A stretch of DNA of 64,000 bases. It comes from a bacterium (GTDB lineage Bacteria > Vulcanimicrobiota > Vulcanimicrobiia > Vulcanimicrobiales > Vulcanimicrobiaceae). The translations under genes and the position numbers were made by a program. Location of the stretch: the NCBI GenBank assembly GCA_021805775.1, contig JAJZED010000006.1, positions 1 to 64,000 of the forward strand. The letters run 5' to 3'. Of the stretch, positions 1-64,000 are shown in pieces. Position 1 is the stretch's first letter. The number at the start of each line of letters is the position of its first letter. The notes beneath the pieces are model-generated. The model made no database searches. It was not told the DNA's origin and saw only the letters and a program-made list of their open reading frames with translations.

Positions 1-57
1 GCGGCGAACCGCGTCTTTCTTGAATTCTTCGCTATAGGTCCGATTCTGCGTTTCCAT
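1..57 (-). CDS. Transposase N-terminus (IS3 OrfA-like), partial
   Basis: Only 19 codons are visible, from the ATG at 57-55 to the window edge. The peptide METQNRTYSEEFKKDAVRR has the conserved opening of IS3-family OrfA and related HTH_Tnp_1 transposases, where a basic start is followed by (Y/F)xxEFKxxAV(R/K). OrfA binds the terminal repeats through a helix-turn-helix. Whether an OrfB integrase follows cannot be seen. Confidence 0.65.
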   Translation of the reverse strand, partial: METQNRTYSEEFKKDAVRR

Positions 58-115
58 GACACCTCATTGGCCGGATATTCGCCGGCTCTATCCAAGTGTC
101 CGGGAAACCGGGACA
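1..115 (-). mobile_element. Left end of an insertion sequence, cut by the window edge
   Basis: Read on the minus strand, the element seems to begin with TGTCCCGGTTTCCCGGACAC (115 down to 96), a TG-starting end typical of IS3-like elements. About 40 bases later comes a transposase start codon. The interior lies beyond position 1, so the element's size and other end are unseen. The boundary near 115/116 is inferred: DsrE-like coding sequence begins immediately to its right, and nothing to its left resembles that family. Confidence 0.6.
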
Positions 116-276
116 GCCTCAACGTGGTGCGGCAAAACGGCATCGTGGGGGTTTGCGGCTCCTGCATGGATGCGCGCGGGATGACCGATGAACATTTGGT
201 CGAAGGGACGCACCGCAGTTCGATGGACGAGCTGCGCGACTGGAGCAAACTGGCCGATAAAGTGCTGGTATTCTGA
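116..276 (+). pseudogene. DsrE-family protein, C-terminal remnant cut by an insertion sequence
   Basis: The last 50 or so codons read as the end of a DsrE/DsrF-like protein, with a GVCGSCMDARGM segment holding the conserved cysteines and a DELRDWSKLADKVLVF tail typical of the family. DsrE-like proteins are small sulfur-carrier or sulfur-relay proteins. The N-terminal half is missing: the reading frame upstream of about 116 runs into insertion-sequence DNA and does not resemble the family. A TTG at 67 is open to the stop but would add only IS-derived residues. The gene ends three bases before the flavoprotein at 279, so the two were probably co-transcribed, consistent with a shared sulfur role. 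It is probably inactive now. Confidence 0.6.
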
Positions 277-278
277 AC

Positions 279-1436
279 GTGTCGCATACGGCAATTATTC
301 TCGGTGCCGGCATTGGCGGCATCGCGACTGCGAACGAGTTGCGAAGACGATGCAGTCGAGACGACCGGATTATCGTCGTCGATCGAACGGCGACGCACGT
401 CTTCGCCCCCTCGCTTCTGTGGGTTGCCGTCGGCACGCGACGCCCCGATCAAATTCAGCGTCCAGTCCGTCGGCTGCTCCACCCGGGAATCGAATTTGTC
501 GAGGGCACCGTCGAACATATCGACCCAAGCGCGCGCGCGGTGACGATTAACGGAAAACGGCTCGTGGGGGACGCATTGGTTATCGCGCTTGGTGCCGAAC
601 TGATGCCCGAAACCATTCCGCGGCTTTCGCGGATCGGTCACAATTTCTATACATTAGTCGGCGCGCAACGGCTTCGTGAGGATCTCGACATCTTCGAAGG
701 CGGCGATGTCGTCGTCCTCACCGTCGACCCCATGTATAAATGCCCCGCCGCACCGTACGAGGCAGCGCTCCTGATCGACGATTATCTCCGCAAGCGTGGT
801 GTGCGAACGCAATCCACGATCACAATAATCGCCGCAGAGGCCGCTCCGATGGGCGTTGCCGGCCCCGCAGTCTCCGATGCAGTGAAAGGCATGCTTGCCG
901 ACCGGAGGATCGCCTATACACCCAACACTCGGGTCGTGTCGGTAGACCCGACCGCTCGTTTGCTCGCCTTCTCCGACGGCACCTCCGCTTCGTTCGACTT
1001 GCTCGCCTTCGTACCGCCGCATCGCGCACCAGAAGCAGTTGCCGATTCCGAACTCGGCGGAGACACGGGCTGGATTCCCGTCGATCGCGCCACACTCGAA
1101 ACGAAATTCGACTCGGTCTATGCAATCGGCGACATCGCAACGATTCCGCTCTCGATCGGAAAGCCGCTTCCAAAGGCCGGCGTGTTCGCCGACGCGCAAG
1201 CGCACGTTGTTGCAAGCAATATTGCCGCCCTTTGGAACCAACAATCCCCCACCGCGACGTTCGACGGCCACGGAGCGTGCTTCCTTGAAGTTGGGCGCGG
1301 CAGGGCGGCACTCGGCAGCGGCAATTTTTACGGAGAACCGAGACCGGTGGTCGCGCTCAAGCCGCCGTCGTTCTTGTTGCATTTTGCAAAGGTTATCTTC
1401 GAGAGGCGCTGGCTGAAGCGCCCGCCGTTTGGATAG
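279..1436 (+). CDS. Sulfide:quinone oxidoreductase-like FAD flavoprotein
   Basis: A 385-residue member of the FAD/NAD(P) disulfide-reductase superfamily, closest by motif to sulfide:quinone oxidoreductases. An N-terminal dinucleotide fold (GAGIGG, residues 9-14), a MYKCPAAPYE segment with Cys155, a YAIGDIA flavin motif and LPKAGVFADAQA near the C-terminus are visible. Only three cysteines occur, about residues 25, 155 and 334; Cys155 and Cys334 are candidates for the redox pair. SQRs sit on the membrane surface and pass electrons from sulfide to quinone. The GTG start follows the DsrE remnant by two bases, which supports a sulfur-oxidation context. The substrate could instead be another sulfur compound. 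Confidence 0.75.
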   Translation: MSHTAIILGAGIGGIATANELRRRCSRDDRIIVVDRTATHVFAPSLLWVAVGTRRPDQIQRPVRRLLHPGIEFVEGTVEHIDPSARAVTINGKRLVGDALVIALGAELMPETIPRLSRIGHNFYTLVGAQRLREDLDIFEGGDVVVLTVDPMYKCPAAPYEAALLIDDYLRKRGVRTQSTITIIAAEAAPMGVAGPAVSDAVKGMLADRRIAYTPNTRVVSVDPTARLLAFSDGTSASFDLLAFVPPHRAPEAVADSELGGDTGWIPVDRATLETKFDSVYAIGDIATIPLSIGKPLPKAGVFADAQAHVVASNIAALWNQQSPTATFDGHGACFLEVGRGRAALGSGNFYGEPRPVVALKPPSFLLHFAKVIFERRWLKRPPFG

Positions 1437-1524
1437 ACCGACTTTCTCGACCGAGGGCGCCCATAAACCAACGGGGTGGCCCTCCAACGAGGATCGACGC
1501 CGAATAGGCAGAATCGAAAAGCCC

Positions 1525-2901
1525 ATGTCTTCCGGCCCAACGGCGCTCTTTAAGGCCTCCCGATTTAACGCGATGCGATTCGTAGGCGGCTCTCTGTTCC
1601 TTGCCAACAGTTTTACCGGGGCCGTCGTTGGGTTTGACAGCGAGGAAATGGCGTCTACTCGGCGTTTGCTTCGCGGCACCGTATCCAGTGAGGAGTTTTC
1701 TCCACTCGCGCAGGCTCTGGTCGAGAACGGATTCTTAGTGCCCGCCGATCGCGACGAGATGCGCGGCGTTGACAATCTGCACGATACCCTAAACGACGCG
1801 CGATCGTTCGAACTGGTGTTGCTGCCGACCGAGGCATGCAATTTTCGTTGTACGTACTGCTACGAATCCTTTCTCCGCGGGGAGATGCCCGATGCCGTGG
1901 TCGCCAACGTGATCGCCCTCGTCGATCGCCTGCTCCCTCGCATCGAAACCTTGCACATCGCATGGTTTGGCGGCGAACCGTTACTAGCGTTTCCCACCAT
2001 GCGCGCGATCGGCGACCAGGTTCAGGCGGCGTGCGCTGCCTGGGGCGTAGCTCTTCGCACGAGTATTACAACGAACGGTGCCCTGCTTGACGACGAGAAG
2101 CTCGCATTCCTGGAGCGCACGGCCTGCAGCCATTACCAAGTTACGCTCGACGGTGTTGAGTCTGCGCACGATCGGACGCGGCCGGCGAGCGATGGTGGCG
2201 CAACCTATGCGACCGTTTGGGCAGGCCTCCGGCGACTGAAAGCCTCGACCTACGAACACCGAGTCGTCGTGCGGGTCAACGTGCATCTGGGGAACCTGGC
2301 CTCCGTCGAAGAGCTGGTGGAACGCTTTGCAGCGGAATTCGGAAACGACGATCGGTTCACGCTCGATTTTCACACCGTCTGGGATGGGCCCGCGTCCCGG
2401 GCGAGCGGCCTGGAGCAGATTCCCGACCGCGAAAGTACGTTGGAACGATTACGAAATGCCGCAGTGGCGCGCACGCAGCGAGACTGTCTCGGGTTTTCGG
2501 CATTCGGCGCGGGCGCACGCTATTGTTATTCAGCCCGACGCAATTCGCTGGTCATCGGTGCGGATGGAACCCTCTACAAATGCACCCTAGCATTTCACGA
2601 TTCGCGCAATCATGTCGGAAAGTTGAATGCAGGCGGTGTTACCGAAATCGACGCAGCGAAGTTCGCTCTATGGACCGAACACTCCGACTATCGATCAGAC
2701 GAGCTCTGCGGAAGTTGCTTTTTTGTCCCGACGTGTGTCGGCGCCTTTTGCCCTTTTACGCGCATCTCAGAGGGAAGTCGTGCCTGCCCGCCGGAAAAGG
2801 AGAACTTGGAATTGACGTTTCGAACAGCATGTGCCATCGGAACCTCAGAAGATGCGGTTCGACCGAGCACCACTTGCGCCGAGGGAGGGTCTACAAAATG
2901 A
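1525..2901 (+). CDS. Radical SAM/SPASM peptide-maturase-like enzyme
   Basis: A 458-residue protein taken from the ATG at 1525; the frame stays open back to 1429, but that part would overlap the upstream gene and lacks family features. The first 90 or so residues form the small N-terminal domain seen in many peptide-modifying radical SAM enzymes. Then comes the CNFRCTYC cluster motif for the SAM-binding [4Fe-4S]. The C-terminal half has a SPASM-type cysteine array (YCYSARR, LYKCTL, CGSCFFVPTCVGAFCPF, ACPPEK) for auxiliary clusters. Such enzymes usually install cross-links or oxidations on ribosomal peptides. Its stop overlaps a 35-codon ORF. The substrate is unknown. Confidence 0.85.
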   Translation: MSSGPTALFKASRFNAMRFVGGSLFLANSFTGAVVGFDSEEMASTRRLLRGTVSSEEFSPLAQALVENGFLVPADRDEMRGVDNLHDTLNDARSFELVLLPTEACNFRCTYCYESFLRGEMPDAVVANVIALVDRLLPRIETLHIAWFGGEPLLAFPTMRAIGDQVQAACAAWGVALRTSITTNGALLDDEKLAFLERTACSHYQVTLDGVESAHDRTRPASDGGATYATVWAGLRRLKASTYEHRVVVRVNVHLGNLASVEELVERFAAEFGNDDRFTLDFHTVWDGPASRASGLEQIPDRESTLERLRNAAVARTQRDCLGFSAFGAGARYCYSARRNSLVIGADGTLYKCTLAFHDSRNHVGKLNAGGVTEIDAAKFALWTEHSDYRSDELCGSCFFVPTCVGAFCPFTRISEGSRACPPEKENLELTFRTACAIGTSEDAVRPSTTCAEGGSTK

Positions 2902-3005
2902 TTATTATAAAACCGGCAATTCTCCGGGTCGAGGATGCAACCACGATACTCCCGCCGGTGCCGGTGAAACGGTCGCCGTATGCGCGACGCACCTCGATGC
3001 AATAG
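2898..3005 (+). CDS. Small peptide overlapping the radical SAM gene (candidate substrate)
   Basis: A 35-codon ORF whose ATG overlaps the maturase stop in an ATGA junction, so it should be translationally coupled. The peptide starts MIIIKPAILRVEDATTILPP and ends in a basic stretch with SPYARRTSMQ. It has no cysteine and one tyrosine. Position and codon use suggest a real product, perhaps a ribosomally made peptide modified by the neighbour, but no known precursor motif is recognised. The remaining gap to 3205 holds no other gene I can support; one long overlapping frame through it is probably chance in stop-poor DNA. Confidence 0.35.
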   Translation: MIIIKPAILRVEDATTILPPVPVKRSPYARRTSMQ

Positions 3006-3205
3006 CGCCAGGAACGAGTATCGAGGAAGCCTCACCGGCCGCCGTTCTTGCGAAGCCCCTAAAATGCAATGGGAAATGCTCCTCGGCGGCTGGAATAGCG
3101 CGGGCAAAGGGAGAATCCCGGCAAGCGAAAATCCTGCCGCCTATCTCTACCTTAACGAGCGTTGCGCGATCGGGCGTGGCACTCTATCGAAACGGAAGAG
3201 GGAAG

Positions 3206-3622
3206 ATGCGCACCGTACTCGTCGCGACCCTTATCGGCCTAATCTCTTCGCCGGCAATCGCCGCACCGCTCGATCCGTGCAGGCTACTCACAAATGCGCA
3301 AGTCGCCAGCGCCCTTGGTGAGCGCTCGGTTCCCGGAGAGCGACAGCCGAGCGCTCCCGGTCAGCCTACGTGCGGATGGAAGGCTGGCTCGAAGACGTTG
3401 TATGTCATGCTCGCATCGCACAAGACGATGCCGCCTCCGTGGTGGAAGAGCGCGGTGGTCGTGCGTGGCGTCGGAGATTCGGCGCTCTGGTCGGGCGGCT
3501 GGATGTATGTAAGAAAGGGCTCGCACCGCGTTGCGATCGAGTTGCTCATCTCTCCGAGCAGCGTGACGCGCATGGATCCCCAGTTGGTGAAACTTGCGAA
3601 AGAAATCGCCGCACGCATGTAA
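3206..3622 (+). CDS. Exported small protein, DUF3558-like
   Basis: A 138-residue protein with a clear signal peptide (MRTVLVATLIGLISSPAIAA) followed by DPCRLLTNAQVASALG. A second cysteine lies in PTCGWK and a KGSHRVAIELL strand near the end. The layout of an early Cys with a short helix, then a second Cys and strands, resembles DUF3558-type exported proteins. The same layout and a similar C-terminal segment occur in the protein at 25295-25783, so the two are probably paralogues. The ATG at 3206 was chosen because it begins the signal peptide. Its TAA overlaps the next gene's ATG by one base. Function unknown. Confidence 0.7.
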   Translation: MRTVLVATLIGLISSPAIAAPLDPCRLLTNAQVASALGERSVPGERQPSAPGQPTCGWKAGSKTLYVMLASHKTMPPPWWKSAVVVRGVGDSALWSGGWMYVRKGSHRVAIELLISPSSVTRMDPQLVKLAKEIAARM

Positions 3623-5397
3623 TGAACTTCATCATTGCGGTCCGAACATCAGCTGCCGCCGCGCTCTTCGCGCTGGCAATCCTACCATTGAGCGCGCGTG
3701 CAGCGAGCCGCACGCATGTGTACATGCTGCAAGGCGGGGCAATTATCGTTCGCGCGGTCGCACCGAACGGGCAAGTAGCGCGTGAAAGCACGCGCGTACC
3801 GACGATTGCTGCGGGCGGAATACTCGATGCGCTCGCGGCCACTCCGAGCGGCCGCTTTCTATACGTCGAGGGATGCATCGACAAACCGTTTGGAATACTG
3901 AAACGTACCGAGGCGATCGCCGCATACGATATCAGCGAGCCGTCCGGCATCCCGCGCCCGATCGGCTCGCCGGTGTCGATGGGTGGATGTTTTGAAGATG
4001 CCCTGCCGCAGACGCTCGTCATCGATGTGGGCGGGCGCTACCTTTTTTCGGCCGGCGGTTTTTCAATGGCGAGTATGCGCAGTTATGCAGCAGCGGCCTC
4101 TGAGTCGTCTACCTTGTTTGCGTTTCGGATCGGGGAAGACGGCCACCTAATGCAAGTTGCGTCACTCGACATACCGGGGATGCCCGTCGGGGCGCGCCTT
4201 GCGCTCGATGCTTCCGGGCGTTGGCTTTCCTATGTAGGTCCGCAGTTTCTAGATCGAGGAAAATATGTGCCCGCCGTTACCGAGGTAGCCGTTCAGGCCG
4301 GGGGCGCGCTCGTACCGGCGAAGGCCACGCCTCTTTTTGGTGCGGTGGAGATCGGTGCGCTGCGCAGCAATCCTCGCGTACCGGCAACGCTCTACATCGG
4401 CGTCGATGGAGTGAGGTCGGAAAGATTGGTCGCGTATAGGATCGGTGTCGGCGGTGCACTATCGCCTCCGCTATTCGCGTATTTAGGTGCCTCGTCGCGG
4501 ATCGCCGTAAACCGCAACGGCACGTCCCTATTTGCGATGGGCATGTGCCGATACCCGAGACGGCAATTCAACTGCACCGAAGACGACGTTGCAGAGTTTG
4601 CAATCGAGCGTAGCGGTGTGCCGCACCCGACTTCGGCAGTCAAGCCGCCCGTTCTCACTGCAGATCTCGTCCTGCAACCACCATACCGCTACCTCTACGC
4701 AACCGAGGCCCGAGCAGGTTTTCGCGGTACTTCGATTATCGGAGCAGCGACCGTCGTCGGCCCGCCCCAACGGCTAGGCGGATCGCTGTGTTTGGGCCCC
4801 GAGGGCCCGTCCCCAGGGGGTGACCTGTACGGTCCCGCCGACATGGTAGGCGTCGACCCGAGAGAGATCGTCAGGGTCGTTCCTGCGAACGGGTCGCGCA
4901 CTTCGTCGAAAAGTATCGGGGAGATCCAGTTTTCCTCTCCCGACTTTCCATGGAGATTTTCCCCTGACCCGGCGAGCGGGATACCGTGGGTCGCATTGGC
5001 CATCCTCAAGACTTCGGAATTTACGATCGCTCACGTACGCGGGTCACCCTTATCGGCTATTCGCGTCACGAATGCCTCCGATCTGCCTAATGTTGACGAC
5101 TTAGCGCCGTTTTCCGGTTATGAGACGAGCGAGACCGGGGCGGTTCAACGCGTGCTTGGGCCGCCATCGGCCTCCGCGCTGGCGCCCTTTCAAAGTGCTT
5201 CGAACAGCGTTTGGTCCTGGGTCGATGGGCCGAGGGCGCTCGAACCGGATACAGCGTACGATGCCTTCCTCATTCCAACATTTTGTGTCGGCTGGGAGGC
5301 CGGCCTCGGGGAACCGATTGCGCGTTCCAAGAGGATGACTGCGGGAGCCGTGGTAGTGCCGTATTACTATAGTTTCGGCTTTACAACGTTGCCGTAG
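3622..5397 (+). CDS. Exported beta-propeller-like protein
   Basis: A 591-residue protein with a signal peptide (residues 1-27, ending in ARAAS). The mature part has repeated blocks of the type 'LAATPSGRFLYV', 'VIDVGGRYLFSAGG', 'LALDASGRWLSYVG' and 'IAVNRNGTSLFAMG', spaced about 60-90 residues apart. These are typical blades of a YVTN/lactonase-type beta-propeller. No catalytic residues can be assigned. Its start overlaps the stop of the exported protein before it (TAATG), so the two are co-translated. No terminator is visible in the 90 bases before the mobile element at 5488. Confidence 0.6.
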   Translation: MNFIIAVRTSAAAALFALAILPLSARAASRTHVYMLQGGAIIVRAVAPNGQVARESTRVPTIAAGGILDALAATPSGRFLYVEGCIDKPFGILKRTEAIAAYDISEPSGIPRPIGSPVSMGGCFEDALPQTLVIDVGGRYLFSAGGFSMASMRSYAAAASESSTLFAFRIGEDGHLMQVASLDIPGMPVGARLALDASGRWLSYVGPQFLDRGKYVPAVTEVAVQAGGALVPAKATPLFGAVEIGALRSNPRVPATLYIGVDGVRSERLVAYRIGVGGALSPPLFAYLGASSRIAVNRNGTSLFAMGMCRYPRRQFNCTEDDVAEFAIERSGVPHPTSAVKPPVLTADLVLQPPYRYLYATEARAGFRGTSIIGAATVVGPPQRLGGSLCLGPEGPSPGGDLYGPADMVGVDPREIVRVVPANGSRTSSKSIGEIQFSSPDFPWRFSPDPASGIPWVALAILKTSEFTIAHVRGSPLSAIRVTNASDLPNVDDLAPFSGYETSETGAVQRVLGPPSASALAPFQSASNSVWSWVDGPRALEPDTAYDAFLIPTFCVGWEAGLGEPIARSKRMTAGAVVVPYYYSFGFTTLP

Positions 5398-5497
5398 CGG
5401 GGATTTCTTACCGATGCGCCGCGCAGGCCTCTCCTAAGGCAACGGCGATCCCCTACCCTCAAGCGCCGCGTCGTCGTTCGCACGGCGTGTGGGTTTG

Positions 5498-5534
5498 CGA
5501 ATAAAATGAGACGCGCTCGAAATTAGTGAGACGC
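5498..5534. repeat. Subterminal direct repeats, left end of the IS21-like element
   Basis: Two 17-base copies lie 20 bases apart: CGAATAAAATGAGACGC (5498-5514) and CGAAATTAGTGAGACGC (5518-5534), identical at 13 positions. They are the likely transposase-binding repeats next to the terminal inverted repeat. Confidence 0.65.
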
Positions 5535-5775
5535 GGAACTTGGGCTGACGGTGCGCTTGGTCGGGGCGATTTTGGAATCCCAGATGAGGTCGCTACCCTT
5601 CGTGCTCCTTAACATCGGCAGCCCGCAGCTCGTGGATGACGCAATCCGACTTCGAGCGGCGAGGCCACTCAACCAGGAGAACGGCGACCGAGGGTCGAGA
5701 ATCGGCCTTCGGAGGGCGATTTTTCACGGCCGTTTTGGCTGCCGTTAACGCTTCGAACCCAGGAGGGAATGTGAC

Positions 5776-6189
5776 GTGAAAGCCGATGGCATCGTGCTAG
5801 AGCCGGTGCGCGCAATCTTGCGCGTGGAATCGCTGCTGCTCCTCGGATTACTTATTGCATTCTACTGGTGGATGCACGCGAACTTGATCGTGTTCGTTAT
5901 CCTGCTACTCGCTCCAGATATAGCAATGCTAGGGTATCTGCGCAACACTCAGTTCGGCGCATTCTGCTACAACGTCTTTCACACTCTCACTGCGCCGTTC
6001 GCGCTCGGTGTCGCAGCATTGATCATACACCCGATTGCCCCTTTCGCGATCATCTGGGCCGCTCACATCGCTATGGACAGAACCCTTGGGTATGGCCTCA
6101 AGTACTCCGATTCATTCGCCCACACGCACCTGGGGTTTATTGGAAAGCGATCAAAAGACGTCGATGCTCTACAAAATGGGGAGGGTTAG
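5776..6189 (+). CDS. DUF4260-family membrane protein
   Basis: A 137-residue protein with three or four hydrophobic segments (about residues 18-33, 34-52, 66-88 and 88-100). The pattern LLAPDIAMLGYLRN, YNVFHTLTAPF, AHIAMDRTLGYGLKY and THLGFIG is characteristic of DUF4260, a small membrane family of unknown function. GTG at 5776 is chosen because a perfect AGGAGGG ribosome site (5761-5767) sits eight bases upstream. The gene is the only cargo inside the element at 5488-6356, so it was probably moved as a passenger. It may confer a stress or resistance trait, but nothing here shows which. Confidence 0.8.
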   Translation: MKADGIVLEPVRAILRVESLLLLGLLIAFYWWMHANLIVFVILLLAPDIAMLGYLRNTQFGAFCYNVFHTLTAPFALGVAALIIHPIAPFAIIWAAHIAMDRTLGYGLKYSDSFAHTHLGFIGKRSKDVDALQNGEG

Positions 6190-6221
6190 ACCTTGAAGGC
6201 TTCGTCGGGGCGATTGGGATT

Positions 6222-6350
6222 GCGTCTCACCTATTGAGCAAGAGCATGCCGGGCTTCTCACCTATTTCGTAAAAGTGTCTCATTCTATTTCCAAAACTCG
6301 GCATAGCGCTCGCTGAGCCAAGCATAGTCCGGTCTCAGTTATTTCGCAAA
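6222..6350. repeat. Subterminal repeats, right end of the IS21-like element
   Basis: Copies of a (G/C)(T/A)TCTCAccTATTtcg-like motif occur near 6224-6235, 6254-6269, 6275-6290 and 6331-6346, in the orientation opposite to the left-end repeats. The last runs into the terminal inverted repeat. Together they give the multi-repeat architecture of IS21-type ends. Confidence 0.6.
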
Positions 6351-6543
6351 CCCACACGGCGCATCGGCGATGAGGGAGTTGCCCGAGGCAACGGTCTGGT
6401 ACTGCGCCGGTCTATGGGTGGGATGTGCTTTTGCACCTCGGCGCCGCAGCGGTTGCGTGGTTCGCCGGTTACGGCCGGCTCTCGGTCGAACCGCTTCCCG
6501 CGCTCCCGTAACCATCGCGTATCGCATCAACTTTGCGCGTCGC

Positions 6544-6582
6544 TTGACTTCTCGTCTCCTTGGCATATATGCTTACGTATAT
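6544..6582 (+). promoter_or_regulatory. Promoter and possible operator of the toxin-antitoxin pair
   Basis: TTGACT (6544-6549) is followed after 16 bases by TATATG (6566-6571), or after 18 by TATGCT. The ATG at 6585 is so close that the mRNA would be nearly or fully leaderless. TATATGC-TTA-CGTATATA (6566-6582) is an imperfect palindrome over the -10 region, a plausible binding site for the antitoxin in autoregulation. Confidence 0.5.
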
Positions 6583-6584
6583 AC

Positions 6585-6821
6585 ATGAATGAGACGAAAA
6601 TCGCTCGCTATGGGAATAGTCTCACGGTGAGGTTGCCCGCCGCGCTCGCTCGCGACGTCGGTTTCCGCGAAGGGGACCGGGTTCAGATTCGTCGGATGGC
6701 AATGGGCATCGCGATCGAACGGCCGCTTCGCGCCCGACTTGAGGAACGGCTTGCGACCGTCCGCGACCGGGAAACCGAGCTCTCCTCCGGAGCGGCGGTA
6801 GGCGCCGAGCTCGTCGATTGA
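6585..6821 (+). CDS. mazE: MazE-like antitoxin (AbrB/SpoVT fold)
   Basis: A 78-residue protein whose first 45 residues match the AbrB-type swapped-hairpin DNA-binding domain: KIARYGNSLTVRLPAALARDVGFREGDRVQIRR. The variable C-terminal tail would bind and neutralise the toxin. It starts at the ATG directly behind a strong promoter. The stop overlaps the toxin's TTG start by four bases (TTGA), the usual coupling for such pairs. It should repress its own promoter with the toxin as co-repressor. Confidence 0.85.
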   Translation: MNETKIARYGNSLTVRLPAALARDVGFREGDRVQIRRMAMGIAIERPLRARLEERLATVRDRETELSSGAAVGAELVD

Positions 6822-7147
6822 GCGTACCGGATCGCGGCGATATCGTCGTCTTGGATTTCGATCCGCAAGCAGGACACGAGCAGATGAAACGCCGCCCCGC
6901 GCTCGTGCTCTCGCCTGCATCATTCAACCGGGTTTTCGGCTTGGCATTTGTTGCACCGGTGACAAGCATGCCGAAAGGGCATGCTTTCGAAATTGCGCTA
7001 CCCCAAGATTGTGGAGCAGCGGGCTCCGTGATGATGCATCAGCTGAAATCGCTGGATTGGAGAGCGCGACGGGCAAGAAAAATGGGGAGCGTTCCCGATG
7101 AGCTGCTCGAGGCGGCGGCCGAGATCGTCAGGGAAATTGTTTCGTAG
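6818..7147 (+). CDS. mazF: MazF/PemK-like endoribonuclease toxin
   Basis: A 109-residue protein with the MazF/PemK fold: RGDIVVLDFDPQAGHEQMKRRPALVLSP at the N-terminus (conserved GDIVxxDFxPxxGxEqxxxRPalVlS), FVAPVTSMPKG in the middle, and an SVMMHQLKSLDW strand carrying the usual D/S-LDW signature. These toxins cut mRNA at short sequences and stop growth when the labile antitoxin is lost. The TTG start is chosen because it gives the TTGA overlap with mazE and begins just before the conserved RGDIV. Confidence 0.88.
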   Translation: MSVPDRGDIVVLDFDPQAGHEQMKRRPALVLSPASFNRVFGLAFVAPVTSMPKGHAFEIALPQDCGAAGSVMMHQLKSLDWRARRARKMGSVPDELLEAAAEIVREIVS

Positions 7148-7164
7148 CGTCGATCCACGAGCGG

Positions 7165-8502
7165 CTACGCGCGCAGCGGAGGCGCGTGCAACCAGCTGCC
7201 GGTACGCAGCTTCCATTCCGTCAGCGCAGCACGCGCGATCCAGGCGATAATCCACGCGAACGGCACCGAAAAGAGGCCGTAGTGGAAGCGCTCGATCCCG
7301 AGCCATGCAAGCGGAATCACTAAGGCGTTACAAAAAATCCCGATGCTCATCGAAAATGCCGTGTCGCCCGAAGCGCGTATCGGTGCCAAGGAGACCTGCG
7401 CGATTCCTTTGAGCGGCAGCGTCACCATATGGAGTGCGAGGGGCAGCGCAGCCATCGAAGCGACCGTCGCGTCGAGCGTAAAAAGGAACGCGAGCGGCCA
7501 CGCGAAGAGCGCGACGAGAGCGCCGGCGAGCGTTGAAAAGGCAAGCCCGATGCGGCGTGCGCTTGCGACAAATCGCTGCGCGCCGAGGAAATCGCCCGCT
7601 CCGAGTCGCTGGCCGACGACGATCTGCGTCGTGCTCTGCATTGGGCTGGGCACGACGAAGGTTGCATCGGAGACGATCGTGAGCGCGCGAAAGCCCGAGA
7701 TAGCGAGCGCCCCCAGCGGCGCGAGCATGGTGACGATCGCGACGTCGGGCAAAATGAGCGTGACGAGAAAGACCGATTCGGGCAACCCGAGCATCGCCGT
7801 GCGAACGGCGAGGCGAAGGTCGGCGTCGAGGCGCGAGAATATGCGGTATTGCGGCCGCCGAGCGACATAATAGACCGCGAAGATCGCGCCGATGCTCTCG
7901 GCGAGCAGTGACGATATTCCGATGCCGACGATGCCGAGCGGGTGGTGCGTGAACCAGCCGAGCCCGAGAATCAGTAACAACGGGACGTGCACGATGTTGA
8001 TCGTTGCCAGCACGGCAATGCCGAGCTTGCGGTTTCCCGCCGCTCCGAGCGAGCCGATCAGCGTTCCGTCGATCGCCATGGGGATCAATGCCGCGCAACG
8101 AAGCACGAGATAGATCGCCGCATCGTGCAGGCTCGCAAGGTCGCCGATCATGCCGTGTAAAACGCGGTGCCCGAAGAGCGCGGCTGCGAGCGTTGCGAGG
8201 AGGGCAAAGAGCATGGGAATCGGCATCCCCGCGCGTACCGCGCGCCCGTATCCCTCGAGATCGTTCGCGCCGATCCGTTGCGCGGTGATGATGCTCGTTC
8301 CCGTCCAGAGCCCCGCCATCGCAAAGATCAGCACGAGTTGCAACGTGATCGCCGCCGTCGCACCGGCGAGCGCGACGACGCCGAGCGAGCCGATCGCGAT
8401 CGTATCGACGATGCCTAATAATTGGTCGCCGAGCATCTGCGCGGCAAAAGGCATCGAATAACGCCGGAGCGCCGCGCCGACGTCGGTATGGTCGACGATC
8501 AT
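7165..8502 (-). CDS. MATE-family multidrug/metabolite exporter
   Basis: A 445-residue integral membrane protein with about 12 hydrophobic helices and the two-fold repeat of MATE transporters. The N-terminus reads MIVDHTDVGAALRRYSMPFA; blocks such as PFAAQMLGDQLLGIVDTIAIG and FRALTIVSDATFVVPSPMQSTTQIVVGQ are typical. It would export a cationic or aromatic compound in exchange for H+ or Na+. It is the last gene of the minus-strand operon, seven bases after kynureninase, so export of a tryptophan-breakdown product is a reasonable inference. The start at 8502 is chosen because upstream residues would overlap kynureninase and look unstructured. Confidence 0.88.
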   Translation of the reverse strand: MIVDHTDVGAALRRYSMPFAAQMLGDQLLGIVDTIAIGSLGVVALAGATAAITLQLVLIFAMAGLWTGTSIITAQRIGANDLEGYGRAVRAGMPIPMLFALLATLAAALFGHRVLHGMIGDLASLHDAAIYLVLRCAALIPMAIDGTLIGSLGAAGNRKLGIAVLATINIVHVPLLLILGLGWFTHHPLGIVGIGISSLLAESIGAIFAVYYVARRPQYRIFSRLDADLRLAVRTAMLGLPESVFLVTLILPDVAIVTMLAPLGALAISGFRALTIVSDATFVVPSPMQSTTQIVVGQRLGAGDFLGAQRFVASARRIGLAFSTLAGALVALFAWPLAFLFTLDATVASMAALPLALHMVTLPLKGIAQVSLAPIRASGDTAFSMSIGIFCNALVIPLAWLGIERFHYGLFSVPFAWIIAWIARAALTEWKLRTGSWLHAPPLRA

Positions 8503-8509
8503 TCCGGCG

Positions 8510-9670
8510 CTATTCCGGCAATTTCGAGCGGATCGCGTCGAGTTCGTCGAAGAAGCGGTCGATTTCTTCGTCGGCGGTGTAGAAGTGCGGGCTGACGCGA
8601 AGGCCGCAGCCGGGGCGATAATCGAGAAAGACGCGGCGTGCAATCAACTCGTGATACGCACGTTCGGAACCAGCGAAATCGATACCGATCCACCCGGTCC
8701 GCTTCGCCGGATCGAGCGGCGTATTGACGCGAAGGCCGCGAGCGAGCGCCTCTTCGGCGATGCGCGTGGTGAGGCGAATATTGTGTTCGCGGATGCGGCG
8801 GATGCCGACCTCGGCGATCGCGGCATGCCCCGGCTGCGCTACCAGATATCCGGGGATCGTCGGAGTGCCATGCCCGAAACGGTACATCGAGCGTGCATAT
8901 TCGATCGGCGCCGCCTCGAACGAAAACGGTCGCTCGTGCGCCATCCAACCGGTTACTGCCGGTCGCAAGCGCTCCAACAATGCCGGGCGTACGTAGATCC
9001 AACCGCAGCCGGGGCCGCCGCAGAGCCATTTGTGGCTGCCGCCGGTGACGATATCGAGATCGAGCGCGCGAACGTCGTAGGGAACCACGCCGGTTGTCTG
9101 GTAGGCGTCGACGCAGAGCAGGGCCCCGACCTCCCGGCAGCGCGCCTGAATCGATGCGATGTCGGCGAGTGCTCCCGAGACGTAGTAGGCGTGCGAGATC
9201 ACCGCAAGTGCCGTGCGTTCGGTGATCGCCGCGCAGATGCGCTCGGTCGGGATCGTTCGTCCGTCGTCGGAGGGCACGACCTTCGTGCGCGCGCCGTAGC
9301 GCTCCCATTCTTTCCAAACGTAGGTAAGCGAAGGGAACTGCAGCGCTTCGTAGAGCACTTCGTTGCGCTCGCCGTGAAAATCGATCGCCGTAGCGAGCGC
9401 CGCCTGAAGAACCGAGACGTTCGGGCCGAGAAACGTGCTTCCCGGAACGGCGCCGACGAGCGTGCCGATGCCGTCGGCGATCTCGCCGATGCGCGGCAGC
9501 CAGCGAACCCACGCCTCGGGGCCGTCGGCGATCCACTCATCCATGTAGCGTTCGAGCGCGTCGCGTGCCGCGACCGGGGCGGCGCCCATCGAATGGCTCA
9601 CCAGATAGGTCGAGCGCTCCAACGTCGGAAAGCGTTCGCGCAACAGCGGCGCGGAGATCGTCTCAGCCAT
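8510..9670 (-). CDS. kynU: Kynureninase-like PLP enzyme (class V aminotransferase fold)
   Basis: A 386-residue fold-type I PLP enzyme. The lysine in GGSHKWLCGGPG (Lys214) is the expected cofactor anchor, preceded by the aspartate in LLCVDAYQTTG. Kynureninase cleaves kynurenine to anthranilate and alanine. The assignment rests on the class V fold plus direct coupling to tryptophan dioxygenase: the start ATG overlaps the dioxygenase stop by eight bases and a GGAAGTGAG ribosome site lies upstream. A related cysteine desulfurase or isopenicillin-epimerase-like role cannot be excluded by motif alone. Confidence 0.75.
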   Translation of the reverse strand: MAETISAPLLRERFPTLERSTYLVSHSMGAAPVAARDALERYMDEWIADGPEAWVRWLPRIGEIADGIGTLVGAVPGSTFLGPNVSVLQAALATAIDFHGERNEVLYEALQFPSLTYVWKEWERYGARTKVVPSDDGRTIPTERICAAITERTALAVISHAYYVSGALADIASIQARCREVGALLCVDAYQTTGVVPYDVRALDLDIVTGGSHKWLCGGPGCGWIYVRPALLERLRPAVTGWMAHERPFSFEAAPIEYARSMYRFGHGTPTIPGYLVAQPGHAAIAEVGIRRIREHNIRLTTRIAEEALARGLRVNTPLDPAKRTGWIGIDFAGSERAYHELIARRVFLDYRPGCGLRVSPHFYTADEEIDRFFDELDAIRSKLPE

Positions 9671-10439
9671 AGTTCTCACTTCCTAAATACGTGCGAACCT
9701 CCCAGAGTTCGGGAAAGATGCGTTTCTCTAGGGTCGTCTGCAGGTAACCGACGCCCGAGGATCCCCCGGTCCCCCGCTTGTGGCCGATCATCCGTTCGAC
9801 CATTCGCACGTGGCGGCCGCGCCAAAGCAAGAGACGTTCGTCGAACTCGATGCAGTCTTCGAGGAGAAGATAGAGCGCGGCATAGGTTCGCTCGTCGGTA
9901 TAGATCTTCTGATACGCGGCGATCGTTTCGTCGTGAGAGCCGCACGGAAAGCCCGCCCGGGCGAGGAACTGCGCGAGATGCGCGGGCAACGAAGGCGCGT
10001 GCATGCGTGCCATCAGGCGTTCGCGTTGCTCGGGCGTCAAGACCAAATGCTCGAAGAGGCGTTCGTCGCGCAGGCCGCAGAAAAACTCAAGCTCGCGAAA
10101 CTGCTGCGACTGAAATCCGCTCGCCGGGTTGAGGTGCTCGCGAAAACGATTGAACTCTTGCGGAGTCATCGTCTCGAGAATATCGACCTGCTCCCCAAGC
10201 ACGCGCTGAATGGCGTGGACTCGCCTGAATATCTTCCCCATGCGCATGAGATCGTCGGCATCGCAGGCGACGGCGAACTCGTCGAGCTCGTGCAAGAGCT
10301 GTTTGAACCAGAGTTCGTAAACTTGATGGATGACGATGAAGAGCAACTCGTCGTGATGGGCCGGCTGCGAGAGCGGTTTTTGCAGAGCGAGCAGTTCCTC
10401 GACTTTGAGATACGAGCCGTAGGTTAAGCGTTCGCTCAT
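9663..10439 (-). CDS. kynA: Tryptophan 2,3-dioxygenase
   Basis: A 258-residue haem dioxygenase opening with LTYGSYLKVEELLALQKPLS, then HDELLFIVIHQVYELWFKQLLHEL, which forms the substrate side of the haem pocket. RHVRMVERMIGHKRGTGGSSGVGYL supplies the haem-ligand histidine region and the glycine-rich substrate loop. It converts L-tryptophan to N-formylkynurenine. The length is slightly below the usual 270-290, but all diagnostic blocks are there. It overlaps the upstream DUF962 gene by ATGA and the downstream kynureninase by eight bases. No formamidase gene is in the operon. Confidence 0.93.
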   Translation of the reverse strand: MSERLTYGSYLKVEELLALQKPLSQPAHHDELLFIVIHQVYELWFKQLLHELDEFAVACDADDLMRMGKIFRRVHAIQRVLGEQVDILETMTPQEFNRFREHLNPASGFQSQQFRELEFFCGLRDERLFEHLVLTPEQRERLMARMHAPSLPAHLAQFLARAGFPCGSHDETIAAYQKIYTDERTYAALYLLLEDCIEFDERLLLWRGRHVRMVERMIGHKRGTGGSSGVGYLQTTLEKRIFPELWEVRTYLGSENYG

Positions 10440-10759
10440 CGGTGCGCGGCGAGCCCGAGCCGTTCGTACTCTGCGTCGATACTTCCGGCGAGTACGTGGT
10501 AGGCCATCCGGTAATCGGCGGCGAGAGAACGAAAGGGCGCGCGAAAAGTCTCCGGCTTATTGCGCTCGATGAGCGCATGCGAGAGCCAGGCAGGGCCGTA
10601 GCCCGCTACGACGCCGGCAAGTGCGAGCCAGGGATCGCGACGGATCGCTGCGGTCACGAGCAAGGTCGTCGCCGCAATCGTCCCGGCCGCGTGCATGGCG
10701 CGGGTGCGCGGGTTGCTATGGGCCGCCAGATAACGCGGCCAAAATTCCTCGTCGCTCAT
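10436..10759 (-). CDS. DUF962/Mpo1-like small membrane protein
   Basis: A 107-residue protein starting MSDEEFWPRYLAAHSNPRTR. HSNPRTRAMHAAGT, a hydrophobic pair of helices, GYGPAWLSHALIERNKPETF and PFRSLAADYRM match the DUF962 (YGL010w/Mpo1-like) family. Yeast Mpo1 is an Fe(II)-dependent dioxygenase acting on 2-hydroxy fatty acids, and the conserved histidines H14, H24 and the H in LSHALIE fit metal binding. It is the first gene of the operon leading to tryptophan dioxygenase, joined by ATGA. Its role in tryptophan breakdown, if any, is unknown. Confidence 0.8.
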   Translation of the reverse strand: MSDEEFWPRYLAAHSNPRTRAMHAAGTIAATTLLVTAAIRRDPWLALAGVVAGYGPAWLSHALIERNKPETFRAPFRSLAADYRMAYHVLAGSIDAEYERLGLAAHR

Positions 10760-10810
10760 AGCGTTCGGTTTTACGGGGGTCGAACGGGTTTCCCTCGAAA
10801 AGGGCGCGAC

Positions 10811-11515
10811 ATGCGTCGTCTTTTCGTCGTCCTTGCATGTTCGTTGCTTGCCGCCTGTGGAACCGGAGGCCACGCCTCGGGAACGGCCTCCACCGCCTCT
10901 GCTTCCCCCGGCGGCTCCGCGCCGGCCGCCACGTCCCAGCCGCCGACCAATCCCTTGCCGATTGCGTTCCCCGCGACGGCAAAGGTTCTCAACGTCTCGC
11001 GCTGGTCGCAAGATTTCAAGAGCGTTCCCCCGAGTTTGACGGGAATCATCGAGGCGCCGGGCCGCTATGCGGGGCGTCAAGTCATCGCGTCGAGCCCCGA
11101 GAGCTTCGCAAAAACCGACGCATGGTTGCAAGGGCTCGCCGGGCATCTGCCTCCGGGATATCACGAAATATCGAGCCACCGCTTTTCCATGCATCTGCAA
11201 GATTTAGGAATCGATAGCGCGGCTTTTACCGGCGGAAAGTCAACCGGAATCGTTGCCGTAGCGATCGACGTCAAACGCTTTCGCAGTAAGGTCGGCCTGG
11301 TGCTCGGCCTCTTAAAAGATTACTCTGCAATACCCGGATTCATGCGGGCGCCGCTCGATAAAAAAATCGAGGCGCAGACCGGCGTTTCACCGGCGGAGTT
11401 GCTCGAACCGACGACGCCGGTCGGAAGTGCGGTCGCCGCGCTGCGGATGGTCGCGCACGATACAACCGGGCGCACCGCGATCGTGCTCTTCGACGCAAGC
11501 AAGGCCCCGAAATAA
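10811..11515 (+). CDS. Lipoprotein of unknown function
   Basis: A 234-residue protein with a lipoprotein signal peptide and lipobox (LLAAC, lipidated Cys near residue 16). A Ser/Thr/Ala/Pro-rich linker to about residue 50 is typical of a tether from the membrane. The globular part has no motif I recognise. Its TAA overlaps the next gene's ATG by one base, coupling it to an outer-membrane protein. It is divergent from the DUF962 operon across 51 bases, which must hold both promoters. Confidence 0.65.
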   Translation: MRRLFVVLACSLLAACGTGGHASGTASTASASPGGSAPAATSQPPTNPLPIAFPATAKVLNVSRWSQDFKSVPPSLTGIIEAPGRYAGRQVIASSPESFAKTDAWLQGLAGHLPPGYHEISSHRFSMHLQDLGIDSAAFTGGKSTGIVAVAIDVKRFRSKVGLVLGLLKDYSAIPGFMRAPLDKKIEAQTGVSPAELLEPTTPVGSAVAALRMVAHDTTGRTAIVLFDASKAPK

Positions 11516-12240
11516 TGGGAATCCATCGGTCGCGCGCGCTCGTTCTTGCAACGGCGCTCGTCGCTTCGTGTTGCGGTTCGGTGCAGGCGAAGGGACTCAA
11601 TTATCTCGGTTTGCAGCTTTTCGCCGTTGCAGGCGTCCATAAAGATGTCGCCGGCACGCAGTACGGCGCAGGTATCGGCCCGCTCTTGCAAGCTCGCCTC
11701 GGGGGCCCGCGGCTCGCCATCCATTTGGAGGGGATTCCCGTGGTGGCGGTTCCGCAGCGCGCCTCGGCCTATTACGGCCAGGCGACGCCGAGCATCGGCA
11801 TCTTCAATGCGACGCTCGGCTATCGCTTCATGCCGCGGATGAGCTTCGGCATCGGTGAGACGGTTATTAACCAGCGCACGCCGTTGCCGAATTTGCAGCA
11901 GGTCGTCTCGTCGCGGCTCGCCGGATATCGCTATGCGTTGCGTTACACCGAACCGTTGCGCGGTCGTCGATCGCTCGAAGCGAATCTCGGGGTCGCTCCA
12001 ACGCTCTGGGGGAGCGACGTCTACGTCTATAGCGACGGCGTCACCGCACCGGTGGTAAAGCCCGAGCAAGCTGCCGAGATCGATGCGTCGCTGGCGGTCG
12101 GGTTTCAACGCCCCTACGGCGAGATGTTATTGGGGTTGCGGGCACTCAATTTTTCGGCAAAATATACCGCGACCGGGCTCGCCGGCGATCGGAACGCCGG
12201 CGTCGGCCTTTTCGTTGAATTTCGAAAGGTGTTACCATGA
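11515..12240 (+). CDS. Predicted outer-membrane beta-barrel protein
   Basis: A 241-residue exported protein (signal peptide about residues 1-25, ending VQAK). The mature part alternates hydrophobic and polar residues with repeated aromatic girdle positions (YLGLQLFAVAG, GIFNATLGYRFMP, MLLGLRALNFSAKYTATGL) and ends GVGLFVEFRKVLP. This suits an 8-12-stranded barrel. It is coupled at both ends: TAATG with the lipoprotein and ATGA with the crotonase. No specific family is recognised. Confidence 0.6.
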   Translation: MGIHRSRALVLATALVASCCGSVQAKGLNYLGLQLFAVAGVHKDVAGTQYGAGIGPLLQARLGGPRLAIHLEGIPVVAVPQRASAYYGQATPSIGIFNATLGYRFMPRMSFGIGETVINQRTPLPNLQQVVSSRLAGYRYALRYTEPLRGRRSLEANLGVAPTLWGSDVYVYSDGVTAPVVKPEQAAEIDASLAVGFQRPYGEMLLGLRALNFSAKYTATGLAGDRNAGVGLFVEFRKVLP

Positions 12241-12980
12241 GTACGATCGTCGAAACAAAAGACGGCGTGATGACGATTCGTTTCGATCGTCAAGAGAAGA
12301 AGAATGCCATGACGGCAGCGATGTACGCCGCTGCGGCCGACGCCGTCGATCGCGCCGCCGACGACGAGGTGCGTGCGCTGCTCTTTCTCGGGCGCGAGGA
12401 CTTCAGCGCCGGTAACGATATCGCGGATTTTCTTGCTGCGGGGGCGATGCAGGCTGCGATCGAAGATCTCCCGGTCGTGCGTTTTTTGCGGCGTCTCGTC
12501 GCCTGCGAAAAACCGGTGATCGCCGGTGTCAACGGCGTCGCGGTCGGGATCGGCACGACGCTGCTGCTGCACTGTGACGGGGTCGTCGCCGGTGCCTCAG
12601 CCCGCTTCGCGCTGCCGTTCGTTCCACTCGGCTTAGTGCCGGAGGCGGGCTCGAGCATGCTGCTACCGCTCACGATCGGGCGCAATCGGGCTTCCTGGCT
12701 CTTGCTCTCCGGAGAGCGTTTCGGCGCCGATGAGGCGCGCGCGATGGGCTTACTCTCCGAGATCGTTCCGGACGGCGAGCTCGAAGAGCGCGCGCGCGCG
12801 ATGGCCGCTCAACTCGCAGCACTGCCGCCGAATGCGATGCGCGCGACGAAACGCCTGATTCGCGGCGTCGATGCAGGCGCGCTGGCAGCGGCGATGGATG
12901 CAGAGTTTGCGGCATTTGGGGAAGCGATGCGCTCGGAAGAAGCGCGGAGTGCATTCATGCGTTTTCTTTCACGCAGGTGA
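12237..12980 (+). CDS. Enoyl-CoA hydratase/isomerase (crotonase) family enzyme
   Basis: A 247-residue crotonase-fold enzyme. FSAGNDIADF supplies the first oxyanion-hole strand and IAGVNGVAVGIGTTLLLHCD the second. In PFVPLGLVPEAGSS the glutamate occupies a catalytic position of hydratases/isomerases. The C-terminal helix carries PPNAMRATKRLIRG. It probably hydrates or isomerises an enoyl-CoA in fatty-acid or amino-acid breakdown; the substrate cannot be read from sequence. It is joined to the barrel protein by ATGA although the functions look unrelated. Confidence 0.88.
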   Translation: MSTIVETKDGVMTIRFDRQEKKNAMTAAMYAAAADAVDRAADDEVRALLFLGREDFSAGNDIADFLAAGAMQAAIEDLPVVRFLRRLVACEKPVIAGVNGVAVGIGTTLLLHCDGVVAGASARFALPFVPLGLVPEAGSSMLLPLTIGRNRASWLLLSGERFGADEARAMGLLSEIVPDGELEERARAMAAQLAALPPNAMRATKRLIRGVDAGALAAAMDAEFAAFGEAMRSEEARSAFMRFLSRR

Positions 12981-12990
12981 GCTGCGAGTT

Positions 12991-13107
12991 AATCCTTATT
13001 AATCAAAATATTCCGAAAACGGTTACTCCGGTGAAAAACCGATAACGACCGCTTAAAAGAGAGCTGCTACGATGCATCGGATTCCCACGCTGCTTTTAAT
13101 AAGGAAT
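12991..13107. promoter_or_regulatory. Inverted repeat flanking the TonB-receptor promoter region
   Basis: AATCCTTATTAA (12991-13002) and TTAATAAGGAAT (13096-13107) are near-perfect inverted copies separated by about 90 bases. The right copy ends seven bases before the receptor ATG. The A+T-rich stretch stands out from its GC-rich surroundings. It could be a pair of operator half-sites or an mRNA stem that hides the ribosome site (AAGGA lies within the right copy). Confidence 0.35.
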
Positions 13108-13114
13108 ATCGACC

Positions 13115-15745
13115 ATGGATTCTCTAAGACGCTCTCGGCTTTTAATAGCGCTCGCCTTCTTTAGCGCTCTCCTTTTTGCACGACCACTGCTCGCCGCTGC
13201 CACAGTCGGTCAAGAAAATGGCGCGCTTATCGGAAGCGTCAGCGATTCCGCCGGTCATCCGATTGTAGGTGCCGAGGTCAACGTCACCGGACCGGTCCGG
13301 AGATCGACCGTGACCGACTCCTCCGGTCATTTCGATCTCGAAGATCTCCCGGCAGCGTATTATTCGGTGAGCATCATCAAAGCCGGCTTTGTTCCGGCGC
13401 GCAGTTCGAACGTAGCAATTTTTGCCGGAGAGAGCCTTCCGTTAAAAGTGCGGCTCGTCGCGCTTTCGGCAAGCTCGCTTCAGGTTATCGCGCACGTGGT
13501 CGCAACCGGGAAGAGTTCGATCAATACCGGTACCGCGCAAACGACCTTCGTGCCGCGAAGCGAGCTGCTCGACCTCGCAAATCCGCAGATCAACGATGTC
13601 GTTGCGCGCATTCCGGGTGCGGGAATAGAGCGCGGTTCTAGCTCGCCGAACACCTCTATCTCACTGGGCGGAGCCCAACCGTACGAGACGCAAGTGCTCC
13701 TCGACGGCCACCCCCTTTCGGCGGGGCGCTACGGCGTCTGGTTCTCCCAGTTTTTTAGTTCGTTCATGCTGCAGGGCATTCAGGCCGATAGCGGCCCAGG
13801 CAATACGACGCCGTTTGCCGCTTCGGCGATCGGCGGCACGGCAAATCTCCTCACGCCGACCTTCACGGCGAAACCGACGTTCGAGCTTATCGACGGTGCC
13901 GACAACTATGCATCGCAGTATTCAAATGCGTTGATGACCGGCTCGATCGGTCGCCTGTCGTACGTTCTCGATGCAGGTTACCAGGGGCTCAACGGCCCGT
14001 TCTTCCAACACTACGGATGCGTGATCAAACCACAGAGTTACCCCGCGCTGAACACCTCGAACGCGGCAGGCATCGTTCAGTTTTGCGGAGATCTTAGCGG
14101 GCCGCTCGCCACCAAAGGCGAGATCGTCAAATTCAAATATGATTTCTCGAAGTCCACTTCGCTCGAAACCGGCTTTGTCGGCTCGCAGGCCGGATATAAC
14201 CCGCAAGGGACCGCGTACGGTCAATACGGTGGAATGGTAAAGGTTCTGCCCTGTATGACCGTCGGTAGCTCGCAGCAGTGCAGCAACCCGAACTATGCGT
14301 CGTTGATCGGGACGCAGATTCCCGGCTACCTATTCTACCCGGGTTCGGTCGTGAATAACAATCAACCGATTTTTGACGCGCAGCTTCGGACGACGTTCGG
14401 GAATAATACGCTGCTCGTCCGCCCGTATCTCGGTTCGATCTCTCGTTCCATTAACGGATCGGGAGAGTCGAATTATCCGGATCACTATACCTCCGGCGGC
14501 GTCGCCGTTATGCAGTCGCCTTTTAGCTTACTCGAAAGCGACAAACTTCGGGGAACGACGTTCTCCTTCGTGCATCCGTTCGGCAATAATGTCGTTACGG
14601 CGAACTACGATTATCATTCCGACGAAACGTTTGCCTATTACGGGAGCCCGTCGGCAGTTAATACACCCGATACGATCTCGCGGTTCAATACGATATCGCT
14701 TTCCGGAAATTTCGCCGCTACGAATACGTTAACGATTCGAGCGGCGCTCTACGAAACGAATTGGCAGTTGCAGGGGCAGCAGTCCGGGCCGATCGCTAGC
14801 GGAAAGCCGACGCTCGTGCCTTCGTCGCGCTCGCTTTCGCACTTCGATCCCCATCTCGCCTTCGTTTTGCAACCACGCGGCAATCTCTCCTACCGCCTTG
14901 CGGTGGGGAGTTCGGCGACCTATCCCTATGCGTCGCAGGTCAGCGGGATCCCGTATATTACGCAGGGCTCGGCGACCGCGCCGTATGGTACGCTCAACAA
15001 TAAGAACCCTTTGTTGAACCCCGAGACGGCTACCAGCATCGATCTCGGAATGGACAGGCGCTTTCGCAACGACGCCGTATTAAGTTTCGACTTTCTCGGC
15101 ACCAACGTGCGCAACGTATTTGAGACGATAATAACGCCGACGGTCGGGCCGCTCGACCCGGTCAAAGGTACGCCGGAGTACTCGGCGGTTTTACAGCCCG
15201 CAAACGTCGCCTCACTGGCGGCGCGGCAGTTTACCGCCACCTACGGCCGGACGCCGGCGTTCGGCTTTGGCTATTCGCTCAGCGGGACGCTTGCCAGCTC
15301 GATCGTCAGTGGAGTGCCGGCATCTTTCTACGCCTCACCGACCGCGTTCGTACAGCCCGCGAATAACCAGCAGCAATGCAGTAACGGAGGTTCCGAGATC
15401 TGCTTGCCCTACCTCAAGGGCTTCCTTCACGTGCAATATATCGCCCCGGACCGAACGTACTATGCCTTAGACGGTGATTTCGAGGGGAAAAATAACACCT
15501 ACAATCAGCCGCCCTTCACGATCTTTAGCGCAACGCTCCGTCGTCCAATTACGAAAACGCTCGACGTTCAGCTCTCGGTTCAAAATCTCTTGAATACCAA
15601 CGTATTTTTCGGGCTGCCCGAGTATAATCTCGGCGTTCCGCAAATCGGTCAGTCGTCAACCGGTCTTGGATCGATTCTCACCCCGCTGATTCCGGCGCCG
15701 GCGCGCACCTTCCGGCTCCAGTTTCGGTGGCATATCGGGCGGTAG
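13115..15745 (+). CDS. TonB-dependent outer-membrane receptor with carboxypeptidase-regulatory-like domain
   Basis: An 876-residue protein with a signal peptide (residues 1-28). A CarboxypepD_reg-like beta-sandwich follows (GALIGSVSDSAGHPIVGAEV, about 33-110), then a plug domain (ELLDLANPQINDVVARIPGAG through LDGHPL) and a C-terminal barrel with many aromatic strands. This architecture is common in receptors for large or insoluble substrates such as polysaccharide fragments or metal chelates. The ligand is not evident. It ends RLQFRWHIGR rather than with the usual terminal aromatic. The ExbB/ExbD/TonB motor at 56-59 kb could energise it. A long inverted repeat lies in its promoter region. Confidence 0.85.
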   Translation: MDSLRRSRLLIALAFFSALLFARPLLAAATVGQENGALIGSVSDSAGHPIVGAEVNVTGPVRRSTVTDSSGHFDLEDLPAAYYSVSIIKAGFVPARSSNVAIFAGESLPLKVRLVALSASSLQVIAHVVATGKSSINTGTAQTTFVPRSELLDLANPQINDVVARIPGAGIERGSSSPNTSISLGGAQPYETQVLLDGHPLSAGRYGVWFSQFFSSFMLQGIQADSGPGNTTPFAASAIGGTANLLTPTFTAKPTFELIDGADNYASQYSNALMTGSIGRLSYVLDAGYQGLNGPFFQHYGCVIKPQSYPALNTSNAAGIVQFCGDLSGPLATKGEIVKFKYDFSKSTSLETGFVGSQAGYNPQGTAYGQYGGMVKVLPCMTVGSSQQCSNPNYASLIGTQIPGYLFYPGSVVNNNQPIFDAQLRTTFGNNTLLVRPYLGSISRSINGSGESNYPDHYTSGGVAVMQSPFSLLESDKLRGTTFSFVHPFGNNVVTANYDYHSDETFAYYGSPSAVNTPDTISRFNTISLSGNFAATNTLTIRAALYETNWQLQGQQSGPIASGKPTLVPSSRSLSHFDPHLAFVLQPRGNLSYRLAVGSSATYPYASQVSGIPYITQGSATAPYGTLNNKNPLLNPETATSIDLGMDRRFRNDAVLSFDFLGTNVRNVFETIITPTVGPLDPVKGTPEYSAVLQPANVASLAARQFTATYGRTPAFGFGYSLSGTLASSIVSGVPASFYASPTAFVQPANNQQQCSNGGSEICLPYLKGFLHVQYIAPDRTYYALDGDFEGKNNTYNQPPFTIFSATLRRPITKTLDVQLSVQNLLNTNVFFGLPEYNLGVPQIGQSSTGLGSILTPLIPAPARTFRLQFRWHIGR

Positions 15746-15823
15746 GCCGCCTACGAATCGCTCGACCGAGCGACCGGCGATTCCAATAGCGGATGGGCCG
15801 CGAGGAATAGGGAAGAGGGCACG

Positions 15824-17500
15824 ATGCGTTTTCGTGCCCTCGCTCTCGTCTCGATGGTTCTCTCGCTCGGCACCGCTCACGCTCCGACCCTGCGCAAAGC
15901 AGACCCGCCGAAAACGCTGGTCCTGACGCCCGTTCGCGAGCCGACGGTGCGCGTGCTGATGTTTCACCAAATTTCACAGCATCCCATCGAGCCGAAGACC
16001 GGCATCGGGACGCCGTGGATGACGCCGCAGCGTTTTGGCGAGCTCTTGGGTGCGCTCTCCAGGCGCGGCTATCACTTTATTACGATGCAGACCGCAATTG
16101 CGTTCCTTTCCGGGAAAATGCCCGCCGCGCATTTGCCGCATCGCTCGGTTACGTTGACCTTCGACGACGGTTATCGATCGGCTTGGACGGAAGCAACGCC
16201 GATTCTACGGCGATACCATGCGACCGCGACGATGTTTTTCGAGGGACATGCAACCGGCACGATACGAGGGCGCCTCACCGACGCCGATCTCCGAGCGATG
16301 GCGCGCTCCGGAATATGGTCGCTGCAATCGCACGGTTATGCGGGGCACTCCGATCTCGTCGTCGGCCCGCATGGAGAGCGTTCGCCGTATTGGTATGCAA
16401 ATCTCCAGTGGCTCGCGAAGAAACATCGTTTCGAGAGCATCGGCGAATTCGAACGGCGAGTACGCGACGATCTGTTGCGTTTCCGACGAACGTTCGAGCC
16501 GGTTACGGGAACTCGAATCGATCTTTTTGCTTACCCAAGCGGCGAGTACGGACAAAATGCAGCGTTGCCGCGTGGAGCGAATCCGCAAACGAACGTGCAG
16601 GCCGGGCACTCCAACGCATCCGGCTTAACACCCGCGCTCTTCCACGCGCTCGAAAGTTCCGGTTTCACGGCGGCGTTCGCCGTGTACGATCCGGGTCACG
16701 TTCACTTTGCTTCGCGCAGCGACGATATCTATGCATTGCCGCGCATCGGTTTTGCAGCCTCGTCCTCCATCGCTCGGGATTTGCAAGCGATGCAAGCTCT
16801 TGAAAGCAAGGGTATCGAATTTCCTGAGATCGACGACGGGAATTACACTGCCGTCGCTCCTATCGCCGTCGACGGATCGCAGATCTACGCAGCCTCGACG
16901 ACGCAGCCGATACTCTATCTCCTCAATCGTTACGGTCGGCGCATCGCTCGCTACGATGAACCCGCACTCAACCGAGGTCGCAACGCCGGACCGACTGCAA
17001 TCGGCGCCATCGCTCTCGTCCAACATCATCTTTGGGTGTTTCAGCAGGCCGGAGCCGATGCAAAGTCGGCGCCCTACCTCAGCGAATTTTCGCTCGCGCA
17101 TGGTGCACTCGTGCTCGAGTCGCGCCGCGCGTTGCCGAAGGCGATGAGTTGGCTCGTCGGGCTTGCGCCGTTGGGCGGGAGCCTCTACGGCATCGATGAC
17201 GGCGGCGCGATCTTTAACCTCGAAACGGGGCGGCAGGTCGGGGCGCTCGATCGTTCTCAAACCTACCAAAGTGGGCGGTTCGCCGGCCTTGCGGCGGGGG
17301 GCGGCGCGCTGGTGACCTACGATCGGAAAACGAATCGTCTGTTATACGTTACCCCCACAGGCGAGCTGCAAGCGTTCGCGGTATTGCACGGTGACATACG
17401 TTCGCTGGCGCTCGAAGGGGATCGCCTTTTTGTGAGCCGCTGGGGAAAGGCACGGCACATGCTGCGTATCTATACGATCGGAGCGAGGAATACGAAATGA
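15824..17500 (+). CDS. PgaB-like polysaccharide deacetylase with C-terminal propeller-like domain
   Basis: A 558-residue exported protein. Residues about 45-310 form a CE4/NodB deacetylase domain: VLMFHQI, TFDDGYRS with the metal-binding and catalytic Asp pair, and SHGYAGHSD with the Hx4H metal site found in PgaB-type enzymes. The remaining 230 or so residues hold repeated strands (IAVDGSQIYAAS, GLAPLGGSLYGIDD, LALEGDRLFVSRWG), suggesting a beta-propeller that may bind polymer. It would remove acetyl groups from a hexosamine polymer in the periplasm. It opens the Pel-like operon and overlaps the next gene by ATGA. PelA usually combines deacetylase and hydrolase; no hydrolase domain is seen here. 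Confidence 0.8.
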   Translation: MRFRALALVSMVLSLGTAHAPTLRKADPPKTLVLTPVREPTVRVLMFHQISQHPIEPKTGIGTPWMTPQRFGELLGALSRRGYHFITMQTAIAFLSGKMPAAHLPHRSVTLTFDDGYRSAWTEATPILRRYHATATMFFEGHATGTIRGRLTDADLRAMARSGIWSLQSHGYAGHSDLVVGPHGERSPYWYANLQWLAKKHRFESIGEFERRVRDDLLRFRRTFEPVTGTRIDLFAYPSGEYGQNAALPRGANPQTNVQAGHSNASGLTPALFHALESSGFTAAFAVYDPGHVHFASRSDDIYALPRIGFAASSSIARDLQAMQALESKGIEFPEIDDGNYTAVAPIAVDGSQIYAASTTQPILYLLNRYGRRIARYDEPALNRGRNAGPTAIGAIALVQHHLWVFQQAGADAKSAPYLSEFSLAHGALVLESRRALPKAMSWLVGLAPLGGSLYGIDDGGAIFNLETGRQVGALDRSQTYQSGRFAGLAAGGGALVTYDRKTNRLLYVTPTGELQAFAVLHGDIRSLALEGDRLFVSRWGKARHMLRIYTIGARNTK

Positions 17501-18309
17501 AAACCCTTATCGTGCCCGTCGTTCTGGCCTGTCTGCTGCACGCCGGTCGCGCCGTAGCTGCCGAACCGGCAGCGAACTCAACGCCCGCTCCCACGGCAAG
17601 CACCGTGCCGGATCGTGCCGGTTTTCTTTACACCTATTTGGAGCACACATCGCAATATCGCGACACGGTCTTTTCGATCGATGCCTATAAGCCGTTCGGC
17701 TCCCCGTCGCGTGCGATCCGTCCGTTCGTCGATGTTTTTGCCAACGACGATACCCGTACCGGGGGCGGCATCGTTCCGCAAACGCTGAACGATAACTACG
17801 CCGGGCTCGCCGTCGGCATGCAGTTCACCAATGCGGCCGGGCTGCGAGCGTTCGTGCAGGGTGGGGCGACAACGAAGATCGGTTCGATCGCGGCAACGCC
17901 ATCGGGTGGCGATCTGCGCGGCGGCCTCGAATATTACCGCGAATGGGGTGGCGCCGCGCGTCGGCAGGCTGCGTACGGCAATTTTTTCGGCGACGGCATC
18001 TATTACAGCCGCTACCACGATCTACAGTTCTACGAACAGCTAGAGATCGGCAGTACCCCACCGACGCAGTCGCACCCGGTAACGCTTTTCGCTCGCGGCG
18101 TTTTAGCGATGGACACGCACCCGTATTTTTACGGGAATTATGCCGAAATGACGCTCGGCGTGCGGCTAACGCCCTTCGGGCTGCGCGGCCCGGCGATCGA
18201 ACTCGGCGGCGTCGCGGGGACCTATCTGCGGGGGAATCTCTTGCCGATTGGAATATCGAAGAACTACGTCGATTTTCGCCCCACGATTAGTTACGGAGTA
18301 AATATTTAA
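17497..18309 (+). CDS. Predicted outer-membrane protein of the Pel-like locus
   Basis: A 270-residue exported protein (signal peptide to about residue 22, then a low-complexity Ala/Pro/Thr linker). The mature part shows alternating strands with aromatic residues (FSIDAYKPFG, NYAGLAVGMQF, YGNYAEMTLGVRLTPFG) and ends DFRPTISYGVNI, fitting a beta-barrel. PelB and PgaA pair a barrel with a TPR region; here the barrel part is small and no TPR is attached. It sits between deacetylase and response regulator, joined by ATGA and TAATG. An export-pore role is inferred from context, not from motif. Confidence 0.55.
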   Translation: MKTLIVPVVLACLLHAGRAVAAEPAANSTPAPTASTVPDRAGFLYTYLEHTSQYRDTVFSIDAYKPFGSPSRAIRPFVDVFANDDTRTGGGIVPQTLNDNYAGLAVGMQFTNAAGLRAFVQGGATTKIGSIAATPSGGDLRGGLEYYREWGGAARRQAAYGNFFGDGIYYSRYHDLQFYEQLEIGSTPPTQSHPVTLFARGVLAMDTHPYFYGNYAEMTLGVRLTPFGLRGPAIELGGVAGTYLRGNLLPIGISKNYVDFRPTISYGVNI

Positions 18310-19538
18310 TGTATCCGGTCGAGCGAGCGCAGGAAGCGTTGGCGCAATTCGGCATCCGACAGGTCGATATCTGGCTCGACGGGGATGCCGGTGCGCTGCC
18401 GATTCTTGCAGCGCGCGCGACCACCGAGGAAGAGAGCGCTCTCGGTTCATCGCCGGCGGAGATTCGCGAGCGGATTACGACGGCGATTCCCGTTTTTGGA
18501 GGAGAACGGTTAGGGATGCCGCTGATCGGCCCGAACGGCGCGTTCGGATATATCGAGTTTTTCAGCCCGCAAAAAATTTCGCTCGGCGTCGCCGCACAGT
18601 TGGAGGCATGGAGCGACGACGTCGCGCTCGCCATTTCAACGCAGCGCGCCGCGCACGACTTGGAATCCCCTTCGCGAGGATCGATTCTTATCGCCGACGA
18701 TGACGCGAATATCCGGCGTCTGCTGCTCGCACTCTTGACGCGACGCGGATTTCGCGCGTCTGCGGTGGGAAATGGTGCCGATGCCTTCGAGCGAGCCGTC
18801 GAGGACCGCCCCGATCTCATCCTCCTCGACTACCGTATGCCGATCCTGAACGGACGCGATACGGCGCTGCGATTACGAGCCGATCCTCGAACGCACGCTA
18901 TCCCGATCGTGATGGTGACCGCGCAGAGCGGAACAGAGGAGAAGGTGGCGGCGCTGGAGGCCGGCGCTCAGGACTACGTGACGAAGCCGTTCGAACCGGA
19001 AGAACTCGTCGCGCGCATTGCGGGGCATCTGCGCTGGCGCACGTTGCTCGCCGAACCCACGGCCCCGAAAAAAACAGCAGCGTCGGCGGCTAACCCTCCG
19101 GCAAGCGCAGCCCCAACTCCGACGGCGACCTCGTCGCCCCCGGTCTCCGGCGGAGAGGACGCGGGTTGGATCGCCGCTACCCACGCCGAACAGCTCGGTC
19201 GTTTTAGCGAAGCCCTCGATCTCTATCTCGAGGAGGCGGAGCGCGCCGAACGTCAGTTGCAGTACGCGCGCGCCGCTATTGCCTTTCGTAGCGCCTCGGC
19301 GATGGCGGGGCGACAGCAACAACCGGATCTGTCGAATAAGTTACTGCGGCTCGCCGGTAAAATGTATCTGCAGTTGGCCGAAGATTCGAAGCAAGGAAGC
19401 GATATATCGGATGCCTACGTCAGCGCGGCGAAGTGCTTTTTGCTCGCCGGAAACTTACAGCTCGCAAAAAAATCGGTATCGATTGCCGAATCGATGACGT
19501 CGGTGATCGCCGACGACCACCCATCGTCGATCGCGTAG
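18309..19538 (+). CDS. GAF-REC-TPR response regulator of the Pel-like locus
   Basis: A 409-residue cytoplasmic protein in three parts. Residues 1-115 resemble a GAF domain (PLIGPNGAFGYIEFF). Residues about 125-245 are a receiver domain with the acidic pair in ILIADDDANIRR, the phospho-acceptor in LILLDYRMP, the Thr in MVTAQSG and the Lys in TKPFEP. A Pro/Ala/Thr linker follows, then about 290-400 forms TPR-like helices (EALDLYLEEAERAERQLQYA, KLLRLAGKMYLQLAED). There is no DNA-binding output, so it probably acts by protein contact. It occupies the place where Pel operons carry PelD (GAF) and PelE (TPR). Confidence 0.75.
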   Translation: MYPVERAQEALAQFGIRQVDIWLDGDAGALPILAARATTEEESALGSSPAEIRERITTAIPVFGGERLGMPLIGPNGAFGYIEFFSPQKISLGVAAQLEAWSDDVALAISTQRAAHDLESPSRGSILIADDDANIRRLLLALLTRRGFRASAVGNGADAFERAVEDRPDLILLDYRMPILNGRDTALRLRADPRTHAIPIVMVTAQSGTEEKVAALEAGAQDYVTKPFEPEELVARIAGHLRWRTLLAEPTAPKKTAASAANPPASAAPTPTATSSPPVSGGEDAGWIAATHAEQLGRFSEALDLYLEEAERAERQLQYARAAIAFRSASAMAGRQQQPDLSNKLLRLAGKMYLQLAEDSKQGSDISDAYVSAAKCFLLAGNLQLAKKSVSIAESMTSVIADDHPSSIA

Positions 19539-19541
19539 CCG

Positions 19542-20999
19542 GTGCAGTCGCTCCTCCTGACCGAAGGGACCTATCCGTACGTTCGCGGTGGAGTCTCGAC
19601 ATGGTGCCACTCCTTCATCTCCGGGTTGTCGGAAATACAGTTTACGGTGTACGCGCTCATCGGGAATCCGTCGAGCGCTACTGAATATGTATTGCCGCCG
19701 AACGTCGTTCGCACGATTGCGATGCCGCTTTGGGGGCACGAACGGTTGGACGAATATAGCGGAGGCGACCTTCAGTCGGAAGGGCGGCGCGATGTGCGCG
19801 CGCTGCGTCAGGAATTCGTTCCCCTCTTTTCCGCGTTTCTTAACGAAATATCGCGTGGAACGGAAAGCGCCAAACCACAGCGGTTAGTCGACGCGATCGG
19901 GCAACTCTATCTGTACTTCCGAAGACATGATTACGACTGGACGATGCGGCGCGAAGAAGTGTGGAATGTCACATTGGCTCACTTTCGCTCTAGCGCTTGG
20001 CACGACCGGTTTATGTCGGCGCTCGAAGCGATCGAGCTAACGCGTTCGTTTTATCGTTATCTCGCGCCGCTTGCGGTTGCCATTCCGCCGAGCGACATCG
20101 TTCACACCAGCGCCGCAGGTCTATGCGGTTTAGTCGCCGTTGCCGCAAAGAGCGCATTAGGATATCCGGTGATATTGACCGAACACGGCGTCTATTTACG
20201 CGAACGCGTGCTCGAACTCGCACGCTCCGGGGTGCCGTTTTCGGATCGAACGATAAAGAAAAATCTTTTCTCGGCGGTCGCAAGGGCGACCTATGCCGTT
20301 GCCGATATTATCGCGCCCGTCTGCAGCTACAATGCGACGTGGGAGCGTTTTTACGGCGTCCCGGACGACCGTATTATGGTAATCTATAACGGCGTCGACG
20401 AGCGACGGTTCGACGATCGTCATTATCGTCCGGAGCGACCGACGGTGACCGCGATGGTGCGCATCGATCCGCTCAAAGATATCGAGACGCTTGTGGCAAG
20501 CGTTCCATTCGTGCGCGAACGTTTTCCCGACGTCGTGTTTGATATTTGGGGCCCGATTCACGACGAGGCGTATAACCTTCGGGTCGTGGAACTCGTCGGG
20601 GTGCTGGGACTCGAGGAGTGCGTGCGTTTTCGAGGATCGACCTCCGATCCGGCTGCGGCGTATGCCGAGGCAAGCGTCGTTGCGCTTTCGTCGATCTCCG
20701 AGGGCTTTCCGTATTCGGTCATCGAGGCAATGATGTGCGCCAAGCCGGTCGTCGCAACCGACGTCGGTGGGGCGCGCGAAGCGATCGGCGAATGTGGCAC
20801 CGTCGTCCCTCCGAAACGCCCGCAAAGGCTCGCCGAAGCGCTCTGCGATATGCTCGCTCGCCCTGAAGAGGCGGTGCTCCTAGGGAAGCGCGCGCGCGAG
20901 CGGGCGCTCGAGCTTTTTACTTTGAGCGGTTGTTTGGCGAGCTACCGGGCGCTCTACGCTGAGGTCGCATCGGCGGTTCCCGTGGGTGGCCGAGCGTGA
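19542..20999 (+). CDS. pelF: PelF-like glycosyltransferase (GT4 with DUF3492)
   Basis: A 485-residue cytosolic GT4-fold enzyme. The opening LLLTEGTYPYVRGGVSTWCHSFI is the DUF3492 signature of PelF. The C-terminal lobe carries VIYNGVDERRF, and EGFPYSVIEAMMCAKPVVATDVGGAREA contains the two glutamates of the retaining GT4 EX7E motif. PelF polymerises an N-acetylhexosamine polymer at the inner membrane. GTG at 19542 follows the regulator's stop by three bases; the stop overlaps PelG by GTGA. A preceding ribosome site is weak, so coupling probably drives translation. Confidence 0.9.
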   Translation: MQSLLLTEGTYPYVRGGVSTWCHSFISGLSEIQFTVYALIGNPSSATEYVLPPNVVRTIAMPLWGHERLDEYSGGDLQSEGRRDVRALRQEFVPLFSAFLNEISRGTESAKPQRLVDAIGQLYLYFRRHDYDWTMRREEVWNVTLAHFRSSAWHDRFMSALEAIELTRSFYRYLAPLAVAIPPSDIVHTSAAGLCGLVAVAAKSALGYPVILTEHGVYLRERVLELARSGVPFSDRTIKKNLFSAVARATYAVADIIAPVCSYNATWERFYGVPDDRIMVIYNGVDERRFDDRHYRPERPTVTAMVRIDPLKDIETLVASVPFVRERFPDVVFDIWGPIHDEAYNLRVVELVGVLGLEECVRFRGSTSDPAAAYAEASVVALSSISEGFPYSVIEAMMCAKPVVATDVGGAREAIGECGTVVPPKRPQRLAEALCDMLARPEEAVLLGKRARERALELFTLSGCLASYRALYAEVASAVPVGGRA

Positions 21000-22606
21000 G
21001 CGACGACCGAGATGCGTTCGAACCTTTCGAACGCCGCGAGCACGCAGTCGAGTCGGCCGCACGCACGATCGTCGCGCTTTCACGCCGCGATCGCTTCGGC
21101 ATCGGTTGGAGGCCAAAAGGTGTCGACGAGGTGGCGATCCTATTGGAATCGCTGGGTTATAGCCCGGAGGTCGTAGCGGAACTTTGGTATCCCGATCTCT
21201 TTGCGCTCGCTCGCGACGTCAGTGCGGCGGTGAATCGATACGTTACCGACGAAGAACGACGGGAGCCCCCAACGCTTGACTGGTTCACGCAGACGTGCCG
21301 TGATTATGCCATAGGTTCGCTCTATTCGGCGCCCTGGATCGTTGCGGTCATCGGTTTAGCAATTTTTGGAGCGTCGCTCTGGTCGAGTCTTTCGACCCCG
21401 TTGCACTTGGCAACGGCGATCGCGCTCGGGGTCTATGCGGCGCAAATCGTCAGCGGATTTTTCTCGCAGGGAATTGCGCGTCGACTGACGTTTTATTTTT
21501 TGCAGTCGAACGATTCCCTCATGGCGTGGACAGTTCGGCGTTTTGTCGTAGCCGGTCTGCTAACGACCGCGCTCGTCTCAGCCGGCCTCTTTGCCGGGCT
21601 GGCCGCATTCGTGGGCTTTTCCGATGCAGCGTTAGCGGCGCTGTTTTGCGCGGGGACGACGATTTTCCAACTCGCGCTAGCGCCGCTCTACACGTTGCGG
21701 CGTTTTACTTGGATCGTCGCGTTGGCGATCGTAGCAACGGCTATTACGGGTGGCACCTTCGTCTTTGTCTTCCATCGGCACGTCGACGTGCCGTGGGAAC
21801 CGGCGACGCTCGCCGTCGAGGTCGGGCTCCTTGGGGCGGCGATCCTTGCAACCACGATGTCCTGGCTCGCGCGCCGTGCGGCGAGCTCGGGCGCACCGGT
21901 GCCCCCCGCACTCGAATCTATCGTGCGATCGACCTTTCCATACGCGCTGTTTGGAGCGCTCTATTTCCTCTCGATTCTTATCGATCGCGTCGCTGCCGGG
22001 ATCGCGGCCGCGAACGGGCGCGGTTTCGCCTACGCCTCGGCGTACGAACTCGGTGCCGATATCGCCTTGCTGGCGATTCTTCCGGTGGTCGGGGTCATCA
22101 ACGTCATGCTCGAAGCATTGCCGCGTCGCATTCTCAAAGGCGCGGAGGGAGGTATTCGAGATCTGGGAAAATTCGATCGCTCGATGTTGCGCTTTTACGG
22201 GTGGGGGATACTCGCCGTTGCTACGGCGACGCTCCTCGCAGCGCTCATTGGGGAAGTCGTCGGCCCGCGCATGATTCTCTCAGCTCGCCTGGGGACGATC
22301 GGGAACGCGGCACTCTCGCTCGCCGTGCTGCGCGTAGCAATTCCGGCCTACGGTCTCGTCATGCTCGGCCTGTTAAACACGCAGTTGCTCTTTTTTCTCA
22401 GTCGACCGAGGGCGCCGGTGATCGGTACGGCCGTCGGCGCGATCGCGGCGCTCGCAACCTGTGGTTGGGCGCTCGCAGTGCACCTCTCGGCGGAGGCGAT
22501 GGTCGGCGGGCTATTGGCTTCGGCTCTCGCCTTTACGGCGATTACAACGGTGGCGGCGGTGCGAACGATGCGCCGTTTCTCGTATTCGTATTACGCGGCG
22601 TATTAA
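20996..22606 (+). CDS. pelG: PelG-like polysaccharide-exporting membrane protein
   Basis: A 536-residue protein with about 100 soluble N-terminal residues, then 11-12 membrane helices from about residue 103. PYALFGALYFLSILIDRVA and ASAYELGADIALLAILPVVG resemble the matching PelG segments, and the gene follows pelF by a GTGA overlap, the usual arrangement. PelG is thought to carry or assist polymer across the inner membrane with PelF. The protein is about 80 residues longer than typical PelG, the extra being the soluble head, which could dock the regulator or PelF. It overlaps the convergent START-like gene by four bases. Confidence 0.75.
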   Translation: MSDDRDAFEPFERREHAVESAARTIVALSRRDRFGIGWRPKGVDEVAILLESLGYSPEVVAELWYPDLFALARDVSAAVNRYVTDEERREPPTLDWFTQTCRDYAIGSLYSAPWIVAVIGLAIFGASLWSSLSTPLHLATAIALGVYAAQIVSGFFSQGIARRLTFYFLQSNDSLMAWTVRRFVVAGLLTTALVSAGLFAGLAAFVGFSDAALAALFCAGTTIFQLALAPLYTLRRFTWIVALAIVATAITGGTFVFVFHRHVDVPWEPATLAVEVGLLGAAILATTMSWLARRAASSGAPVPPALESIVRSTFPYALFGALYFLSILIDRVAAGIAAANGRGFAYASAYELGADIALLAILPVVGVINVMLEALPRRILKGAEGGIRDLGKFDRSMLRFYGWGILAVATATLLAALIGEVVGPRMILSARLGTIGNAALSLAVLRVAIPAYGLVMLGLLNTQLLFFLSRPRAPVIGTAVGAIAALATCGWALAVHLSAEAMVGGLLASALAFTAITTVAAVRTMRRFSYSYYAAY

Positions 22607-23076
22607 CGTCCGCCCCGTTTCTTCGTCTCCTCGGCACGGTGTTGGGTCTCCATCGCCGTGCCGAGCTCGTCGAGAAAACGCTCGCCGGTCGCTTCGGCGA
22701 CGCGCTTGCCGAGAATGTTATCGAAGGCTTTCCCGATAGCGCCGAGCGGGGGCTCGTAACGACCATGAAGTTCGAGGCGCGAGCTTTCGTAGGTATCGCT
22801 GGCGCGAATGCTCAGCGATCCGTGAAAGCTTGGGTAGATTCCGCCGACTTCAGGCTGCCACGATATCTCCCACGGCTCGTCGAAGTGCATCGGATCGTGC
22901 GCGACGGCAAATTGCATGGAAACCTCTTTGCCGAGGTCGCGGTCGTGAAACGCAAGCGAGAGGCGCTGGGGGAGACGCTCTCCCGAATTGACGAGCGGCT
23001 GTAGGCGGTCGCGAAGGAGCTCTTTCGCCCGCGTGTACGGACAGGCGACCTGGCGTCGAATCTCGATCTCCGTCAT
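22603..23076 (-). CDS. START/SRPBCC-like protein
   Basis: A 157-residue soluble protein starting MTEIEIRRQVACPYTRAKELLRDRL. The pattern of a first strand, two helices, then several long strands (LSLAFHDRDLGKEVSMQFAV, WEISWQPEVGGIYPSFHGSLSIRA, SSRLELHGRYEPPLGAIG) and a long C-terminal helix fits the helix-grip fold of SRPBCC/polyketide-cyclase-like proteins, which hold hydrophobic ligands. It has no signal peptide. Ligand and role are unknown. It lies between the Pel-like operon and the EAL gene on the opposite strand from the former. Confidence 0.6.
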   Translation of the reverse strand: MTEIEIRRQVACPYTRAKELLRDRLQPLVNSGERLPQRLSLAFHDRDLGKEVSMQFAVAHDPMHFDEPWEISWQPEVGGIYPSFHGSLSIRASDTYESSRLELHGRYEPPLGAIGKAFDNILGKRVAEATGERFLDELGTAMETQHRAEETKKRGGR

Positions 23077-23139
23077 GTTCGGTTCATCCTCCTTGCGGAC
23101 CGCTCAGCGATCCCCGCTGTCGACCTCTCGTTTGCGATG

Positions 23140-25200
23140 CTATTCTCTCGATGTCCAATGCTCGTGAAGCTCTTTCATTACCTCTTCGCGTGCGCGTCGA
23201 TAGCTCTCGTGGTTCGCTCCGTTTCCGGCTTCGGCGCGGGTTCGGGCGAGGAGGCTTTCGAAGCGGGCATCTGTGGCTGCGTGCGTGCGCCGATAGCGCT
23301 CGATGACGCTGTCTCCGCGGGTGAATTCCGCGAGCATATTCGGCCAGCGAGCGAGTTCGGCGAGTTGGAGATCCCACAACAGAAAGCCGGCCATTGCGCC
23401 GAGCGCAGTTTGCGGCGTATGCGGATCGATGTCGTGCTGGAAATCGGCGTGCCATCGTAGCAGATCGGCGGCCGGCATTGGGCGCGCTATTCCGTAGCCT
23501 TGCCCTCGGTCCGCTCCAAGGATCGTTGCCGCTTCGATCGTTCCACGATTTTCAAGTCCCTCGACCGTGACGGGGATATCGAGTGCGTGTGCGAGGCGCG
23601 TGAGGTGTAAGATAAATTCGAGCGCTCGTTGCGGATGCTGTTGCGTTCCCTCTACGAGCGCCTGATCGATCTTGACGCCGTCGAATGGGTAACGATCGAG
23701 ACGAACGAGCGAACTATGGGCCGATCCGAGATCGTCTTGCTCGATCTCGATACCGTCGCTGCGGAGTTGTGCGATGAACTGCTCGTGTCGGGTAAGATCG
23801 GCGACATCCTCCGGCGTTTCGAGCATCTCGAGCGTAAGCCGTTCCGGGGCTAGGCTATTTTCGTTGAGAATGGCGAAAAGAACTTCGTGGTAGCGAAGAT
23901 CGGCGAGTGCCGGAGCTGGAATATTCACGGCGATGTTGGTTCGGAGCCCCGCGCGTTCGAGCATCGTGCAGTCGCGGCAAGCGGTGCGAAGTACCGTTTC
24001 AAAGAGTTGTAGGAGATCGGACTCGCCGAGCGCGGGGAGAAAGCGTTGCGCGGGAATCATCTCGCCGCGTTCGTCGATCAGGCGAGCGAGCGCCTCGACT
24101 TTTACCAACGCGCTATCGCGGAGATCGACGATCGGTTGGTAGAGGACGGCGACGCTCTGCATATCGAGGAGTCGACGATAGCCGGCGCTCTCGATCATCG
24201 GGACGATCGGCGAGCGAATGCGCCGCGCGACTTCCCGCCCGAGGACGAGTTGTAGATGGATAAGAAATTTCTCGATTCGATTGCTGGCGAAGAATCCCGG
24301 ATAGTTGCTGTAGAGCATGAGAAGCGCGATCGTGCGCCCCGATTCATCGAGGAGCGGAATAGCCGCCCCCGCTCGGAAGCCGAGCTCGCCGGAGATCGAA
24401 CGCCACGGCGTACGGTCCTCGCCGATCATCCACGCATGAGCGACGACAATCTCGGCGCTTCGCCAGGCCCGGCCGCCGGGGCCGCGTCCCGCCGCACGAT
24501 TTGCATCGATATGAATCTTGGGAATCTTCCCCTGTTCCATCGCTTCGTGGTATCGTCGCCCGAGCCCAAAGGTTGCCTCGACCTGGAGCTCCCCCGTGCT
24601 GTCCGAACGGAGAAACATTCCTGCGAGCAGTCCTTCGATCGCGCTCATTGCCTCGAAGGCTCCGCGAATGAGATCGGAGAGATTCGCCGCGCTGCTGAAA
24701 CCGCGATCGATCTGCGTGATCGTTGCAGTGAGGCTCTTCCCAACGGTGCCGTAGCTCTCGGCCTGCTCGCGAATATCGAGCAAGATACGCTGGTGCAGGG
24801 CGCGTTCGATGCGTGCGGAGCGTTCGATCGGCAGCGTGGCGAGACGTTCGGCGATCTGCTCTTCCACGACTGAGTACGCGTGGGCGAGCCACTGCGGCCC
24901 GAGGCCTACGAGCGCGTGAACCGAGCCGACGTGCCGAGCGCGTTCGGCATGCTTGGGAAAGTCGAGATCGGGTTCGAGGAGGAGGGCGAAATACTCGACA
25001 AGCCGCCCCTGCAAACGCGCGAACTCCTCCTCGCTAAGGCGGGCGAGTATGTCGGCGACCGGCCCGCAACGCCGAACCTGCGCGAGGGTATGCTCGACGA
25101 TCTCCGCGAGGGTTCGCTCGTCGAACACGGCAAGCTCGGCGAAAGCCGAAGCAGCCTTCGGGCCGTATGCAACCGAGGAGCCTCCCTCCGAAAAATTCAC
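23140..25200 (-). CDS. Globin-coupled GAF-EAL cyclic-di-GMP phosphodiesterase
   Basis: A 686-residue protein. Residues about 25-170 resemble the sensor-globin domain of DosC/globin-coupled proteins, with the histidine of HVGSVHALVGLGPQW placed as haem ligand. A GAF domain follows (about 205-335), then an EAL domain (about 347-600). The EAL residues look intact: VEALAR, the Asn of AVNIPAPAL, the ExxE of LEMLETPE, EQDDLGSAHSSL, VKIDQ, VEGLEN and RGQGYG. It would hydrolyse cyclic-di-GMP under oxygen or gas control, opposing the Pel-like locus. The GTG at 25200 is chosen for the AGGGAGG ribosome site seven bases upstream. Confidence 0.75.
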   Translation of the reverse strand: MNFSEGGSSVAYGPKAASAFAELAVFDERTLAEIVEHTLAQVRRCGPVADILARLSEEEFARLQGRLVEYFALLLEPDLDFPKHAERARHVGSVHALVGLGPQWLAHAYSVVEEQIAERLATLPIERSARIERALHQRILLDIREQAESYGTVGKSLTATITQIDRGFSSAANLSDLIRGAFEAMSAIEGLLAGMFLRSDSTGELQVEATFGLGRRYHEAMEQGKIPKIHIDANRAAGRGPGGRAWRSAEIVVAHAWMIGEDRTPWRSISGELGFRAGAAIPLLDESGRTIALLMLYSNYPGFFASNRIEKFLIHLQLVLGREVARRIRSPIVPMIESAGYRRLLDMQSVAVLYQPIVDLRDSALVKVEALARLIDERGEMIPAQRFLPALGESDLLQLFETVLRTACRDCTMLERAGLRTNIAVNIPAPALADLRYHEVLFAILNENSLAPERLTLEMLETPEDVADLTRHEQFIAQLRSDGIEIEQDDLGSAHSSLVRLDRYPFDGVKIDQALVEGTQQHPQRALEFILHLTRLAHALDIPVTVEGLENRGTIEAATILGADRGQGYGIARPMPAADLLRWHADFQHDIDPHTPQTALGAMAGFLLWDLQLAELARWPNMLAEFTRGDSVIERYRRTHAATDARFESLLARTRAEAGNGANHESYRRAREEVMKELHEHWTSRE

Positions 25201-25294
25201 CAACGCCTCCCTGCCTGCGTACGTCCCCCCCCGGGGACATGCTAGCACACTTTGGGCTCGTTTCCCTTTGCGAAGCTCGCCGGCGCGGCCGAAC

Positions 25295-25783
25295 CTAAAG
25301 TCGCGCGACAGCCTTTTTCGCAAGCGCGAGGAGGCGTGGGTCGGCTTCCCGTGGGGCGATCTGCTTCTTGAAACTCAAAGAAATCCAGAGAATATAACTC
25401 CCTTTCAAAACCTCCAGGCTCCCACCCCCGGTATAGAATGCGCCATCGCCGATGCCGCCGTAGGATGTTGTCGGCCACCATTGTTTTCGATCCGACGCGA
25501 AGCGCTCGCGCGCCGATGCATATGACTGAATGTGCGCGTCGAGCTCACCGACCGAGGTGCGATAGCGACAGAGCACCAGCGGACCGACGGGGCGGCCGCC
25601 GCCGAGCGAGGCGTTCGCTATATGGGATGCGGCGAAGCCCTTCGGCGCCTGCACCCCCAGGGCGGCGCTCGCATCGGCCTGGGTGACGATCGCGCAGGGG
25701 TTGATGGGGCGAACTGCCGCGCGTGCATGCCCCGATTCTAGGGCTACTGCGGCGACAAAGGCGAGGAAGAGTAAGCGTTTCAT
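25295..25783 (-). CDS. Exported small protein, DUF3558-like (paralogue)
   Basis: A 162-residue protein with a signal peptide (MKRLLFLAFVAAVALESG then HARAA). NPCAIVTQADASAALG and a second cysteine in LVLCRYRT are followed by strands ending EVLKGSYILWISL and LLALAKKAVARL. The last two blocks mirror KGSHRVAIELL and LVKLAKEIAARM of the protein at 3206-3622, so the two are likely paralogues about 22 kb apart. The ATG at 25783 begins the signal peptide; the longer open frame runs back through tRNA-Ser and is not coding. Function unknown. Confidence 0.68.
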   Translation of the reverse strand: MKRLLFLAFVAAVALESGHARAAVRPINPCAIVTQADASAALGVQAPKGFAASHIANASLGGGRPVGPLVLCRYRTSVGELDAHIQSYASARERFASDRKQWWPTTSYGGIGDGAFYTGGGSLEVLKGSYILWISLSFKKQIAPREADPRLLALAKKAVARL

Positions 25784-25895
25784 AGCCGTCCCTCCGAAGA
25801 ATTGAAATAGGAGTGCGCCCCTGCTACTTCGCGTTCCATTCGGGTTTCCCGGCGGGGGTGTTCGAGGGAATGCGGAAGAAGCGGACGGCCGAGAC

Positions 25896-25985
25896 GGAGA
25901 GATGGCAGAGCGGTTGAATGCGGCGGTCTTGAAAACCGCTGAACCCTCACGGGTTCCGTGGGTTCGAATCCCACTCTCTCCTCCA
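25896..25985 (+). tRNA. serT: tRNA-Ser (anticodon UGA)
   Basis: A complete 90-nt class II tRNA. The acceptor stem GGAGAGA (25896-25902) pairs with TCTCTCC (25975-25981). The anticodon loop CTTGAAA gives UGA, the long variable arm is GAACCC-TCAC-GGGTTC, and the T-arm is GTGGG-TTCGAAT-CCCAC. CCA is encoded (25983-25985). The discriminator base is T (25982), whereas bacterial serine tRNAs normally have G at that place. It reads UCA and other UCN codons. Confidence 0.95.
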
Positions 25986-26108
25986 GCCTCGACCGCCGGA
26001 ATCGACCGCATTCACGCAAGCGCAAGTCGAGACGCACGTCGGCACCTCGGTGCTCGCGAAGGCCGATGCGCTCGCCGAGGTGATGCTCGAACTCCTCCGC
26101 TCATCGCC

Positions 26109-27044
26109 CTAGGGCGAGCTCCAGTGGACCGAGTGGTCGGCGTTGTAGATCGCGACGCCGCTCGCTCCGTCGGCGTACATGCCGAGATATGCGCGCTCGT
26201 TCGCCGATCCGTCGAAGAGCTTCATATACGCGCCGTCGTCGACCGTTAAGGAATACCCGGAACCGCCGAGATGGTTGTTGAGTGTTACGAGCGTGTGGCC
26301 TTGCGCCGTCAATCCGAAATACATCCGTTCGACTGCCGAGCCGGTGAGCAAGCGGATAAACGGGAGCTCGCCCCCGTCGATATGAACTCGCACTTGGTTC
26401 GTCGAGCCGCTGAGGTTTAGCGCCGAAACGCCGGTCGAATCGATCCCCAGATTTGCACGATTGTTCTCGCCGCTCCCCGTGTAGAGGCTGAAGCGTGGTT
26501 CGGTTCCACCGAGCATCTCTGCAGCGAGATGCCCCGAGCCATTTGAAAGATTGAGCATCGCATCGTGCAACGCGGATATCCCGAGAAAAACGCGCCACGA
26601 ATGGTTGTTGTCGTAGAACCGCAAGAAGGGTTCATCTTGGCCGGCAAGCGTGGCGATGGCTTTTGAAGTCGAAGAAAAATATCGCGTTACTGCGAAACCG
26701 CTCTTCGGTACGAGAGAAGCGGAATAGCGCGTTGTGCCGCGCGTATCGTTGAGATGGAGCGTCGGTTCTTGGTGCGCGTTGATCCCGAGCAGGATGCGTT
26801 CGCGGCCGTTCGCGGCGTAGAAGTGGAGGCCGTCGATATCGAGCCGGGCGCGAACGTGCCCGGCGGAATCGCGGACGGCGAGCGCCGATGGCGAGAGCGC
26901 TGCCGGGGGGGGAAGCGTCGTCGCAGCGACGACGAGCGTCGCTGCGAGTGCGGCGACGGCCCCGAGCGCGATCGCGCGCGTGCGCGAAACCTCGCGCTCC
27001 AACCGCGCCAGGCGAGCGGCGAGCTCGCGTGGGGAGTCGTTCAT
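26109..27044 (-). CDS. Membrane-anchored repeat protein of unknown function
   Basis: A 311-residue protein with a short coiled-coil-like N-terminus (AARLARLEREVSRTRA), one membrane segment (about 26-45) and a long outer part built from about ten irregular repeats. Each carries a motif like R-x-x-LG-x-(N/D), then a polar turn and L-x-L-x-(D/N)-x-x-G (for example RERILLGINAHQEPTLHLND and WRVFLGISALHDAMLNLSN). This suggests a beta-helix or stacked beta-hairpin stalk. It might form part of a cell-surface or periplasmic structure; no family is recognised. It stands alone between tRNA-Ser and the helicase gene. Confidence 0.55.
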   Translation of the reverse strand: MNDSPRELAARLARLEREVSRTRAIALGAVAALAATLVVAATTLPPPAALSPSALAVRDSAGHVRARLDIDGLHFYAANGRERILLGINAHQEPTLHLNDTRGTTRYSASLVPKSGFAVTRYFSSTSKAIATLAGQDEPFLRFYDNNHSWRVFLGISALHDAMLNLSNGSGHLAAEMLGGTEPRFSLYTGSGENNRANLGIDSTGVSALNLSGSTNQVRVHIDGGELPFIRLLTGSAVERMYFGLTAQGHTLVTLNNHLGGSGYSLTVDDGAYMKLFDGSANERAYLGMYADGASGVAIYNADHSVHWSSP

Positions 27045-27109
27045 AGAACCTCCTTGAAACGGGGTCTCCGTTGCAAGAGAGGGTTCGCTTGCTTGCTCCT
27101 GCGCTCCCG

Positions 27110-28756
27110 TTACCGGCCGCGGTCGCGGCGGGCGCCGGCTTTCTTCCCTCGGATCGTCGTGCGCTTGAGCGCCTTGATGACGTGCTCGGCGATCGCCTCG
27201 GGGACTTCGACGAGCGAAAACCGGTCGGCGATATCGATCGCGCCGAGCTCGCGCGAGTCGATCTGCGCCTCGTTGGCGATCGCGCCGACAAGATCGGCGG
27301 GGCGCACGTTGTCGTTGCGTCCGACGCCGATGAAGATGCGCGTCGTGGCGACGTTATCCGCGCGCGGGCGAGGGGGTTTGCGTTCGGTCTTTTGTCCGCG
27401 CCCGCCGCCGAATTCAACCGACGGAATATCTTGCTCGTTCTCGCCGTCGCCGTCGCGGCTGCGATCGACTAATTTTAAGGCCGCCGCTGCGAGATCGATG
27501 GCCTCGTGCTCGTGCGCGAGCGATTCCACGATGACCCGATAGCGTTCGAGCTCTCCGCTCTCGACGGCGGCGTTGAGATCGGCGCTGAGCGTTTCGAGGC
27601 GGCGCGCGCGCAGGTCGTGGACGGTCGGAACGGTTTCGATTTTAATTTTGCGTTTCGTGTGCTGTTCGATGTTGCGCAGGAGACGCTGCTCGCGTGCCTC
27701 GGCGAACGTAATCGCGACGCCCTCCCGCCCGGCGCGCCCGGTGCGGCCGATACGGTGTACGTAGGCATCGGGCGATGAAGGGACGTCGTAATTGACGACG
27801 TGCGAGACGTGCTCGATATCGAGCCCGCGTGCGGCGACGTCGGTCGCAATGAGCAGTTCGGAGCGCCCATCGCGGAAGCGCCGCAGGACGCGGTCGCGTT
27901 GCTCTTGGGAGAGCCCTCCGTGGATCGCTTCGGCTTGGTAACCGCGGCCGCCGAGGGTTTCGGTCAACTCGTCGACCTCGGTACGCGTGCGGCAGAAGAC
28001 GATCGCGGAGGTCGGTGATTCGGCATCGAGGACGCGGGCGAGCGCGGCAATTTTGTGCGGTCGCGGAACGACGTAGACGACTTCGCGGACGCGCGGGACA
28101 TCGCCGGGGGCTCCGACTTCATTGGCGATCGTTACGTGGACGGGATCTTTAAGGTGGCGTTTGGCAATCGTTCGAATGCGTGGAGCGAGCGTCGCTGAAA
28201 ACAGTGCGCTCTGTCGCGTCGGCGGTACGTTCTCCAAAATTGCATCGAGTTCGTCGGCGAAGCCCATATCGAGCATTTCGTCGGCCTCATCGAGAACGAG
28301 AAATTCTATATGCGAAAGGTCGAGCGAGCCGCGGCGAAGGTGATCGAGCGCACGTCCGGGCGTTGCGACGACGACATCGACACCGCGTTTTAACGTGCGC
28401 AGTTGCAGCCCGATCGATTGCCCGCCGAAAATCGGCAGCACCCCGACGCCGAGTTGTCGGCCGTAACGATGGATCGCCTCGGCGACTTGCATGGCGAGCT
28501 CTCTCGTCGGCACGAGGACGAGCGCGCGTACGTTGCGCGAGCCGTCGGCGCTACGCCCCAGCCGGTGAAGGAGCGGTAAGGCGAATGCGGCGGTCTTCCC
28601 GGTTCCGGTCGCTGCCTGTCCTAAGACATCGCGCCCGGCCAGGAGCGGCGGGATCGCTTCACGTTGGATTGCAGTCGGCTCTTCATAGCCAAGGGCGGCG
28701 ACGGTCTCGGTAAGTTCTTGAAGAAGGCCGAGGTCGCGAAAATCGATGGATTGCAT
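27110..28756 (-). CDS. deaD: DEAD-box RNA helicase with DbpA-type RNA-binding domain
   Basis: A 548-residue helicase with all motifs in order: a Q-motif region (YEEPTAIQREAIP), ATGTGKT, PTRELAMQ, TPGR, DEAD (in VLDEADEMLDMGF), SAT, then ARGLD, and HRIGRTGRAGREG. Residues about 465-535 form a DbpA-like RNA-binding domain (TTRIFIGVGRNDNVRPADLVGAI), followed by a basic tail. Such CsdA/DeaD enzymes remodel ribosomal RNA and structured mRNA, especially in the cold. It is preceded by 53 bases separating it from the next minus-strand gene, so it may share that transcript. Confidence 0.93.
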   Translation of the reverse strand: MQSIDFRDLGLLQELTETVAALGYEEPTAIQREAIPPLLAGRDVLGQAATGTGKTAAFALPLLHRLGRSADGSRNVRALVLVPTRELAMQVAEAIHRYGRQLGVGVLPIFGGQSIGLQLRTLKRGVDVVVATPGRALDHLRRGSLDLSHIEFLVLDEADEMLDMGFADELDAILENVPPTRQSALFSATLAPRIRTIAKRHLKDPVHVTIANEVGAPGDVPRVREVVYVVPRPHKIAALARVLDAESPTSAIVFCRTRTEVDELTETLGGRGYQAEAIHGGLSQEQRDRVLRRFRDGRSELLIATDVAARGLDIEHVSHVVNYDVPSSPDAYVHRIGRTGRAGREGVAITFAEAREQRLLRNIEQHTKRKIKIETVPTVHDLRARRLETLSADLNAAVESGELERYRVIVESLAHEHEAIDLAAAALKLVDRSRDGDGENEQDIPSVEFGGGRGQKTERKPPRPRADNVATTRIFIGVGRNDNVRPADLVGAIANEAQIDSRELGAIDIADRFSLVEVPEAIAEHVIKALKRTTIRGKKAGARRDRGR

Positions 28757-28809
28757 GGAATCGCTCCCCGTTCCGAGTTGCGGTGCCGAAGGCCTGCACG
28801 ACGCTCGTT

Positions 28810-30057
28810 TCAGGCCCTCTTCGAGTCGATGCGCGCTGCGATATTCGGCACGATGTGACGATCCCGCGCGAGGCGTCGGCGCCCCACACCGGTGATGTGC
28901 AGCGCGATACTCGCATCGCGCGGGATCGCGCCGCTCTCGAGGCGCTCGATCAATCCGGCGAGGGCGACCGCCGCGGCGGGGTCGAGATCGACACCCTCGA
29001 TCTCCTCAAAGAGCGCGGCTGCGGTGCGCGCCGCGGCATTTTCGACGGCGGTCACATCGCCCGCACTCTCGGTGAGGGCGTCGAGCAACCCACCTTGCGG
29101 ATCGTATGGCGGTGCGAGCGAACCGAGAACCGCCGCGGATATCTCCGCTCCCGCGAGATAGGCCGACTCGGGTCGGTGTGCGGCCTCGACGGAGTTACTG
29201 CCGGCAGCCCAGGCGTGGAAGATCGGCGCGAAGGGTGCATTTTGTACCAGAACGAGGTGTGGAAATTTCGTACCGAACGCTCCCGATGCGATAGCGCGAC
29301 GCGCTGCTTCATGCGCCGCTATTGCACCGCTCCCGCTGCCTACGGCTTGAACGAAATACTCCGGGAGCGCTCCCACGTTCTCCATATACGCAGCGATCGT
29401 CGTGCCGATGCCGTCGCGTCGCGCGACGTTCTGCGCCCCTCCCTCGAAGACGTGTCCCTCATGCGTTCCAAGTTCTCGCGCTGCGATAATGGCATCGTCG
29501 TAAATCGCGTTGCCGGTGACGACGATGAAGCGGACGTTCTCCGCGGGTGCGCGTGCAAAAAGAATGCGTGGCAAGGCGGATTCGGGGACGATGATAACCG
29601 TCGGCACGCCGTAGATGCTCGCCGCCCCGGCCAAGGCAACCGCAGTATTCCCCGCCGAGGCAGCGACGAGCGTGCGACCGTCGCGCGGGAAGCGCCCGAG
29701 AATGGCGATCGCTTCGATATCTTTGAACGTACCGCTGGGAAGCCGCGCTCCGCGCTCCGGCCAGAAGCCGTTGACGGCGAGGTAAAGATTGGGGGTCTTC
29801 AAGTGCGCGTTCAGCGCCTCGCTCTTGAGGATGACGGTTCCGAAATCCGTCTCGACCTCCTCGCGCAGCGGCAGCCACGCACGATAGCGCAGCATTCCCT
29901 GCGTCGTTCGGTCGATGCGGAAACTGCGCTCGTCGTACTCGGTGCGCAGAAGACTCCGACGGTGCTCTACCGAGCAATGCGTAACGGTTCCATCGTCGAT
30001 GATTTGCAGCTCGCAGGTAGGGCAGAGCAAGCGATACCGCGATTTTTCAACGAGCAT
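28810..30057 (-). CDS. Cysteate synthase-like / threonine synthase-family PLP enzyme
   Basis: A 415-residue fold-type II PLP enzyme. The N-terminal part has a short cysteine-bearing region (LLCPTCELQI) then LYLAVNGFWPERGARLPSGTFKDIEA, where the lysine of SGTFKD anchors PLP. AASAGNTAVALAG is the phosphate-binding loop. The NGFWPERGA-GTFKD-EA pattern is closer to archaeal cysteate synthase, which makes cysteate from phosphoserine and sulfite for coenzyme M, than to ordinary threonine synthase (SFKDRG). Product identity is an inference; it could serve another sulfonate pathway. A divergent cytochrome gene begins 106 bases away. Confidence 0.65.
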   Translation of the reverse strand: MLVEKSRYRLLCPTCELQIIDDGTVTHCSVEHRRSLLRTEYDERSFRIDRTTQGMLRYRAWLPLREEVETDFGTVILKSEALNAHLKTPNLYLAVNGFWPERGARLPSGTFKDIEAIAILGRFPRDGRTLVAASAGNTAVALAGAASIYGVPTVIIVPESALPRILFARAPAENVRFIVVTGNAIYDDAIIAARELGTHEGHVFEGGAQNVARRDGIGTTIAAYMENVGALPEYFVQAVGSGSGAIAAHEAARRAIASGAFGTKFPHLVLVQNAPFAPIFHAWAAGSNSVEAAHRPESAYLAGAEISAAVLGSLAPPYDPQGGLLDALTESAGDVTAVENAAARTAAALFEEIEGVDLDPAAAVALAGLIERLESGAIPRDASIALHITGVGRRRLARDRHIVPNIAARIDSKRA

Positions 30058-30163
30058 TTTGAACGCTGCCTTACGCTTGAAGACGCATCGGGAAAAAATG
30101 TTGAGATCGGAGACGTGGAGTCGACGGGAGAGTCGAGTAGCGCGCGCAAAGCATGCTCTAGTG

Positions 30164-30727
30164 ATGAAAGGTTTTCTTTTCGGAATCCTCTTTACCGTTG
30201 GTTTTTCGACGCTCGCAGCCTATATTGCGGTCGCCGACGGCCTCGTGCCGGCAAATGCGGACGGAAAGCTCCTTCCCGGTGAGGCGTGGGCGGCGCGGAC
30301 GTCGTTGCATGCCACGCTCCGTCGAGAGGCTCGACCCGGCGCGAATCCGCTTCCCGCAACCGATGCCAACCTCATCGCCGGCATAAAACTTTACGGTGCG
30401 GATTGCGCGGTCTGCCACGGTGCCGCCGATGGGAAAGCGAGCGCGATCGCGCAGGGGCTCTATCAGCGGGCTCCGCAGTTAGGTCTGCACGGCGTCGAAA
30501 ACGACCCGCCCGGGGTGACCTTCTGGAAACTCAAACACGGTATCCGTTTCACCGGAATGCCGGCGTTCGGCGCGCAACTAAGCGACGCGCAGCTCTGGCA
30601 GATGACGCTCTTTTTGAAGAACATGAATCGGCTCCCGGCCCGCCCGGAGAAGGCGTGGCGAGCGGTAAAAAATCTCGCCACGATCTCTCCGGTGCAGCCG
30701 AAGTTCCGCCGCTATTTTCGGCGATAG
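30164..30727 (+). CDS. Membrane-anchored c-type cytochrome
   Basis: A 187-residue protein with an N-terminal signal anchor (MKGFLFGILFTVGFSTLAAYIA) and one haem-attachment site, CAVCHG. A downstream methionine in FTGMPAFGAQLSD is the likely sixth ligand, and the helix LWQMTLFLKNM completes a single class I cytochrome c fold. It faces the periplasm and would carry electrons, perhaps between quinol enzymes and an oxidase. The ATG at 30164 is used; an in-frame GTG three bases earlier is also possible. It stands alone. Confidence 0.85.
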   Translation: MKGFLFGILFTVGFSTLAAYIAVADGLVPANADGKLLPGEAWAARTSLHATLRREARPGANPLPATDANLIAGIKLYGADCAVCHGAADGKASAIAQGLYQRAPQLGLHGVENDPPGVTFWKLKHGIRFTGMPAFGAQLSDAQLWQMTLFLKNMNRLPARPEKAWRAVKNLATISPVQPKFRRYFRR

Positions 30728-30742
30728 CGCATTCGCATCGGG

Positions 30743-31522
30743 TTACACCGCATAGCGGAGTGCTTCACCCCCCTCCTCGCGGCTCTGCGCTGCGAGTCCA
30801 TTCCAGAAGACGGCGACGGCGTCGAGCATGGCGAGCCCGCCGGTGATGAAACGCTCGGGAACGAAACAACTGCGTGAATAAGCGACGCTGAGTTCGTCCT
30901 CCGTATGCCGTGCGTGCAGATCCTCGAGTTGATCGTGCCAGGTCCAGAAACCGAGCGGGAGATCGGGGCGGCGCTGGGCGCGAATTTTGCGCAACCCGGC
31001 GATGAGCGCCTTCCAGAAGCCGGCGTTCGCCCAATGCTCGATGGCGTATGAGGCTCCGAGCGCCGTCGAAATATCCTCCGCACCGTACCATTCGGTCAGC
31101 GCATCGCAAAATCGTAGCGTACTCGGCGTCCCCAAGCGACGTTTTCCGAGTTCGTGCCACCGCAAATCGAGGTGTTCGGCAAAATCGACGAGCCACTCAT
31201 AGTGGGCGCCGTGGAAATGGAATGTCCCGCCGTCGACCGATCCGTCGCGACCGAAGCCGACGCCCAACTCGTTCATCAGAATTTGCTTTCCCGAACGGTA
31301 AGCACCGATATCGGGAGCGTTGATGCATTTTCTCAGTTGCGCCTCGACGAACAGATGGCTGAAGACGGAGAACTGCACCGTAAATGCGCGCAGTTGCGCG
31401 TCGGTTGCTTCGCCGAGCGCAAACCATTGTGTATAGGGATTCTCCAGCAAGATGCGGTGGCTGTGAATGCTCCGTTCGACTTCGTTGTGGAAGCATTCGA
31501 TCGGGGGTAGCGTTCTCATCAT
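30743..31522 (-). CDS. Haem-oxygenase-fold diiron-type protein (PqqC/CADD-like)
   Basis: A 259-residue all-helical protein of the haem-oxygenase-like superfamily. Candidate metal ligands sit in conserved-looking helices: FVEAQLRKCINA, MNELGVGFG, FHFHGAHYEWL, ALGASYAIEHWANAGFW and HDQLEDLHARHTEDEL. Members of this iron-containing redox group oxidise small molecules or amino-acid side chains; the substrate is not evident. ATG at 31522 (or the adjacent one at 31519) is chosen because the family alignment begins there. A strong terminator hairpin lies about 30 bases upstream in the leader. Confidence 0.75.
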   Translation of the reverse strand: MMRTLPPIECFHNEVERSIHSHRILLENPYTQWFALGEATDAQLRAFTVQFSVFSHLFVEAQLRKCINAPDIGAYRSGKQILMNELGVGFGRDGSVDGGTFHFHGAHYEWLVDFAEHLDLRWHELGKRRLGTPSTLRFCDALTEWYGAEDISTALGASYAIEHWANAGFWKALIAGLRKIRAQRRPDLPLGFWTWHDQLEDLHARHTEDELSVAYSRSCFVPERFITGGLAMLDAVAVFWNGLAAQSREEGGEALRYAV

Positions 31523-31548
31523 CGTGTCCTCGTTCGTGGTGACGGGGT

Positions 31549-31590
31549 GATAAAAGAAAGCCGCCTCACCGGTAGATCGGTGAGGCGGCT
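31549..31590 (-). terminator. Rho-independent terminator in the leader of the haem-oxygenase-fold gene
   Basis: A perfect 12-bp stem, AGCCGCCTCACC (31559-31570) with GGTGAGGCGGCT (31579-31590), has an 8-base loop. On the minus strand it is followed by TTTCTTTTATC, so termination works towards the gene at 30743-31522. It either stops antisense read-through from further right or attenuates that gene. Confidence 0.7.
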
Positions 31591-31769
31591 GTACTCGTCT
31601 ATGGGGTTTGTTAGGGTTCGACGGGTATAGGCGGCTCGACCGATTCCGATGCGGAACGGTATTGATAGCGGCCGATAAGATACGCCGGTGCGAACATGGC
31701 GGCAACGTTAGCAGATATGTAGCTAAAAAACAAGAGGGTGCGGAAGGCGCGGGAGCGCACATCTGCGGC

Positions 31770-33068
31770 ATGCCCGTTTCGTTGACGCCCTTTTCCGACG
31801 GCTGGCTGGCGTTACACCTGGGCCTCGCGCTCGGGCTCTCGCTCTTTTTAGGGCTGGCCTACGAAGAATTTTACGGCGATTCGATACCGCAGCGCCCAGG
31901 AGGTATTCGCACCTACCCGTTGCTTGCAATTGCGGGGGCATTGCTCTACTTGCTCGATCCGCAACATCTCTTCGCGACGATCGCCGGGCTCTTGCTGATC
32001 GGGCTCTGGACCGCCGCCTCGATCCGCGAAGCTCTGCGAACGATCGAGACGAGCCGCGCAACCGATGGGCTCTATGTGACATCGGCAGCCGCCGTGCTGG
32101 CATACGTTCTCGGCCCGGCCGCCTTCGTCGTTCCGCCCTGGCTGCTCATAGCGGTGGTCGTCGTCGCGGCGCTGTTGCTCTCCGCTCGGACGACGTTGCG
32201 CGAACTCGCGGCGAGATTCGGGCACGTCGAGATGGTGACCGCGGCGAAATTTCTCGTGCTCTCCGGCGTCGTGCTGCCGTTGTTGCATGGGTTGCCGGCG
32301 ATCCCCGGGACGGGCATTCTTCCCTTCAATATATGGCTCGCGGTCGTCGCGGTATCGGCGCTCTCCTACGCAAGCTATCTCGTGCAGCGTTACGTTACGT
32401 TCAAAGATGGGACGCTCGTTCCGGCGCTGCTCGGCGGGATGTATTCGTCGACGGCGGCAACGGTCGCGCTCGCGCGCACCGCCGCCGAGACGGGGTTTAC
32501 TGCCGATCTCTCCGGGGGCATCGTGGCGGCGAGTTCGATCATGTATCTGCGCATCATCGTCGTCGTTGCAATTTTTAATATCCCGCTCGCCGAGCGCCTC
32601 GCACCCTCGTTCGTTGCTCTCGCGCTCGTCGGTGGGATTCTCGCTGCGGCGATCGTTCGCTATGGCGACGGAATCGAGGGCATGAACTCGCGCATCAGCG
32701 CAACCTATCAGGGAAATCCGTTGCAGATCTCGACTGCATTGGTCTTCGCGGCACTCTTCGTGGTAATTTCGCTGCTCACGACCTGGGTGCAAACCGCTGC
32801 CGGCCAGGTGGGGCTTTTTGCACTTGCAGCAGTTGTCGGCGTTACCGACGTAGACCCCTTCGTGTTGAGCATCGCGCAACATCACGCCACGGCGATCGCG
32901 CTCGCCCCGGCGGCCGCGGCGATTCTCATTGCGGCATCATCGAATAACGTGCTAAAGGCAGTTTATGCGTATGCATTTTCACGACGGCGAGCGAGTTGGC
33001 TTGCGGCGACGGTGTTATTGCTGCTCGCCGGTGTCGGCGTCGCCACAGCGCTCGTGATATTTCGGTGA
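31770..33068 (+). CDS. MgtC/SapB-DUF4010 membrane protein
   Basis: A 432-residue integral membrane protein. The N-terminal third has the MgtC/SapB-like helices (LGLALGLSLFLGLAYEEF through GGIRTYPLLAIAGALLYL, with the conserved R-T pair). The C-terminal two thirds match DUF4010, with GGMYSSTAATVALAR and FALAAVVGVTDVDPFVLSIAQ. MgtC-type proteins are linked to magnesium homeostasis and membrane potential; the fused DUF4010 form is of unknown transport function. The ATG at 31770 starts just before the first helix. The stop overlaps the next gene by GTGA. Confidence 0.82.
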   Translation: MPVSLTPFSDGWLALHLGLALGLSLFLGLAYEEFYGDSIPQRPGGIRTYPLLAIAGALLYLLDPQHLFATIAGLLLIGLWTAASIREALRTIETSRATDGLYVTSAAAVLAYVLGPAAFVVPPWLLIAVVVVAALLLSARTTLRELAARFGHVEMVTAAKFLVLSGVVLPLLHGLPAIPGTGILPFNIWLAVVAVSALSYASYLVQRYVTFKDGTLVPALLGGMYSSTAATVALARTAAETGFTADLSGGIVAASSIMYLRIIVVVAIFNIPLAERLAPSFVALALVGGILAAAIVRYGDGIEGMNSRISATYQGNPLQISTALVFAALFVVISLLTTWVQTAAGQVGLFALAAVVGVTDVDPFVLSIAQHHATAIALAPAAAAILIAASSNNVLKAVYAYAFSRRRASWLAATVLLLLAGVGVATALVIFR

Positions 33069-33406
33069 GTTTTTTGCTGCGCTGGCTCGGCCTCGACGCG
33101 CCGTTGCGCGACGCTCGGCTTCGCCCCTATCGTCGTTTTGAATCGGCGGTCGACGTTACCGTTGTGCGCGAACGTGCTCGACGCGCGATGAAAGATATCT
33201 TGGGAGCGACGATAACGCGCGATGAAGATGAGGCGCTGGAGGGTGCGATCGGGCTCGTCGACGGCGAGCGCATCTTCGTTCGTTTTGAATCGACCGGCGA
33301 TAACCGTACCAGCGTGACAATCGAGAGCGTTCGACCGCTTGGGGTTGCACCGCGCGCTCATTCCGCTTACGTCGATCGCCTCGCCGGAGAGTTGGAGAAA
33401 GGCTAG
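33065..33406 (+). CDS. Small uncharacterised protein coupled to the MgtC-like gene
   Basis: A 113-residue soluble protein starting at a GTG that overlaps the previous stop (GTGA). Its middle has two or three beta strands (SAVDVTVVRERARRAMKD, GERIFVRFESTGDNRTSVTIESVRP). It resembles no family I can name. Coupling suggests a regulatory or accessory role for the transporter. It runs convergent to serS with a 16-base gap. Confidence 0.6.
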   Translation: MSFLLRWLGLDAPLRDARLRPYRRFESAVDVTVVRERARRAMKDILGATITRDEDEALEGAIGLVDGERIFVRFESTGDNRTSVTIESVRPLGVAPRAHSAYVDRLAGELEKG

Positions 33407-33422
33407 CGCCGGGGCGTCGCGG

Positions 33423-34715
33423 TTAGTCGGGGCGCGCGATGCGGTCGGTACCTACATACCCGCGCAGCGCTTCGGGAACGATGACGCTGCCGTCTTCTTG
33501 TTGGTAATTTTCAAGCACGGCGAGCAACGTACGGCCGACCGCGAGGCCCGAGCCGTTGAGGGTGTGCGCGAGTTCGGGTTTCGCCTTCGAATCGCGACGG
33601 AAGCGTATTTGCGAGCGCCGGGCTTGGAAATCGGTGCAATTCGAGCAAGAACTGATCTCGCGGTATTCGTTGCTGCTGGGGAGCCACACCTCGAGGTCGT
33701 AGGTTTTCGCGGCATTAAAGCCGAGATCGCCGGCGCAGAGCGCAAGTACGCGATAGGGAAGCCCGAGCTGCTCGAGGAGCGCTGCGGCATCGGCGGTGAG
33801 CGTTTCGAGCGCGGCGAAGGAATCTTCAGGGCGCTCGATCCGAACGAGTTCGACCTTCTCGAATTGATGTTGGCGGATGAGCCCGCGCGTATCTTTGCCT
33901 GCGGCCCCGGCTTCTTTCCGAAAGCATGGCGAGTATGCGGCATAGCGCATCGGCAACGCTCCACCCTCGAAAATTTCATCGCCGTGCAGGGCGGTCAGCG
34001 GAACTTCAGCGGTAGGAATGAGATAGAGGCCGGCTTCAGTATCGGAAAACATCGCGTCGGAGAATTTGGTAAGCTGACCCGTTCGCCACATCGTCTGTTG
34101 CGTGACGAGGTAGGGCGGTGCAATCTCAACGTAGCCGCGCTCGGCGGCGCGATCGAGAAAAAACTGCGCGATCGCTCGCGAGAGCCTCGCGCCGAGCCCA
34201 CGCAACACGGCGAAGCGGCTTCCCGAGAGTTTCGCCGCGCGCTCGAAATCGAGAATGCCGAGGCGCTCGCCGATCTCCCAATGCGGTTGCGGCGCGAACG
34301 CAAAGGTGCGGGGCGTACCCCAACTGCGAATCGTCACGTTGCTCGAGGCATCGGTTCCATCGGGGGTACTCTCGTCGACGATATTCGGCGACTGTACCAG
34401 AAGCTCGCGCAGAGGCGATTCCGGGGCGTCGGGAGCGAGCGATCTCGCCGCAGCGTCGAGCGACGATATCTCGCGGTCGAGTTCGGCGATCTGCGGGCGG
34501 AGCCGTGCCGCGGTCGCCGCTCGGTCGCTTGCCTTTGCAATCTCGGCGCTCAACCGATTTTTTTCAGCTTTTTTCGTTTCGAGATCGGTGAGAGCGAGGC
34601 GGTGCCGCTCGTCGAGACGCAGAATCTCGTCGACGAACGACGGATCGCTACCGCGCCGAATTGCGGAACGACGGATGCGATCGGGGTCGCGACGACAGAG
34701 AGTAATATCGAGCAT
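33423..34715 (-). CDS. serS: Seryl-tRNA synthetase
   Basis: A 430-residue class II synthetase. The opening MLDITLCRRDPDRIRRS and the following coiled-coil arm (LALTDLETKKAEKNRLSAEIAK) bind the long variable arm of tRNA-Ser. The catalytic domain shows motif 2 (SPCFRKEAGAAGKDTRGLIRQHQFEKVELV) and motif 3 near the end (NGSGLAVGRTLLAVLENYQ). It charges tRNA-Ser, including the one at 25896. The start codon overlaps the divergent moeA start by two bases, leaving no intergenic DNA. Confidence 0.97.
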   Translation of the reverse strand: MLDITLCRRDPDRIRRSAIRRGSDPSFVDEILRLDERHRLALTDLETKKAEKNRLSAEIAKASDRAATAARLRPQIAELDREISSLDAAARSLAPDAPESPLRELLVQSPNIVDESTPDGTDASSNVTIRSWGTPRTFAFAPQPHWEIGERLGILDFERAAKLSGSRFAVLRGLGARLSRAIAQFFLDRAAERGYVEIAPPYLVTQQTMWRTGQLTKFSDAMFSDTEAGLYLIPTAEVPLTALHGDEIFEGGALPMRYAAYSPCFRKEAGAAGKDTRGLIRQHQFEKVELVRIERPEDSFAALETLTADAAALLEQLGLPYRVLALCAGDLGFNAAKTYDLEVWLPSSNEYREISSCSNCTDFQARRSQIRFRRDSKAKPELAHTLNGSGLAVGRTLLAVLENYQQEDGSVIVPEALRGYVGTDRIARPD

Positions 34716-35958
34716 GGAACTCCGCGCGGTTGGCTTCGATGAATCGCGACTCCTCGCGCCCGAGCGCGCGCTGGAGATTTTTTTCGAACGCGCGTCGCTA
34801 TCGCAGCCGGGGCGCGAGCGCGTCGAACTCGACGCGGCGCTGGGGCGTTTCCTCGCCGTCGAGCTGCGCGCCGACTCGGATATCCCCCCGGCCGCGCGCT
34901 CGGCGATGGATGGATTTGCGCTGGCGGCGGCGAGCGCGCCCGGCCGCTTGCGTATCGTCGGTGCGGTGGCTATGGGGAGCCCCTACCTCGCTCGCGTCGG
35001 CCCCGGCGAAGCGGTGCGCATCCCGACCGGCGTGGTACTTCCCGCGGGCTGCGACACGGTGCTGCCGATCGAGGCGGCCCGCGTCGACGGCGATCTTCTC
35101 GAGAGCGAACGGATCGAACCGGGCGCGGCGGTGACGCCGGCCGGGAGCGACCTGCGCGCCGGCGAGGTGCTCTTACACCCCGGCCGCCGCATCGGTGCGC
35201 CGGAGCTCTCGCTGCTCGCCACCCTCGGCTACGCTCGCGTCGAGGTCTTTCGGCGCCCTCGCGTCGCAGTGCTCTCCAGCGGAGACGAACTCGTACCGAT
35301 CGATCGTCGCCCCGAAGCGTGGCAAGTTCGCGACTCGAATCGTTACGCGATCGCCGGCGCCTTGCGGGCGATGGGTGCGCAGGCCTTCCATCTTCCGAGC
35401 ATCGGCGACGCCCCGGGCGAATTGCTCGCCGCCCTGAAGGGCGCGCTCGCCTCCTTCGACGCCGTCGTCCTCAGTGGAGGTTCGTCGGTCGGGGAGCGCG
35501 ATGAGACGCCGGTCGCCGTCGCCGCGCTCGGCTCCCCCGGTACGATCGTCCACGGCCTTAAGGTGAAGCCCGGGAAACCGACCCTGCTCGGGGCGGTCGG
35601 CGGGGTTCCGATTCTGGGGTTGCCGGGAAACCCGAGCTCCTCGCTGCTGATCCTCGAGGCGATCGGCGGGCCGATTTTGGCGCGGCTCTGCGGTGCGGAG
35701 CCACGCTCGGCAGCGTTTTCGGCGCGCCTCGGCGCCCCGGTGCAGAAGCGTCGGGGGTGGACCTGGTATCTTCCGACGGTGGTCGAGCAAGGGCCCGACG
35801 GCCTCGTGGCACAACCTCTCGCCCTACGTTCATCGATGACGAGCCTCGCCGCCCGTTCCGACGGTTATCTCGCCCTCGGTGAAGAGATCGAGACGCTCGC
35901 TGTTGGAGAGCGCGTCGATATCTATAGCTACGCACATGGAGGATCTCCCACCGCGTGA
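34714..35958 (+). CDS. moeA: Molybdopterin molybdenumtransferase
   Basis: A 414-residue MoeA. SDIPPAARSAMDGFAL is the domain I signature and AVRIPTGVVLPAGCDTVLPIEA the lid region. VAVLSSGDELV, VRDSNRYAIAGAL, VVLSGGSSVGERDETP and LGLPGNPSSSLLILE form the MoCF-like active site. It inserts molybdate into adenylylated molybdopterin. The only plausible start is the ATG at 34714, which shares two bases with the divergent serS start. A long coupled operon follows; moaC of the same pathway starts at 63650. Confidence 0.95.
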   Translation: MELRAVGFDESRLLAPERALEIFFERASLSQPGRERVELDAALGRFLAVELRADSDIPPAARSAMDGFALAAASAPGRLRIVGAVAMGSPYLARVGPGEAVRIPTGVVLPAGCDTVLPIEAARVDGDLLESERIEPGAAVTPAGSDLRAGEVLLHPGRRIGAPELSLLATLGYARVEVFRRPRVAVLSSGDELVPIDRRPEAWQVRDSNRYAIAGALRAMGAQAFHLPSIGDAPGELLAALKGALASFDAVVLSGGSSVGERDETPVAVAALGSPGTIVHGLKVKPGKPTLLGAVGGVPILGLPGNPSSSLLILEAIGGPILARLCGAEPRSAAFSARLGAPVQKRRGWTWYLPTVVEQGPDGLVAQPLALRSSMTSLAARSDGYLALGEEIETLAVGERVDIYSYAHGGSPTA

Positions 35959-37052
35959 TTCGGCCGAATTCAACGATCGAGGCGATTCCTGCGGGAGAGC
36001 CATTCGTCGGCCCCGAGCGCATCATGCGCGAGCGCGGGGTGCAAGCGATGCTTCGGCTCGGCGCAAACGAAAGCGCCTTCGGGCCGTCGCCGAAGGCAAT
36101 TGCGGCGATGGCCGCCGAGCTGCCGCGTCTCTCGTGGTACGGCGACCCCGACTCCTACTCGCTGCGGAGCGCGCTCGCCGAGCGCTGGAACGCCGCTCGA
36201 GACGAGATGCTCGTTACCAGCGGAATCGACGAATTACTCGGCTTGGTGGTGCGTTGTTTTCTCGCCCCCGGCGAGACGGCGGTCGCCTCGGCGGGCACCT
36301 ATCCAACCTTCGCTTACCATGCGGTCGGTTATGGGGGGCGCGTCGAGAGCGTTGCCTACCGCGAGGACGGCCGGATCGATCTCGACGGGCTCGCCTCCAC
36401 CGCTCGGCGATGCAACGCCGCAATCTGCTATCTCGCGAATCCCGATAACCCGAGCGGATCCTTCGCCGATGCCGAAGCAATCGCGCGTTTTCGCGCGGCA
36501 CTTCCGGAGCGGACGCTGCTGCTGCTCGACGAAGCGTACGCGGAATTTGCCGATCCGACGGCCCTGCTCGAACCGCGCCCGTTCCCCGGTGTCGTGCGCG
36601 CGCGCACGTTCTCGAAACTCTACGGCCTGGCCGGGGCGCGGATCGGTTATGGCCTCGCGCCGCAAGAATTGCTTGCGCCGATGCTGAAAGTTCGCTTACA
36701 GTATGGCGTCAATCGGAACGCGCAGATCGGTGCGCTCGCAGCTTTGACCGACGACGCCTTCGCTCGCGATGTCCTCGAACGTACCGCTCGCGGGCGCGCC
36801 GAGTATGTGGCGCTCGGGGCCGAACTGGGGCTTCCCACGCTCGAATCGAGTACCAATTTCGTGTGCTTCGATTGCTCCTCTCGCGAACGCGCCGATGCAG
36901 TAGTAGAGGCGCTGCTACGGCGCGGGGTATGGACGCGCAAGCCCGGCATCGCACCGCTCGATCGGTGCATCCGCGTTACCGTCGGCGACGAAGGAAGTCG
37001 GGAGCATTTTGCGACCGAGCTGAGCGCCATTTGCGCGCGGGTGGCGATGTGA
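35955..37052 (+). CDS. hisC: Histidinol-phosphate aminotransferase family enzyme
   Basis: A 365-residue fold-type I aminotransferase of the HisC group: RLGANESAFGPSP, LVTSGIDELLGLV, AGTYPTFAYHA, YLANPDNPSGS, LLLLDEAYAEFAD, and ARTFSKLYGLAGARIGYG, where Lys221 holds PLP. RVTVGDEGSREHF near the C-terminus is the phosphate-binding arginine region. It would make histidinol phosphate, or act on aromatic amino acids, as some HisC homologues do; no other his gene is in the window. The start is GTG, overlapping the moeA stop as GTGA. Confidence 0.88.
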   Translation: MIRPNSTIEAIPAGEPFVGPERIMRERGVQAMLRLGANESAFGPSPKAIAAMAAELPRLSWYGDPDSYSLRSALAERWNAARDEMLVTSGIDELLGLVVRCFLAPGETAVASAGTYPTFAYHAVGYGGRVESVAYREDGRIDLDGLASTARRCNAAICYLANPDNPSGSFADAEAIARFRAALPERTLLLLDEAYAEFADPTALLEPRPFPGVVRARTFSKLYGLAGARIGYGLAPQELLAPMLKVRLQYGVNRNAQIGALAALTDDAFARDVLERTARGRAEYVALGAELGLPTLESSTNFVCFDCSSRERADAVVEALLRRGVWTRKPGIAPLDRCIRVTVGDEGSREHFATELSAICARVAM

Positions 37053-37780
37053 GATACGCTTTCATCTCCGACATTCATTCCAATATCGAAGCGCTCGACG
37101 CCGCACTTTCGTATATCGCGCCTGAAGATACCGTCGTCTGTCTCGGTGACATTATCGGATACGGGCCCAATCCGAACGAGTGTATTGCACGGGTGCGAGA
37201 GCGTTCGCAATACGTCGTTATCGGCAATCACGATCTCGCCGTACTCAACGGCTTTGGCGTCGAACGCTTCAACGACGCCGCTCGGGCGGCGGTTTCGTGG
37301 ACGCGCGAAGTTCTCGATCCGACTCACCTCGCTTGGATCGATACGCTGGCATACGAACTGCGCTTGCCGGAGATGTTGCTCGTACATGGTGCGCCGGTAG
37401 ATTATTTCGAATATATTCTCGACGTGCGCGAGGCGGCGACGGCATTAGCGGCCACCGATGCTCCCATCGTCTTCATCGGGCACACGCATATTCCCGAATT
37501 ATGGACTCTCGATGCGGAGGGGGCGTACGGACACGCGCACGTGCAGCACGGCGGCACCCACCGGCTCGATATTGCCGGAGGTAATCGCTATATCGTCGAT
37601 GTCGGAAGCGTCGGCCAACCGCGCGATCTCAACCCCGAGGGATCGATGGCAATTTACGACGATCTTCGTAAAGAAGTCGAATGGGTGCGCTTCGAATACG
37701 ATATCGGAAAGACGCAGTCGAAAATTCGCGCTGCCGGGCTACCGGGATATCTCGCCATGCGTTTAGGTTCGGGGCGTTGA
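37049..37780 (+). CDS. Calcineurin-like metallophosphoesterase
   Basis: A 243-residue enzyme of the YfcE/PF12850-like group with the dimetal motifs in order: FISDIHSN, CLGDIIGYGPNPNEC, VIGNHD, LVHG and FIGHTHIP. GSVGQPRDLNPEGSMAIYD is typical of the phosphodiesterase/bis-nucleotide hydrolase branch. The substrate is unknown. Starts at GTG overlapping hisC (GTGA) and ends by overlapping the thioesterase gene. Confidence 0.9.
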   Translation: MRYAFISDIHSNIEALDAALSYIAPEDTVVCLGDIIGYGPNPNECIARVRERSQYVVIGNHDLAVLNGFGVERFNDAARAAVSWTREVLDPTHLAWIDTLAYELRLPEMLLVHGAPVDYFEYILDVREAATALAATDAPIVFIGHTHIPELWTLDAEGAYGHAHVQHGGTHRLDIAGGNRYIVDVGSVGQPRDLNPEGSMAIYDDLRKEVEWVRFEYDIGKTQSKIRAAGLPGYLAMRLGSGR

Positions 37781-38229
37781 GTGGGGTGCCCGTCGACGAC
37801 GGACGATGTTTTGCTTGCGGCCCCGAGAACGCCATCGGTCTGCGTATGGAATTCGAACGCAGCGGTGACGGCGTCGTCGCGCACCTCCGGCTTCGTCCGG
37901 AATTTCAAGGTTGGCAGGGTATCGCGCACGGCGGCATAGCGATCGCTTTGCTCGACGAGGTCATGGCGCACGCGGCGGGCGCTGCCGGGCATCGCGGAGT
38001 CACCGCATCGCTCGAGGCACGCTTTCGCAAACCGGTGCCGCTCGACGAGCCGTTGGTCGTCTTCGGCCGCGTCACCGGCACTCGTCGAAACGTGCTGTCG
38101 CTTGAAGGCCGCGTCAGCGACGCCGCCGGTAAAACATTAGTCGAAGGCACGGCGCGCTTTCTTTCGCGCGGGCCGCTCGAAGCGGTCGACGACCGGCGGA
38201 ACCCGAACGCCAACGCATCGGAGCGCTGA
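37777..38229 (+). CDS. PaaI-type hotdog thioesterase
   Basis: A 150-residue hotdog-fold protein: CFACGPENAIGLRMEF at the start, then FQGWQGIAHGGIAIALLDEVMAHAA with the conserved HGG-x-x-x-x-L-DE, and TASLEARFRKPVPLDEPLVV. Such enzymes hydrolyse acyl-CoA thioesters. TTG at 37777 is preferred because it gives a TTGA overlap with the gene before, matching other junctions in this run; GTG at 37786 is an alternative. SmpB starts two bases after its stop. Confidence 0.85.
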   Translation: MSGVPVDDGRCFACGPENAIGLRMEFERSGDGVVAHLRLRPEFQGWQGIAHGGIAIALLDEVMAHAAGAAGHRGVTASLEARFRKPVPLDEPLVVFGRVTGTRRNVLSLEGRVSDAAGKTLVEGTARFLSRGPLEAVDDRRNPNANASER

Positions 38230-38231
38230 AG

Positions 38232-38729
38232 ATGGCGAAGATGAAACAGCAGCGTCTCGCCGAGGCGCAAGAAGCGCGCAGCGCGCGCGCTCCGAGTATC
38301 GATAATCGCCGAGCTCGCCACGATTACGCGATTCTCGAATCGCTGGAAGCGGGTGTTGCGCTCACCGGGACCGAGGTGAAGTCGATCCGAGCCGGCGGCG
38401 CGAGCATCGCCGAGAGTTACGCGCGCATTCGCGACGGAGAGTTATGGCTAATGGGGATGCACGTTCCGTCCTATCGTGAAGGAACGTTTTCGAACGTCGA
38501 CCCGAAACGCCCGCGAAAGTTGCTCGTGCACCGCGAACAGATCGCGCGCTTAAAATCCGCGCTGGAAGAGAAGGGGCTCACCTTGATTCCATTGCGTCTC
38601 TATTTCACGCGAGGAAAAGTAAAGATCGAATTGGGGCTCGCCCGGGGCAAAAAAATGTGGGATAAACGTGCGGATCTCGTCAAACGCGAAAGTCAACGCG
38701 AGACCGAACGCGAACTTTCCCGACGATGA
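38232..38729 (+). CDS. smpB: SsrA-binding protein
   Basis: A 165-residue SmpB with a longer than usual N-terminus (family about 150-160). IDNRRARHDYAILESLEAGVALTGTEVKSIRAG, YARIRDGELWLMGMHVPSY, KRPRKLLVHREQI and the basic C-terminal tail GLARGKKMWDKRADLVKRE are all diagnostic. It escorts tmRNA to stalled ribosomes. The tmRNA gene is not in the window. Its stop overlaps tilS by ATGA. Confidence 0.97.
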   Translation: MAKMKQQRLAEAQEARSARAPSIDNRRARHDYAILESLEAGVALTGTEVKSIRAGGASIAESYARIRDGELWLMGMHVPSYREGTFSNVDPKRPRKLLVHREQIARLKSALEEKGLTLIPLRLYFTRGKVKIELGLARGKKMWDKRADLVKRESQRETERELSRR

Positions 38730-39610
38730 GGGGAGCGCACCCCGAGCGCGATCTCGAGAGCGCGGTATTGCGAGAACGCGAACTCCTCGTCGGACGCAAG
38801 CTCACCGTAGCGTGCAGCGGAGGCGCCGATTCGGTCGCGCTCGTCGCGCTTCTTTCGGCACTATCGGAGCGCCTGGAACTGCATCTACGCGTCGCCTACG
38901 TGAACCACGCAACGCGGCGTTCGGCCTGGCAGGACGAGTGCGTGGCGCTGCGCGTCGGCGCGACCTTCGGGATCCCGGTCGATACGCTCGCAATCGATCC
39001 CGAAGGCGGCGATGAAGCGACGCTGCGCGAACGTCGCTACGACGTCTTGCTCGAACACGCGCGCTCGTGGGGGCACGACGCCGTCGCGACGGCGCACCAC
39101 GCGCAGGATCAGAGCGAGAGCGTGCTGCTCGCGCTCTTTCGCGGTGCCGGCGAACGCGGTCTGGGCGGCATGCGCGTTCGTCGGCCGCTCGCACCGGAGG
39201 TGGAGTTGCTGCGTCCTTTGCTCGCGATCGATGGGGAGGCGTTGCGCGCCTACTGCCACGCGCTCGCACTGCCGTATGCGGTCGATCCGAGCAACGCCGC
39301 GCTCGACGTTCGGCGCAACGCCGTGCGCGATGCCCTCGATGCATTGCGCCCGCTGTTCCCGGGGCTCGATCGAGCGGTCGCCCGCGCGGCGAAGATTGCC
39401 GGTAATGCCGCCGGCGCCGAAGAGGCCGATCGTGCCGTCGCGCGGCGCTGGCTCGTCGGTGCGTTGACGCGGCGCCTCGGCCGCAACGCGAGCGAATTCG
39501 AGCGGGTCGAGGCCCTTCTCGCCGCGATCGAGCGTGGAGGGAGCGGCCGCTATGGGCTCGGCGGCGGCGCGAGCGTACTTTTGCGCGACGGGGTGCCGGT
39601 GGAGGAATGA
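38726..39610 (+). CDS. tilS: tRNA(Ile)-lysidine synthetase, short form
   Basis: A 294-residue N-type ATP pyrophosphatase with the SGGADS PP-loop (VACSGGADSVALVALL), AYVNHATR, ATAHHAQDQSESVLLALFRGAG and a DPSNAALDVRRNAVR segment. It attaches lysine to C34 of the AUA-reading tRNA-Ile. It lacks the extra C-terminal domain found in E. coli TilS, like the shorter forms in several phyla. Both ends are coupled by ATGA (smpB, hpt). Confidence 0.93.
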   Translation: MRGAHPERDLESAVLRERELLVGRKLTVACSGGADSVALVALLSALSERLELHLRVAYVNHATRRSAWQDECVALRVGATFGIPVDTLAIDPEGGDEATLRERRYDVLLEHARSWGHDAVATAHHAQDQSESVLLALFRGAGERGLGGMRVRRPLAPEVELLRPLLAIDGEALRAYCHALALPYAVDPSNAALDVRRNAVRDALDALRPLFPGLDRAVARAAKIAGNAAGAEEADRAVARRWLVGALTRRLGRNASEFERVEALLAAIERGGSGRYGLGGGASVLLRDGVPVEE

Positions 39611-40179
39611 ACGATTATCGCGAGGCGATCGCCGAGGTGCTGTTCGACGAAAGTCGCATTGCCGAGGCGATCGAGGGGATGGCGGTTGCGGTGGCACGGG
39701 AGTTTTCCGGGGAACCAATGCTGGTCGTCGGAGTGTTGAAGGGGGCGCTCTTCGTTTTCACCGATTTAGTCCGCGCAATCGCGCGGCAACCGAACGGTCC
39801 GAGCGATCTGAGCGTTGAGACGATATGGGCTTCGAGTTACGGAAATGCTACGCGGTCGAGCGGGGAGGTTCAATTGCGAAAGGATCTCGCCGGGTCGGTC
39901 CGTGGCCGAAACGTGCTTCTGGTGGACGATATCGTCGATAACGGGTTGACGATGCAGTATCTGCGCGAGCTGCTCGTCCAACGGGCGCCCGCCCGGCTAC
40001 GCACCGCCGCTCTCTTAGAAAAGCCTGAGCGCCGTCTCGTAAACGTGCGCCTCGACTACGTCGGCCTGCGTTGTCCCAACGCCTTTGTCGTAGGTTACGG
40101 CCTCGACTATCGGGAACTCTATCGGAATCTGCCCATCATCGCGCGCCTCAAGCCGGAGTCGTTCGCTCCCGAGAATTAG
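39607..40179 (+). CDS. hpt: Hypoxanthine phosphoribosyltransferase
   Basis: A 190-residue type I PRTase. VGVLKGALFVFTDLVRAI forms the first loop, SSYGNATRSSGEVQL the flexible loop and VLLVDDIVDNGLTMQYL the PRPP-binding motif. The C-terminal VGYGLDYRELYRNLPII binds the purine. It salvages hypoxanthine and guanine. The order tilS-hpt-ftsH is a well-known bacterial gene string, which supports all three calls. Confidence 0.96.
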   Translation: MNDYREAIAEVLFDESRIAEAIEGMAVAVAREFSGEPMLVVGVLKGALFVFTDLVRAIARQPNGPSDLSVETIWASSYGNATRSSGEVQLRKDLAGSVRGRNVLLVDDIVDNGLTMQYLRELLVQRAPARLRTAALLEKPERRLVNVRLDYVGLRCPNAFVVGYGLDYRELYRNLPIIARLKPESFAPEN

Positions 40180-40194
40180 TGAGATCGTACCATC

Positions 40195-42108
40195 TTGAAA
40201 ATCCTTCGCCAGTTGCTCTTCGTCATTGCGGCCGTCGTCATCGTTCTGCTCATCGTCAATCGATTTGCGAGCGCTCCGAAGACGGTTCGGCCGCTCGATT
40301 ACGGTTCGTTTATCGCCCAACTCGATGCCGGAAAGATCGAATCGTTCCATGCAGTCGGTTTGCAGGGCTCCGGCAAGACCACGGCCGGGAAGAGCTATAC
40401 CGTTACGATTCCCAACAAGGACAGCGCCTTCGTCGCACAACTCCAAGCGCATATCAAGAGCGGTAAGTGGGGCTTCGAGAGTCCGCCGAATACCTCGTTC
40501 TTAAACGGGTTAGGCTCGCTGCTGCCGATGTTGGCGTTGGTCGTTCTCATGATCTTCATCTTCCGGCAGGCGCAGAGCGGAGGAAGCCAAGCGATGAATT
40601 TCGGCCGCTCGCGTGCGAAGATGCTCTCGGAGAATCGCGCGAAGGTGACGTTCGACGATGTCGCCGGCGTCGAAGAAGCAAAGGTCGAACTCGGCGAGAT
40701 TGTCGATTTTCTCAAATACCCGAAAAAATATCAGTCGCTCGGCGCGCGCATCCCTAAAGGCGTACTGCTCTTAGGGCCGCCGGGCTCGGGCAAGACCTTG
40801 CTCGCTCGTGCGGTAGCCGGCGAAGCGGGCGTTCCGTTTTTTTCGATCTCCGGCTCGGATTTCGTCGAGATGTTCGTCGGCGTCGGTGCATCGCGCGTTC
40901 GCGATCTTTTCGAACAAGCGAAAAAATCGGCACCGTGCATTATTTTCATCGATGAAATCGATGCGGTCGGTCGGCAGCGCGGCGCGGGGCTCGGCGGTGG
41001 CCATGACGAGCGCGAGCAAACGCTCAACCAGCTCCTGGTGGAGATGGACGGCTTCGACCAAAATACCGGCGTCATCCTCATCGCGGCGACCAATCGCCCC
41101 GACGTTCTCGATCCGGCCCTACTGCGCCCCGGGCGCTTCGATCGGCAGATTGTGGTCGATCGCGCAGATTTAAAGGGACGACAGAAAATTTTGGCGGTGC
41201 ACGCGCGAAACAAACCGCTCGCTCGCGAAGTGCAGCTCGATACGCTTGCAAAACGGACTCCGGGATTCTCGGGCGCCGATTTGGAGAATCTACTCAACGA
41301 AGCCGCGCTTCTCGCGGCGCGCCGTAATAAGAGTGTCATCGAGATGGACGATTGCGATGAAGCGATCGATCGCGTTATGGTCGGCCCCGAACGTAAATCG
41401 ATGGTGATGTCGCAAAAAGAAAAAGAGAATACCGCCTATCACGAATCGGGGCACGCGATTCTCGGCGCGATGCTCGATAAATCCGATCCGATTCATAAAG
41501 TGACGATCATCCCGCGGGGAATGGCGCTCGGGATTACCTGGTCGTTACCCGAGGACGATCGCCATAGCGTTACGCGCGAGGAACTGCTCTCCGACATTAC
41601 GATGGCACTCGGCGGACGCCTCGCCGAGGAGATTCAGTTCGGCGACGTTACGACCGGCGCGAGCAACGACTTTGAAAAGGCAACCCAGCTTGCGCGACGC
41701 ATGGTAACGCAATACGGCATGAGCGATCTCGGCCCGATTCAGTACGGACGCGGCGCGCACCAAGTTTTTCTCGGGCGCGATTTCGGCGAGGAACGGAATT
41801 ACTCCGAAGAGGTGGCGAGCAAAATCGACTCGGAGGTCCGCCGGATCGTCGAGACGTGTTACGAACGCGGCCGCCAACTGCTGACCGCAAACTGGGAGAA
41901 GGTCGAGCGTATGGTCGCCTCTCTGCTGGAACACGAAACGGTGGAGGCCGACGAAGTGATGGCGATCGTCGAAGGGCGTCCGTACGACCGCGACTCCGAC
42001 GAGAGTTCACCGGAGCCCTCGACTCCTCCGGATCGCAGCGTCGGCCTTCCGGCCGATCGCGGCGACACGCATCGCCTGCCGCCGACGATCTCGCCGGAGC
42101 CGGCGTGA
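40195..42108 (+). CDS. ftsH: ATP-dependent zinc metalloprotease FtsH
   Basis: A 637-residue membrane AAA+ protease. Two membrane segments (about residues 4-20 and 105-122) flank a periplasmic domain of about 80 residues. The AAA module has Walker A GPPGSGKT (Lys200), Walker [12 protein letters not shown] and the second region of homology [22 protein letters not shown]. The protease domain has HESGH (416-420) as zinc site. It degrades unfolded membrane proteins and regulators. TTG at 40195 is chosen as it begins the first helix. The stop overlaps the M16-like gene by GTGA. Confidence 0.97.
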
Positions 42109-43388
42109 AGCGCCTCGCGCACGCGATCCTCGCGTTTGCCGTTCTCGTACCGGTCGTAGCATCTTCCCGTGCAAAGGCGGAACCGGGTTCGTCGATCGGC
42201 GAACTTCGCAGCGGAGCGAGCTACTCGTTTGCCGTCGATCCGAGCTCGCCGACCGCGGCGATCGGGCTCTGGCTGCGCGTACCTGCAAGCGGCTATTCGT
42301 TCGATGCTCCGGGGATCGCCGATCTCGCGGCACACGCGCTCGCCGATGCGCCGATCGTCGGCGGTACCTCGCTGCGTGAGATCGTCGACAACGCCGGCGG
42401 CACGCTCGAAATCGAGCCATCGCCGAATCTCTTAGGAATCAGCGTCGTCGTTCCGAAGGCCGCAGCGCCGGCGGCGCTTCACGCATTAACCCAGGCCTAT
42501 TTCGCCGGCTCGATCGATGAAAAGTCGCTCGACGAAGCGCGCCACGAGACCAGCGTACGCGCGGTCGAAGAGCGTTTTAACATCGAGAGCGAACTGCAGA
42601 GCCATCTTTTCGCAGCGTTGTTCTCCAACGGCCCGATGCATACGCCGGTCTACCCGAACTCGGCTTCATCGCTCGATGCGATACATCTGCAACGCATCGT
42701 CCGCTTCGCCGAGCGGGCATTTCGCCCGGGGAATGCAAGTCTATCGTTTGCAGGCGCAGTCGACGGTACGCTATTAGGAAATATTTCGGCAGTCGGTCGT
42801 TCCGGCACGGACGCTCCTATCGAATCGCCGTTGGGAGCGAGTGCGTCGACGCAATCGGTCGAAGGCTCCAGCCAAGCGATCGCCATCGGCTTTGCTGGCC
42901 CGCCGATCACCTCGCGCGACGATGCAACCGCGCTCGATTTTATCGCTTCCGCGCTCCTGGATCGGCAGCTGGGTAGAGCGCTGCCGCTCCCTTCCGGAAA
43001 TGTCGCCGTCGCGCGATTCGTCACCTTGCAGCGCGTCGGGGTCTTTACGATCTTCGGTGTTGGAAGCGACCCAAAGGTGATGAAAAGCATCATCCTCGAG
43101 GACTTGGCACGCCTTCGCACGCCGCTCTCGCAGCCGCGCTTTCAACGATTGCTGCGTGCCTTCCAATTTCACATCGCCTCGGCGATCGACGTTCCGCAAG
43201 GACTTGCCGACAATCTCGGTTGGTACGCAGCCTCCGGCGATCCGGCATACGCTCCCGGTCTGCCGGGGGGAGAGTACGCTCGAAGCGTCGAGCGGCTCAC
43301 TCCGAATCGGGTTGCGGCAACCGTGAGACGCTATCTCGAACATCCTACCACCATCCTCATGACCGCCGTCGCAGAAAAGAGCGTGTAG
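42105..43388 (+). CDS. Exported M16-like protein lacking the zinc motif (first of a pair)
   Basis: A 427-residue exported protein (signal peptide about 1-26). The layout is that of an M16 peptidase half: FAVDPSSPTAAIGLWLRVPASG, GIADLAAHALADAP where active enzymes have HxxEH, then ALTQAYFAGSIDEKSLDEARHE and LNVV-like C-terminal repeats. The motif reads H-A-L-A-D, so the catalytic Glu and second His are gone. It may be a structural partner, as in processing-peptidase alpha subunits. It is coupled to ftsH (GTGA) and to the second M16-like gene (TAGTG). Confidence 0.75.
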   Translation: MKRLAHAILAFAVLVPVVASSRAKAEPGSSIGELRSGASYSFAVDPSSPTAAIGLWLRVPASGYSFDAPGIADLAAHALADAPIVGGTSLREIVDNAGGTLEIEPSPNLLGISVVVPKAAAPAALHALTQAYFAGSIDEKSLDEARHETSVRAVEERFNIESELQSHLFAALFSNGPMHTPVYPNSASSLDAIHLQRIVRFAERAFRPGNASLSFAGAVDGTLLGNISAVGRSGTDAPIESPLGASASTQSVEGSSQAIAIGFAGPPITSRDDATALDFIASALLDRQLGRALPLPSGNVAVARFVTLQRVGVFTIFGVGSDPKVMKSIILEDLARLRTPLSQPRFQRLLRAFQFHIASAIDVPQGLADNLGWYAASGDPAYAPGLPGGEYARSVERLTPNRVAATVRRYLEHPTTILMTAVAEKSV

Positions 43389-44674
43389 TGAAGCGCCTTG
43401 CCCCGTTTGCGTTCGCCCTTGCCGTCGCATCGATCGGGACGCCGCTCGGCGTTCGTGCCGAGACTGGAAGCGGCCCTGCGGTAGTACCGGTTCGTCCGGT
43501 AACCTTCGTGCAGGTCGATCTTCGTGCCGGCCTCGACCGACAACGCGAGAGCGAGAACGGCATTGCGGCACTCGACGCGCGCCTGCTCGCGCGGACGCCG
43601 GTCGAAGCGGGCGGAGTCTCGCTGCCGCTGCAGGAAGCGATTCGCGCCGAGGGAGGCGATCTCAGCGTTCACGTACACGACGATCGGGTCGCAGTCGAGC
43701 TTGCCGGGCTCCCCGAGGCGATGCCGCGCCTCGTCGACGTCTTAGCGACGGCGATGAATGCACCGAAGTTTTCGCTTTCGGCACTGAGGGCGGCGCGTAA
43801 AGCACTGCTCGAGCGAATCGCGGATCGGCAGCAGAACAACTGGGACCTGGCGACCGAGATGCTGCGACGCTCGCTTGCCCGCACGGGAAATCTTGCGATG
43901 CCGCGCGACGGAACGCCGTTTTCGATCCAGCACCTCTCGATCGCTCAGGCGCAAATGTTTTATCGTTGGAATTATCGCCGTGGAGATCTCACCACCACGA
44001 TCGTCGGCGATGAAACGCCGGGGCTCGTTGCGGCGCTCGCACGGCTGGCGGCGGCGCTTCCGGGCGGTACGTCGCCGAAAGTGAGCTCTCCACCGTTATT
44101 CCTCGATGCCTCGAGCCTGATCTTACGCACGACGCGGCCGACGCTATCGACGATGATCGTCGCTTCGTTTCGCGCTCCTAAACCGACCTCGGCGGATTTT
44201 CCCGCAATGTTGGTCGAGGCGGCGTTGATGAAACGAATCCTCGCCGAGACGGCGGGGTTACCCAAAGGGCTCGATGCGTTCTACGTCAGCCGCTCGTACG
44301 GGGCTCGCTATCGCGCGCTCGGCGGTCGTCCGCAATTATTGCTCTACGCCTCGGGGGCGGTCGGACGCCCCGACCAACTCATCGGCGGAGCGCTCGCGCT
44401 TTCGCAGATGATCGGCGACGGCAAACTTCACGGGAATATCGATCGATTGAAGGCGCAGGCGATCGGCGATTTCGCGCGTGAGGAGAGCGATCCGCGCCTC
44501 CACTTGCGCTTGCTGCGCATCTATCGGCAAGCCGGCGGCACCGGCGATCCGGTCGCAAAAACCATCGCCGCAATTGCAAAAGTGAGCCCTGCGGATCTGG
44601 CGCGCGTCGCGAAGCGATATCTCGTCCATCCTACCATCGCCGTCGTACAGGGAAGCGACGGAAGCGGCTCCTGA
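43388..44674 (+). CDS. Exported M16-like protein lacking the zinc motif (second of a pair)
   Basis: A 428-residue exported protein (signal peptide to about residue 25) with the same two-domain M16 fold: VTFVQVDLRAG, DLSVHVHDDRVAVELAGLPEAMPRLVDVLA, FYRWNYRRGDLTTTIVGD and KVSPADLARVAKRYL. No HxxEH or reversed HxxEH is present (the region reads ENGIAALDARLLAR). It presumably forms a heterodimer with the preceding protein. Its last codons overlap the next gene in a CTGA junction. Confidence 0.72.
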   Translation: MKRLAPFAFALAVASIGTPLGVRAETGSGPAVVPVRPVTFVQVDLRAGLDRQRESENGIAALDARLLARTPVEAGGVSLPLQEAIRAEGGDLSVHVHDDRVAVELAGLPEAMPRLVDVLATAMNAPKFSLSALRAARKALLERIADRQQNNWDLATEMLRRSLARTGNLAMPRDGTPFSIQHLSIAQAQMFYRWNYRRGDLTTTIVGDETPGLVAALARLAAALPGGTSPKVSSPPLFLDASSLILRTTRPTLSTMIVASFRAPKPTSADFPAMLVEAALMKRILAETAGLPKGLDAFYVSRSYGARYRALGGRPQLLLYASGAVGRPDQLIGGALALSQMIGDGKLHGNIDRLKAQAIGDFAREESDPRLHLRLLRIYRQAGGTGDPVAKTIAAIAKVSPADLARVAKRYLVHPTIAVVQGSDGSGS

Positions 44675-45750
44675 AGCTCGCGCTCGTTCACGATTATCTC
44701 AATCAGCGCGGCGGGGCCGAGCGCGTCTTCGCGGTGCTCGCCGCGGCGTTTCCCGAAGCGCCGATCTATACGGCATTCTACGACGAGCAGAAGACCGGTG
44801 ATTGGTTTGTCGGGCGTACGATTCATCGGTCGTGGCTTTCGGGAATGCCGGGGATTCGCTCGCACTTTCGCTGGTACGCGCCCTTCTATCCCAACGCATT
44901 CGAGCGATTCGATTTTTCCGGCTACGATGCTGTTCTGAGTTCGACGTCGGCGTGGGCAAAGGGCGTGCGCGTCCCCCCGGGCTGCGTGCACCTGTGTTAT
45001 CTGCATTCGGTGAGCCGATTTCTCTTCGACTATGACGCCTATGTCGGCGGCCTCGGCGTCGGGTTTCTCGCTCGCCCGCTCGTGGCAGCGTTGACGCGCT
45101 GGGATCTTCGCGCCGCGCAACGCCCGACCGAAATACTGGCAAACTCCGCAACGACGGCGCAACGCGCGTTGAAATACTACGGTCGAACGATCGAGGTACT
45201 TCATCCGCCCGTCGATACCGACCGATTCGCGCAACGCCGCGATCCCGGCGAGGCATTTCTCGTCGTTGCCCGGATGCTTCCATACAAACGTATCGACTTG
45301 GCAATCGACGCCGCCCGCATCGCGGGATCGCCGCTGCGCATCGTCGGTGACGGCCCTATGCGAGCGGCGCTCGAACGGCGAGCGCAGGGAGCTCCGGTCA
45401 GCTTTCTCGGAGAACTTGGCGACCGCGCGATCGCCGACGAACTGGCCCGCGCGCGCGCGGTGATCGTGCCGGGAGTAGAGGATTTCGGTCTCATGCCGTT
45501 AGAAGCGGCAGCGAGCGGGACGCCGAGTATCGCGTACCGAGCGGGCGGTGCGACCGAAAGTATCGTCGAAGGCTTGACCGGGACGTTCTTCGATCGCCCC
45601 GAAGCGAAAGATCTCGCCGCGACGCTGAAAAACTTCGATGCCGACGCTTTCGACGAGAAAAAAATGCGAGCGCATGCCGCAGGTTTCTCAAATCGAGCTT
45701 TCGTTGAAAAAATCCGCGCCCATCTCACCGCTTTGGTCGATGCTCGCTAA
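44671..45750 (+). CDS. GT4-family glycosyltransferase with a CTG start
   Basis: A 359-residue GT-B glycosyltransferase: KLALVHDYLNQRGGAERVFAVLAAAFP (donor-side Rossmann start), CYLHSVSRFLFDYDAY, VLHPPVDTDRF, FLVVARMLPYKRIDLAIDA and EDFGLMPLEAAASGTPSIAYRAGGATE with the EX7E pair. It probably adds mannose or a similar sugar to an envelope glycan. The fold requires residues encoded before the first in-frame GTG (44734), and no ATG, GTG or TTG precedes them back to a stop near 44479. CTG at 44671, overlapping the previous stop as CTGA, is therefore the likely start. Confidence 0.88.
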   Translation: MKLALVHDYLNQRGGAERVFAVLAAAFPEAPIYTAFYDEQKTGDWFVGRTIHRSWLSGMPGIRSHFRWYAPFYPNAFERFDFSGYDAVLSSTSAWAKGVRVPPGCVHLCYLHSVSRFLFDYDAYVGGLGVGFLARPLVAALTRWDLRAAQRPTEILANSATTAQRALKYYGRTIEVLHPPVDTDRFAQRRDPGEAFLVVARMLPYKRIDLAIDAARIAGSPLRIVGDGPMRAALERRAQGAPVSFLGELGDRAIADELARARAVIVPGVEDFGLMPLEAAASGTPSIAYRAGGATESIVEGLTGTFFDRPEAKDLAATLKNFDADAFDEKKMRAHAAGFSNRAFVEKIRAHLTALVDAR

Positions 45751-46894
45751 TATATTTCCACGGCACCCGGCGATCGCAGCGAATCTCCCGTACGCGGTTC
45801 TGCCTGTCTATAACGAACGTCGCGGCGGTTTTGCGCGGCTCCGTGGCGAGCGCGTCGCAATCTATTGGCCGCATGGCTTCGGCGACTGGGTACACTTTGG
45901 TTTCGTTGCTCCGATGCTCTCGTCGGAGAATGCATACGCGATCTTTCGCCTCGGCGACGATTACAGCGCGCTTTTTTGCGGCGAGCAGCCCGTCGGTTCG
46001 TTCCCGTCGGGGATCCGCACGCTCGTCGATGGATCGGCGTTGGGGGCTCCGCACCTCGGCCTGAACTGGAAGCGCTTGTCGGGCAAACGAGAGCGCGTCG
46101 CTTTGCCCGGCGAACTTCCGAAAGCCTTTGCCGACTTCGCTCCGACTGCACTGCTCTATTCCGACTATCCGGAACCGGAGGGGCGGCTCGCCTTCCCATT
46201 TCATACCAAGGCGCGAGCGCTCGCTCGATGCCTGGTGGATGAAGCGCGCCTCGCTCGTTTCGATCTCGCGCGCCCGTTGCCGCAAGCGTTACGGTTCACC
46301 GTTTCGGCGGCCGTACAACGGCGATTCGACGATGAACTCGCGCGATATATCGCGCCGCAGGAGCGGCTACTACTCGTGGCGATAAGCGGCCATACCTTTC
46401 CCGGAAAAACCTGGCCGAGCGAGGACGCGCGAGCCTTTGTCGAACTCGTCGGCAAGCACGATCCACGGATTCGCGTAGTGCTACTCGATGCGCTCGGCGA
46501 TCCGAACGACGGTTGGCATCAGCGCCCGAACGTGATTTCTTTTCGGAGCCTCGTCGCCGGATTCGAGGAACCGTTCGCCGTGTTGTTTCTTGCGTTGATG
46601 GCGCGTCTCCACGCTTGCATCGGCGTTCCTTCGGGGCCGCTGCATGCCGTTGCCGCGCGTGGGGGTATTCCGCTAGTCGGCCTGTGGTTCGCACACTATC
46701 CGACGTGGTACGACGAACCGAATCAGCTCGCGTTGCATCTCGTCGGCGCAGGGCCGATCGCGCGCGGGCTTCACTTGCGGCCTGCCTCGACGACCCTTCC
46801 GACGAGCCTGGAACACCGTATCGAAGCGGTCGAGACGGAGCGAATTTCCCCCGAGCGCGTTCTCGATGCGCTGCGGCGCCTCGGTGCGATTTAG
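45740..46894 (+). CDS. GT9-like (heptosyltransferase-type) protein
   Basis: A 384-residue protein with GT-B features of the ADP-heptose transferase group: IYWPHGFGDWVHFGFVAPML near the N-terminus, LLVAISGHTFPGKTWPSEDARAFVELV and VPSGPLHAVAARGGIPLVGLW, matching the usual (D)SGPxHLAAAxGxPxVxLxG. It likely adds a sugar to a surface glycan beside the preceding glycosyltransferase. ATG at 45740 overlaps that gene by 11 bases; earlier starts are possible but would enlarge the overlap. It is convergent with the CPBP gene by four bases. Confidence 0.7.
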   Translation: MLANIFPRHPAIAANLPYAVLPVYNERRGGFARLRGERVAIYWPHGFGDWVHFGFVAPMLSSENAYAIFRLGDDYSALFCGEQPVGSFPSGIRTLVDGSALGAPHLGLNWKRLSGKRERVALPGELPKAFADFAPTALLYSDYPEPEGRLAFPFHTKARALARCLVDEARLARFDLARPLPQALRFTVSAAVQRRFDDELARYIAPQERLLLVAISGHTFPGKTWPSEDARAFVELVGKHDPRIRVVLLDALGDPNDGWHQRPNVISFRSLVAGFEEPFAVLFLALMARLHACIGVPSGPLHAVAARGGIPLVGLWFAHYPTWYDEPNQLALHLVGAGPIARGLHLRPASTTLPTSLEHRIEAVETERISPERVLDALRRLGAI

Positions 46895-47670
46895 TGCGTT
46901 CTTAGCGTCGTTATCGCCGTGAAGGCGATAGCATTAAACGAGGCGTGCGTCAGCATCGATACGACGAGATTTCGGGAGCGATAATAGACGGTTGCGAGGA
47001 CGAAACCGACGAGGGTGAGCGGAAGGAAAAGTTCGAGATCGCCGTGCGCCGCTCCGAACAGGAGCGAACTAAAGATCGCACCGACCCAAAAATTTCCGTA
47101 CCGTAGCCCAAGGTTGAAAAGAAAACCTCGAAAAATCATCTCCTCCGCGATCGGAGCGACGACGACGCCGTAAAGGACGAAGGCGATGAGTACCGGCGTG
47201 TGTCGGATGTTTTCGAACATCTTCGCTACGTCTTGCATGTGATGGGGATGATGCGAGAGATGTTCCACGAGGATTGAGCCGCCGTCTCCGACGAGAATCG
47301 CGGCCGCCACTCCACCGATAACGTACAGCAGCGCGCGAGATGAGGGCATCCGCAGGCCGAGCTGCTCCCACGAATAGAGCGAGACGCGCGGCAGCATCGC
47401 CATTAAAACGAAGATCGGCGGCAGTTCGAAGGCAAGCTGAACGAAGAGAACGGCGGTGACGGGCAGTTTTTTTGGAGAATGCGCCAGCACCGAAATTATC
47501 GACGGGTCGACGAGAATAAAAACAATAAGTGCGAGAACTGCACAGACGACGGCCAAACCGATCAGGCCAAAGACGAGTAACGCGACCGAGGAGCCTTTAA
47601 AAGCCCCTTCGCGCCAATGCGTCGGCCAACCGGGCGAAACTATCGATGTCGAGTCGTTCTCCGCGTTCAT
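46891..47670 (-). CDS. CPBP-family intramembrane metalloprotease
   Basis: A 259-residue membrane protein with about seven helices and the CPBP (Rce1-like) motifs: APIAEEMIFRGFLFNLG (EExxxR), SSLLFGAAHGDL (FxxxH) and MLTHASFNAI (HxxxN/D). It cleaves peptides in the membrane; substrate unknown. The ATG at 47670 gives a 73-base overlap with rsmA, an unusually long overlap, but no later start codon precedes the first helix. Confidence 0.85.
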   Translation of the reverse strand: MNAENDSTSIVSPGWPTHWREGAFKGSSVALLVFGLIGLAVVCAVLALIVFILVDPSIISVLAHSPKKLPVTAVLFVQLAFELPPIFVLMAMLPRVSLYSWEQLGLRMPSSRALLYVIGGVAAAILVGDGGSILVEHLSHHPHHMQDVAKMFENIRHTPVLIAFVLYGVVVAPIAEEMIFRGFLFNLGLRYGNFWVGAIFSSLLFGAAHGDLELFLPLTLVGFVLATVYYRSRNLVVSMLTHASFNAIAFTAITTLRTH

Positions 47671-48421
47671 CTTCGTCGATTCCAGCCGTTTGCATGGCGG
47701 TAAGTATCTCGGCTCGCTCGACGGAGAGCGCACGCGAGAGCGAGTTTGCTAAGGTCTTCCGGCGATACGCGAACGATCCGCGGACAACCTTCTCGAAGAG
47801 CGCCGAGTCGATCGGTTCGACCAAGGCCCGCGCGCGACGGTTTAACACGATGACCGTCGAATCGACTTTCGGGCGTGGGTAGAACGCACCGGGACCGAGC
47901 GTAAGCGCGCGTTCGATCGTCATGGCATTGCTCACGGCGATGGTAAGGCTACCGTATGCCGGCGTACCGGGTTTGGCAAGCAGCCGGTCGGCGACATCTT
48001 TTTGGATCATCGCGACGATGCGTTGCGGCCCATCGGCGAGTTGCGCGAGCTGTACCAAGAGCGGCGTCGCGATGTTGTACGGCAAATTGCCGGCGACGTG
48101 CCAGCGCCGGTATTCGCGCTCGGGCCACCGGTAGGTTAACGCGTCGGCCTCGATGATATCGACTGACGCGAGATCGTCGCGTTGCCGTAGCAGCGCAACT
48201 AAATCGCGATCGATCTCCAGGGCGCGGACGTTGGCGGCATCGCGCGCTAGCGCTACAGTGAGCGCTCCCGTTCCGGGGCCTACCTCAACGATATATTCCG
48301 GAGCGTCGGAACGCGCGAGGTCCGCAATGCGTATGCAGAGCGATTCGTCGAGCAGAAAATTTTGTCCGAAACGTTTTTTAGGGTGTAACCCCGCCGCGTT
48401 GAGTAGGCCGCGCGCACTCAC
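47597..48421 (-). CDS. rsmA: 16S rRNA (adenine1518/1519-N6)-dimethyltransferase
   Basis: A 274-residue RsmA/KsgA: HPKKRFGQNFLLDE, YIVEVGPGTGALTVALA (SAM motif I), VRALEIDRDLV, VAGNLPYNIATPLL (catalytic NLPY), YPRPKVDSTVI and FAYRRKTLANSL. It dimethylates two adenines in helix 45 during small-subunit assembly. The GTG at 48421 overlaps the stop of the 3D-domain gene (GTGA) and sits about 11 codons before the conserved HPKKRFGQNF. Confidence 0.96.
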   Translation of the reverse strand: MSARGLLNAAGLHPKKRFGQNFLLDESLCIRIADLARSDAPEYIVEVGPGTGALTVALARDAANVRALEIDRDLVALLRQRDDLASVDIIEADALTYRWPEREYRRWHVAGNLPYNIATPLLVQLAQLADGPQRIVAMIQKDVADRLLAKPGTPAYGSLTIAVSNAMTIERALTLGPGAFYPRPKVDSTVIVLNRRARALVEPIDSALFEKVVRGSFAYRRKTLANSLSRALSVERAEILTAMQTAGIDEDERGERLDIDSFARLADALARRGF

Positions 48422-49437
48422 CCTTTGATGGCGAAGACGACGATCTTCCGGCGCCCGAAGTCCATCGCCGCGCGCTGGGAGTCGAATCCAAGATCGATGC
48501 GATGGCCGACGATCGCGCCGCCGGTATCGCCGGCGACGGCGTATCCGTAGCCGGGAATAAAGAGTTTCGTTCCCAAGGGAATGACGCGCGGATCGACGGC
48601 GACGATGCCGTGACCGGCACGCTCGCCGGTCGCGGTAATGCCGCTGCAACCGGTACACCACGGCGTATAGGCCGTGGCGACCATGCTGATGGCGTGAACG
48701 GCGCGCAACTGCATGCTGCCGATACTCCGAGCCGTGTAATTCGAGAACGCGCCGATATCTCCGACTCCGTCAAGAACGATGCGCGGGTGCGCCGGGCGCA
48801 CGGTCGTCGATGAAAGCGCTATCCGGCGTACGATGCCGTTCGGATACTTGAAGTAGCGATAGTCAACTCGTCGTTCGCCGATCGAACCATCGGCAACGAT
48901 TTTACGCGCGCCGACGCGCATGTTCGTATCCATGCGGTGGATCGTTCCGACGCGCACCGGCAAGAGCACGGTACGATCCCATGCAACGATATGAAGGAGT
49001 CGAATGCGCGAACCGTCGTGCAGCGTCGTGCCGAGCGAGGGAAATACCTTATCGAATTTCCCGATCTTGACGCCTTGCATCGAAAGAAACGAACCTACGT
49101 CCTGTGCCGTCGTTGTAAGCCGCTCTACCGAGGCTCCATTCAAAAACGTGACGTGAATCGCACGCCGATAGATAATCGTCGCGCCGTTGCTAAGCGGAGC
49201 GGCCGGTGCGGGCACGACTTCGTCGCCGGGCGCAACGTGAATGCCGCGCTCGATGAGGAATTGGCCCACATTCGCGGCGGTGCTTTGGTATGGCATGCTC
49301 CGCGAGCCGTTCTCGAAGGTGACGGCATAGGTGGTGGGCTCCGCAGCGCGCACGGCCGTGGTCGGCGCGATGAGGGAGGCCCCCAGGGCGAAGCTTGCTC
49401 CAAGCAAGCCTACGAAAATGAGATGGAGTCGGCGCAT
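48418..49437 (-). CDS. Exported DUF348/G5/3D-domain cell-wall protein
   Basis: A 339-residue secreted protein. Signal peptide (MRRLHLIFVGLLGASFALG...), two DUF348-like ubiquitin-fold units (VTFENGSRSMPYQSTAANVGQFLIERG and VTFLNGASVERLTTTAQDVGSFLSMQG), a G5-like region and a C-terminal 3D domain. The latter has ATAYTPWCTGC, GIVAVDPRVIPLGTKLFIPGYG, AGDTGGAIVGHRIDL, carrying the three aspartates of an MltA-like double-psi barrel. It probably cleaves or binds peptidoglycan. Its family (YabE/Rpf-like) precedes rsmA in many Gram-positives, the same order as here. Confidence 0.9.
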   Translation of the reverse strand: MRRLHLIFVGLLGASFALGASLIAPTTAVRAAEPTTYAVTFENGSRSMPYQSTAANVGQFLIERGIHVAPGDEVVPAPAAPLSNGATIIYRRAIHVTFLNGASVERLTTTAQDVGSFLSMQGVKIGKFDKVFPSLGTTLHDGSRIRLLHIVAWDRTVLLPVRVGTIHRMDTNMRVGARKIVADGSIGERRVDYRYFKYPNGIVRRIALSSTTVRPAHPRIVLDGVGDIGAFSNYTARSIGSMQLRAVHAISMVATAYTPWCTGCSGITATGERAGHGIVAVDPRVIPLGTKLFIPGYGYAVAGDTGGAIVGHRIDLGFDSQRAAMDFGRRKIVVFAIKG

Positions 49438-49816
49438 GGGCCTTCGTCCTATCAACCGCGTTCCTTTCGCGTGCGGGCGTCTTGCAGGCACGGTGTCGCA
49501 CATGTATCGTGCGGCGGTGGCGAGCAAGGGCGCCGGTCGTTTATGGAGTGGTGGTTGACGGACCCCTCGAGACCATGGAGGGGAAACGCCAAGGATCGGG
49601 GCGGATCACTGCAAGAAATTTCGATTGGGGGAAGCAGTGGGTTCCGCTCGGATGGGCCGCAGGGCGGCCGGGTCGGGCAAAGTGGCCGTCGACCGGGCGG
49701 ACTATAGCATGCCGCCTCCGCGAGGCTCCTATGCTAAAAGTCGGTTTGAAGAAGGGTGTACCTTGTGTTGGGCCCATAAAGGCCCGGGGTACGCCGAGTG
49801 GAATCCGAGCTCGGCG
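49438..49816. other. Divergent intergenic region, no gene found
   Basis: This stretch separates the minus-strand wall hydrolase from the plus-strand glycosyltransferase. Overlapping frames exist on both strands but none has family features or a ribosome site. Apart from a nested hairpin at 49705-49736 no known riboswitch or RNA gene could be recognised; promoters for both genes should lie here. Confidence 0.5.
49705..49736 (+). repeat. Nested hairpin upstream of a glycosyltransferase gene
   Basis: TAGCAT (49705-49710) pairs with ATGCTA (49731-49736). Inside it GCCTC-CGC-GAGGC (49714-49726) forms a perfect second stem. No U-run follows, so it is not a terminator; it lies about 80 bases before the ATG at 49817 and may be a leader structure or a palindromic operator. 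Confidence 0.45.
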
Positions 49817-50950
49817 ATGTTGAGGGTCGGGCTCTTTACGGAAGTCTATCATCCGGTGGTCAACGGGGTCGTGACCGCCGTCGATACGCTGCGCACATTC
49901 CTCACCGAATTAGGGCACGAAGTCACGGTCTTTACTCCGCGCCATCCCGAGGCACGCTACGATGCCGGGGTAGTCCGCATTCCGTCGCTTCCTCTGCCGA
50001 CTCAGAGCGACTACCGGCTCACCGTCCCCGTGCTGCGACGCAGCGAGATCGCCCATCGCGTCGCACGACTCGACGTTCTACATCTCCACTCGCCCTTCGT
50101 TACCGGCTGGATGGGCCTACGCTACGCCCGTCGCTACGGGCACCCGACCGTCTACACGTATCACACGCAACTGGAAGCTTACGCGCACTACGTCCCGTTC
50201 GAAGCGCGTGCAACGCGGTACGCAGCCTCGGAGCTGACGCGCCGTTTTGCAAACGCCGTTGCCGCCGTTACCGTCCCGACCGTAGCGATGGAGTCTCGAC
50301 TACGCGAATTGGGGGTCGATGGGCGGATCGAAGTGCTGCCCAGTGGCATAGACGTCGATTTTTTCTCGCGCGGCCGTCGCCGCGAAGAGCTGCGCGAGCG
50401 AATGGGCGCGCACGCGGAGGATCGGCTCTACCTCGCAGTCGGGCGGCTCGCTATAGAAAAAAATCTCGATATGGTGATCGACGCGCTCGCCGCGGTTCGC
50501 TCTCCGAACGTGCGCATCGCGTTCGTCGGCGACGGCCCGGAACGGGAGGCACTGGAGGCGCTCGTGCGCGAGCGTGCGCTGCAAGAACGCGTGCGTTTCC
50601 TCGGAGCTCTCCCGCGCACGTCGCTCCCCGATTTCTATGCCAGTGCCGACGCCTTTCTCTTTCCGAGCCTCACCGAGACGCAGGGACTGGTACAAGTCGA
50701 GGCGCTCGCTGCGGGCTTGCCGGTTTTTGCCGCCGATTCGCCGCAGAATCGCGACGTACTCGGGGGCTGTGCGCGCCTGCTCGCACCGGTAGCGGGCAGT
50801 TTTTCCGCGGCGATGGATGCCGAGGTGCCGGCGGTCGTTACGCGCGAGGAGATGCTTGCCGCCGCCCGTCGCTTCGATGCCCGAGGCCTCGCCGCTCGTT
50901 GCGTCGAGATCTACCAAGAGGCGATCGCGAGGCTCGCGACGCCGGCTTGA
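49817..50950 (+). CDS. GT4-family glycosyltransferase (MgtA/PimB-like)
   Basis: A 377-residue GT-B enzyme: LRVGLFTEVYHPVVNGVVTAVDTL, VTVFTPRHP, LHLHSPFVTGWMGLRYARRYG, VYTYHTQLEAYAHYVPF, VLPSGIDVDFF, YLAVGRLAIEKNLDMVIDAL and FPSLTETQGLVQVEALAAGLPVFAAD with the EX7E pair. This pattern is usual in enzymes that glycosylate membrane lipids (mannosyl- or glucosyl-diacylglycerol, phosphoinositides). Acceptor and sugar are not readable. The ATG at 49817 begins directly at the family start. Confidence 0.88.
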   Translation: MLRVGLFTEVYHPVVNGVVTAVDTLRTFLTELGHEVTVFTPRHPEARYDAGVVRIPSLPLPTQSDYRLTVPVLRRSEIAHRVARLDVLHLHSPFVTGWMGLRYARRYGHPTVYTYHTQLEAYAHYVPFEARATRYAASELTRRFANAVAAVTVPTVAMESRLRELGVDGRIEVLPSGIDVDFFSRGRRREELRERMGAHAEDRLYLAVGRLAIEKNLDMVIDALAAVRSPNVRIAFVGDGPEREALEALVRERALQERVRFLGALPRTSLPDFYASADAFLFPSLTETQGLVQVEALAAGLPVFAADSPQNRDVLGGCARLLAPVAGSFSAAMDAEVPAVVTREEMLAAARRFDARGLAARCVEIYQEAIARLATPA

Positions 50951-50976
50951 CAGCGAACGTATGTTCGATATATGCT
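50947..50976 (+). promoter_or_regulatory. Promoter with LexA-type operator
   Basis: TTGACA (50947-50952) and TATATG (50969-50974, spacing 16) or TATGCT (50971-50976, spacing 18) form a near-consensus promoter. Between them lies CGAACGTATGTTCG (50954-50967), which fits the Gram-positive SOS box CGAAC-N4-GTTCG. A repressor there would block RNA polymerase. The gene at 50994 starts about 18 bases later. Confidence 0.6.
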
Positions 50977-50993
50977 GACCGTGAGGTCCATGC

Positions 50994-51410
50994 ATGCGTA
51001 ATACGTCGCTTCACCGGGTTCAAGTCGACTACGGCTACGCGGCCGCAGCGACGGGTAACGCCGTCCTCATCGCTCGAATCCGGCGCGGTCGGGGCGCGCA
51101 CTTGGTGCGCGTTCCGTTCTCCATCGCCGCGCCGGAAGAGTGCGCCGAACGCTCGGCAGCCTACGGGGCACTCCTCGCGCTGCTCGATGCCTTACGCGGT
51201 TTCGGCCATAGCATCGCAACGGTGCGCGTGCCCGATCGTGAGTTGCTCGACGACTTGCGAGAGCACCGCGCGCTCCCGTACCCTCTCCATCGAGCGTATA
51301 TCTATCTGCTCTGCTCTCTGCGGGCGACGCCGACCTTCGCGCTTGAAACCGGGCGCGCCGAGGATCTTTCCGAACTCGCGCGCGCCGAGCTATCGCGCAT
51401 CGCGGCGTAG
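50994..51410 (+). CDS. Small protein under a LexA-like operator, perhaps RNase H-like fold
   Basis: A 138-residue soluble protein. Alternating strands near the N-terminus (VQVDYGYAAAATGNAVLIARI, GAHLVRVPF) then ECAERSAAYGALLALLDALRGFG and TVRVPDRELLDDLREH give a strand-strand-strand-helix-strand order with a conserved-looking Glu in the helix. This is reminiscent of RNase HI-like folds, but the catalytic carboxylates are not convincing. The promoter carries a CGAAC-N4-GTTCG box, so damage-inducible expression is likely. Family not recognised. Confidence 0.6.
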   Translation: MRNTSLHRVQVDYGYAAAATGNAVLIARIRRGRGAHLVRVPFSIAAPEECAERSAAYGALLALLDALRGFGHSIATVRVPDRELLDDLREHRALPYPLHRAYIYLLCSLRATPTFALETGRAEDLSELARAELSRIAA

Positions 51411-51463
51411 ATCGGCCGTTCGGGAGCGCGCGCTCTTCTTTTATAGATCGTTCCGCGTGGCGC

Positions 51464-51493
51464 TTGAAGGGAGCATCGATCCCGTGCTATAAC
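51464..51493 (+). promoter_or_regulatory. Likely rho promoter
   Basis: TTGAAG (51464-51469) and TATAAC (51488-51493) are separated by 18 bases. A small stem GAGTC-GTTATT-GACTC (51509-51524) follows in the roughly 80-base leader, where rho is often autoregulated by attenuation. Confidence 0.45.
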
Positions 51494-51581
51494 CTCTCTG
51501 GTGCCGTTGAGTCGTTATTGACTCGCCCGGCCCAATCTATTCCCTCCCGCTCACACTCACCCACCGTCGCGGCGTAGCCCG

Positions 51582-53066
51582 ATGAAGTCGCTGGTGAATG
51601 CGTGCGGACGCTGCGAGAGTGAGCCTCCCCTGCAACTCGATCACCGCCCCAACGAAAATGGCCGCCCGCCCAGCGGAGGCCGCCGCCGCCGTTCGCGACG
51701 CCGTCACAATAATTCCGGGTTTCCTCAGCCCGAAGCATTCTCCCAGAACGAGGCGCAGGCGCCGCCGATGCTCACCGCAGCGCAGCTCGAGGAAAAAAGT
51801 AAGAGCGAGCTCGTCGAACTCGCGAAAGAGTTTTCGATCGAAATTACCACGCCGGCGAAGGTAAAGAAGGACGATATCGTCCTCCAAATTCTTGCCGCTC
51901 AGCAAGCGCGATCCGGAATCGAGAGCGCGAGCGGAATTCTCGACATTCTTCCCGAGGGCTACGGCTTTCTGCGGCGCGCCGGTTACGTCATCGGCAACGA
52001 AGACGTCTACGTCAGTCAGGCGCAAATACGACGTGCCGATCTTCGGCGCGGCGATCGCGTCGACGCGACCGTGCGTCGGCCGAAAGAGGGCGAAAAATAC
52101 TTCGGTCTGTTGCGCGTAGACCGCGTCAACGAAATCGATATCGAAAAAATGGGCGTGCGGAAGCTCTTCGAAAAGGGCACGCCGATCTACCCCAACGAGC
52201 GCTTCAAGCTTGAAGTTCGCGCGACGCAACTCTCGACGCGCGTTATCGATCTTTTTTGCCCGATCGGTAAGGGGCAGCGCGCGCTGATCGTCTCGCCGCC
52301 GAAAGCCGGTAAGACGACGCTGCTGAAAAATATCGCGAATTCCATCTCGATCAATCATCCCGAAGCGCACATCATCGCGCTCCTCGTCGACGAACGTCCC
52401 GAAGAAGTCACCGATATGCAACGGACGATCGACGGCGAAGTGGTCGCCTCGACCTTCGACGAGCATCCGGAAAACCACACGGCGGTCGCCGAACTTACGA
52501 TGGAGCGCGCCAAGCGTCTCGTCGAAATGGGGAAGGACGTCGTCATTCTCCTCGATTCCATCACCCGTCTTGCCCGCGCCTACAATCAAGTCGTGCCGAA
52601 TTCGGGGCGTACGCTCTCCGGCGGCCTCGACACCGCATCGTTGCATAAACCGAAACGTTTTTTCGGAGCGGCGCGAAAAATCGAAGAAGGCGGCTCGTTG
52701 ACCATTATCGCGACGGCGCTTATCGAGACCGGTTCGAAAATGGACGACATCATCTTCGAGGAGTTCAAGGGTACCGGAAACATGGAGCTCAATCTCACCC
52801 GTAAACTCGCGGAGTCGCGCGTCTTCCCGGCCGTCGATATCAAGCGTTCGGGAACGCGCCACGAAGAGCTCTTGCTCTCCAACGAAGAGATGCGCAAGAT
52901 TTGGATGCTTCGCCGTGCAACCGCCGTTCTGAACAGCGGCGATATCACCGAGATCATCCTCGACAAGATGGCCCAAACGCGCACGAACGACGAGTTCTTG
53001 GCGTCGGTCACCAAAGAGGCGCTCTCGATGTCCCGTGGTTACGAAGAGAATAACGGTAAGTACTAA
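51582..53066 (+). CDS. rho: Transcription termination factor Rho
   Basis: A 494-residue Rho hexamer subunit with a basic, low-complexity N-terminal insert (about 25-50, [13 protein letters not shown]), then the Rho_N helix ([21 protein letters not shown]). The RNA-binding OB fold includes [14 protein letters not shown]. The ATPase has [11 protein letters not shown] (Walker A, about residue 238), [32 protein letters not shown] and [12 protein letters not shown] (Q-loop region). It terminates untranslated transcripts. The insert resembles those of high-GC bacteria and may aid RNA binding. Confidence 0.97.
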
Positions 53067-53082
53067 GCGCGAGGCGGCGCAG

Positions 53083-53832
53083 ATGCGACTCAACCGCGCG
53101 CTTGCCCGCGCCGGGGTTGCGTCGCGTCGTGCCGCCGACGAACTCATTCTTGCCGGACGGGTCAGCGTAAACGGCCATGTCGTTCGCGAACTCGGCACCC
53201 TCGTCGGCCCCGACGACCATATTCTGTGCGATGGGAAACCCGCGCTCGCGCAACGCCACATCTACCTCGCAATGAACAAGCCGGTCGGGGTCGTGACGAC
53301 GCTCTCCGATCCGGAAGGACGGCGCACGATCGTCGATCTCTTGCCGCGCGATCTTCCGCGCGTCGTTCCGGCCGGGCGCCTCGATTACGATACCTCGGGG
53401 CTTCTGCTCCTCAGCAACGACGGCGACCTCATCCATCGCCTGCTCCACCCGCGGTTCGGCGTCGAGAAGACCTATCGCGCGACTATCCGCGGCGAACTCA
53501 CCGCAGAACAGATCGAGGAACTGCGCGCCGGCGTTCGCACGCCGAGCTTTCGTGCCGCGGGCGCGAAATTACGGATCGTTTCGTCGGCCTCGCTGCGGAG
53601 TCTCATCGACCTCACCATTCACGAAGGGCGCAATCGGCAGGTGCGCGAGATGTTCGCCGCGCTCGGACACCCCGTCATCGAGTTGCGCCGCCTGCGCTTC
53701 GGCCCCATCGAACTCGGCTCGCTTGCCTCCGGTCGGGTGCGTCCCTTAAGCGCACGCGAGATCGCCGAACTCGCTCGTGCGACCTCTCAACCCCCTGCAG
53801 CCGCCGACCGCGTGGTAGCATCTCGGGAATGA
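53083..53832 (+). CDS. rluB: RluB-type 23S rRNA pseudouridine synthase
   Basis: A 249-residue RsuA-family enzyme: S4 domain ([30 protein letters not shown]), [34 protein letters not shown] with the catalytic Asp, KTYRATIRG, and [33 protein letters not shown]. It makes pseudouridine in 23S rRNA; RluB versus RluE/F cannot be fixed from motifs. Starts 16 bases after rho and ends in an ATGA overlap with the DAHP synthase gene. Confidence 0.92.
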
Positions 53833-54719
53833 ACGCTCGCCCCCTCCCCCCTTCGCGCGACCTTCGACTGGTGCACGTCGACGCCCGCGACCGGCGGAGC
53901 ATCATCTCGCTTCGCCCAGGCGGCCCTAGTTTCGGCGGCGAGGAGATTGCGATCTGTGCCGGCCCTTGCGCAGTGGAAAGCCGCGAACAAATCGTGGCGA
54001 CCGCCGCGGCGGTGGCGCATGCCGGAGCCAATGTCTTACGGGGCGGGGCATATAAGCCGAGAACCTCGCCATATTCGTTCCAGGGGCTCGGCCGCGACGG
54101 CCTGACGATGATGCGCGAGGCAGCCGACCTCTTCGGGCTCTCCGTCGTTACCGAGGTTCTCGATCCTCGCGATGCCGAGATCGTCGCCGAGTTCGCCGAT
54201 ATGCTGCAGATCGGCGCTCGCAACATGCAGAACACCGCCCTCCTGCGGGCGGTCGGCGAGACGGGCAAGCCCGTGCTGCTCAAACGAGGGCTCGCGGCGA
54301 CGGTCGACGAGTGGCTTCTGGCCGCCGAATATATCGCGCTCACCGGCAACGAAAAAATCGTACTTTGCGAGCGTGGGGTCCGCAGCTTCGATCCCTCGAC
54401 GCGGAACCTCCTCGACCTCGCGGTCGTGCCTCTCCTGGCGAGCCGCACGCATCTTCCAACGATTGTCGACCCCTCGCACGGGACCGGCCTCGCCGGGCTG
54501 GTAGCACCGATGGGGCTCGCCGCCGTGGCGGCGGGCGCCGCCGGGATCATGGTCGAAGTGCACCCCGACCCTGCCTCGGCGGTCTCCGATGGGATGCAGT
54601 CGCTGACGTTTGCAGAGTTCGAATCGTTTATGGAAAGCATGCCGGCGGTCGCCGCTGCGGTGGGCCGACGGCTACCGAAGCACTACGCCGGGTCCCTCAA
54701 CGCAACGCCGCCATCATAG
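53829..54719 (+). CDS. aroF: 3-deoxy-7-phosphoheptulonate (DAHP) synthase, type I beta
   Basis: A 296-residue (beta/alpha)8 enzyme of the KDO8PS-like DAHP synthase group: [82 protein letters not shown] and [10 protein letters not shown]. It condenses PEP and erythrose 4-phosphate, the first step of aromatic amino-acid synthesis. The N-terminal 40 residues are short, so no full ferredoxin-like regulatory domain is present and feedback control may be weak. Confidence 0.95.
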
Positions 54720-54727
54720 GAGTACGC

Positions 54728-56050
54728 ATGAAACGCCTTCGGCTCGTCGCCGCCACCCTCGCCTTCGCGGTTCTCGCCGCGCTGGGAACGCTGCCTGCGC
54801 GAGCGCAGTATGCAAGCGAGTTCGTTCCCGCCAAATTGACCAAGCAAGGGAAAACTACCACCCCATGGGCCGGCCCCGGGCTTGTCGTTTTGCAAGTCGA
54901 GGTTTTCCCCAACGGAAGTTTTCATGTCGTCAAGGTCATTCGCGCGACGAATAAGGGAGATGTTGCCGCGGCCTTGGAGATCGCCAAGACCTCGACCTAC
55001 GAACCGGCACGGCGCGGCAATAAACCGATCCAAGCGTTCTACGACTACACCCTGAAGTTTGGTAAGCGTGTCGTGCACTCGGGCGGTCAAAGCGGCCGTG
55101 GAGCGTTGGGGCGTATCGACGGGCTCGTTCATGCCGGTAAATATGCCGACGCCAAACAGGCTGCCGGGACCTATCTTCTCGCCCATCCCAATAACGCTCT
55201 TGCGTTACAGTACCTCGGCACCGCCAATTATTTCACGTCGGACTTTGCGTCGGCGGCACGGGCTTTCGACAAAGTAGGGACGATCGACGCTCCGTTCAAA
55301 GAGGCTGCCGCTCAGTCGTTCGCGGCTCTCGCGGTGCAGCAGGCGATTGTCGACCCTAGCCAAGCGCTAACGTATGCGCAGAAGGCGTATGCACTCGATT
55401 CCAGTCCGAATTCACTCTACGCACTCGGCGTCGCCCAATTCGGGATGAAACAGTACGCACAGAGCATTGCGTCGCTTCAGAAAGCGCGAGGAATTTTATT
55501 CGCGCAGAAGAGCACGCCGACCGCATCGAAGGTGGCGATCGACAGCCACCTTCTGCAAGCGTATCTACAGACCGGCGATACGACGAACTCCAATGCGATG
55601 CTCGCCGAGCTTAAAGCCCTCGACCCGACGGGGAGCCCCGGCGCCCGATTCGTCGGAATTTTTTACCTGCAACAAGGCGTCGCCGCGGCAAAAGCCATGA
55701 AACCGGTCGAGGCGCTTGCGGCGCTCGATAAGGCCGCCGCAGCCGGAGACCCGAAGGTCGCCGTAACTGCCTACACCCAGGCGGCGTTCGTTTTGATTCA
55801 GGCCAAATCGCCCCACTACAATCGCGCCCGGCAATATGCCAAAAAAGCGCTGGCCATCGACCCGAACGATGTCGAAGCGCTCTTCGCGCGCGGCGTCGGG
55901 GAGGCAGGCGTCGGGGAGGTCTACCATCGGGCCGACCTGACCGACCGGGCAAAAGCGACGCTGAATAAAGCGCTCGTGCTAGCAAAAGCTGGAAAAAATG
56001 CCGCGCTCGTTCTGCAAATTCAGAACTTTCTGAAACAGCTTGGCGGTTAA
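54728..56050 (+). CDS. Exported TonB-C/TPR protein
   Basis: A 440-residue exported protein (signal peptide to about residue 26). Residues about 45-115 resemble a TonB C-terminal or energy-transducer fold (GLVVLQVEVFPNGSFHVVKVIRATNKGDVAAALEIAKTSTYEPARRG). The rest is a run of TPR-like helices (AKQAAGTYLLAHPNNALALQYLGTANYFTSDFASAARAFDKV and others) to the C-terminus. It probably sits in the periplasm and may organise the Ton machinery encoded next. Starts eight bases after aroF. Confidence 0.7.
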   Translation: MKRLRLVAATLAFAVLAALGTLPARAQYASEFVPAKLTKQGKTTTPWAGPGLVVLQVEVFPNGSFHVVKVIRATNKGDVAAALEIAKTSTYEPARRGNKPIQAFYDYTLKFGKRVVHSGGQSGRGALGRIDGLVHAGKYADAKQAAGTYLLAHPNNALALQYLGTANYFTSDFASAARAFDKVGTIDAPFKEAAAQSFAALAVQQAIVDPSQALTYAQKAYALDSSPNSLYALGVAQFGMKQYAQSIASLQKARGILFAQKSTPTASKVAIDSHLLQAYLQTGDTTNSNAMLAELKALDPTGSPGARFVGIFYLQQGVAAAKAMKPVEALAALDKAAAAGDPKVAVTAYTQAAFVLIQAKSPHYNRARQYAKKALAIDPNDVEALFARGVGEAGVGEVYHRADLTDRAKATLNKALVLAKAGKNAALVLQIQNFLKQLGG

Positions 56051-56085
56051 CATAAGCTCTACTTAATCTAGGACAGGACTCTTAC

Positions 56086-56131
56086 CCAGGGCGGCAAAAG
56101 TACCGCCCTGGAGCGGCGGGGAGACCCGCCG
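56086..56131 (+). repeat. Two consecutive hairpins before the exbB operon
   Basis: CCAGGGCGG (56086-56094) pairs with CCGCCCTGG (56103-56111); then CGGCGGG (56114-56120) pairs with CCCGCCG (56125-56131). No U-run follows either, so they look like leader or processing structures rather than simple terminators. The GTG of exbB is about 64 bases further on. Confidence 0.5.
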
Positions 56132-56194
56132 AAACGTTTCTACCAGAGGATTTGCTTCACTCAATACACCCGGAAGGGGAGGCTCGAACAACTC

Positions 56195-56857
56195 GTGTTT
56201 GACGGATTTATCAGTGTGATGAAACAGGGCGGGGTCGACATGGTCGTCCTGCTCCTGCTCTCGGTTGCGGTCGTATGGATCGTCATCGAACGCTTTCTCT
56301 ATTTCAGTGCCCAGCACGGCGATACGAAGTCGTTGCTCAAAGAGATCGGCAAACGCGTGGCCGCGAATGACCTCGCCGGCGCAATCAAGTATTGCGACGG
56401 ACAGAAGGGTATGCTTCCGCGCATTCTTCGCTTCGGTCTTCAGCGCGGCGATAAAAATCGCGCCGACATCACCGATGCACTCTCGATTGCGCTCATGGAG
56501 CATCTCAACGATCTCGAGCGCAATCTCGGCATTATCGGCACGATTGCCGTTATCGCACCGTTCGTCGGCCTCGCCGGAACGGTTCTCGGTATCATCAAAG
56601 CGTTCCAGTCGATTGCATTGAAGGGCAATTCGAGCCCAGCAGTCGTCGCAGCGGGCGTCTCCGAAGCACTCGTCACGACCTTCAGCGGTCTCGTGGTGGC
56701 AATCATCGCCGTCGTTTTCTTCAACTTCTTCAAGACGCGCATCAAAAACTACAACCAAGAGATGATCGTTGCGGCAAACCAGCTCGCCGAGATGCTGCAC
56801 TTCCACAATACCGGCGCTGCGATTCCTACGGATCTCTATCAGCCCACGCAGAAGTAA
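56195..56857 (+). CDS. exbB: ExbB/TolQ-type motor protein
   Basis: A 220-residue MotA/TolQ/ExbB family inner-membrane protein with three helices: MVVLLLLSVAVVWIVIERFL, LGIIGTIAVIAPFVGLAGTVLGIIKAF (the conserved proton-channel helix) and LVTTFSGLVVAIIAVVFFNFF. It forms the pentameric ring that uses proton flow to drive TonB. GTG start. Two ExbD genes and TonB follow in the same direction. Confidence 0.93.
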   Translation: MFDGFISVMKQGGVDMVVLLLLSVAVVWIVIERFLYFSAQHGDTKSLLKEIGKRVAANDLAGAIKYCDGQKGMLPRILRFGLQRGDKNRADITDALSIALMEHLNDLERNLGIIGTIAVIAPFVGLAGTVLGIIKAFQSIALKGNSSPAVVAAGVSEALVTTFSGLVVAIIAVVFFNFFKTRIKNYNQEMIVAANQLAEMLHFHNTGAAIPTDLYQPTQK

Positions 56858-56875
56858 GCGCACTGGAGGAATGAC

Positions 56876-57286
56876 GTGAGTCTACTTTCGGCGCGCGGCG
56901 ACGAAGAGGTAATGGCGGAGATTAACATCACGCCGTTCACCGATGTCTTGTTGGTGCTTTTGATCATTTTCATGATCCTTGCCGCCTTGGTTACTCCGCC
57001 CGGCTTCGAGAAGCAGTTGCCGAACTCGAACAATGCTCAAAGCACGGTATCGAAAAACAAGAACGACATTCAAATCGTCGTCAACGACAAGGGTGTGATC
57101 TTCGTCGACTCGACGAAGACCAACACCAAAGGCATCTACCGCGTTATGTACGATACGATAAAGAAACGCGGTAAGAAGAAGATCTCGTTGACCTCGGATA
57201 TTAAGGCGCCCTACGGCGTCATCATCCGCATCCTCGACGCGGCTAAACGGGCCGGCGACGAGAACGTGGGCTTCGTTACATCGTAA
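56876..57286 (+). CDS. exbD: ExbD-like protein 1
   Basis: A 136-residue ExbD/TolR protein: EEVMAEINITPFTDVLLVLLIIFMIL contains the membrane helix with the proton-carrying Asp (FTDVLL), and the periplasmic domain ends SDIKAPYGVIIRILDAAKRAGDENVGFVTS. It partners ExbB. GTG start preceded by GGAGGA nearby. Confidence 0.93.
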   Translation: MSLLSARGDEEVMAEINITPFTDVLLVLLIIFMILAALVTPPGFEKQLPNSNNAQSTVSKNKNDIQIVVNDKGVIFVDSTKTNTKGIYRVMYDTIKKRGKKKISLTSDIKAPYGVIIRILDAAKRAGDENVGFVTS

Positions 57287-57303
57287 GCGTGGGGGATTAA
57301 TCC

Positions 57304-57729
57304 GTGGCCGTTTCAACCTCAGGTGGTGAAGAAGAGGTGATGTCGACGATCAACATTACACCGTTCACGGACGTGCTGTTGGTCCTGCTCATCATCTTCA
57401 TCATCCTCGCGTCGGTTACCAAAGAACCGCCGCTTCCTACGGCGTACAATAAAGATAAAGTCTCGCCGTCGCAGATCGTCGTTATCGTCGATGCAAAAAA
57501 TCAGATCCAGATCGGCTCGAATACGATGCCGATTCAGGGGGCTAAGGCCGCCTTCCAGTCGCTCGAAGATGCAGTCGGCGGGCACCTGAAGGACGTTATC
57601 ATCAAGGGGAATCCGAAAGCACACTTCGGGACGATTCTCCAGGTGATGGATGCCGCAAAATCGGTCGGATTGACCTACTTTGGGCTGGCCAATCACGTTC
57701 AAGGCACGCCGCAAGGAGTGACGCAGTAA
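57304..57729 (+). CDS. exbD: ExbD-like protein 2
   Basis: A 141-residue second ExbD: EEEVMSTINITPFTDVLLVLLIIFIIL with the same channel Asp, and periplasmic HFGTILQVMDAAKSVGLTYFGLAN. It is clearly a paralogue of the previous gene. Two ExbD copies, perhaps mixing in one motor, are common where several TonB proteins are present. GTG start, 17 bases after the first ExbD. Confidence 0.92.
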   Translation: MAVSTSGGEEEVMSTINITPFTDVLLVLLIIFIILASVTKEPPLPTAYNKDKVSPSQIVVIVDAKNQIQIGSNTMPIQGAKAAFQSLEDAVGGHLKDVIIKGNPKAHFGTILQVMDAAKSVGLTYFGLANHVQGTPQGVTQ

Positions 57730-57732
57730 CCG

Positions 57733-58479
<747 letters not shown>

Positions 58480-58500
58480 GGCAATCGAAGCCTTTCGGCG

Positions 58501-58533
58501 AAAAGACGCTCGGGTGAGCGTCTTTTTCGTTTT
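58501..58533 (+). terminator. Rho-independent terminator after tonB
   Basis: AAAAGACGCTC (58501-58511), loop GGGT, then GAGCGTCTTTT (58516-58526), followed by TCGTTTT. It closes the exbB-exbD-exbD-tonB operon. Confidence 0.85.
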
Positions 58534-58551
58534 CTCGAGGCAGCAGCGAGC

Positions 58552-59181
58552 GTGCGTCTAAGAAAGAACCGCTATCTCTGGTGGGCGCTTGCGATTTCGC
58601 TCGGTCTTCACGTCTTTGCGGCGCTCTTCTTACAGAAAAACCCGCTCGACTTGCGCTCCGGTGTCGCGCACATTACCGTGCAATCGATCCCGCGCCCGCT
58701 CACGATCGCGCGGCAGAGCCCATCGCCGCCGACACCGCCGCCCAGCCCACCCCCAACTCCACGGCCGAAGGCTCCTGCGGCGAACGCTATACCGCTCGCG
58801 AAGCGTAGGGGCCCAGGGCGACTCGCGGCCGCTCGCCCACCGAGCGCCTCACCGCACCCGCCGACGCCGCAACCCTCGCCGACGCCCGCACTCGCATGCG
58901 TGGCACGCAGCACGCCGCCGCTCATGCTCGCCGAACCGACCGCGCCGGCGATCGACCCGGCAACGCGCGCGGAGCGCACGAGCGGGACGAGCACGATTGC
59001 CGTCGCGGTCGATGCGCGCGGTGCGTTTCAGAATGCGACGATTCAGAGCAGTAGCGGGAATGCAGCGCTCGACGTTCTCGCGCTGCAGATGGCGAAGAAC
59101 GCCGCGTATGCGCCGGCGACGCAAAACTGCCGCGACGTCGCCGGGACGATGCTTTTCCGGGTGCATTTCCAAGCGTGGTAG
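58552..59181 (+). CDS. Second TonB-like protein
   Basis: A 209-residue protein with a membrane helix (YLWWALAISLGLHVFAALFL), a Pro-rich linker (SPPTPPPSPPPTPRPK and more) and a C-terminal TonB-like domain (TIAVAVDARGAFQNATIQSSSGNAALDVLALQMAKNAAYAP). It is a paralogue of the TonB before it and starts at GTG just after that operon's terminator, so it may be expressed separately, for another receptor set. A repeat array follows. Confidence 0.82.
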   Translation: MRLRKNRYLWWALAISLGLHVFAALFLQKNPLDLRSGVAHITVQSIPRPLTIARQSPSPPTPPPSPPPTPRPKAPAANAIPLAKRRGPGRLAAARPPSASPHPPTPQPSPTPALACVARSTPPLMLAEPTAPAIDPATRAERTSGTSTIAVAVDARGAFQNATIQSSSGNAALDVLALQMAKNAAYAPATQNCRDVAGTMLFRVHFQAW

Positions 59182-59190
59182 CGGCTCGGC

Positions 59191-59846
59191 GGGCGCACGC
59201 AGGCTCCGCTCGCGCGGGCGCGCTTCGTTCGCGTGCGCCGTTGTGCTGTCGCGCCGAGTTGCTTGAGCTGTCACGCCGAGTAGGTTGCGAAGCAACCGTA
59301 TCGAGGCGGATGCGTTCGCGCGCGTTCGCCTGCGGTGCACCGCTCCTCGCTAGACGCTCGCGGCTCGGACGAGCAATGTCAGGGTCCTCGCCACTCGCTT
59401 AAGCGCTCGTCGGGCGCACGCAGGCTCCGCTCGCGCAGGCGCGCTTCGTTCGCGTGCGCCGTTGTGCTGTCACGCCGAGTTGCTTGAGCTGTCACGCCGA
59501 GTAGGTTGCGAAGCAACCGTATCGAGGCGGATGCGTTCGCGTGCGTCGTTGTGCTGTCGCGCCGAGTTGCTTGAGCTGTCACGCCGAGTAGGTTGCGAAG
59601 CAACCGTATCGAGGCGGATGCGTTCGCGCGCGTTCGCCTGCGGTGCACCGCTCCTCGCTAGACGCTCGCGGCTCGGACGAGCAATGTCAGGGTCCTCGCC
59701 GCTCGCTTAAGCGCTCGTCGGGCGCACGCAGTCTCCGCTCGCGCAGTCTCCGCTCGCGCAGGCTCCGCTCGCGCAGGCGCGCTTCGTTCGCGTGCGCCGT
59801 TGTGCTGTCGCGCCGAGTTGCCGCGGAAGGCGGCGTATCGAGGCGC
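59191..59846. repeat. Nested long repeats between tonB2 and the PilZ gene
   Basis: A unit beginning GGGCGCACGCAG occurs at 59191, 59412 and 59720. The 59191 and 59412 units run parallel for about 220 bases, and an internal segment is duplicated in tandem with an 87-base period (59461 and 59548), so the second unit is 308 bases. Each copy holds GGTTGC-GAA-GCAACC, a perfect hairpin, inside CGAGTA...TATCGAG. Frames open through the region have no family features. It looks like a mobile or REP-like intergenic repeat cluster. Confidence 0.75.
59730..59776. repeat. 15-bp tandem repeat
   Basis: Three copies of CAG(T/G)CTCCGCTCGCG sit in tandem with a 15-base period (about 59730-59774), expanding a motif that occurs once in each larger unit at 59200 and 59421. 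Confidence 0.7.
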
Positions 59847-59868
59847 CGCGTTCGCTCCCTCGATACGG

Positions 59869-59987
59869 TTGTTTCGCAACCTGCTCGGGATGACGTTGGC
59901 TGTTTCGCAACCTACTCGGGATGACGTTGGCTGTTTCGCAACCTACTCGGGATGACGTTGGCTGTTTCGCAACCTACTCGGGATGAC
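59869..59987. repeat. 31-bp tandem repeats with inverted REP-like stems
   Basis: TTTCGCAACCT(A/G)CTCGGGATGAC recurs four times with an exact 31-base period (GGG at 59887, 59918, 59949 and 59980). The motif is the inverted form of the stem in the array to the left, so the two halves could pair. The first copy differs at one base (G for A). Confidence 0.8.
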
Positions 59988-59997
59988 AGAGCGACTG

Positions 59998-60513
59998 CTA
60001 GATCATCCCCATATCGCGCAGCAAGTTGAGCGTATCGATATAGCGCTGCACGTGACGTCTCGTCGCTTCGTCGAGTTCGAGGAAGGAGATACCGGTGCGA
60101 TAACGCTGGAGCATCGAGTCGAAACGCGACCAACGAACGACGCCACGAAGACGGAGTACCGGCGTTGCATCGCCGCGCAACTCGAGTTGAATGGAGACGG
60201 GCGCATCTCTAACGAGCTCGGCGTTGGTGAGCATCGCCATTCCACCGAGCGCAATATCGTACGTCTCGGTGAATTCCGGGGCAAAATCGTCGCCGATACT
60301 ATACGATACAAGGAGCATGTCGCCGACGCGCTCGAAGCGGCGGCTCTGTTCGCTCTCGATTTCCAATCGGTCGCTCTCGCTCGTACCGGATTCCACGTTG
60401 TTGGGCCTTGGCCGAGAGAACCGGCAATCCTGCCGAGCCTTCTGTAACGACTCGTTAAAGGCCGCGCCGAAAGCCTTGGCGTACTGTGGGGCGCGTGACA
60501 CTCTTTCAGGCAT
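59998..60513 (-). CDS. PilZ-domain protein
   Basis: A 171-residue cytoplasmic protein. The PilZ domain (about 58-155) has RRFERVGDMLLVSYSI (an RxxxR-like c-di-GMP clamp) and YDIALGGMAM (D/N-x-S-x-x-G with Ala for Ser), then further strands. It would bind cyclic-di-GMP, linking to the EAL and Pel-like genes. The ATG at 60513 overlaps the divergent uppP start by 19 bases; GTG at 60399 is an alternative start that would avoid this. The N-terminal 57 residues are not recognised. Confidence 0.75.
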   Translation of the reverse strand: MPERVSRAPQYAKAFGAAFNESLQKARQDCRFSRPRPNNVESGTSESDRLEIESEQSRRFERVGDMLLVSYSIGDDFAPEFTETYDIALGGMAMLTNAELVRDAPVSIQLELRGDATPVLRLRGVVRWSRFDSMLQRYRTGISFLELDEATRRHVQRYIDTLNLLRDMGMI

Positions 60514-61355
60514 TGATTCTCGCGCTCTTACAGGGTACGACAGAGCTCTTCCCGGTCTCCAGTCTTGGGCACACGATTCTCATCCCCGCGCTCTTTCATT
60601 GGACGAATATCCATCGGAGCGATCCGACCTTTCTCCCATTTGTCGTGACCCTGCACTTGGGAACGGCTCTCGCCTTGGTGCTCTTCTATCGCCGTGAGTG
60701 GTGGAATATCGCCGGGGCGTTGCTTCGCAGCGTCATTCGCGGGCGCCTCAGCGACGATCCTCACGAGCGGCTGGGATGGCTCTTGGTGGTGGGAACGATC
60801 CCGGTGGGGATCCTCGGCTTGCTGTTGGAGAAATCCGTGCGCGCGCTCTTCGCAAGCGCTCTGCTTGCGTCGCTCTTCCTCATCGCCAACGGTGCGGTCA
60901 TGTTCTTCGGCGAAGCGCTACGCCGGCGGCAACTCGCCGTCGAACACCGTGCGGATCGGCCGCTTACCCGCCTTTCGTGGTTTCAAGCGGTCCTCGTCGG
61001 AATCGGTCAGTCCTTTGCGTTGCTGCCGGGCATCTCGCGTTCGGGGGCTTCCATGGTGACCGGTCTGCTCTGCGATCTCGACCACGCAGATGCTGCGCGT
61101 TACTCGTTTATGCTGGCAACACCGGTGATCGTGGCCGCTTCGCTCTTGAAGATTCCCGATCTCTTTCGCGCCGGAGCACACGTGGCACTCGTGGAGTCGC
61201 TCGTCGGCGGCATCGTTTCGGGGGTCGCCGCGTATTTTTCCGTCGCCTTCCTCACTCGCTACTTTCGTTCGAACGACCTACGGCCGTTCGGATGGTACTG
61301 CCTGCTGCTCGGGATCCTCGGCAGCATTCTCGCATGGAAAGGAATTATCTCGTGA
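60495..61355 (+). CDS. uppP: Undecaprenyl-diphosphatase
   Basis: A 286-residue BacA/UppP membrane phosphatase. TLFQALILALLQGTTELFPVSSLGH contains the (E/Q)xxxE catalytic motif (QGTTE), and LLPGISRSGASMVTGL the PGxSRS motif. Eight membrane segments are visible. It recycles the lipid carrier for peptidoglycan and other envelope glycans. GTG at 60495 matches the family start; GTG at 60486 is also in frame. The stop overlaps the next gene by GTGA. Confidence 0.95.
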   Translation: MTLFQALILALLQGTTELFPVSSLGHTILIPALFHWTNIHRSDPTFLPFVVTLHLGTALALVLFYRREWWNIAGALLRSVIRGRLSDDPHERLGWLLVVGTIPVGILGLLLEKSVRALFASALLASLFLIANGAVMFFGEALRRRQLAVEHRADRPLTRLSWFQAVLVGIGQSFALLPGISRSGASMVTGLLCDLDHADAARYSFMLATPVIVAASLLKIPDLFRAGAHVALVESLVGGIVSGVAAYFSVAFLTRYFRSNDLRPFGWYCLLLGILGSILAWKGIIS

Positions 61356-61552
61356 AGGTTCTTGGCTTACTCGTTGCGGTGCTCTTTTTTATTCTAGCGG
61401 TTCTAAGCTGGACCGGCACCTTCCATTCGACGCTGATCTTCGGGCATAGCCCCATGCACAATTACAAGCACACGATTCTTTATGCAGTGCTGGGGGTACT
61501 CGCCCTACTCTGGGTCCGTTTTCAGGGGAACGAGGCTACGCCGTCGCGATGA
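61352..61552 (+). CDS. Small two-helix membrane protein
   Basis: A 66-residue protein with two hydrophobic helices (VKVLGLLVAVLFFILAVLSW and KHTILYAVLGVLALLWVRF) and a short HNYKH loop. GTG start overlaps the uppP stop (GTGA), so it is co-translated. It resembles small unnamed proteins found near uppP. It converges with the methyltransferase-like gene, overlapping it by 17 bases. Confidence 0.6.
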   Translation: MKVLGLLVAVLFFILAVLSWTGTFHSTLIFGHSPMHNYKHTILYAVLGVLALLWVRFQGNEATPSR

Positions 61553-62450
61553 GGTATATCTCGTCGTCATTGGGCGCATAGCACTCCACCTTGGCGCGCG
61601 CGTTGCGGACGATCGGTTCGATCTCTCCAAGGCGCGCGTCGTTGGTCGCAACGATGAGTAGGGGAAACTCCCCCGCTTCGGAGAGGATGCCGGCGAGCGA
61701 GCGTTGATAGGCTGCCGGATCGTTCGACCTCGCTCCGAACAGCGTGTCGCGGTAAGCGTGCTCGAGCGTGAAATAGGGGTTGCCCTGCCACCATGCTTCC
61801 CACATCCAAATGCGCGGGTCGGCGTGGTGGAGTGCGTTGCGGGGCGGCGGCGCAAAGAGGAGCGCATCGGCTCGCTGCCGTTCGAGCGTCTGCATGACGT
61901 CGCTCTGTCGGACGGTGTTGCGGCGCATATTACTTGCAACCCATCGTTCCGTCTGGCGAATGTAGTACCACGCGAGCTCGCTCGGCGGAAGATCGGGCAT
62001 CTCATCGGGCTCCTGCGCCTTCTGCAACCAGTAGCAAAACACGCGCCAGAGCCCGAGGATCGCAAGCCCGGTCTGTCCGTCGCTTCGCAAATTGCGCACG
62101 TTATCGAACCAGACGCCGAGATAGACGCACTGCTCTTCGGTGAAGAAGACGCCTTCCCACGCTTTGAAGAGGTCGAGGGCGTAGATTCGCCCCGGAATCA
62201 TTTCGACGATCTCGGCAACTTCGTGATCGCGCAGAATCGTCAGATCGTTGACGACGATGCCTTCACCGACGCGCACGAACCATTCCAAGACGTCGCCGCC
62301 GTGAACGGCGATGCCGTGTCGTTTGAGATAGTTGAGATGGGTCGGCAAACCCATGAACGGATCGACGAGACTTTTCGCGCCGTAACGCAGCAAAATTTCG
62401 TGAATTCGCGTCGGCGAGATGCGCCGCGTCCGCTCGTGCAACTCGATCAT
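61536..62450 (-). CDS. DNA adenine methyltransferase-like protein with altered active site
   Basis: A 304-residue protein resembling D12-class N6-adenine methyltransferases. SLVDPFMGLPTHLNYLKRHGIAVHGGDV looks like the SAM-binding DPF-x-G region, preceded by the TRRISPTRIHEILLRYGAKS opening. Where active enzymes have DPPY, ALLFAPPPRN is seen, so catalysis as a typical Dam is doubtful. It may act on another nucleic-acid target or just bind. The start overlaps the HD-GYP gene's stop (ATGA), giving a two-gene operon. Confidence 0.5.
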   Translation of the reverse strand: MIELHERTRRISPTRIHEILLRYGAKSLVDPFMGLPTHLNYLKRHGIAVHGGDVLEWFVRVGEGIVVNDLTILRDHEVAEIVEMIPGRIYALDLFKAWEGVFFTEEQCVYLGVWFDNVRNLRSDGQTGLAILGLWRVFCYWLQKAQEPDEMPDLPPSELAWYYIRQTERWVASNMRRNTVRQSDVMQTLERQRADALLFAPPPRNALHHADPRIWMWEAWWQGNPYFTLEHAYRDTLFGARSNDPAAYQRSLAGILSEAGEFPLLIVATNDARLGEIEPIVRNARAKVECYAPNDDEIYLIATA

Positions 62451-63625
62451 GCGTGTGCCTTTGCTGCGCCGAGAACGGCGGTCACCACGCGCGGGTCGAA
62501 ATGGGTGCCGGCGGCGCCGTCGAGGCGTTCACCGGCGGTGGCGCGACGGGCGGCTGGGCGAGCGCGAGTGTCGATGTCGATGGCGTCGTAGGCAATCGCG
62601 GTAGCAAGAATGCGGGCACCGATTGGGATGGCGTCGCGTCCGAGTCCGGCGGGTTTCCCCGTTCCGTCGAACCATTCCGCGCGCGCGGCAACGAGCGGAG
62701 CCGCGGCGGCGAGCGTCGGTGAATTCTCGAGCAGTCGCGCTCCTTCGCGCGCTTGTTCGGCGCGCCGTTCGAGGCCGAGACGGACCAGCGGGTCGAGCGT
62801 ACTCTCGAAGCTATCGCCGAGTTCGCCTGCGCCGAATGCAAGAGTCGCGATGCGCAGCGCCTCGATCTCGGCGGCACTGCAGCCCAAGCTACGGGCGCTT
62901 GCTTCCGCGAGGCGCAGCACGTTGCGCGATCGACCCGGAACGCCGAGGTGGCGATCGATGCGATCGGCGATCTCGAGAAGCAGATCGCCGGGGTCGCTCG
63001 ATTCCACGTTCAGCGCGCCGCGCGGAAAAGTAAATGGTGCTGCCTCGGCACCGGTTCTGTGGAACCACATCATGAATGCGCGGGCGTGCGCCGGGGCGAC
63101 GGTACGCCCCGCTTCCTCGGTGACGCTCGCCAGCGCTTCCTCCGGTTCGTTTGCGCGCGCCAGCCGGTCGGCGAGAGCGAGGGCGACCGAAGGAACCGGG
63201 ATGCCGTTCCACCGGAGTTGATCGGGGAATCCGGTTCCGTCCCAGGCCTCGCTCTGCCAGCGAACGATGTCGGCGGTCGCCTCGGGAATCGCCCCAATCG
63301 CCGCACAGATGCGCGCCCCGGTAGCGGGGATATCCCAGCGTTCCATCGCGGCGAGGCGCTCGGGAAGATCGTTTTCGCGGGTTAGGGCCGGGTTCCCGAG
63401 GGCGCCGACGGCGTGCATCAGCCCGGCGATCGAAACGGCATCGAGGAGCCGATCGTCGACATCGAGGGCGGTGGCAATGGAGCGCGCGAAGGCCGCCTTT
63501 CGAAACGAAAAGCCAAATGCCAGCCCGGCGGCCGCATCTCCGACTGCTCCGTAGTACGCAAGCACATCGGCGAGCCGATCGAGCGCGACCCGAGGATCGC
63601 CGTCTGCTTCCTGGAATAGCGCCAT
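62447..63625 (-). CDS. Protein with two degenerate HD-GYP domains
   Basis: A 392-residue protein with two HD-GYP-like halves (about 10-190 and 215-385). The first has GLMHAVGALGNP where active enzymes have HD, and WDGTGFPDQLRWNGIPVPSVALALAD for the GYP motif. The second has LAFGAGELG with no HD pair and FDGTGKPAGLGRDAIPIGARILATAIAYDAI. The metal-binding HD is therefore lost in both, so it more likely senses than cleaves cyclic-di-GMP. Divergent from moaC, 24 bases away. Confidence 0.75.
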   Translation of the reverse strand: MALFQEADGDPRVALDRLADVLAYYGAVGDAAAGLAFGFSFRKAAFARSIATALDVDDRLLDAVSIAGLMHAVGALGNPALTRENDLPERLAAMERWDIPATGARICAAIGAIPEATADIVRWQSEAWDGTGFPDQLRWNGIPVPSVALALADRLARANEPEEALASVTEEAGRTVAPAHARAFMMWFHRTGAEAAPFTFPRGALNVESSDPGDLLLEIADRIDRHLGVPGRSRNVLRLAEASARSLGCSAAEIEALRIATLAFGAGELGDSFESTLDPLVRLGLERRAEQAREGARLLENSPTLAAAAPLVAARAEWFDGTGKPAGLGRDAIPIGARILATAIAYDAIDIDTRARPAARRATAGERLDGAAGTHFDPRVVTAVLGAAKAHA

Positions 63626-63649
63626 TAGCGACCCTCTTTGACGATTGAT

Positions 63650-64000
63650 GTGCCGAAACCCTCACATTTAAACACCGACGGAGCTATTTCGATGGTTGAC
63701 GTCGGCAAGAAAGCAACGACCGAACGCTTCGCCCGTGCCGAGGCGTTCGTTCGCCTCGCTCCCGACGCCGCGGAATCGCTCCGAACGGCGATGGGGCCAA
63801 AGGGGGACGCCTTCGTAACGGCTCAAATCGCGGGAATTATGGCCGCAAAACAAACCGCGAACCTGATACCGCTGGCGCACCCCGTCGCGTTGAGCCACAT
63901 TGCCGTTACCTTGGCCTGGGCGGAGCCCAGCCTGCTGCGCATCGAAAGCGAAGCCCGTACCTCCGGGCAGACCGGCGTCGAGATGGAAGCGTTGCTCGCC
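63650..64000 (+). CDS. moaC: Cyclic pyranopterin monophosphate synthase, partial
   Basis: 117 codons are visible before the window edge. The GTG at 63650 gives VPKPSHLNTDGAISMVDVGKK, matching the family start (SHxDxxGxxxMVDVxxK); starting at the ATG at 63692 would lose the SHLN part. AQIAGIMAAKQTANLIPLAHP and RTSGQTGVEMEAL are the MoaC active-site blocks. It makes cPMP in molybdenum-cofactor synthesis, together with moeA at 34714. The rest lies to the right of the window. Confidence 0.93.
   Translation, partial: MPKPSHLNTDGAISMVDVGKKATTERFARAEAFVRLAPDAAESLRTAMGPKGDAFVTAQIAGIMAAKQTANLIPLAHPVALSHIAVTLAWAEPSLLRIESEARTSGQTGVEMEALLA

Follow-up and report, generated by a model that had tools for sequence, protein, structure and literature searches.

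How could a gene enclosed by transposon ends have moved when no transposase is encoded between these ends? The question is raised by a locus in the genome of an uncultured bacterium of the phylum Eremiobacterota, which lies in a stretch of 64,000 nucleotides (the window, to which all positions refer unless another locus is named). The unit in question occupies positions 5488-6356 (869 bp), and the span 5483-6361 given in the preliminary description is exactly the unit with both target duplications counted in. Read directly, the left junction is TTCGCA-CGGCG followed by TGTGGGTTTGCGAATAAAATGAGAC and the right junction is GTCTCAGTTATTTCGCAAACCCACA followed by CGGCG-CATCGG. The left terminal inverted repeat (5488-5512, plus strand) is thus TGTGGGTTTGCGAATAAAATGAGAC and contains a first site, L1 (5494-5512); the right one, TGTGGGTTTGCGAAATAACTGAGAC (6332-6356, minus strand), contains the site R1 (6332-6350). 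The outermost 14 bases of the unit form perfect terminal inverted repeats, and the 30-nt arms at 5483-5512 and 6332-6361, which include the flanking pentamers, are 87% complementary. Both direct reading and an inverted-repeat scan place perfect copies of the 5-bp target duplication CGGCG on either side, at 5483-5487 and 6357-6361. The ends, the duplication and the site arrays described below support the earlier claim of a complete transposed unit, which contains a DUF4260 gene as cargo and is free of transposase. The perfect duplication around the present unit indicates that both ends moved as a pair; it leaves undecided whether the gene was then inside.

Could such an arrangement have arisen by chance, as an inverted repeat that happens to enclose an ordinary gene? 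Among the perfect 14-bp inverted repeats spaced 0.3-4 kb apart in the 64-kb window, the pair bounding the unit is the only one with an identical flanking 5-mer, and none of 30 shuffled controls gave this combination. The 25-mer end pattern matches only the two ends of the unit when up to 3 mismatches are allowed, with 0.02 matches expected. Moreover, the ends contain further copies of the terminal sites. The inner sites were searched for with the two terminal sites as sole queries and a threshold of at least 13 identities in 19 positions, and since only the terminal copies served as queries the search is not circular. It found four inward-pointing inner sites, where shuffled sequences contained 0.24 on average and none of 500 shuffles reached four: L2 (CGCTCGAAATTAGTGAGAC, 5514-5532, plus strand, 13/19), R2 (TTTGGAAATAGAATGAGAC, 6277-6295, minus strand, 16/19), R3 (TTTACGAAATAGGTGAGAA, 6255-6273, minus strand, 15/19) and R4 (CTTGCTCAATAGGTGAGAC, 6224-6242, minus strand, 14/19). 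Counting the terminal ones, the unit has six oriented sites of about 19 bp, two on the left and four on the right. A count of the inward-pointing word TGAGA[AC] within about 150 bp of the ends gave 4 occurrences against 0.115 expected (0/1000 shuffles). The subterminal GTCTCA repeats noticed at the outset are hence real as oriented sites, albeit the word itself is a portion of the 19-bp sites and is replaced by TTCTCA in R3. A chance origin, for which the absence of other copies and nothing more would speak, is of negligible probability, as the 14-bp repeats, the 5-bp duplication and the four extra sites are jointly far outside the shuffles and an independent element in Azospirillum, discussed below, has the end in the same register.

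What does the unit carry? Its passenger gene (5776-6189, plus strand, GTG start) encodes a 137-residue protein predicted to be a helical membrane protein and belonging to DUF4260 (PF14079, 121.4 bits against a gathering score of 27). A ribosome-binding site, AGGAGG, was read directly 9 nt 5' of the start codon (5761-5766, plus strand), and both the cargo and its own ribosome site are as originally described. A sigma-70-type promoter match was not found within the unit. When the protein is aligned with three relatives, P47-D48, Y65-N66, F68-H69, H97, D101-R102, G105-K109 (GYGLK) and T117-H118 are among the invariant residues, a pattern that suggests a metal site within a small, helical membrane protein. 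An AlphaFold2 model of the protein is helical with a mean pLDDT of 71; no fold or sequence match of weight was found in the PDB, and the protein is not among the PADLOC defence proteins. DUF4260 has a patchy distribution, being found in 4 of 98 related genomes of the phylum and on 19 of 72,556 plasmids; none was found in phages. The relatives examined, among them a 62%-identical one in locus L017, are stand-alone genes without these ends. On staphylococcal plasmids, which also carry DUF4260 genes, one example (L151, 3992-4828) adjoins a VraH-family gene. The proposal that DUF4260 confers a transferable benefit found no measured support: the gene is patchy and on some plasmids, and the relatives examined lie outside such units.

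If the unit was transposed, where is the enzyme? As first described, the unit has no istA or istB: neither an open reading frame nor a remnant of these genes or of another transposase was found when its six frames were compared with the 99 ORFs of at least 200 residues from the IS21 loci of the phylum. The best match in this comparison (E 0.012 over 23 residues) is at chance level. No IstA scored above the cut-off in the host genome, a metagenome-assembled genome of 95.9% completeness in 28 contigs, and since it is in 28 contigs an insertion sequence collapsed at a contig break could escape detection. A helper candidate in this genome (L014) gave only a 30-bit match and its ORF proved to be of IS3 type. 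IstA was above the cut-off in 29 of 149 genomes of the phylum, the congener G008 among them. The unit is single-copy, as no further copy was found in the host genome or in 98 relatives, and a search of the 149 phylum genomes for the ends with up to 3 mismatches returned only the unit's own two (0 mismatches), all else being on a par with the reversed control. Matches to six end patterns were obtained in IMG/VR; those inspected had neither a partner end nor site arrays. A full istA/istB element with the ends of the unit was not found in the host genome, the 149 phylum genomes, IMG/VR or plasmids. Thus, of the expectations attached to the preliminary description, neither a helper IS21 in the genome above the cut-off nor another copy of the unit materialized. 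The single copy, the lack of a helper in the genome and the lack of a second copy in the phylum are what one would expect of a dead relic, that is, of an IS21-type element that lost istA and istB by deletion, with the DUF4260 gene between the ends by chance and never moved as a cassette. We consider such a relic unlikely, given the complete ends, the perfect 5-bp duplication, the intact gene and the absence of a transposase remnant.

The surroundings of the unit bear on its history. The closest genome, G008, shares 97% identity from position 6832 onward, whereas 2.2 kb of different DNA take the place of positions 122-6831. This stretch encodes a FAD/NAD oxidoreductase, a radical SAM protein, a 675-residue ORF without Pfam match and MazE, in addition to the unit. 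Its genes have a GC3 of 0.62-0.67 as compared to 0.78 from 7165 on. Three further congeners have a DUF4383 gene, MazE, MazF and a MATE gene in this order. Of the DUF4383 membrane-protein gene, which is intact in these congeners, only the last 35 or so codons are left in the window (6404-6511), and this remnant joins DNA that is absent from those congeners and within which the unit lies; the right flank is conserved in them only from 6404 on and the left flank is absent. The replacement in G008, the DNA missing from the congeners and the lower GC3 together indicate that the unit lies in a variable, probably imported stretch, in other words probably a genomic island spanning 122-6831. An empty CGGCG site, which had been anticipated in relatives, was not found in any genome searched, and a search of the phylum with the joined flanks gave only short GC-rich chance matches. 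The insertion is therefore argued from the ends and the duplication and not from an empty allele. Two further observations were made in this region. Positions 1-121, which begin with the contig, agree with G008:C65 (L117, 9474-9594) in all 121 bases, as compared to 97% identity in the rest of the shared DNA, which is either a repeat or an effect of assembly overlap. The radical SAM protein (1429-2901) matches the PADLOC prokaryotic viperin profiles weakly (42 bits), probably merely through the common radical-SAM domain.

Which kind of transposase could have recognized these ends? IS21 loci were collected at 20 places across the phylum, and the eight with clear ends (L086-L088, L093, L095-L097 and L102) are full elements with duplications of 5-6 bp. 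Their ends, exemplified by TGTTAGCGCCGGACCAAAACTGACCCACTT...GAAAATTGACCCACC of L088, TGTCGGTGACGGTATAAAAATCCCCACTTC of L097 and TGGTAACGCTCGCGAAAAAATGAACCC of L096, start with TG and a first block, followed by an A/T run, in most of them a TGA-type block near position 21 and more copies further inward. The end of the unit, TGTGGGTTTGCGAATAAAATGAGACGCG, has the same order of blocks, with TGA at position 20, another site 20 bp further inward and a 5-bp duplication; it differs from all elements examined in the recognition word, the second conserved block, which is TGAGACGC as compared to TGACCCAC and the like. Since the recognition words differ, it is unlikely that the helper is any of the phylum IS21 elements examined. 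The same layout is found further afield. Each end of IS5376 holds at least two direct repeats 23 bp apart, and each repeat has two conserved GC-rich blocks separated by about 10 AT-rich base pairs; the element generates 5-bp duplications, and two complete repeats are required by its IstA (PMC10122671). The unit likewise shows the family trait of TG...CA ends with several oriented sites of about 20 bp per end, the site being present at least twice at either end and its blocks having an AT-rich spacer, and its 5-bp duplication CGGCG falls within the 4-8 bp of the family. As this layout is shared with the IS21 elements of the phylum and with IS5376, we speak of IS21-type ends. In contrast to IS21 elements, the unit is only 869 bp long, carries a passenger gene and encodes neither IstA nor IstB, and because istA and istB are absent it is not classed as a member of the family. 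The initial designation as IS21-like therefore stands for the architecture of the ends, as judged against the eight phylum elements; its other half, an istA/istB element with the same recognition sequence, was not found.

Could the ends come from a different branch of the same enzyme superfamily? In Tn7 the ends are of the TGTGGG type and differ in their number of sites, and the target duplication measures 5 bp. The TGTGGG ends, the 5-bp duplication and the two left and four right sites of the unit fit this description, so that the unit might be a mini-Tn7-like cassette, with ends derived from a Tn7/Tn5053-like relative that uses a TnsB/TniA-type transposase and a TnsC/TniB ATPase. The complexes of IstA, TnsB and MuA are moreover alike in architecture (PMC10122671), which makes such an origin conceivable. 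A close match in layout is nevertheless provided by IS21 elements of the same phylum, and we regard a Tn7-like origin as possible but not likely. The Mu-transpos_C profile (PF09299) matched nothing in 10 genomes of the genus, but as the control gave no match either, this does not speak for absence.

A single relative of the end was found outside the phylum, on the Azospirillum argentinense plasmid NZ_CP007794.1 (element L123, 6001-8506). Its end TGTGGGTTTGCGCATAAACTGAGA is identical in 22 of 24 positions, its first base corresponding to base 1 of the unit, with an E of 7 by itself. An inverted partner end, TGTCGGTTTGCGCATAAATTGAGAATGACACCCCATAAGATGAGAACCGACACTCCATAAGCTGAGAA, lies 2.5 kb away, so that an element with a site array like that of the unit is delimited. 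Since the register is shared and a partner end is present, this element is in our judgement a real relative of the end. Like the unit it has several subterminal TGAGA sites and lacks IstA and IstB; unlike the unit it shows no target duplication, contains VPA1267-like frames and has no DUF4260 gene. The element itself is an unannotated 2.5-kb inverted-repeat element with CATAAnnTGAGAA site arrays and two VPA1267-like frames; it has no recognisable recombinase of its own and is interrupted by an insertion sequence with a DDE_Tnp_1 transposase. Relatives of its right end in A. brasilense are decayed fragments only, and the Azospirillum-type end was not found in E. coli genomes.

On rhizobial plasmids, homologues of the VPA1267-like proteins share an operon with two tyrosine recombinases; on plasmids of Providencia, Vibrio and E. 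coli they are neighbours of gmtX of gamma-mobile-trio elements. Together with the missing target duplication in the sole relative of the end, this company could mean that a tyrosine-recombinase element, be it gamma-mobile-trio or Tn554-like, uses the ends as its recombination sites and that the CGGCG pair is not a transposition duplication. On account of this company trio loci were tested for the ends of the unit, and all nine (L142-L150) lacked them, the best agreement being 14-17/25 as compared to 22/25 in Azospirillum, so that a gamma-mobile-trio origin was dropped. In addition, neither the unit nor the Azospirillum element contains a remnant of a tyrosine recombinase, and gamma-mobile-trio proteins did not match the six frames of the unit. 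Tyrosine recombination is consequently a highly improbable source of these ends. The rhizobial operon is conserved in L142, L143, L144 and L145 (about 2400-10800) and encodes, next to the two tyrosine recombinases and the VPA1267-like protein, proteins of 786 and 150 residues and a RecD2-like helicase; it is apparently the alphaproteobacterial counterpart of gamma-mobile-trio elements.

How, then, could the unit have reached its site? The explanation that we hold to be probable, by analogy to IS21 and by a modest degree only, is that it represents a mobile insertion cassette, non-autonomous and with IS21-type ends, which was placed by an IstA-like DDE transposase provided in trans. Two ends, each with several putative transposase-binding sites, would enclose the one passenger gene, DUF4260. 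A transposase of this kind, presumably together with an IstB-like ATPase, would have come from another element, bound the TTTGCGAAATAnnTGAGAC sites and then paired both ends. It would have cut after the terminal CA, and joining to the target with a stagger of 5 bp would have left CGGCG on each side. The class of the enzyme rests on analogy, because no autonomous element with the end of the unit was found anywhere searched, and we infer this class, the action in trans and the present stranding of the unit unless a matching helper arrives.

A 17-nt direct repeat raises the question of how the gene came between the ends. Its left copy (5555-5571, plus strand) and its right copy (6199-6215, plus strand, 16/17) bracket the cargo at the inner borders of both end zones. 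No core shuffle out of 200 reached 16/17, yet this level was attained in 3 of 70 stretches elsewhere in the window. The repeat, if real, may be a trace of gene entry between the ends. It could be imagined that the unit is a modular platform, an IS21-type MITE of about 225 bp (a 67-bp left zone, one 17-bp repeat and a 141-bp right zone) that acquires gene modules through recombination at its 17-bp repeat and is moved by an IS21 helper located elsewhere. This we consider quite improbable; if true, it would allow varied cargo on one set of ends.

What sets this unit apart from known systems, and what could be learned from it? Mobile insertion cassettes such as MIC231 of Bacillus cereus are described as ends of IS231 (IS4 family) around a passenger without transposase, with mobility that depends on a transposase in trans (cited in PMC2266710 and PMC3281130). 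The unit has the features of such a cassette, with IS-type ends flanking a passenger and no transposase. Passenger-only cassettes are therefore already known, and what is new, as far as the literature searched goes, are IS21-type ends on one; that no paper on such a cassette was found is weak evidence, the search having covered an open-access subset. Cassettes of this kind are a quiet way for single genes to gain the mobility of transposons, and annotation based on transposases misses them. IS21 has one of the best-understood pairs of transposase and ATPase, and a natural IS21-type cassette would be an endogenous donor for asking which number and spacings of sites an IstA-type enzyme requires. 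The present unit, in its one copy, adds a case from an uncultured phylum. MITEs are similar to it in being short and non-autonomous; they consist of ends only, whereas the unit has an intact gene and is single-copy. The closest known kind are cassettes of the MIC231 type, with which the unit shares transposon ends that enclose a passenger and the absence of a transposase, and from which it differs in that MIC231 has IS231 ends with IS231 helpers on record, whereas the unit has IS21-type ends with arrays of sites.

Follow-up and report, generated by a model that had tools for sequence, protein, structure and literature searches.

The window, a 64,000-nucleotide stretch of DNA, is part of contig 23 in a genome of 2.59 Mb (28 contigs, 95.9% complete) and carries a block of five genes at 15824-22606 (Table 1). 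The open reading frame coordinates showed overlaps of 4, 1 and 4 nt and a single 3-nt gap between neighbouring genes, all on the plus strand, in agreement with the overlapping or nearly touching arrangement described in the first-pass annotation. Scanning the locus for promoters and terminators gave scores no better than those of shuffled sequences. A convergent gene adjoining the block (23140-25323, minus strand) encodes a protein with a protoglobin-like domain and an EAL domain, a possible oxygen-linked c-di-GMP phosphodiesterase.

Table 1 Genes of the five-gene block in the window
Gene	Position	Strand	Product
Gene 1	15824..17500	+	PgaB-type CE4 deacetylase with C-terminal probable beta-propeller
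Gene 2	17497..18309	+	270-aa outer-membrane beta barrel; probable export pore
Gene 3	18309..19538	+	Probable GAF - receiver (REC) - TPR-like protein; putative regulator
Gene 4	19542..20999	+	PelF, GT4-family glycosyltransferase; putative polymerase
Gene 5	20996..22606	+	MOP-fold flippase with extra conserved N-terminal domain

Gene 4 was assigned to PelF, as first annotated. It passed the cut-off of the NCBI PelF equivalog NF038011 over the whole protein (175.5 bits, cut-off 100, residues 5-472) and contained a DUF3492 domain (PF11997, 166 bits). Both glutamates of the GT4 E-x7-E motif (E387 and E395) were invariant in 14 orthologues. In another genome of the same genus (L018, G070:C44), pelF (8883-10337) is broken by one in-frame TAG, indicating either decay or an assembly error.

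The gene that follows pelF with an overlap, a position that PelG likewise occupies, had been annotated as a recognisable PelG, an assignment that did not hold. The PelG model PF16933 matched neither gene 5 nor any of 15 orthologues, and gave no match in the genome as a whole at E 10; a profile-profile comparison against seven canonical PelGs from the phylum did not reach significance. A profile of these seven PelGs did align with gene 5 orthologues, weakly and in a consistent register at the first transmembrane helices (domain E 6e-4 to 1.5 for several orthologues, in a 15-sequence search). In the moderate-confidence AF2 model of gene 5 (mean pLDDT 74, dropping below 50 at residues 100-132), approximately residues 100-530 matched structures of MATE, WzxE and MurJ with Z ~20, and every row among the fold matches listed was a MOP-type transporter. 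Gene 5 thus belongs to the MOP flippase superfamily by predicted fold. A viral fold library returned no significant match. The protein is made of an extra N-terminal domain of about 105 residues followed by the MOP fold (approximately residues 105-530), and the N-terminal part is the most conserved, with a mean column identity of 0.82 compared to 0.66-0.77. PelG itself is said to have a MOP fold (PMC13254593). Because the fold matches listed were all of the MOP type, PF16933 was silent and the PelG register was weak, we consider gene 5 a predicted MOP flippase in the position of PelG, perhaps a distant relative of PelG, and not a member of the PelG family.

Gene 1 encodes a protein with a signal-like N-terminus, a deacetylase domain (approximately residues 40-320) and a probable propeller region (approximately residues 325-555). 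It matched the polysaccharide deacetylase family PF01522 (62.3 bits, cut-off 23.1), and residues D114, D115, H170 and H175 were invariant in 13 orthologues; the match above cut-off and the conserved D-D-H-H set identify a CE4-type deacetylase. The closest NCBIfam model was TIGR03938 (PgaB), with 93 bits over the N-terminal part only, and the best solved relatives in the PDB were BpsB and PgaB (83 bits). Gene 1 does not encode a full PgaB. The TIGR03938 equivalog demands a deacetylase and a GH153 domain with a score above 322 bits, and the C-terminal half of gene 1 is unrelated.

The 230 C-terminal residues of the window protein had no family match. Searches with the orthologue profile or with single orthologues returned weak matches to designed Cake propellers (E 1e-10), a PQQ protein, DUF6923, DUF4394, phytase-like proteins and glutamine cyclotransferase, families that we take to be mostly propeller or propeller-like. 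In an internal-repeat test, the mutual matches of the repeat profiles were scarcely better than those of shuffled sequences, and the assignment of a propeller therefore rests on the weak family matches and on the sequence pattern. We therefore describe the C-terminal domain as a probable beta-propeller. Collectively, the PF01522, TIGR03938 and BpsB/PgaB matches bear out the annotation of a PgaB-type deacetylase in the place of PelA, with the propeller part probable.

The product of gene 2 was modelled by AF2 as a 12-strand barrel (mean pLDDT 73) with a signal-like N-terminal helix. A Pfam search with the barrel and 11 orthologues gave no match. Small outer-membrane channels and translocator barrels were the closest among the fold matches listed (Z ~14), and the lipid-modifying barrels LpxR and OMPLA were also among them. 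PgaA, BcsC and AlgE were absent from the 50 fold matches listed for the barrel, which leaves such matches possible. To our knowledge, the E. coli nfr operon has been described without BcsB. A barrel homologue in another genome (G087, HMM E 3e-25) makes up the C-terminus of a TPR protein of 419 residues, whose gene is flanked by one of the BcsB family and by a GT2 gene that codes for a C-terminal MshEN domain (L120:6755-11702, G087:C104). Synthase-type exopolysaccharide loci are laid out in this way, with a synthase resembling NfrB and a TPR-barrel protein resembling NfrA (PMC8669469). The fusion of the homologue to TPRs beside BcsB-like and GT2-MshEN genes is the best evidence in our analysis for a pore, and by analogy gene 2 probably encodes an export pore.

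Two observations stand against the pore reading, namely the 12 predicted strands, compared to 16 or 18 in the solved exopolysaccharide exporters AlgE, PgaA, BcsC and PelB (PMC12141448), and the lack of a TPR scaffold. Gene 2 was accordingly rejected as a 16-strand TPR-barrel exporter of the PelB/PgaA/BcsC type, with 12 strands predicted and no TPR in the window protein. The first-pass annotation had proposed that a small barrel replaces the outer-membrane part, PelB, and had suggested predicting its structure in search of a PelB/PgaA-like pore. The 12-strand model and the TPR-fused homologue in the BcsB/GT2-MshEN locus agree with this replacement, and the prediction returned an outer-membrane barrel, but not the 16 strands and the TPRs. 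Two further barrel genes were encountered. A stand-alone homologue (L119:453-1145, G032:C222; 39% identical) lies opposite LigD- and Ku-like genes, with no pel-type gene nearby on its short contig. In L019 (G062:C79, 9865-10690), the barrel gene is split over two frames by a frameshift or an assembly error.

The properties of genes 2 and 5 bear on another explanation, a lipid-linked glycan pathway in which gene 4 would build an oligosaccharide, gene 5 would flip it as WzxE or MurJ do, gene 1 would trim N-acetyl groups and the barrel would modify or display a surface glycolipid. Such a pathway would account for WzxE and MurJ being among the best structural matches listed for gene 5, for a gene 5 that is not PelG by profile, and for LpxR and OMPLA among the structural matches of the barrel. 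However, the block has no initiating transferase, ligase or Wzy-type polymerase, its GT4 enzyme is a PelF equivalog, and the barrel homologue sits in a synthase-type locus. We consider this pathway improbable and favour the secretion of a Pel-like polymer.

The gene 5 family was found in 16 of the 149 genomes of the phylum. Genes 1 to 5 occurred in this order on one contig in 13 genomes (window included) and over two contigs in a 14th, so the five-gene order that was to be sought in related genomes is indeed shared. In one genome with gene 5, the locus is cut by a short contig. In a genome from another family, genes for the receiver protein, PelF, the flippase and the deacetylase lie on one contig and those for the deacetylase and the barrel on another; this appears to be a rotated but complete five-gene set. 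Adjacency and order were kept in the 13 genomes down to approximately 45-65% protein identity with changing flanking genes, indicating that the linkage of the five genes is not due to chance. Outside the genus, the TonB receptor gene upstream and the EAL gene downstream were no longer adjacent to the block.

A pattern-based scan of 84,980 species genomes returned 14 loci, all in genomes of the 149-genome set, and may miss distant relatives because it required two short conserved motifs. The named carriers of the gene 5 family were mostly MAGs of Candidatus Eremiobacterota. One contig labelled Rhodospirillales (JANYGA010000158.1, L102) also carries the locus; its genome was placed in the family of the window, and the label is probably a mislabel or reflects a contaminated bin. 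As far as the sequence searches extended, the locus is held by one lineage of Ca. Eremiobacterota.

The PelF domain PF11997 was present in 26 genomes of the phylum, and PF16933 was found above its cut-off in 10. All 26 encoded either the gene 5 flippase (16 genomes) or a canonical PelG (10 genomes), and never both. The propeller-like domain was found in all 16 genomes with gene 5, with one weak partial match outside, and the barrel in 15 of the 16 and in two other genomes. These overlaps were strong (hypergeometric p ~1e-20 and 1e-17), but the compared genomes are related, so that the co-occurrence statistics exaggerate the independence of the cases. Genomes of 7-8 Mb from other classes of the phylum (G134-G140, loci L082-L089) carry up to four copies of canonical pelF/pelG. 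Beside these genes are genes for TM-GAF proteins (PelD-like, with no GGDEF match) and TM-TPR proteins (PelE-like), and one locus of this set also has STAS and PilZ-domain genes.

Family and profile searches of the whole genome covered PelG, PelD-GGDEF, BcsB, BcsC, PgaB and PgaC. No PelG, PelD-GGDEF, BcsB or BcsC barrel was detected above cut-off; gene 1 was the only PgaB-type match, and no GT2 protein came near the PgaC cut-off for a PNAG synthase. Separate Pel genes elsewhere in the genome, which the first-pass annotation had named as evidence against its reading, were thus not seen as PelD-GGDEF or as a BcsC-type barrel above cut-off. Its proposed mixture of PNAG-type and Pel-type parts is reduced to the deacetylase domain on the PNAG side, with no PNAG synthase over cut-off.

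It is very unlikely that the locus is part of a canonical Pel system that has merely been rearranged, with PelD, PelE, PelB and PelC encoded elsewhere. An assembly in 28 contigs at 95.9% completeness, and genome-wide searches limited to PelG, PelD-GGDEF, BcsB, BcsC, PgaB and PgaC, give this explanation some room. Arguing against it are a genome without PelG, PelD-GGDEF over cut-off or a BcsC-type barrel, the lack of canonical PelG in all 16 genomes with gene 5, and the recurrence of the same five genes as a unit. A self-contained Pel-like locus is the reading that we retain.

The gene 3 product contains a receiver domain (PF00072, 95.8 bits) in which residues D130, D131, D174, T204 and K226 were invariant in 13 orthologues. 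A GAF domain ahead of the receiver, matched in 4 of 13 orthologues (best E 6e-4), was graded as probable, and the C-terminus had weak TPR matches. The protein has no transmembrane segment and is predicted to be soluble; family searches gave no match to a DNA-binding domain. Wherever the locus could be read, its gene immediately preceded pelF, and the rotated locus was no exception. Gene 3 had been proposed to replace PelD/PelE, which goes further than the comparison allows. The module types (probable GAF and TPR-like helices) are common to gene 3 and to the TM-GAF and TM-TPR proteins encoded beside canonical PelFG, yet profile comparison with PelD and PelE of the same phylum revealed no detectable relation. 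The canonical PelD-PelE-PelF-PelG core was thus rejected for this locus: PelF is present, PelG and PelD-GGDEF were not found in the genome, and gene 3 shows no detectable relation to PelD/PelE.

Gene 3 could also be an ordinary response regulator that is in the operon by chance, or that controls transcription or another pathway, with constitutive production of the polymer by the other four genes. Receiver domains are common, and the lack of a detectable relation to PelD or PelE fits such a regulator, whereas the constant place directly before pelF and the missing DNA-binding output domain argue against it. We regard this as rather unlikely and favour a putative regulator of the synthase.

Alongside the gene identities established at the level of family or predicted fold, the conserved linkage and the mutual exclusion with canonical PelG, we infer an order of steps, a product, a direction for the pore and a switch. 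It is fairly likely, judging from sequence, that the tightly packed block works as one operon to make and secrete a Pel-like, partly deacetylated amino-sugar polymer. By its family, the gene 4 enzyme PelF would polymerise a UDP-N-acetylhexosamine in the cytoplasm. Gene 5, in the place of PelG and by its predicted fold, would pass the chain across the inner membrane, and its N-terminal domain may dock PelF or the gene 3 protein. In the periplasm, gene 1 would deacetylate the chain and expose amines, as its conserved catalytic residues suggest; the propeller-like domain of this protein may serve to retain the polymer or to make contact with the pore. Gene 2 would provide the exit through the outer membrane, as the L120 homologue suggests. 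From gene order, gene 3 may gate the synthase; because it stands at the place of PelD/PelE, phosphorylation would be the switch and not c-di-GMP bound to PelD.

The overall reading of the first-pass annotation thus survives in part: the locus is compact, conserved and Pel-like, with replacements for PelA and for the outer-membrane part. The PelG assignment does not hold, and the replacement of PelD/PelE by gene 3 is conjectural. More tentatively, the locus could represent a distinct exopolysaccharide machine of one Ca. Eremiobacterota lineage, combining a receiver-switched PelF, a MOP flippase other than PelG, a propeller-bearing deacetylase of the PgaB type and a 12-strand barrel that has no TPR scaffold.

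Among known systems, the Gram-positive pelDEA(DA)FG loci of Bacillus cereus and Streptococcus share with this locus a PelF-type GT4 enzyme followed by a MOP-superfamily exporter, a separate deacetylase that lacks the hydrolase domain of PelA and, in part of the members, a regulator with no c-di-GMP domain (PMC7112168, PMC13254593). The locus differs from them by an exporter outside PF16933, a PgaB-like deacetylase with a propeller, the lack of PelD/PelE and an added outer-membrane barrel. The PelF polymerase is also shared with Pseudomonas aeruginosa pelABCDEFG, together with the roles of deacetylase, inner-membrane exporter and outer-membrane pore. Unlike that system, the locus lacks the PelA hydrolase domain, the PelC ring, the 16-strand TPR barrel PelB and PelD/PelE, and its MOP protein is only remotely similar to PelG. 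In the PgaABCD system for PNAG, PgaB (with BpsB) is closest to the catalytic domain of gene 1, but the genome has no PgaC GT2 synthase over cut-off, gene 1 carries no GH153 domain and the locus has no PgaA-type TPR barrel. The NfrA-NfrB type exopolysaccharide locus (PMC8669469) has an Eremiobacterota look-alike in L120, where the homologue of gene 2 provides the barrel of a TPR-barrel protein adjoining a GT2-MshEN synthase; the barrel of the window is free-standing, has no TPRs and is encoded next to a GT4 enzyme and a flippase.

The literature searched yielded no system with these parts in combination. Pel, by definition a partly deacetylated alpha-1,4 GalNAc polymer, ranks with the most widespread polymers of biofilms, and the inner-membrane complex PelD-PelE-PelF-PelG is treated as its core. 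In this locus PelF is kept while every other known Pel part is swapped or rebuilt. This distinguishes the requirements of PelF, namely an exporter of MOP type, a deacetylase and some control input, from the parts that can be replaced. If our reading is true, the locus would offer a naturally occurring set of five genes suited to an outer-membrane bacterium, a second way out through the outer membrane, and a case in which two-component-type control takes the place of c-di-GMP in a Pel-type synthase.
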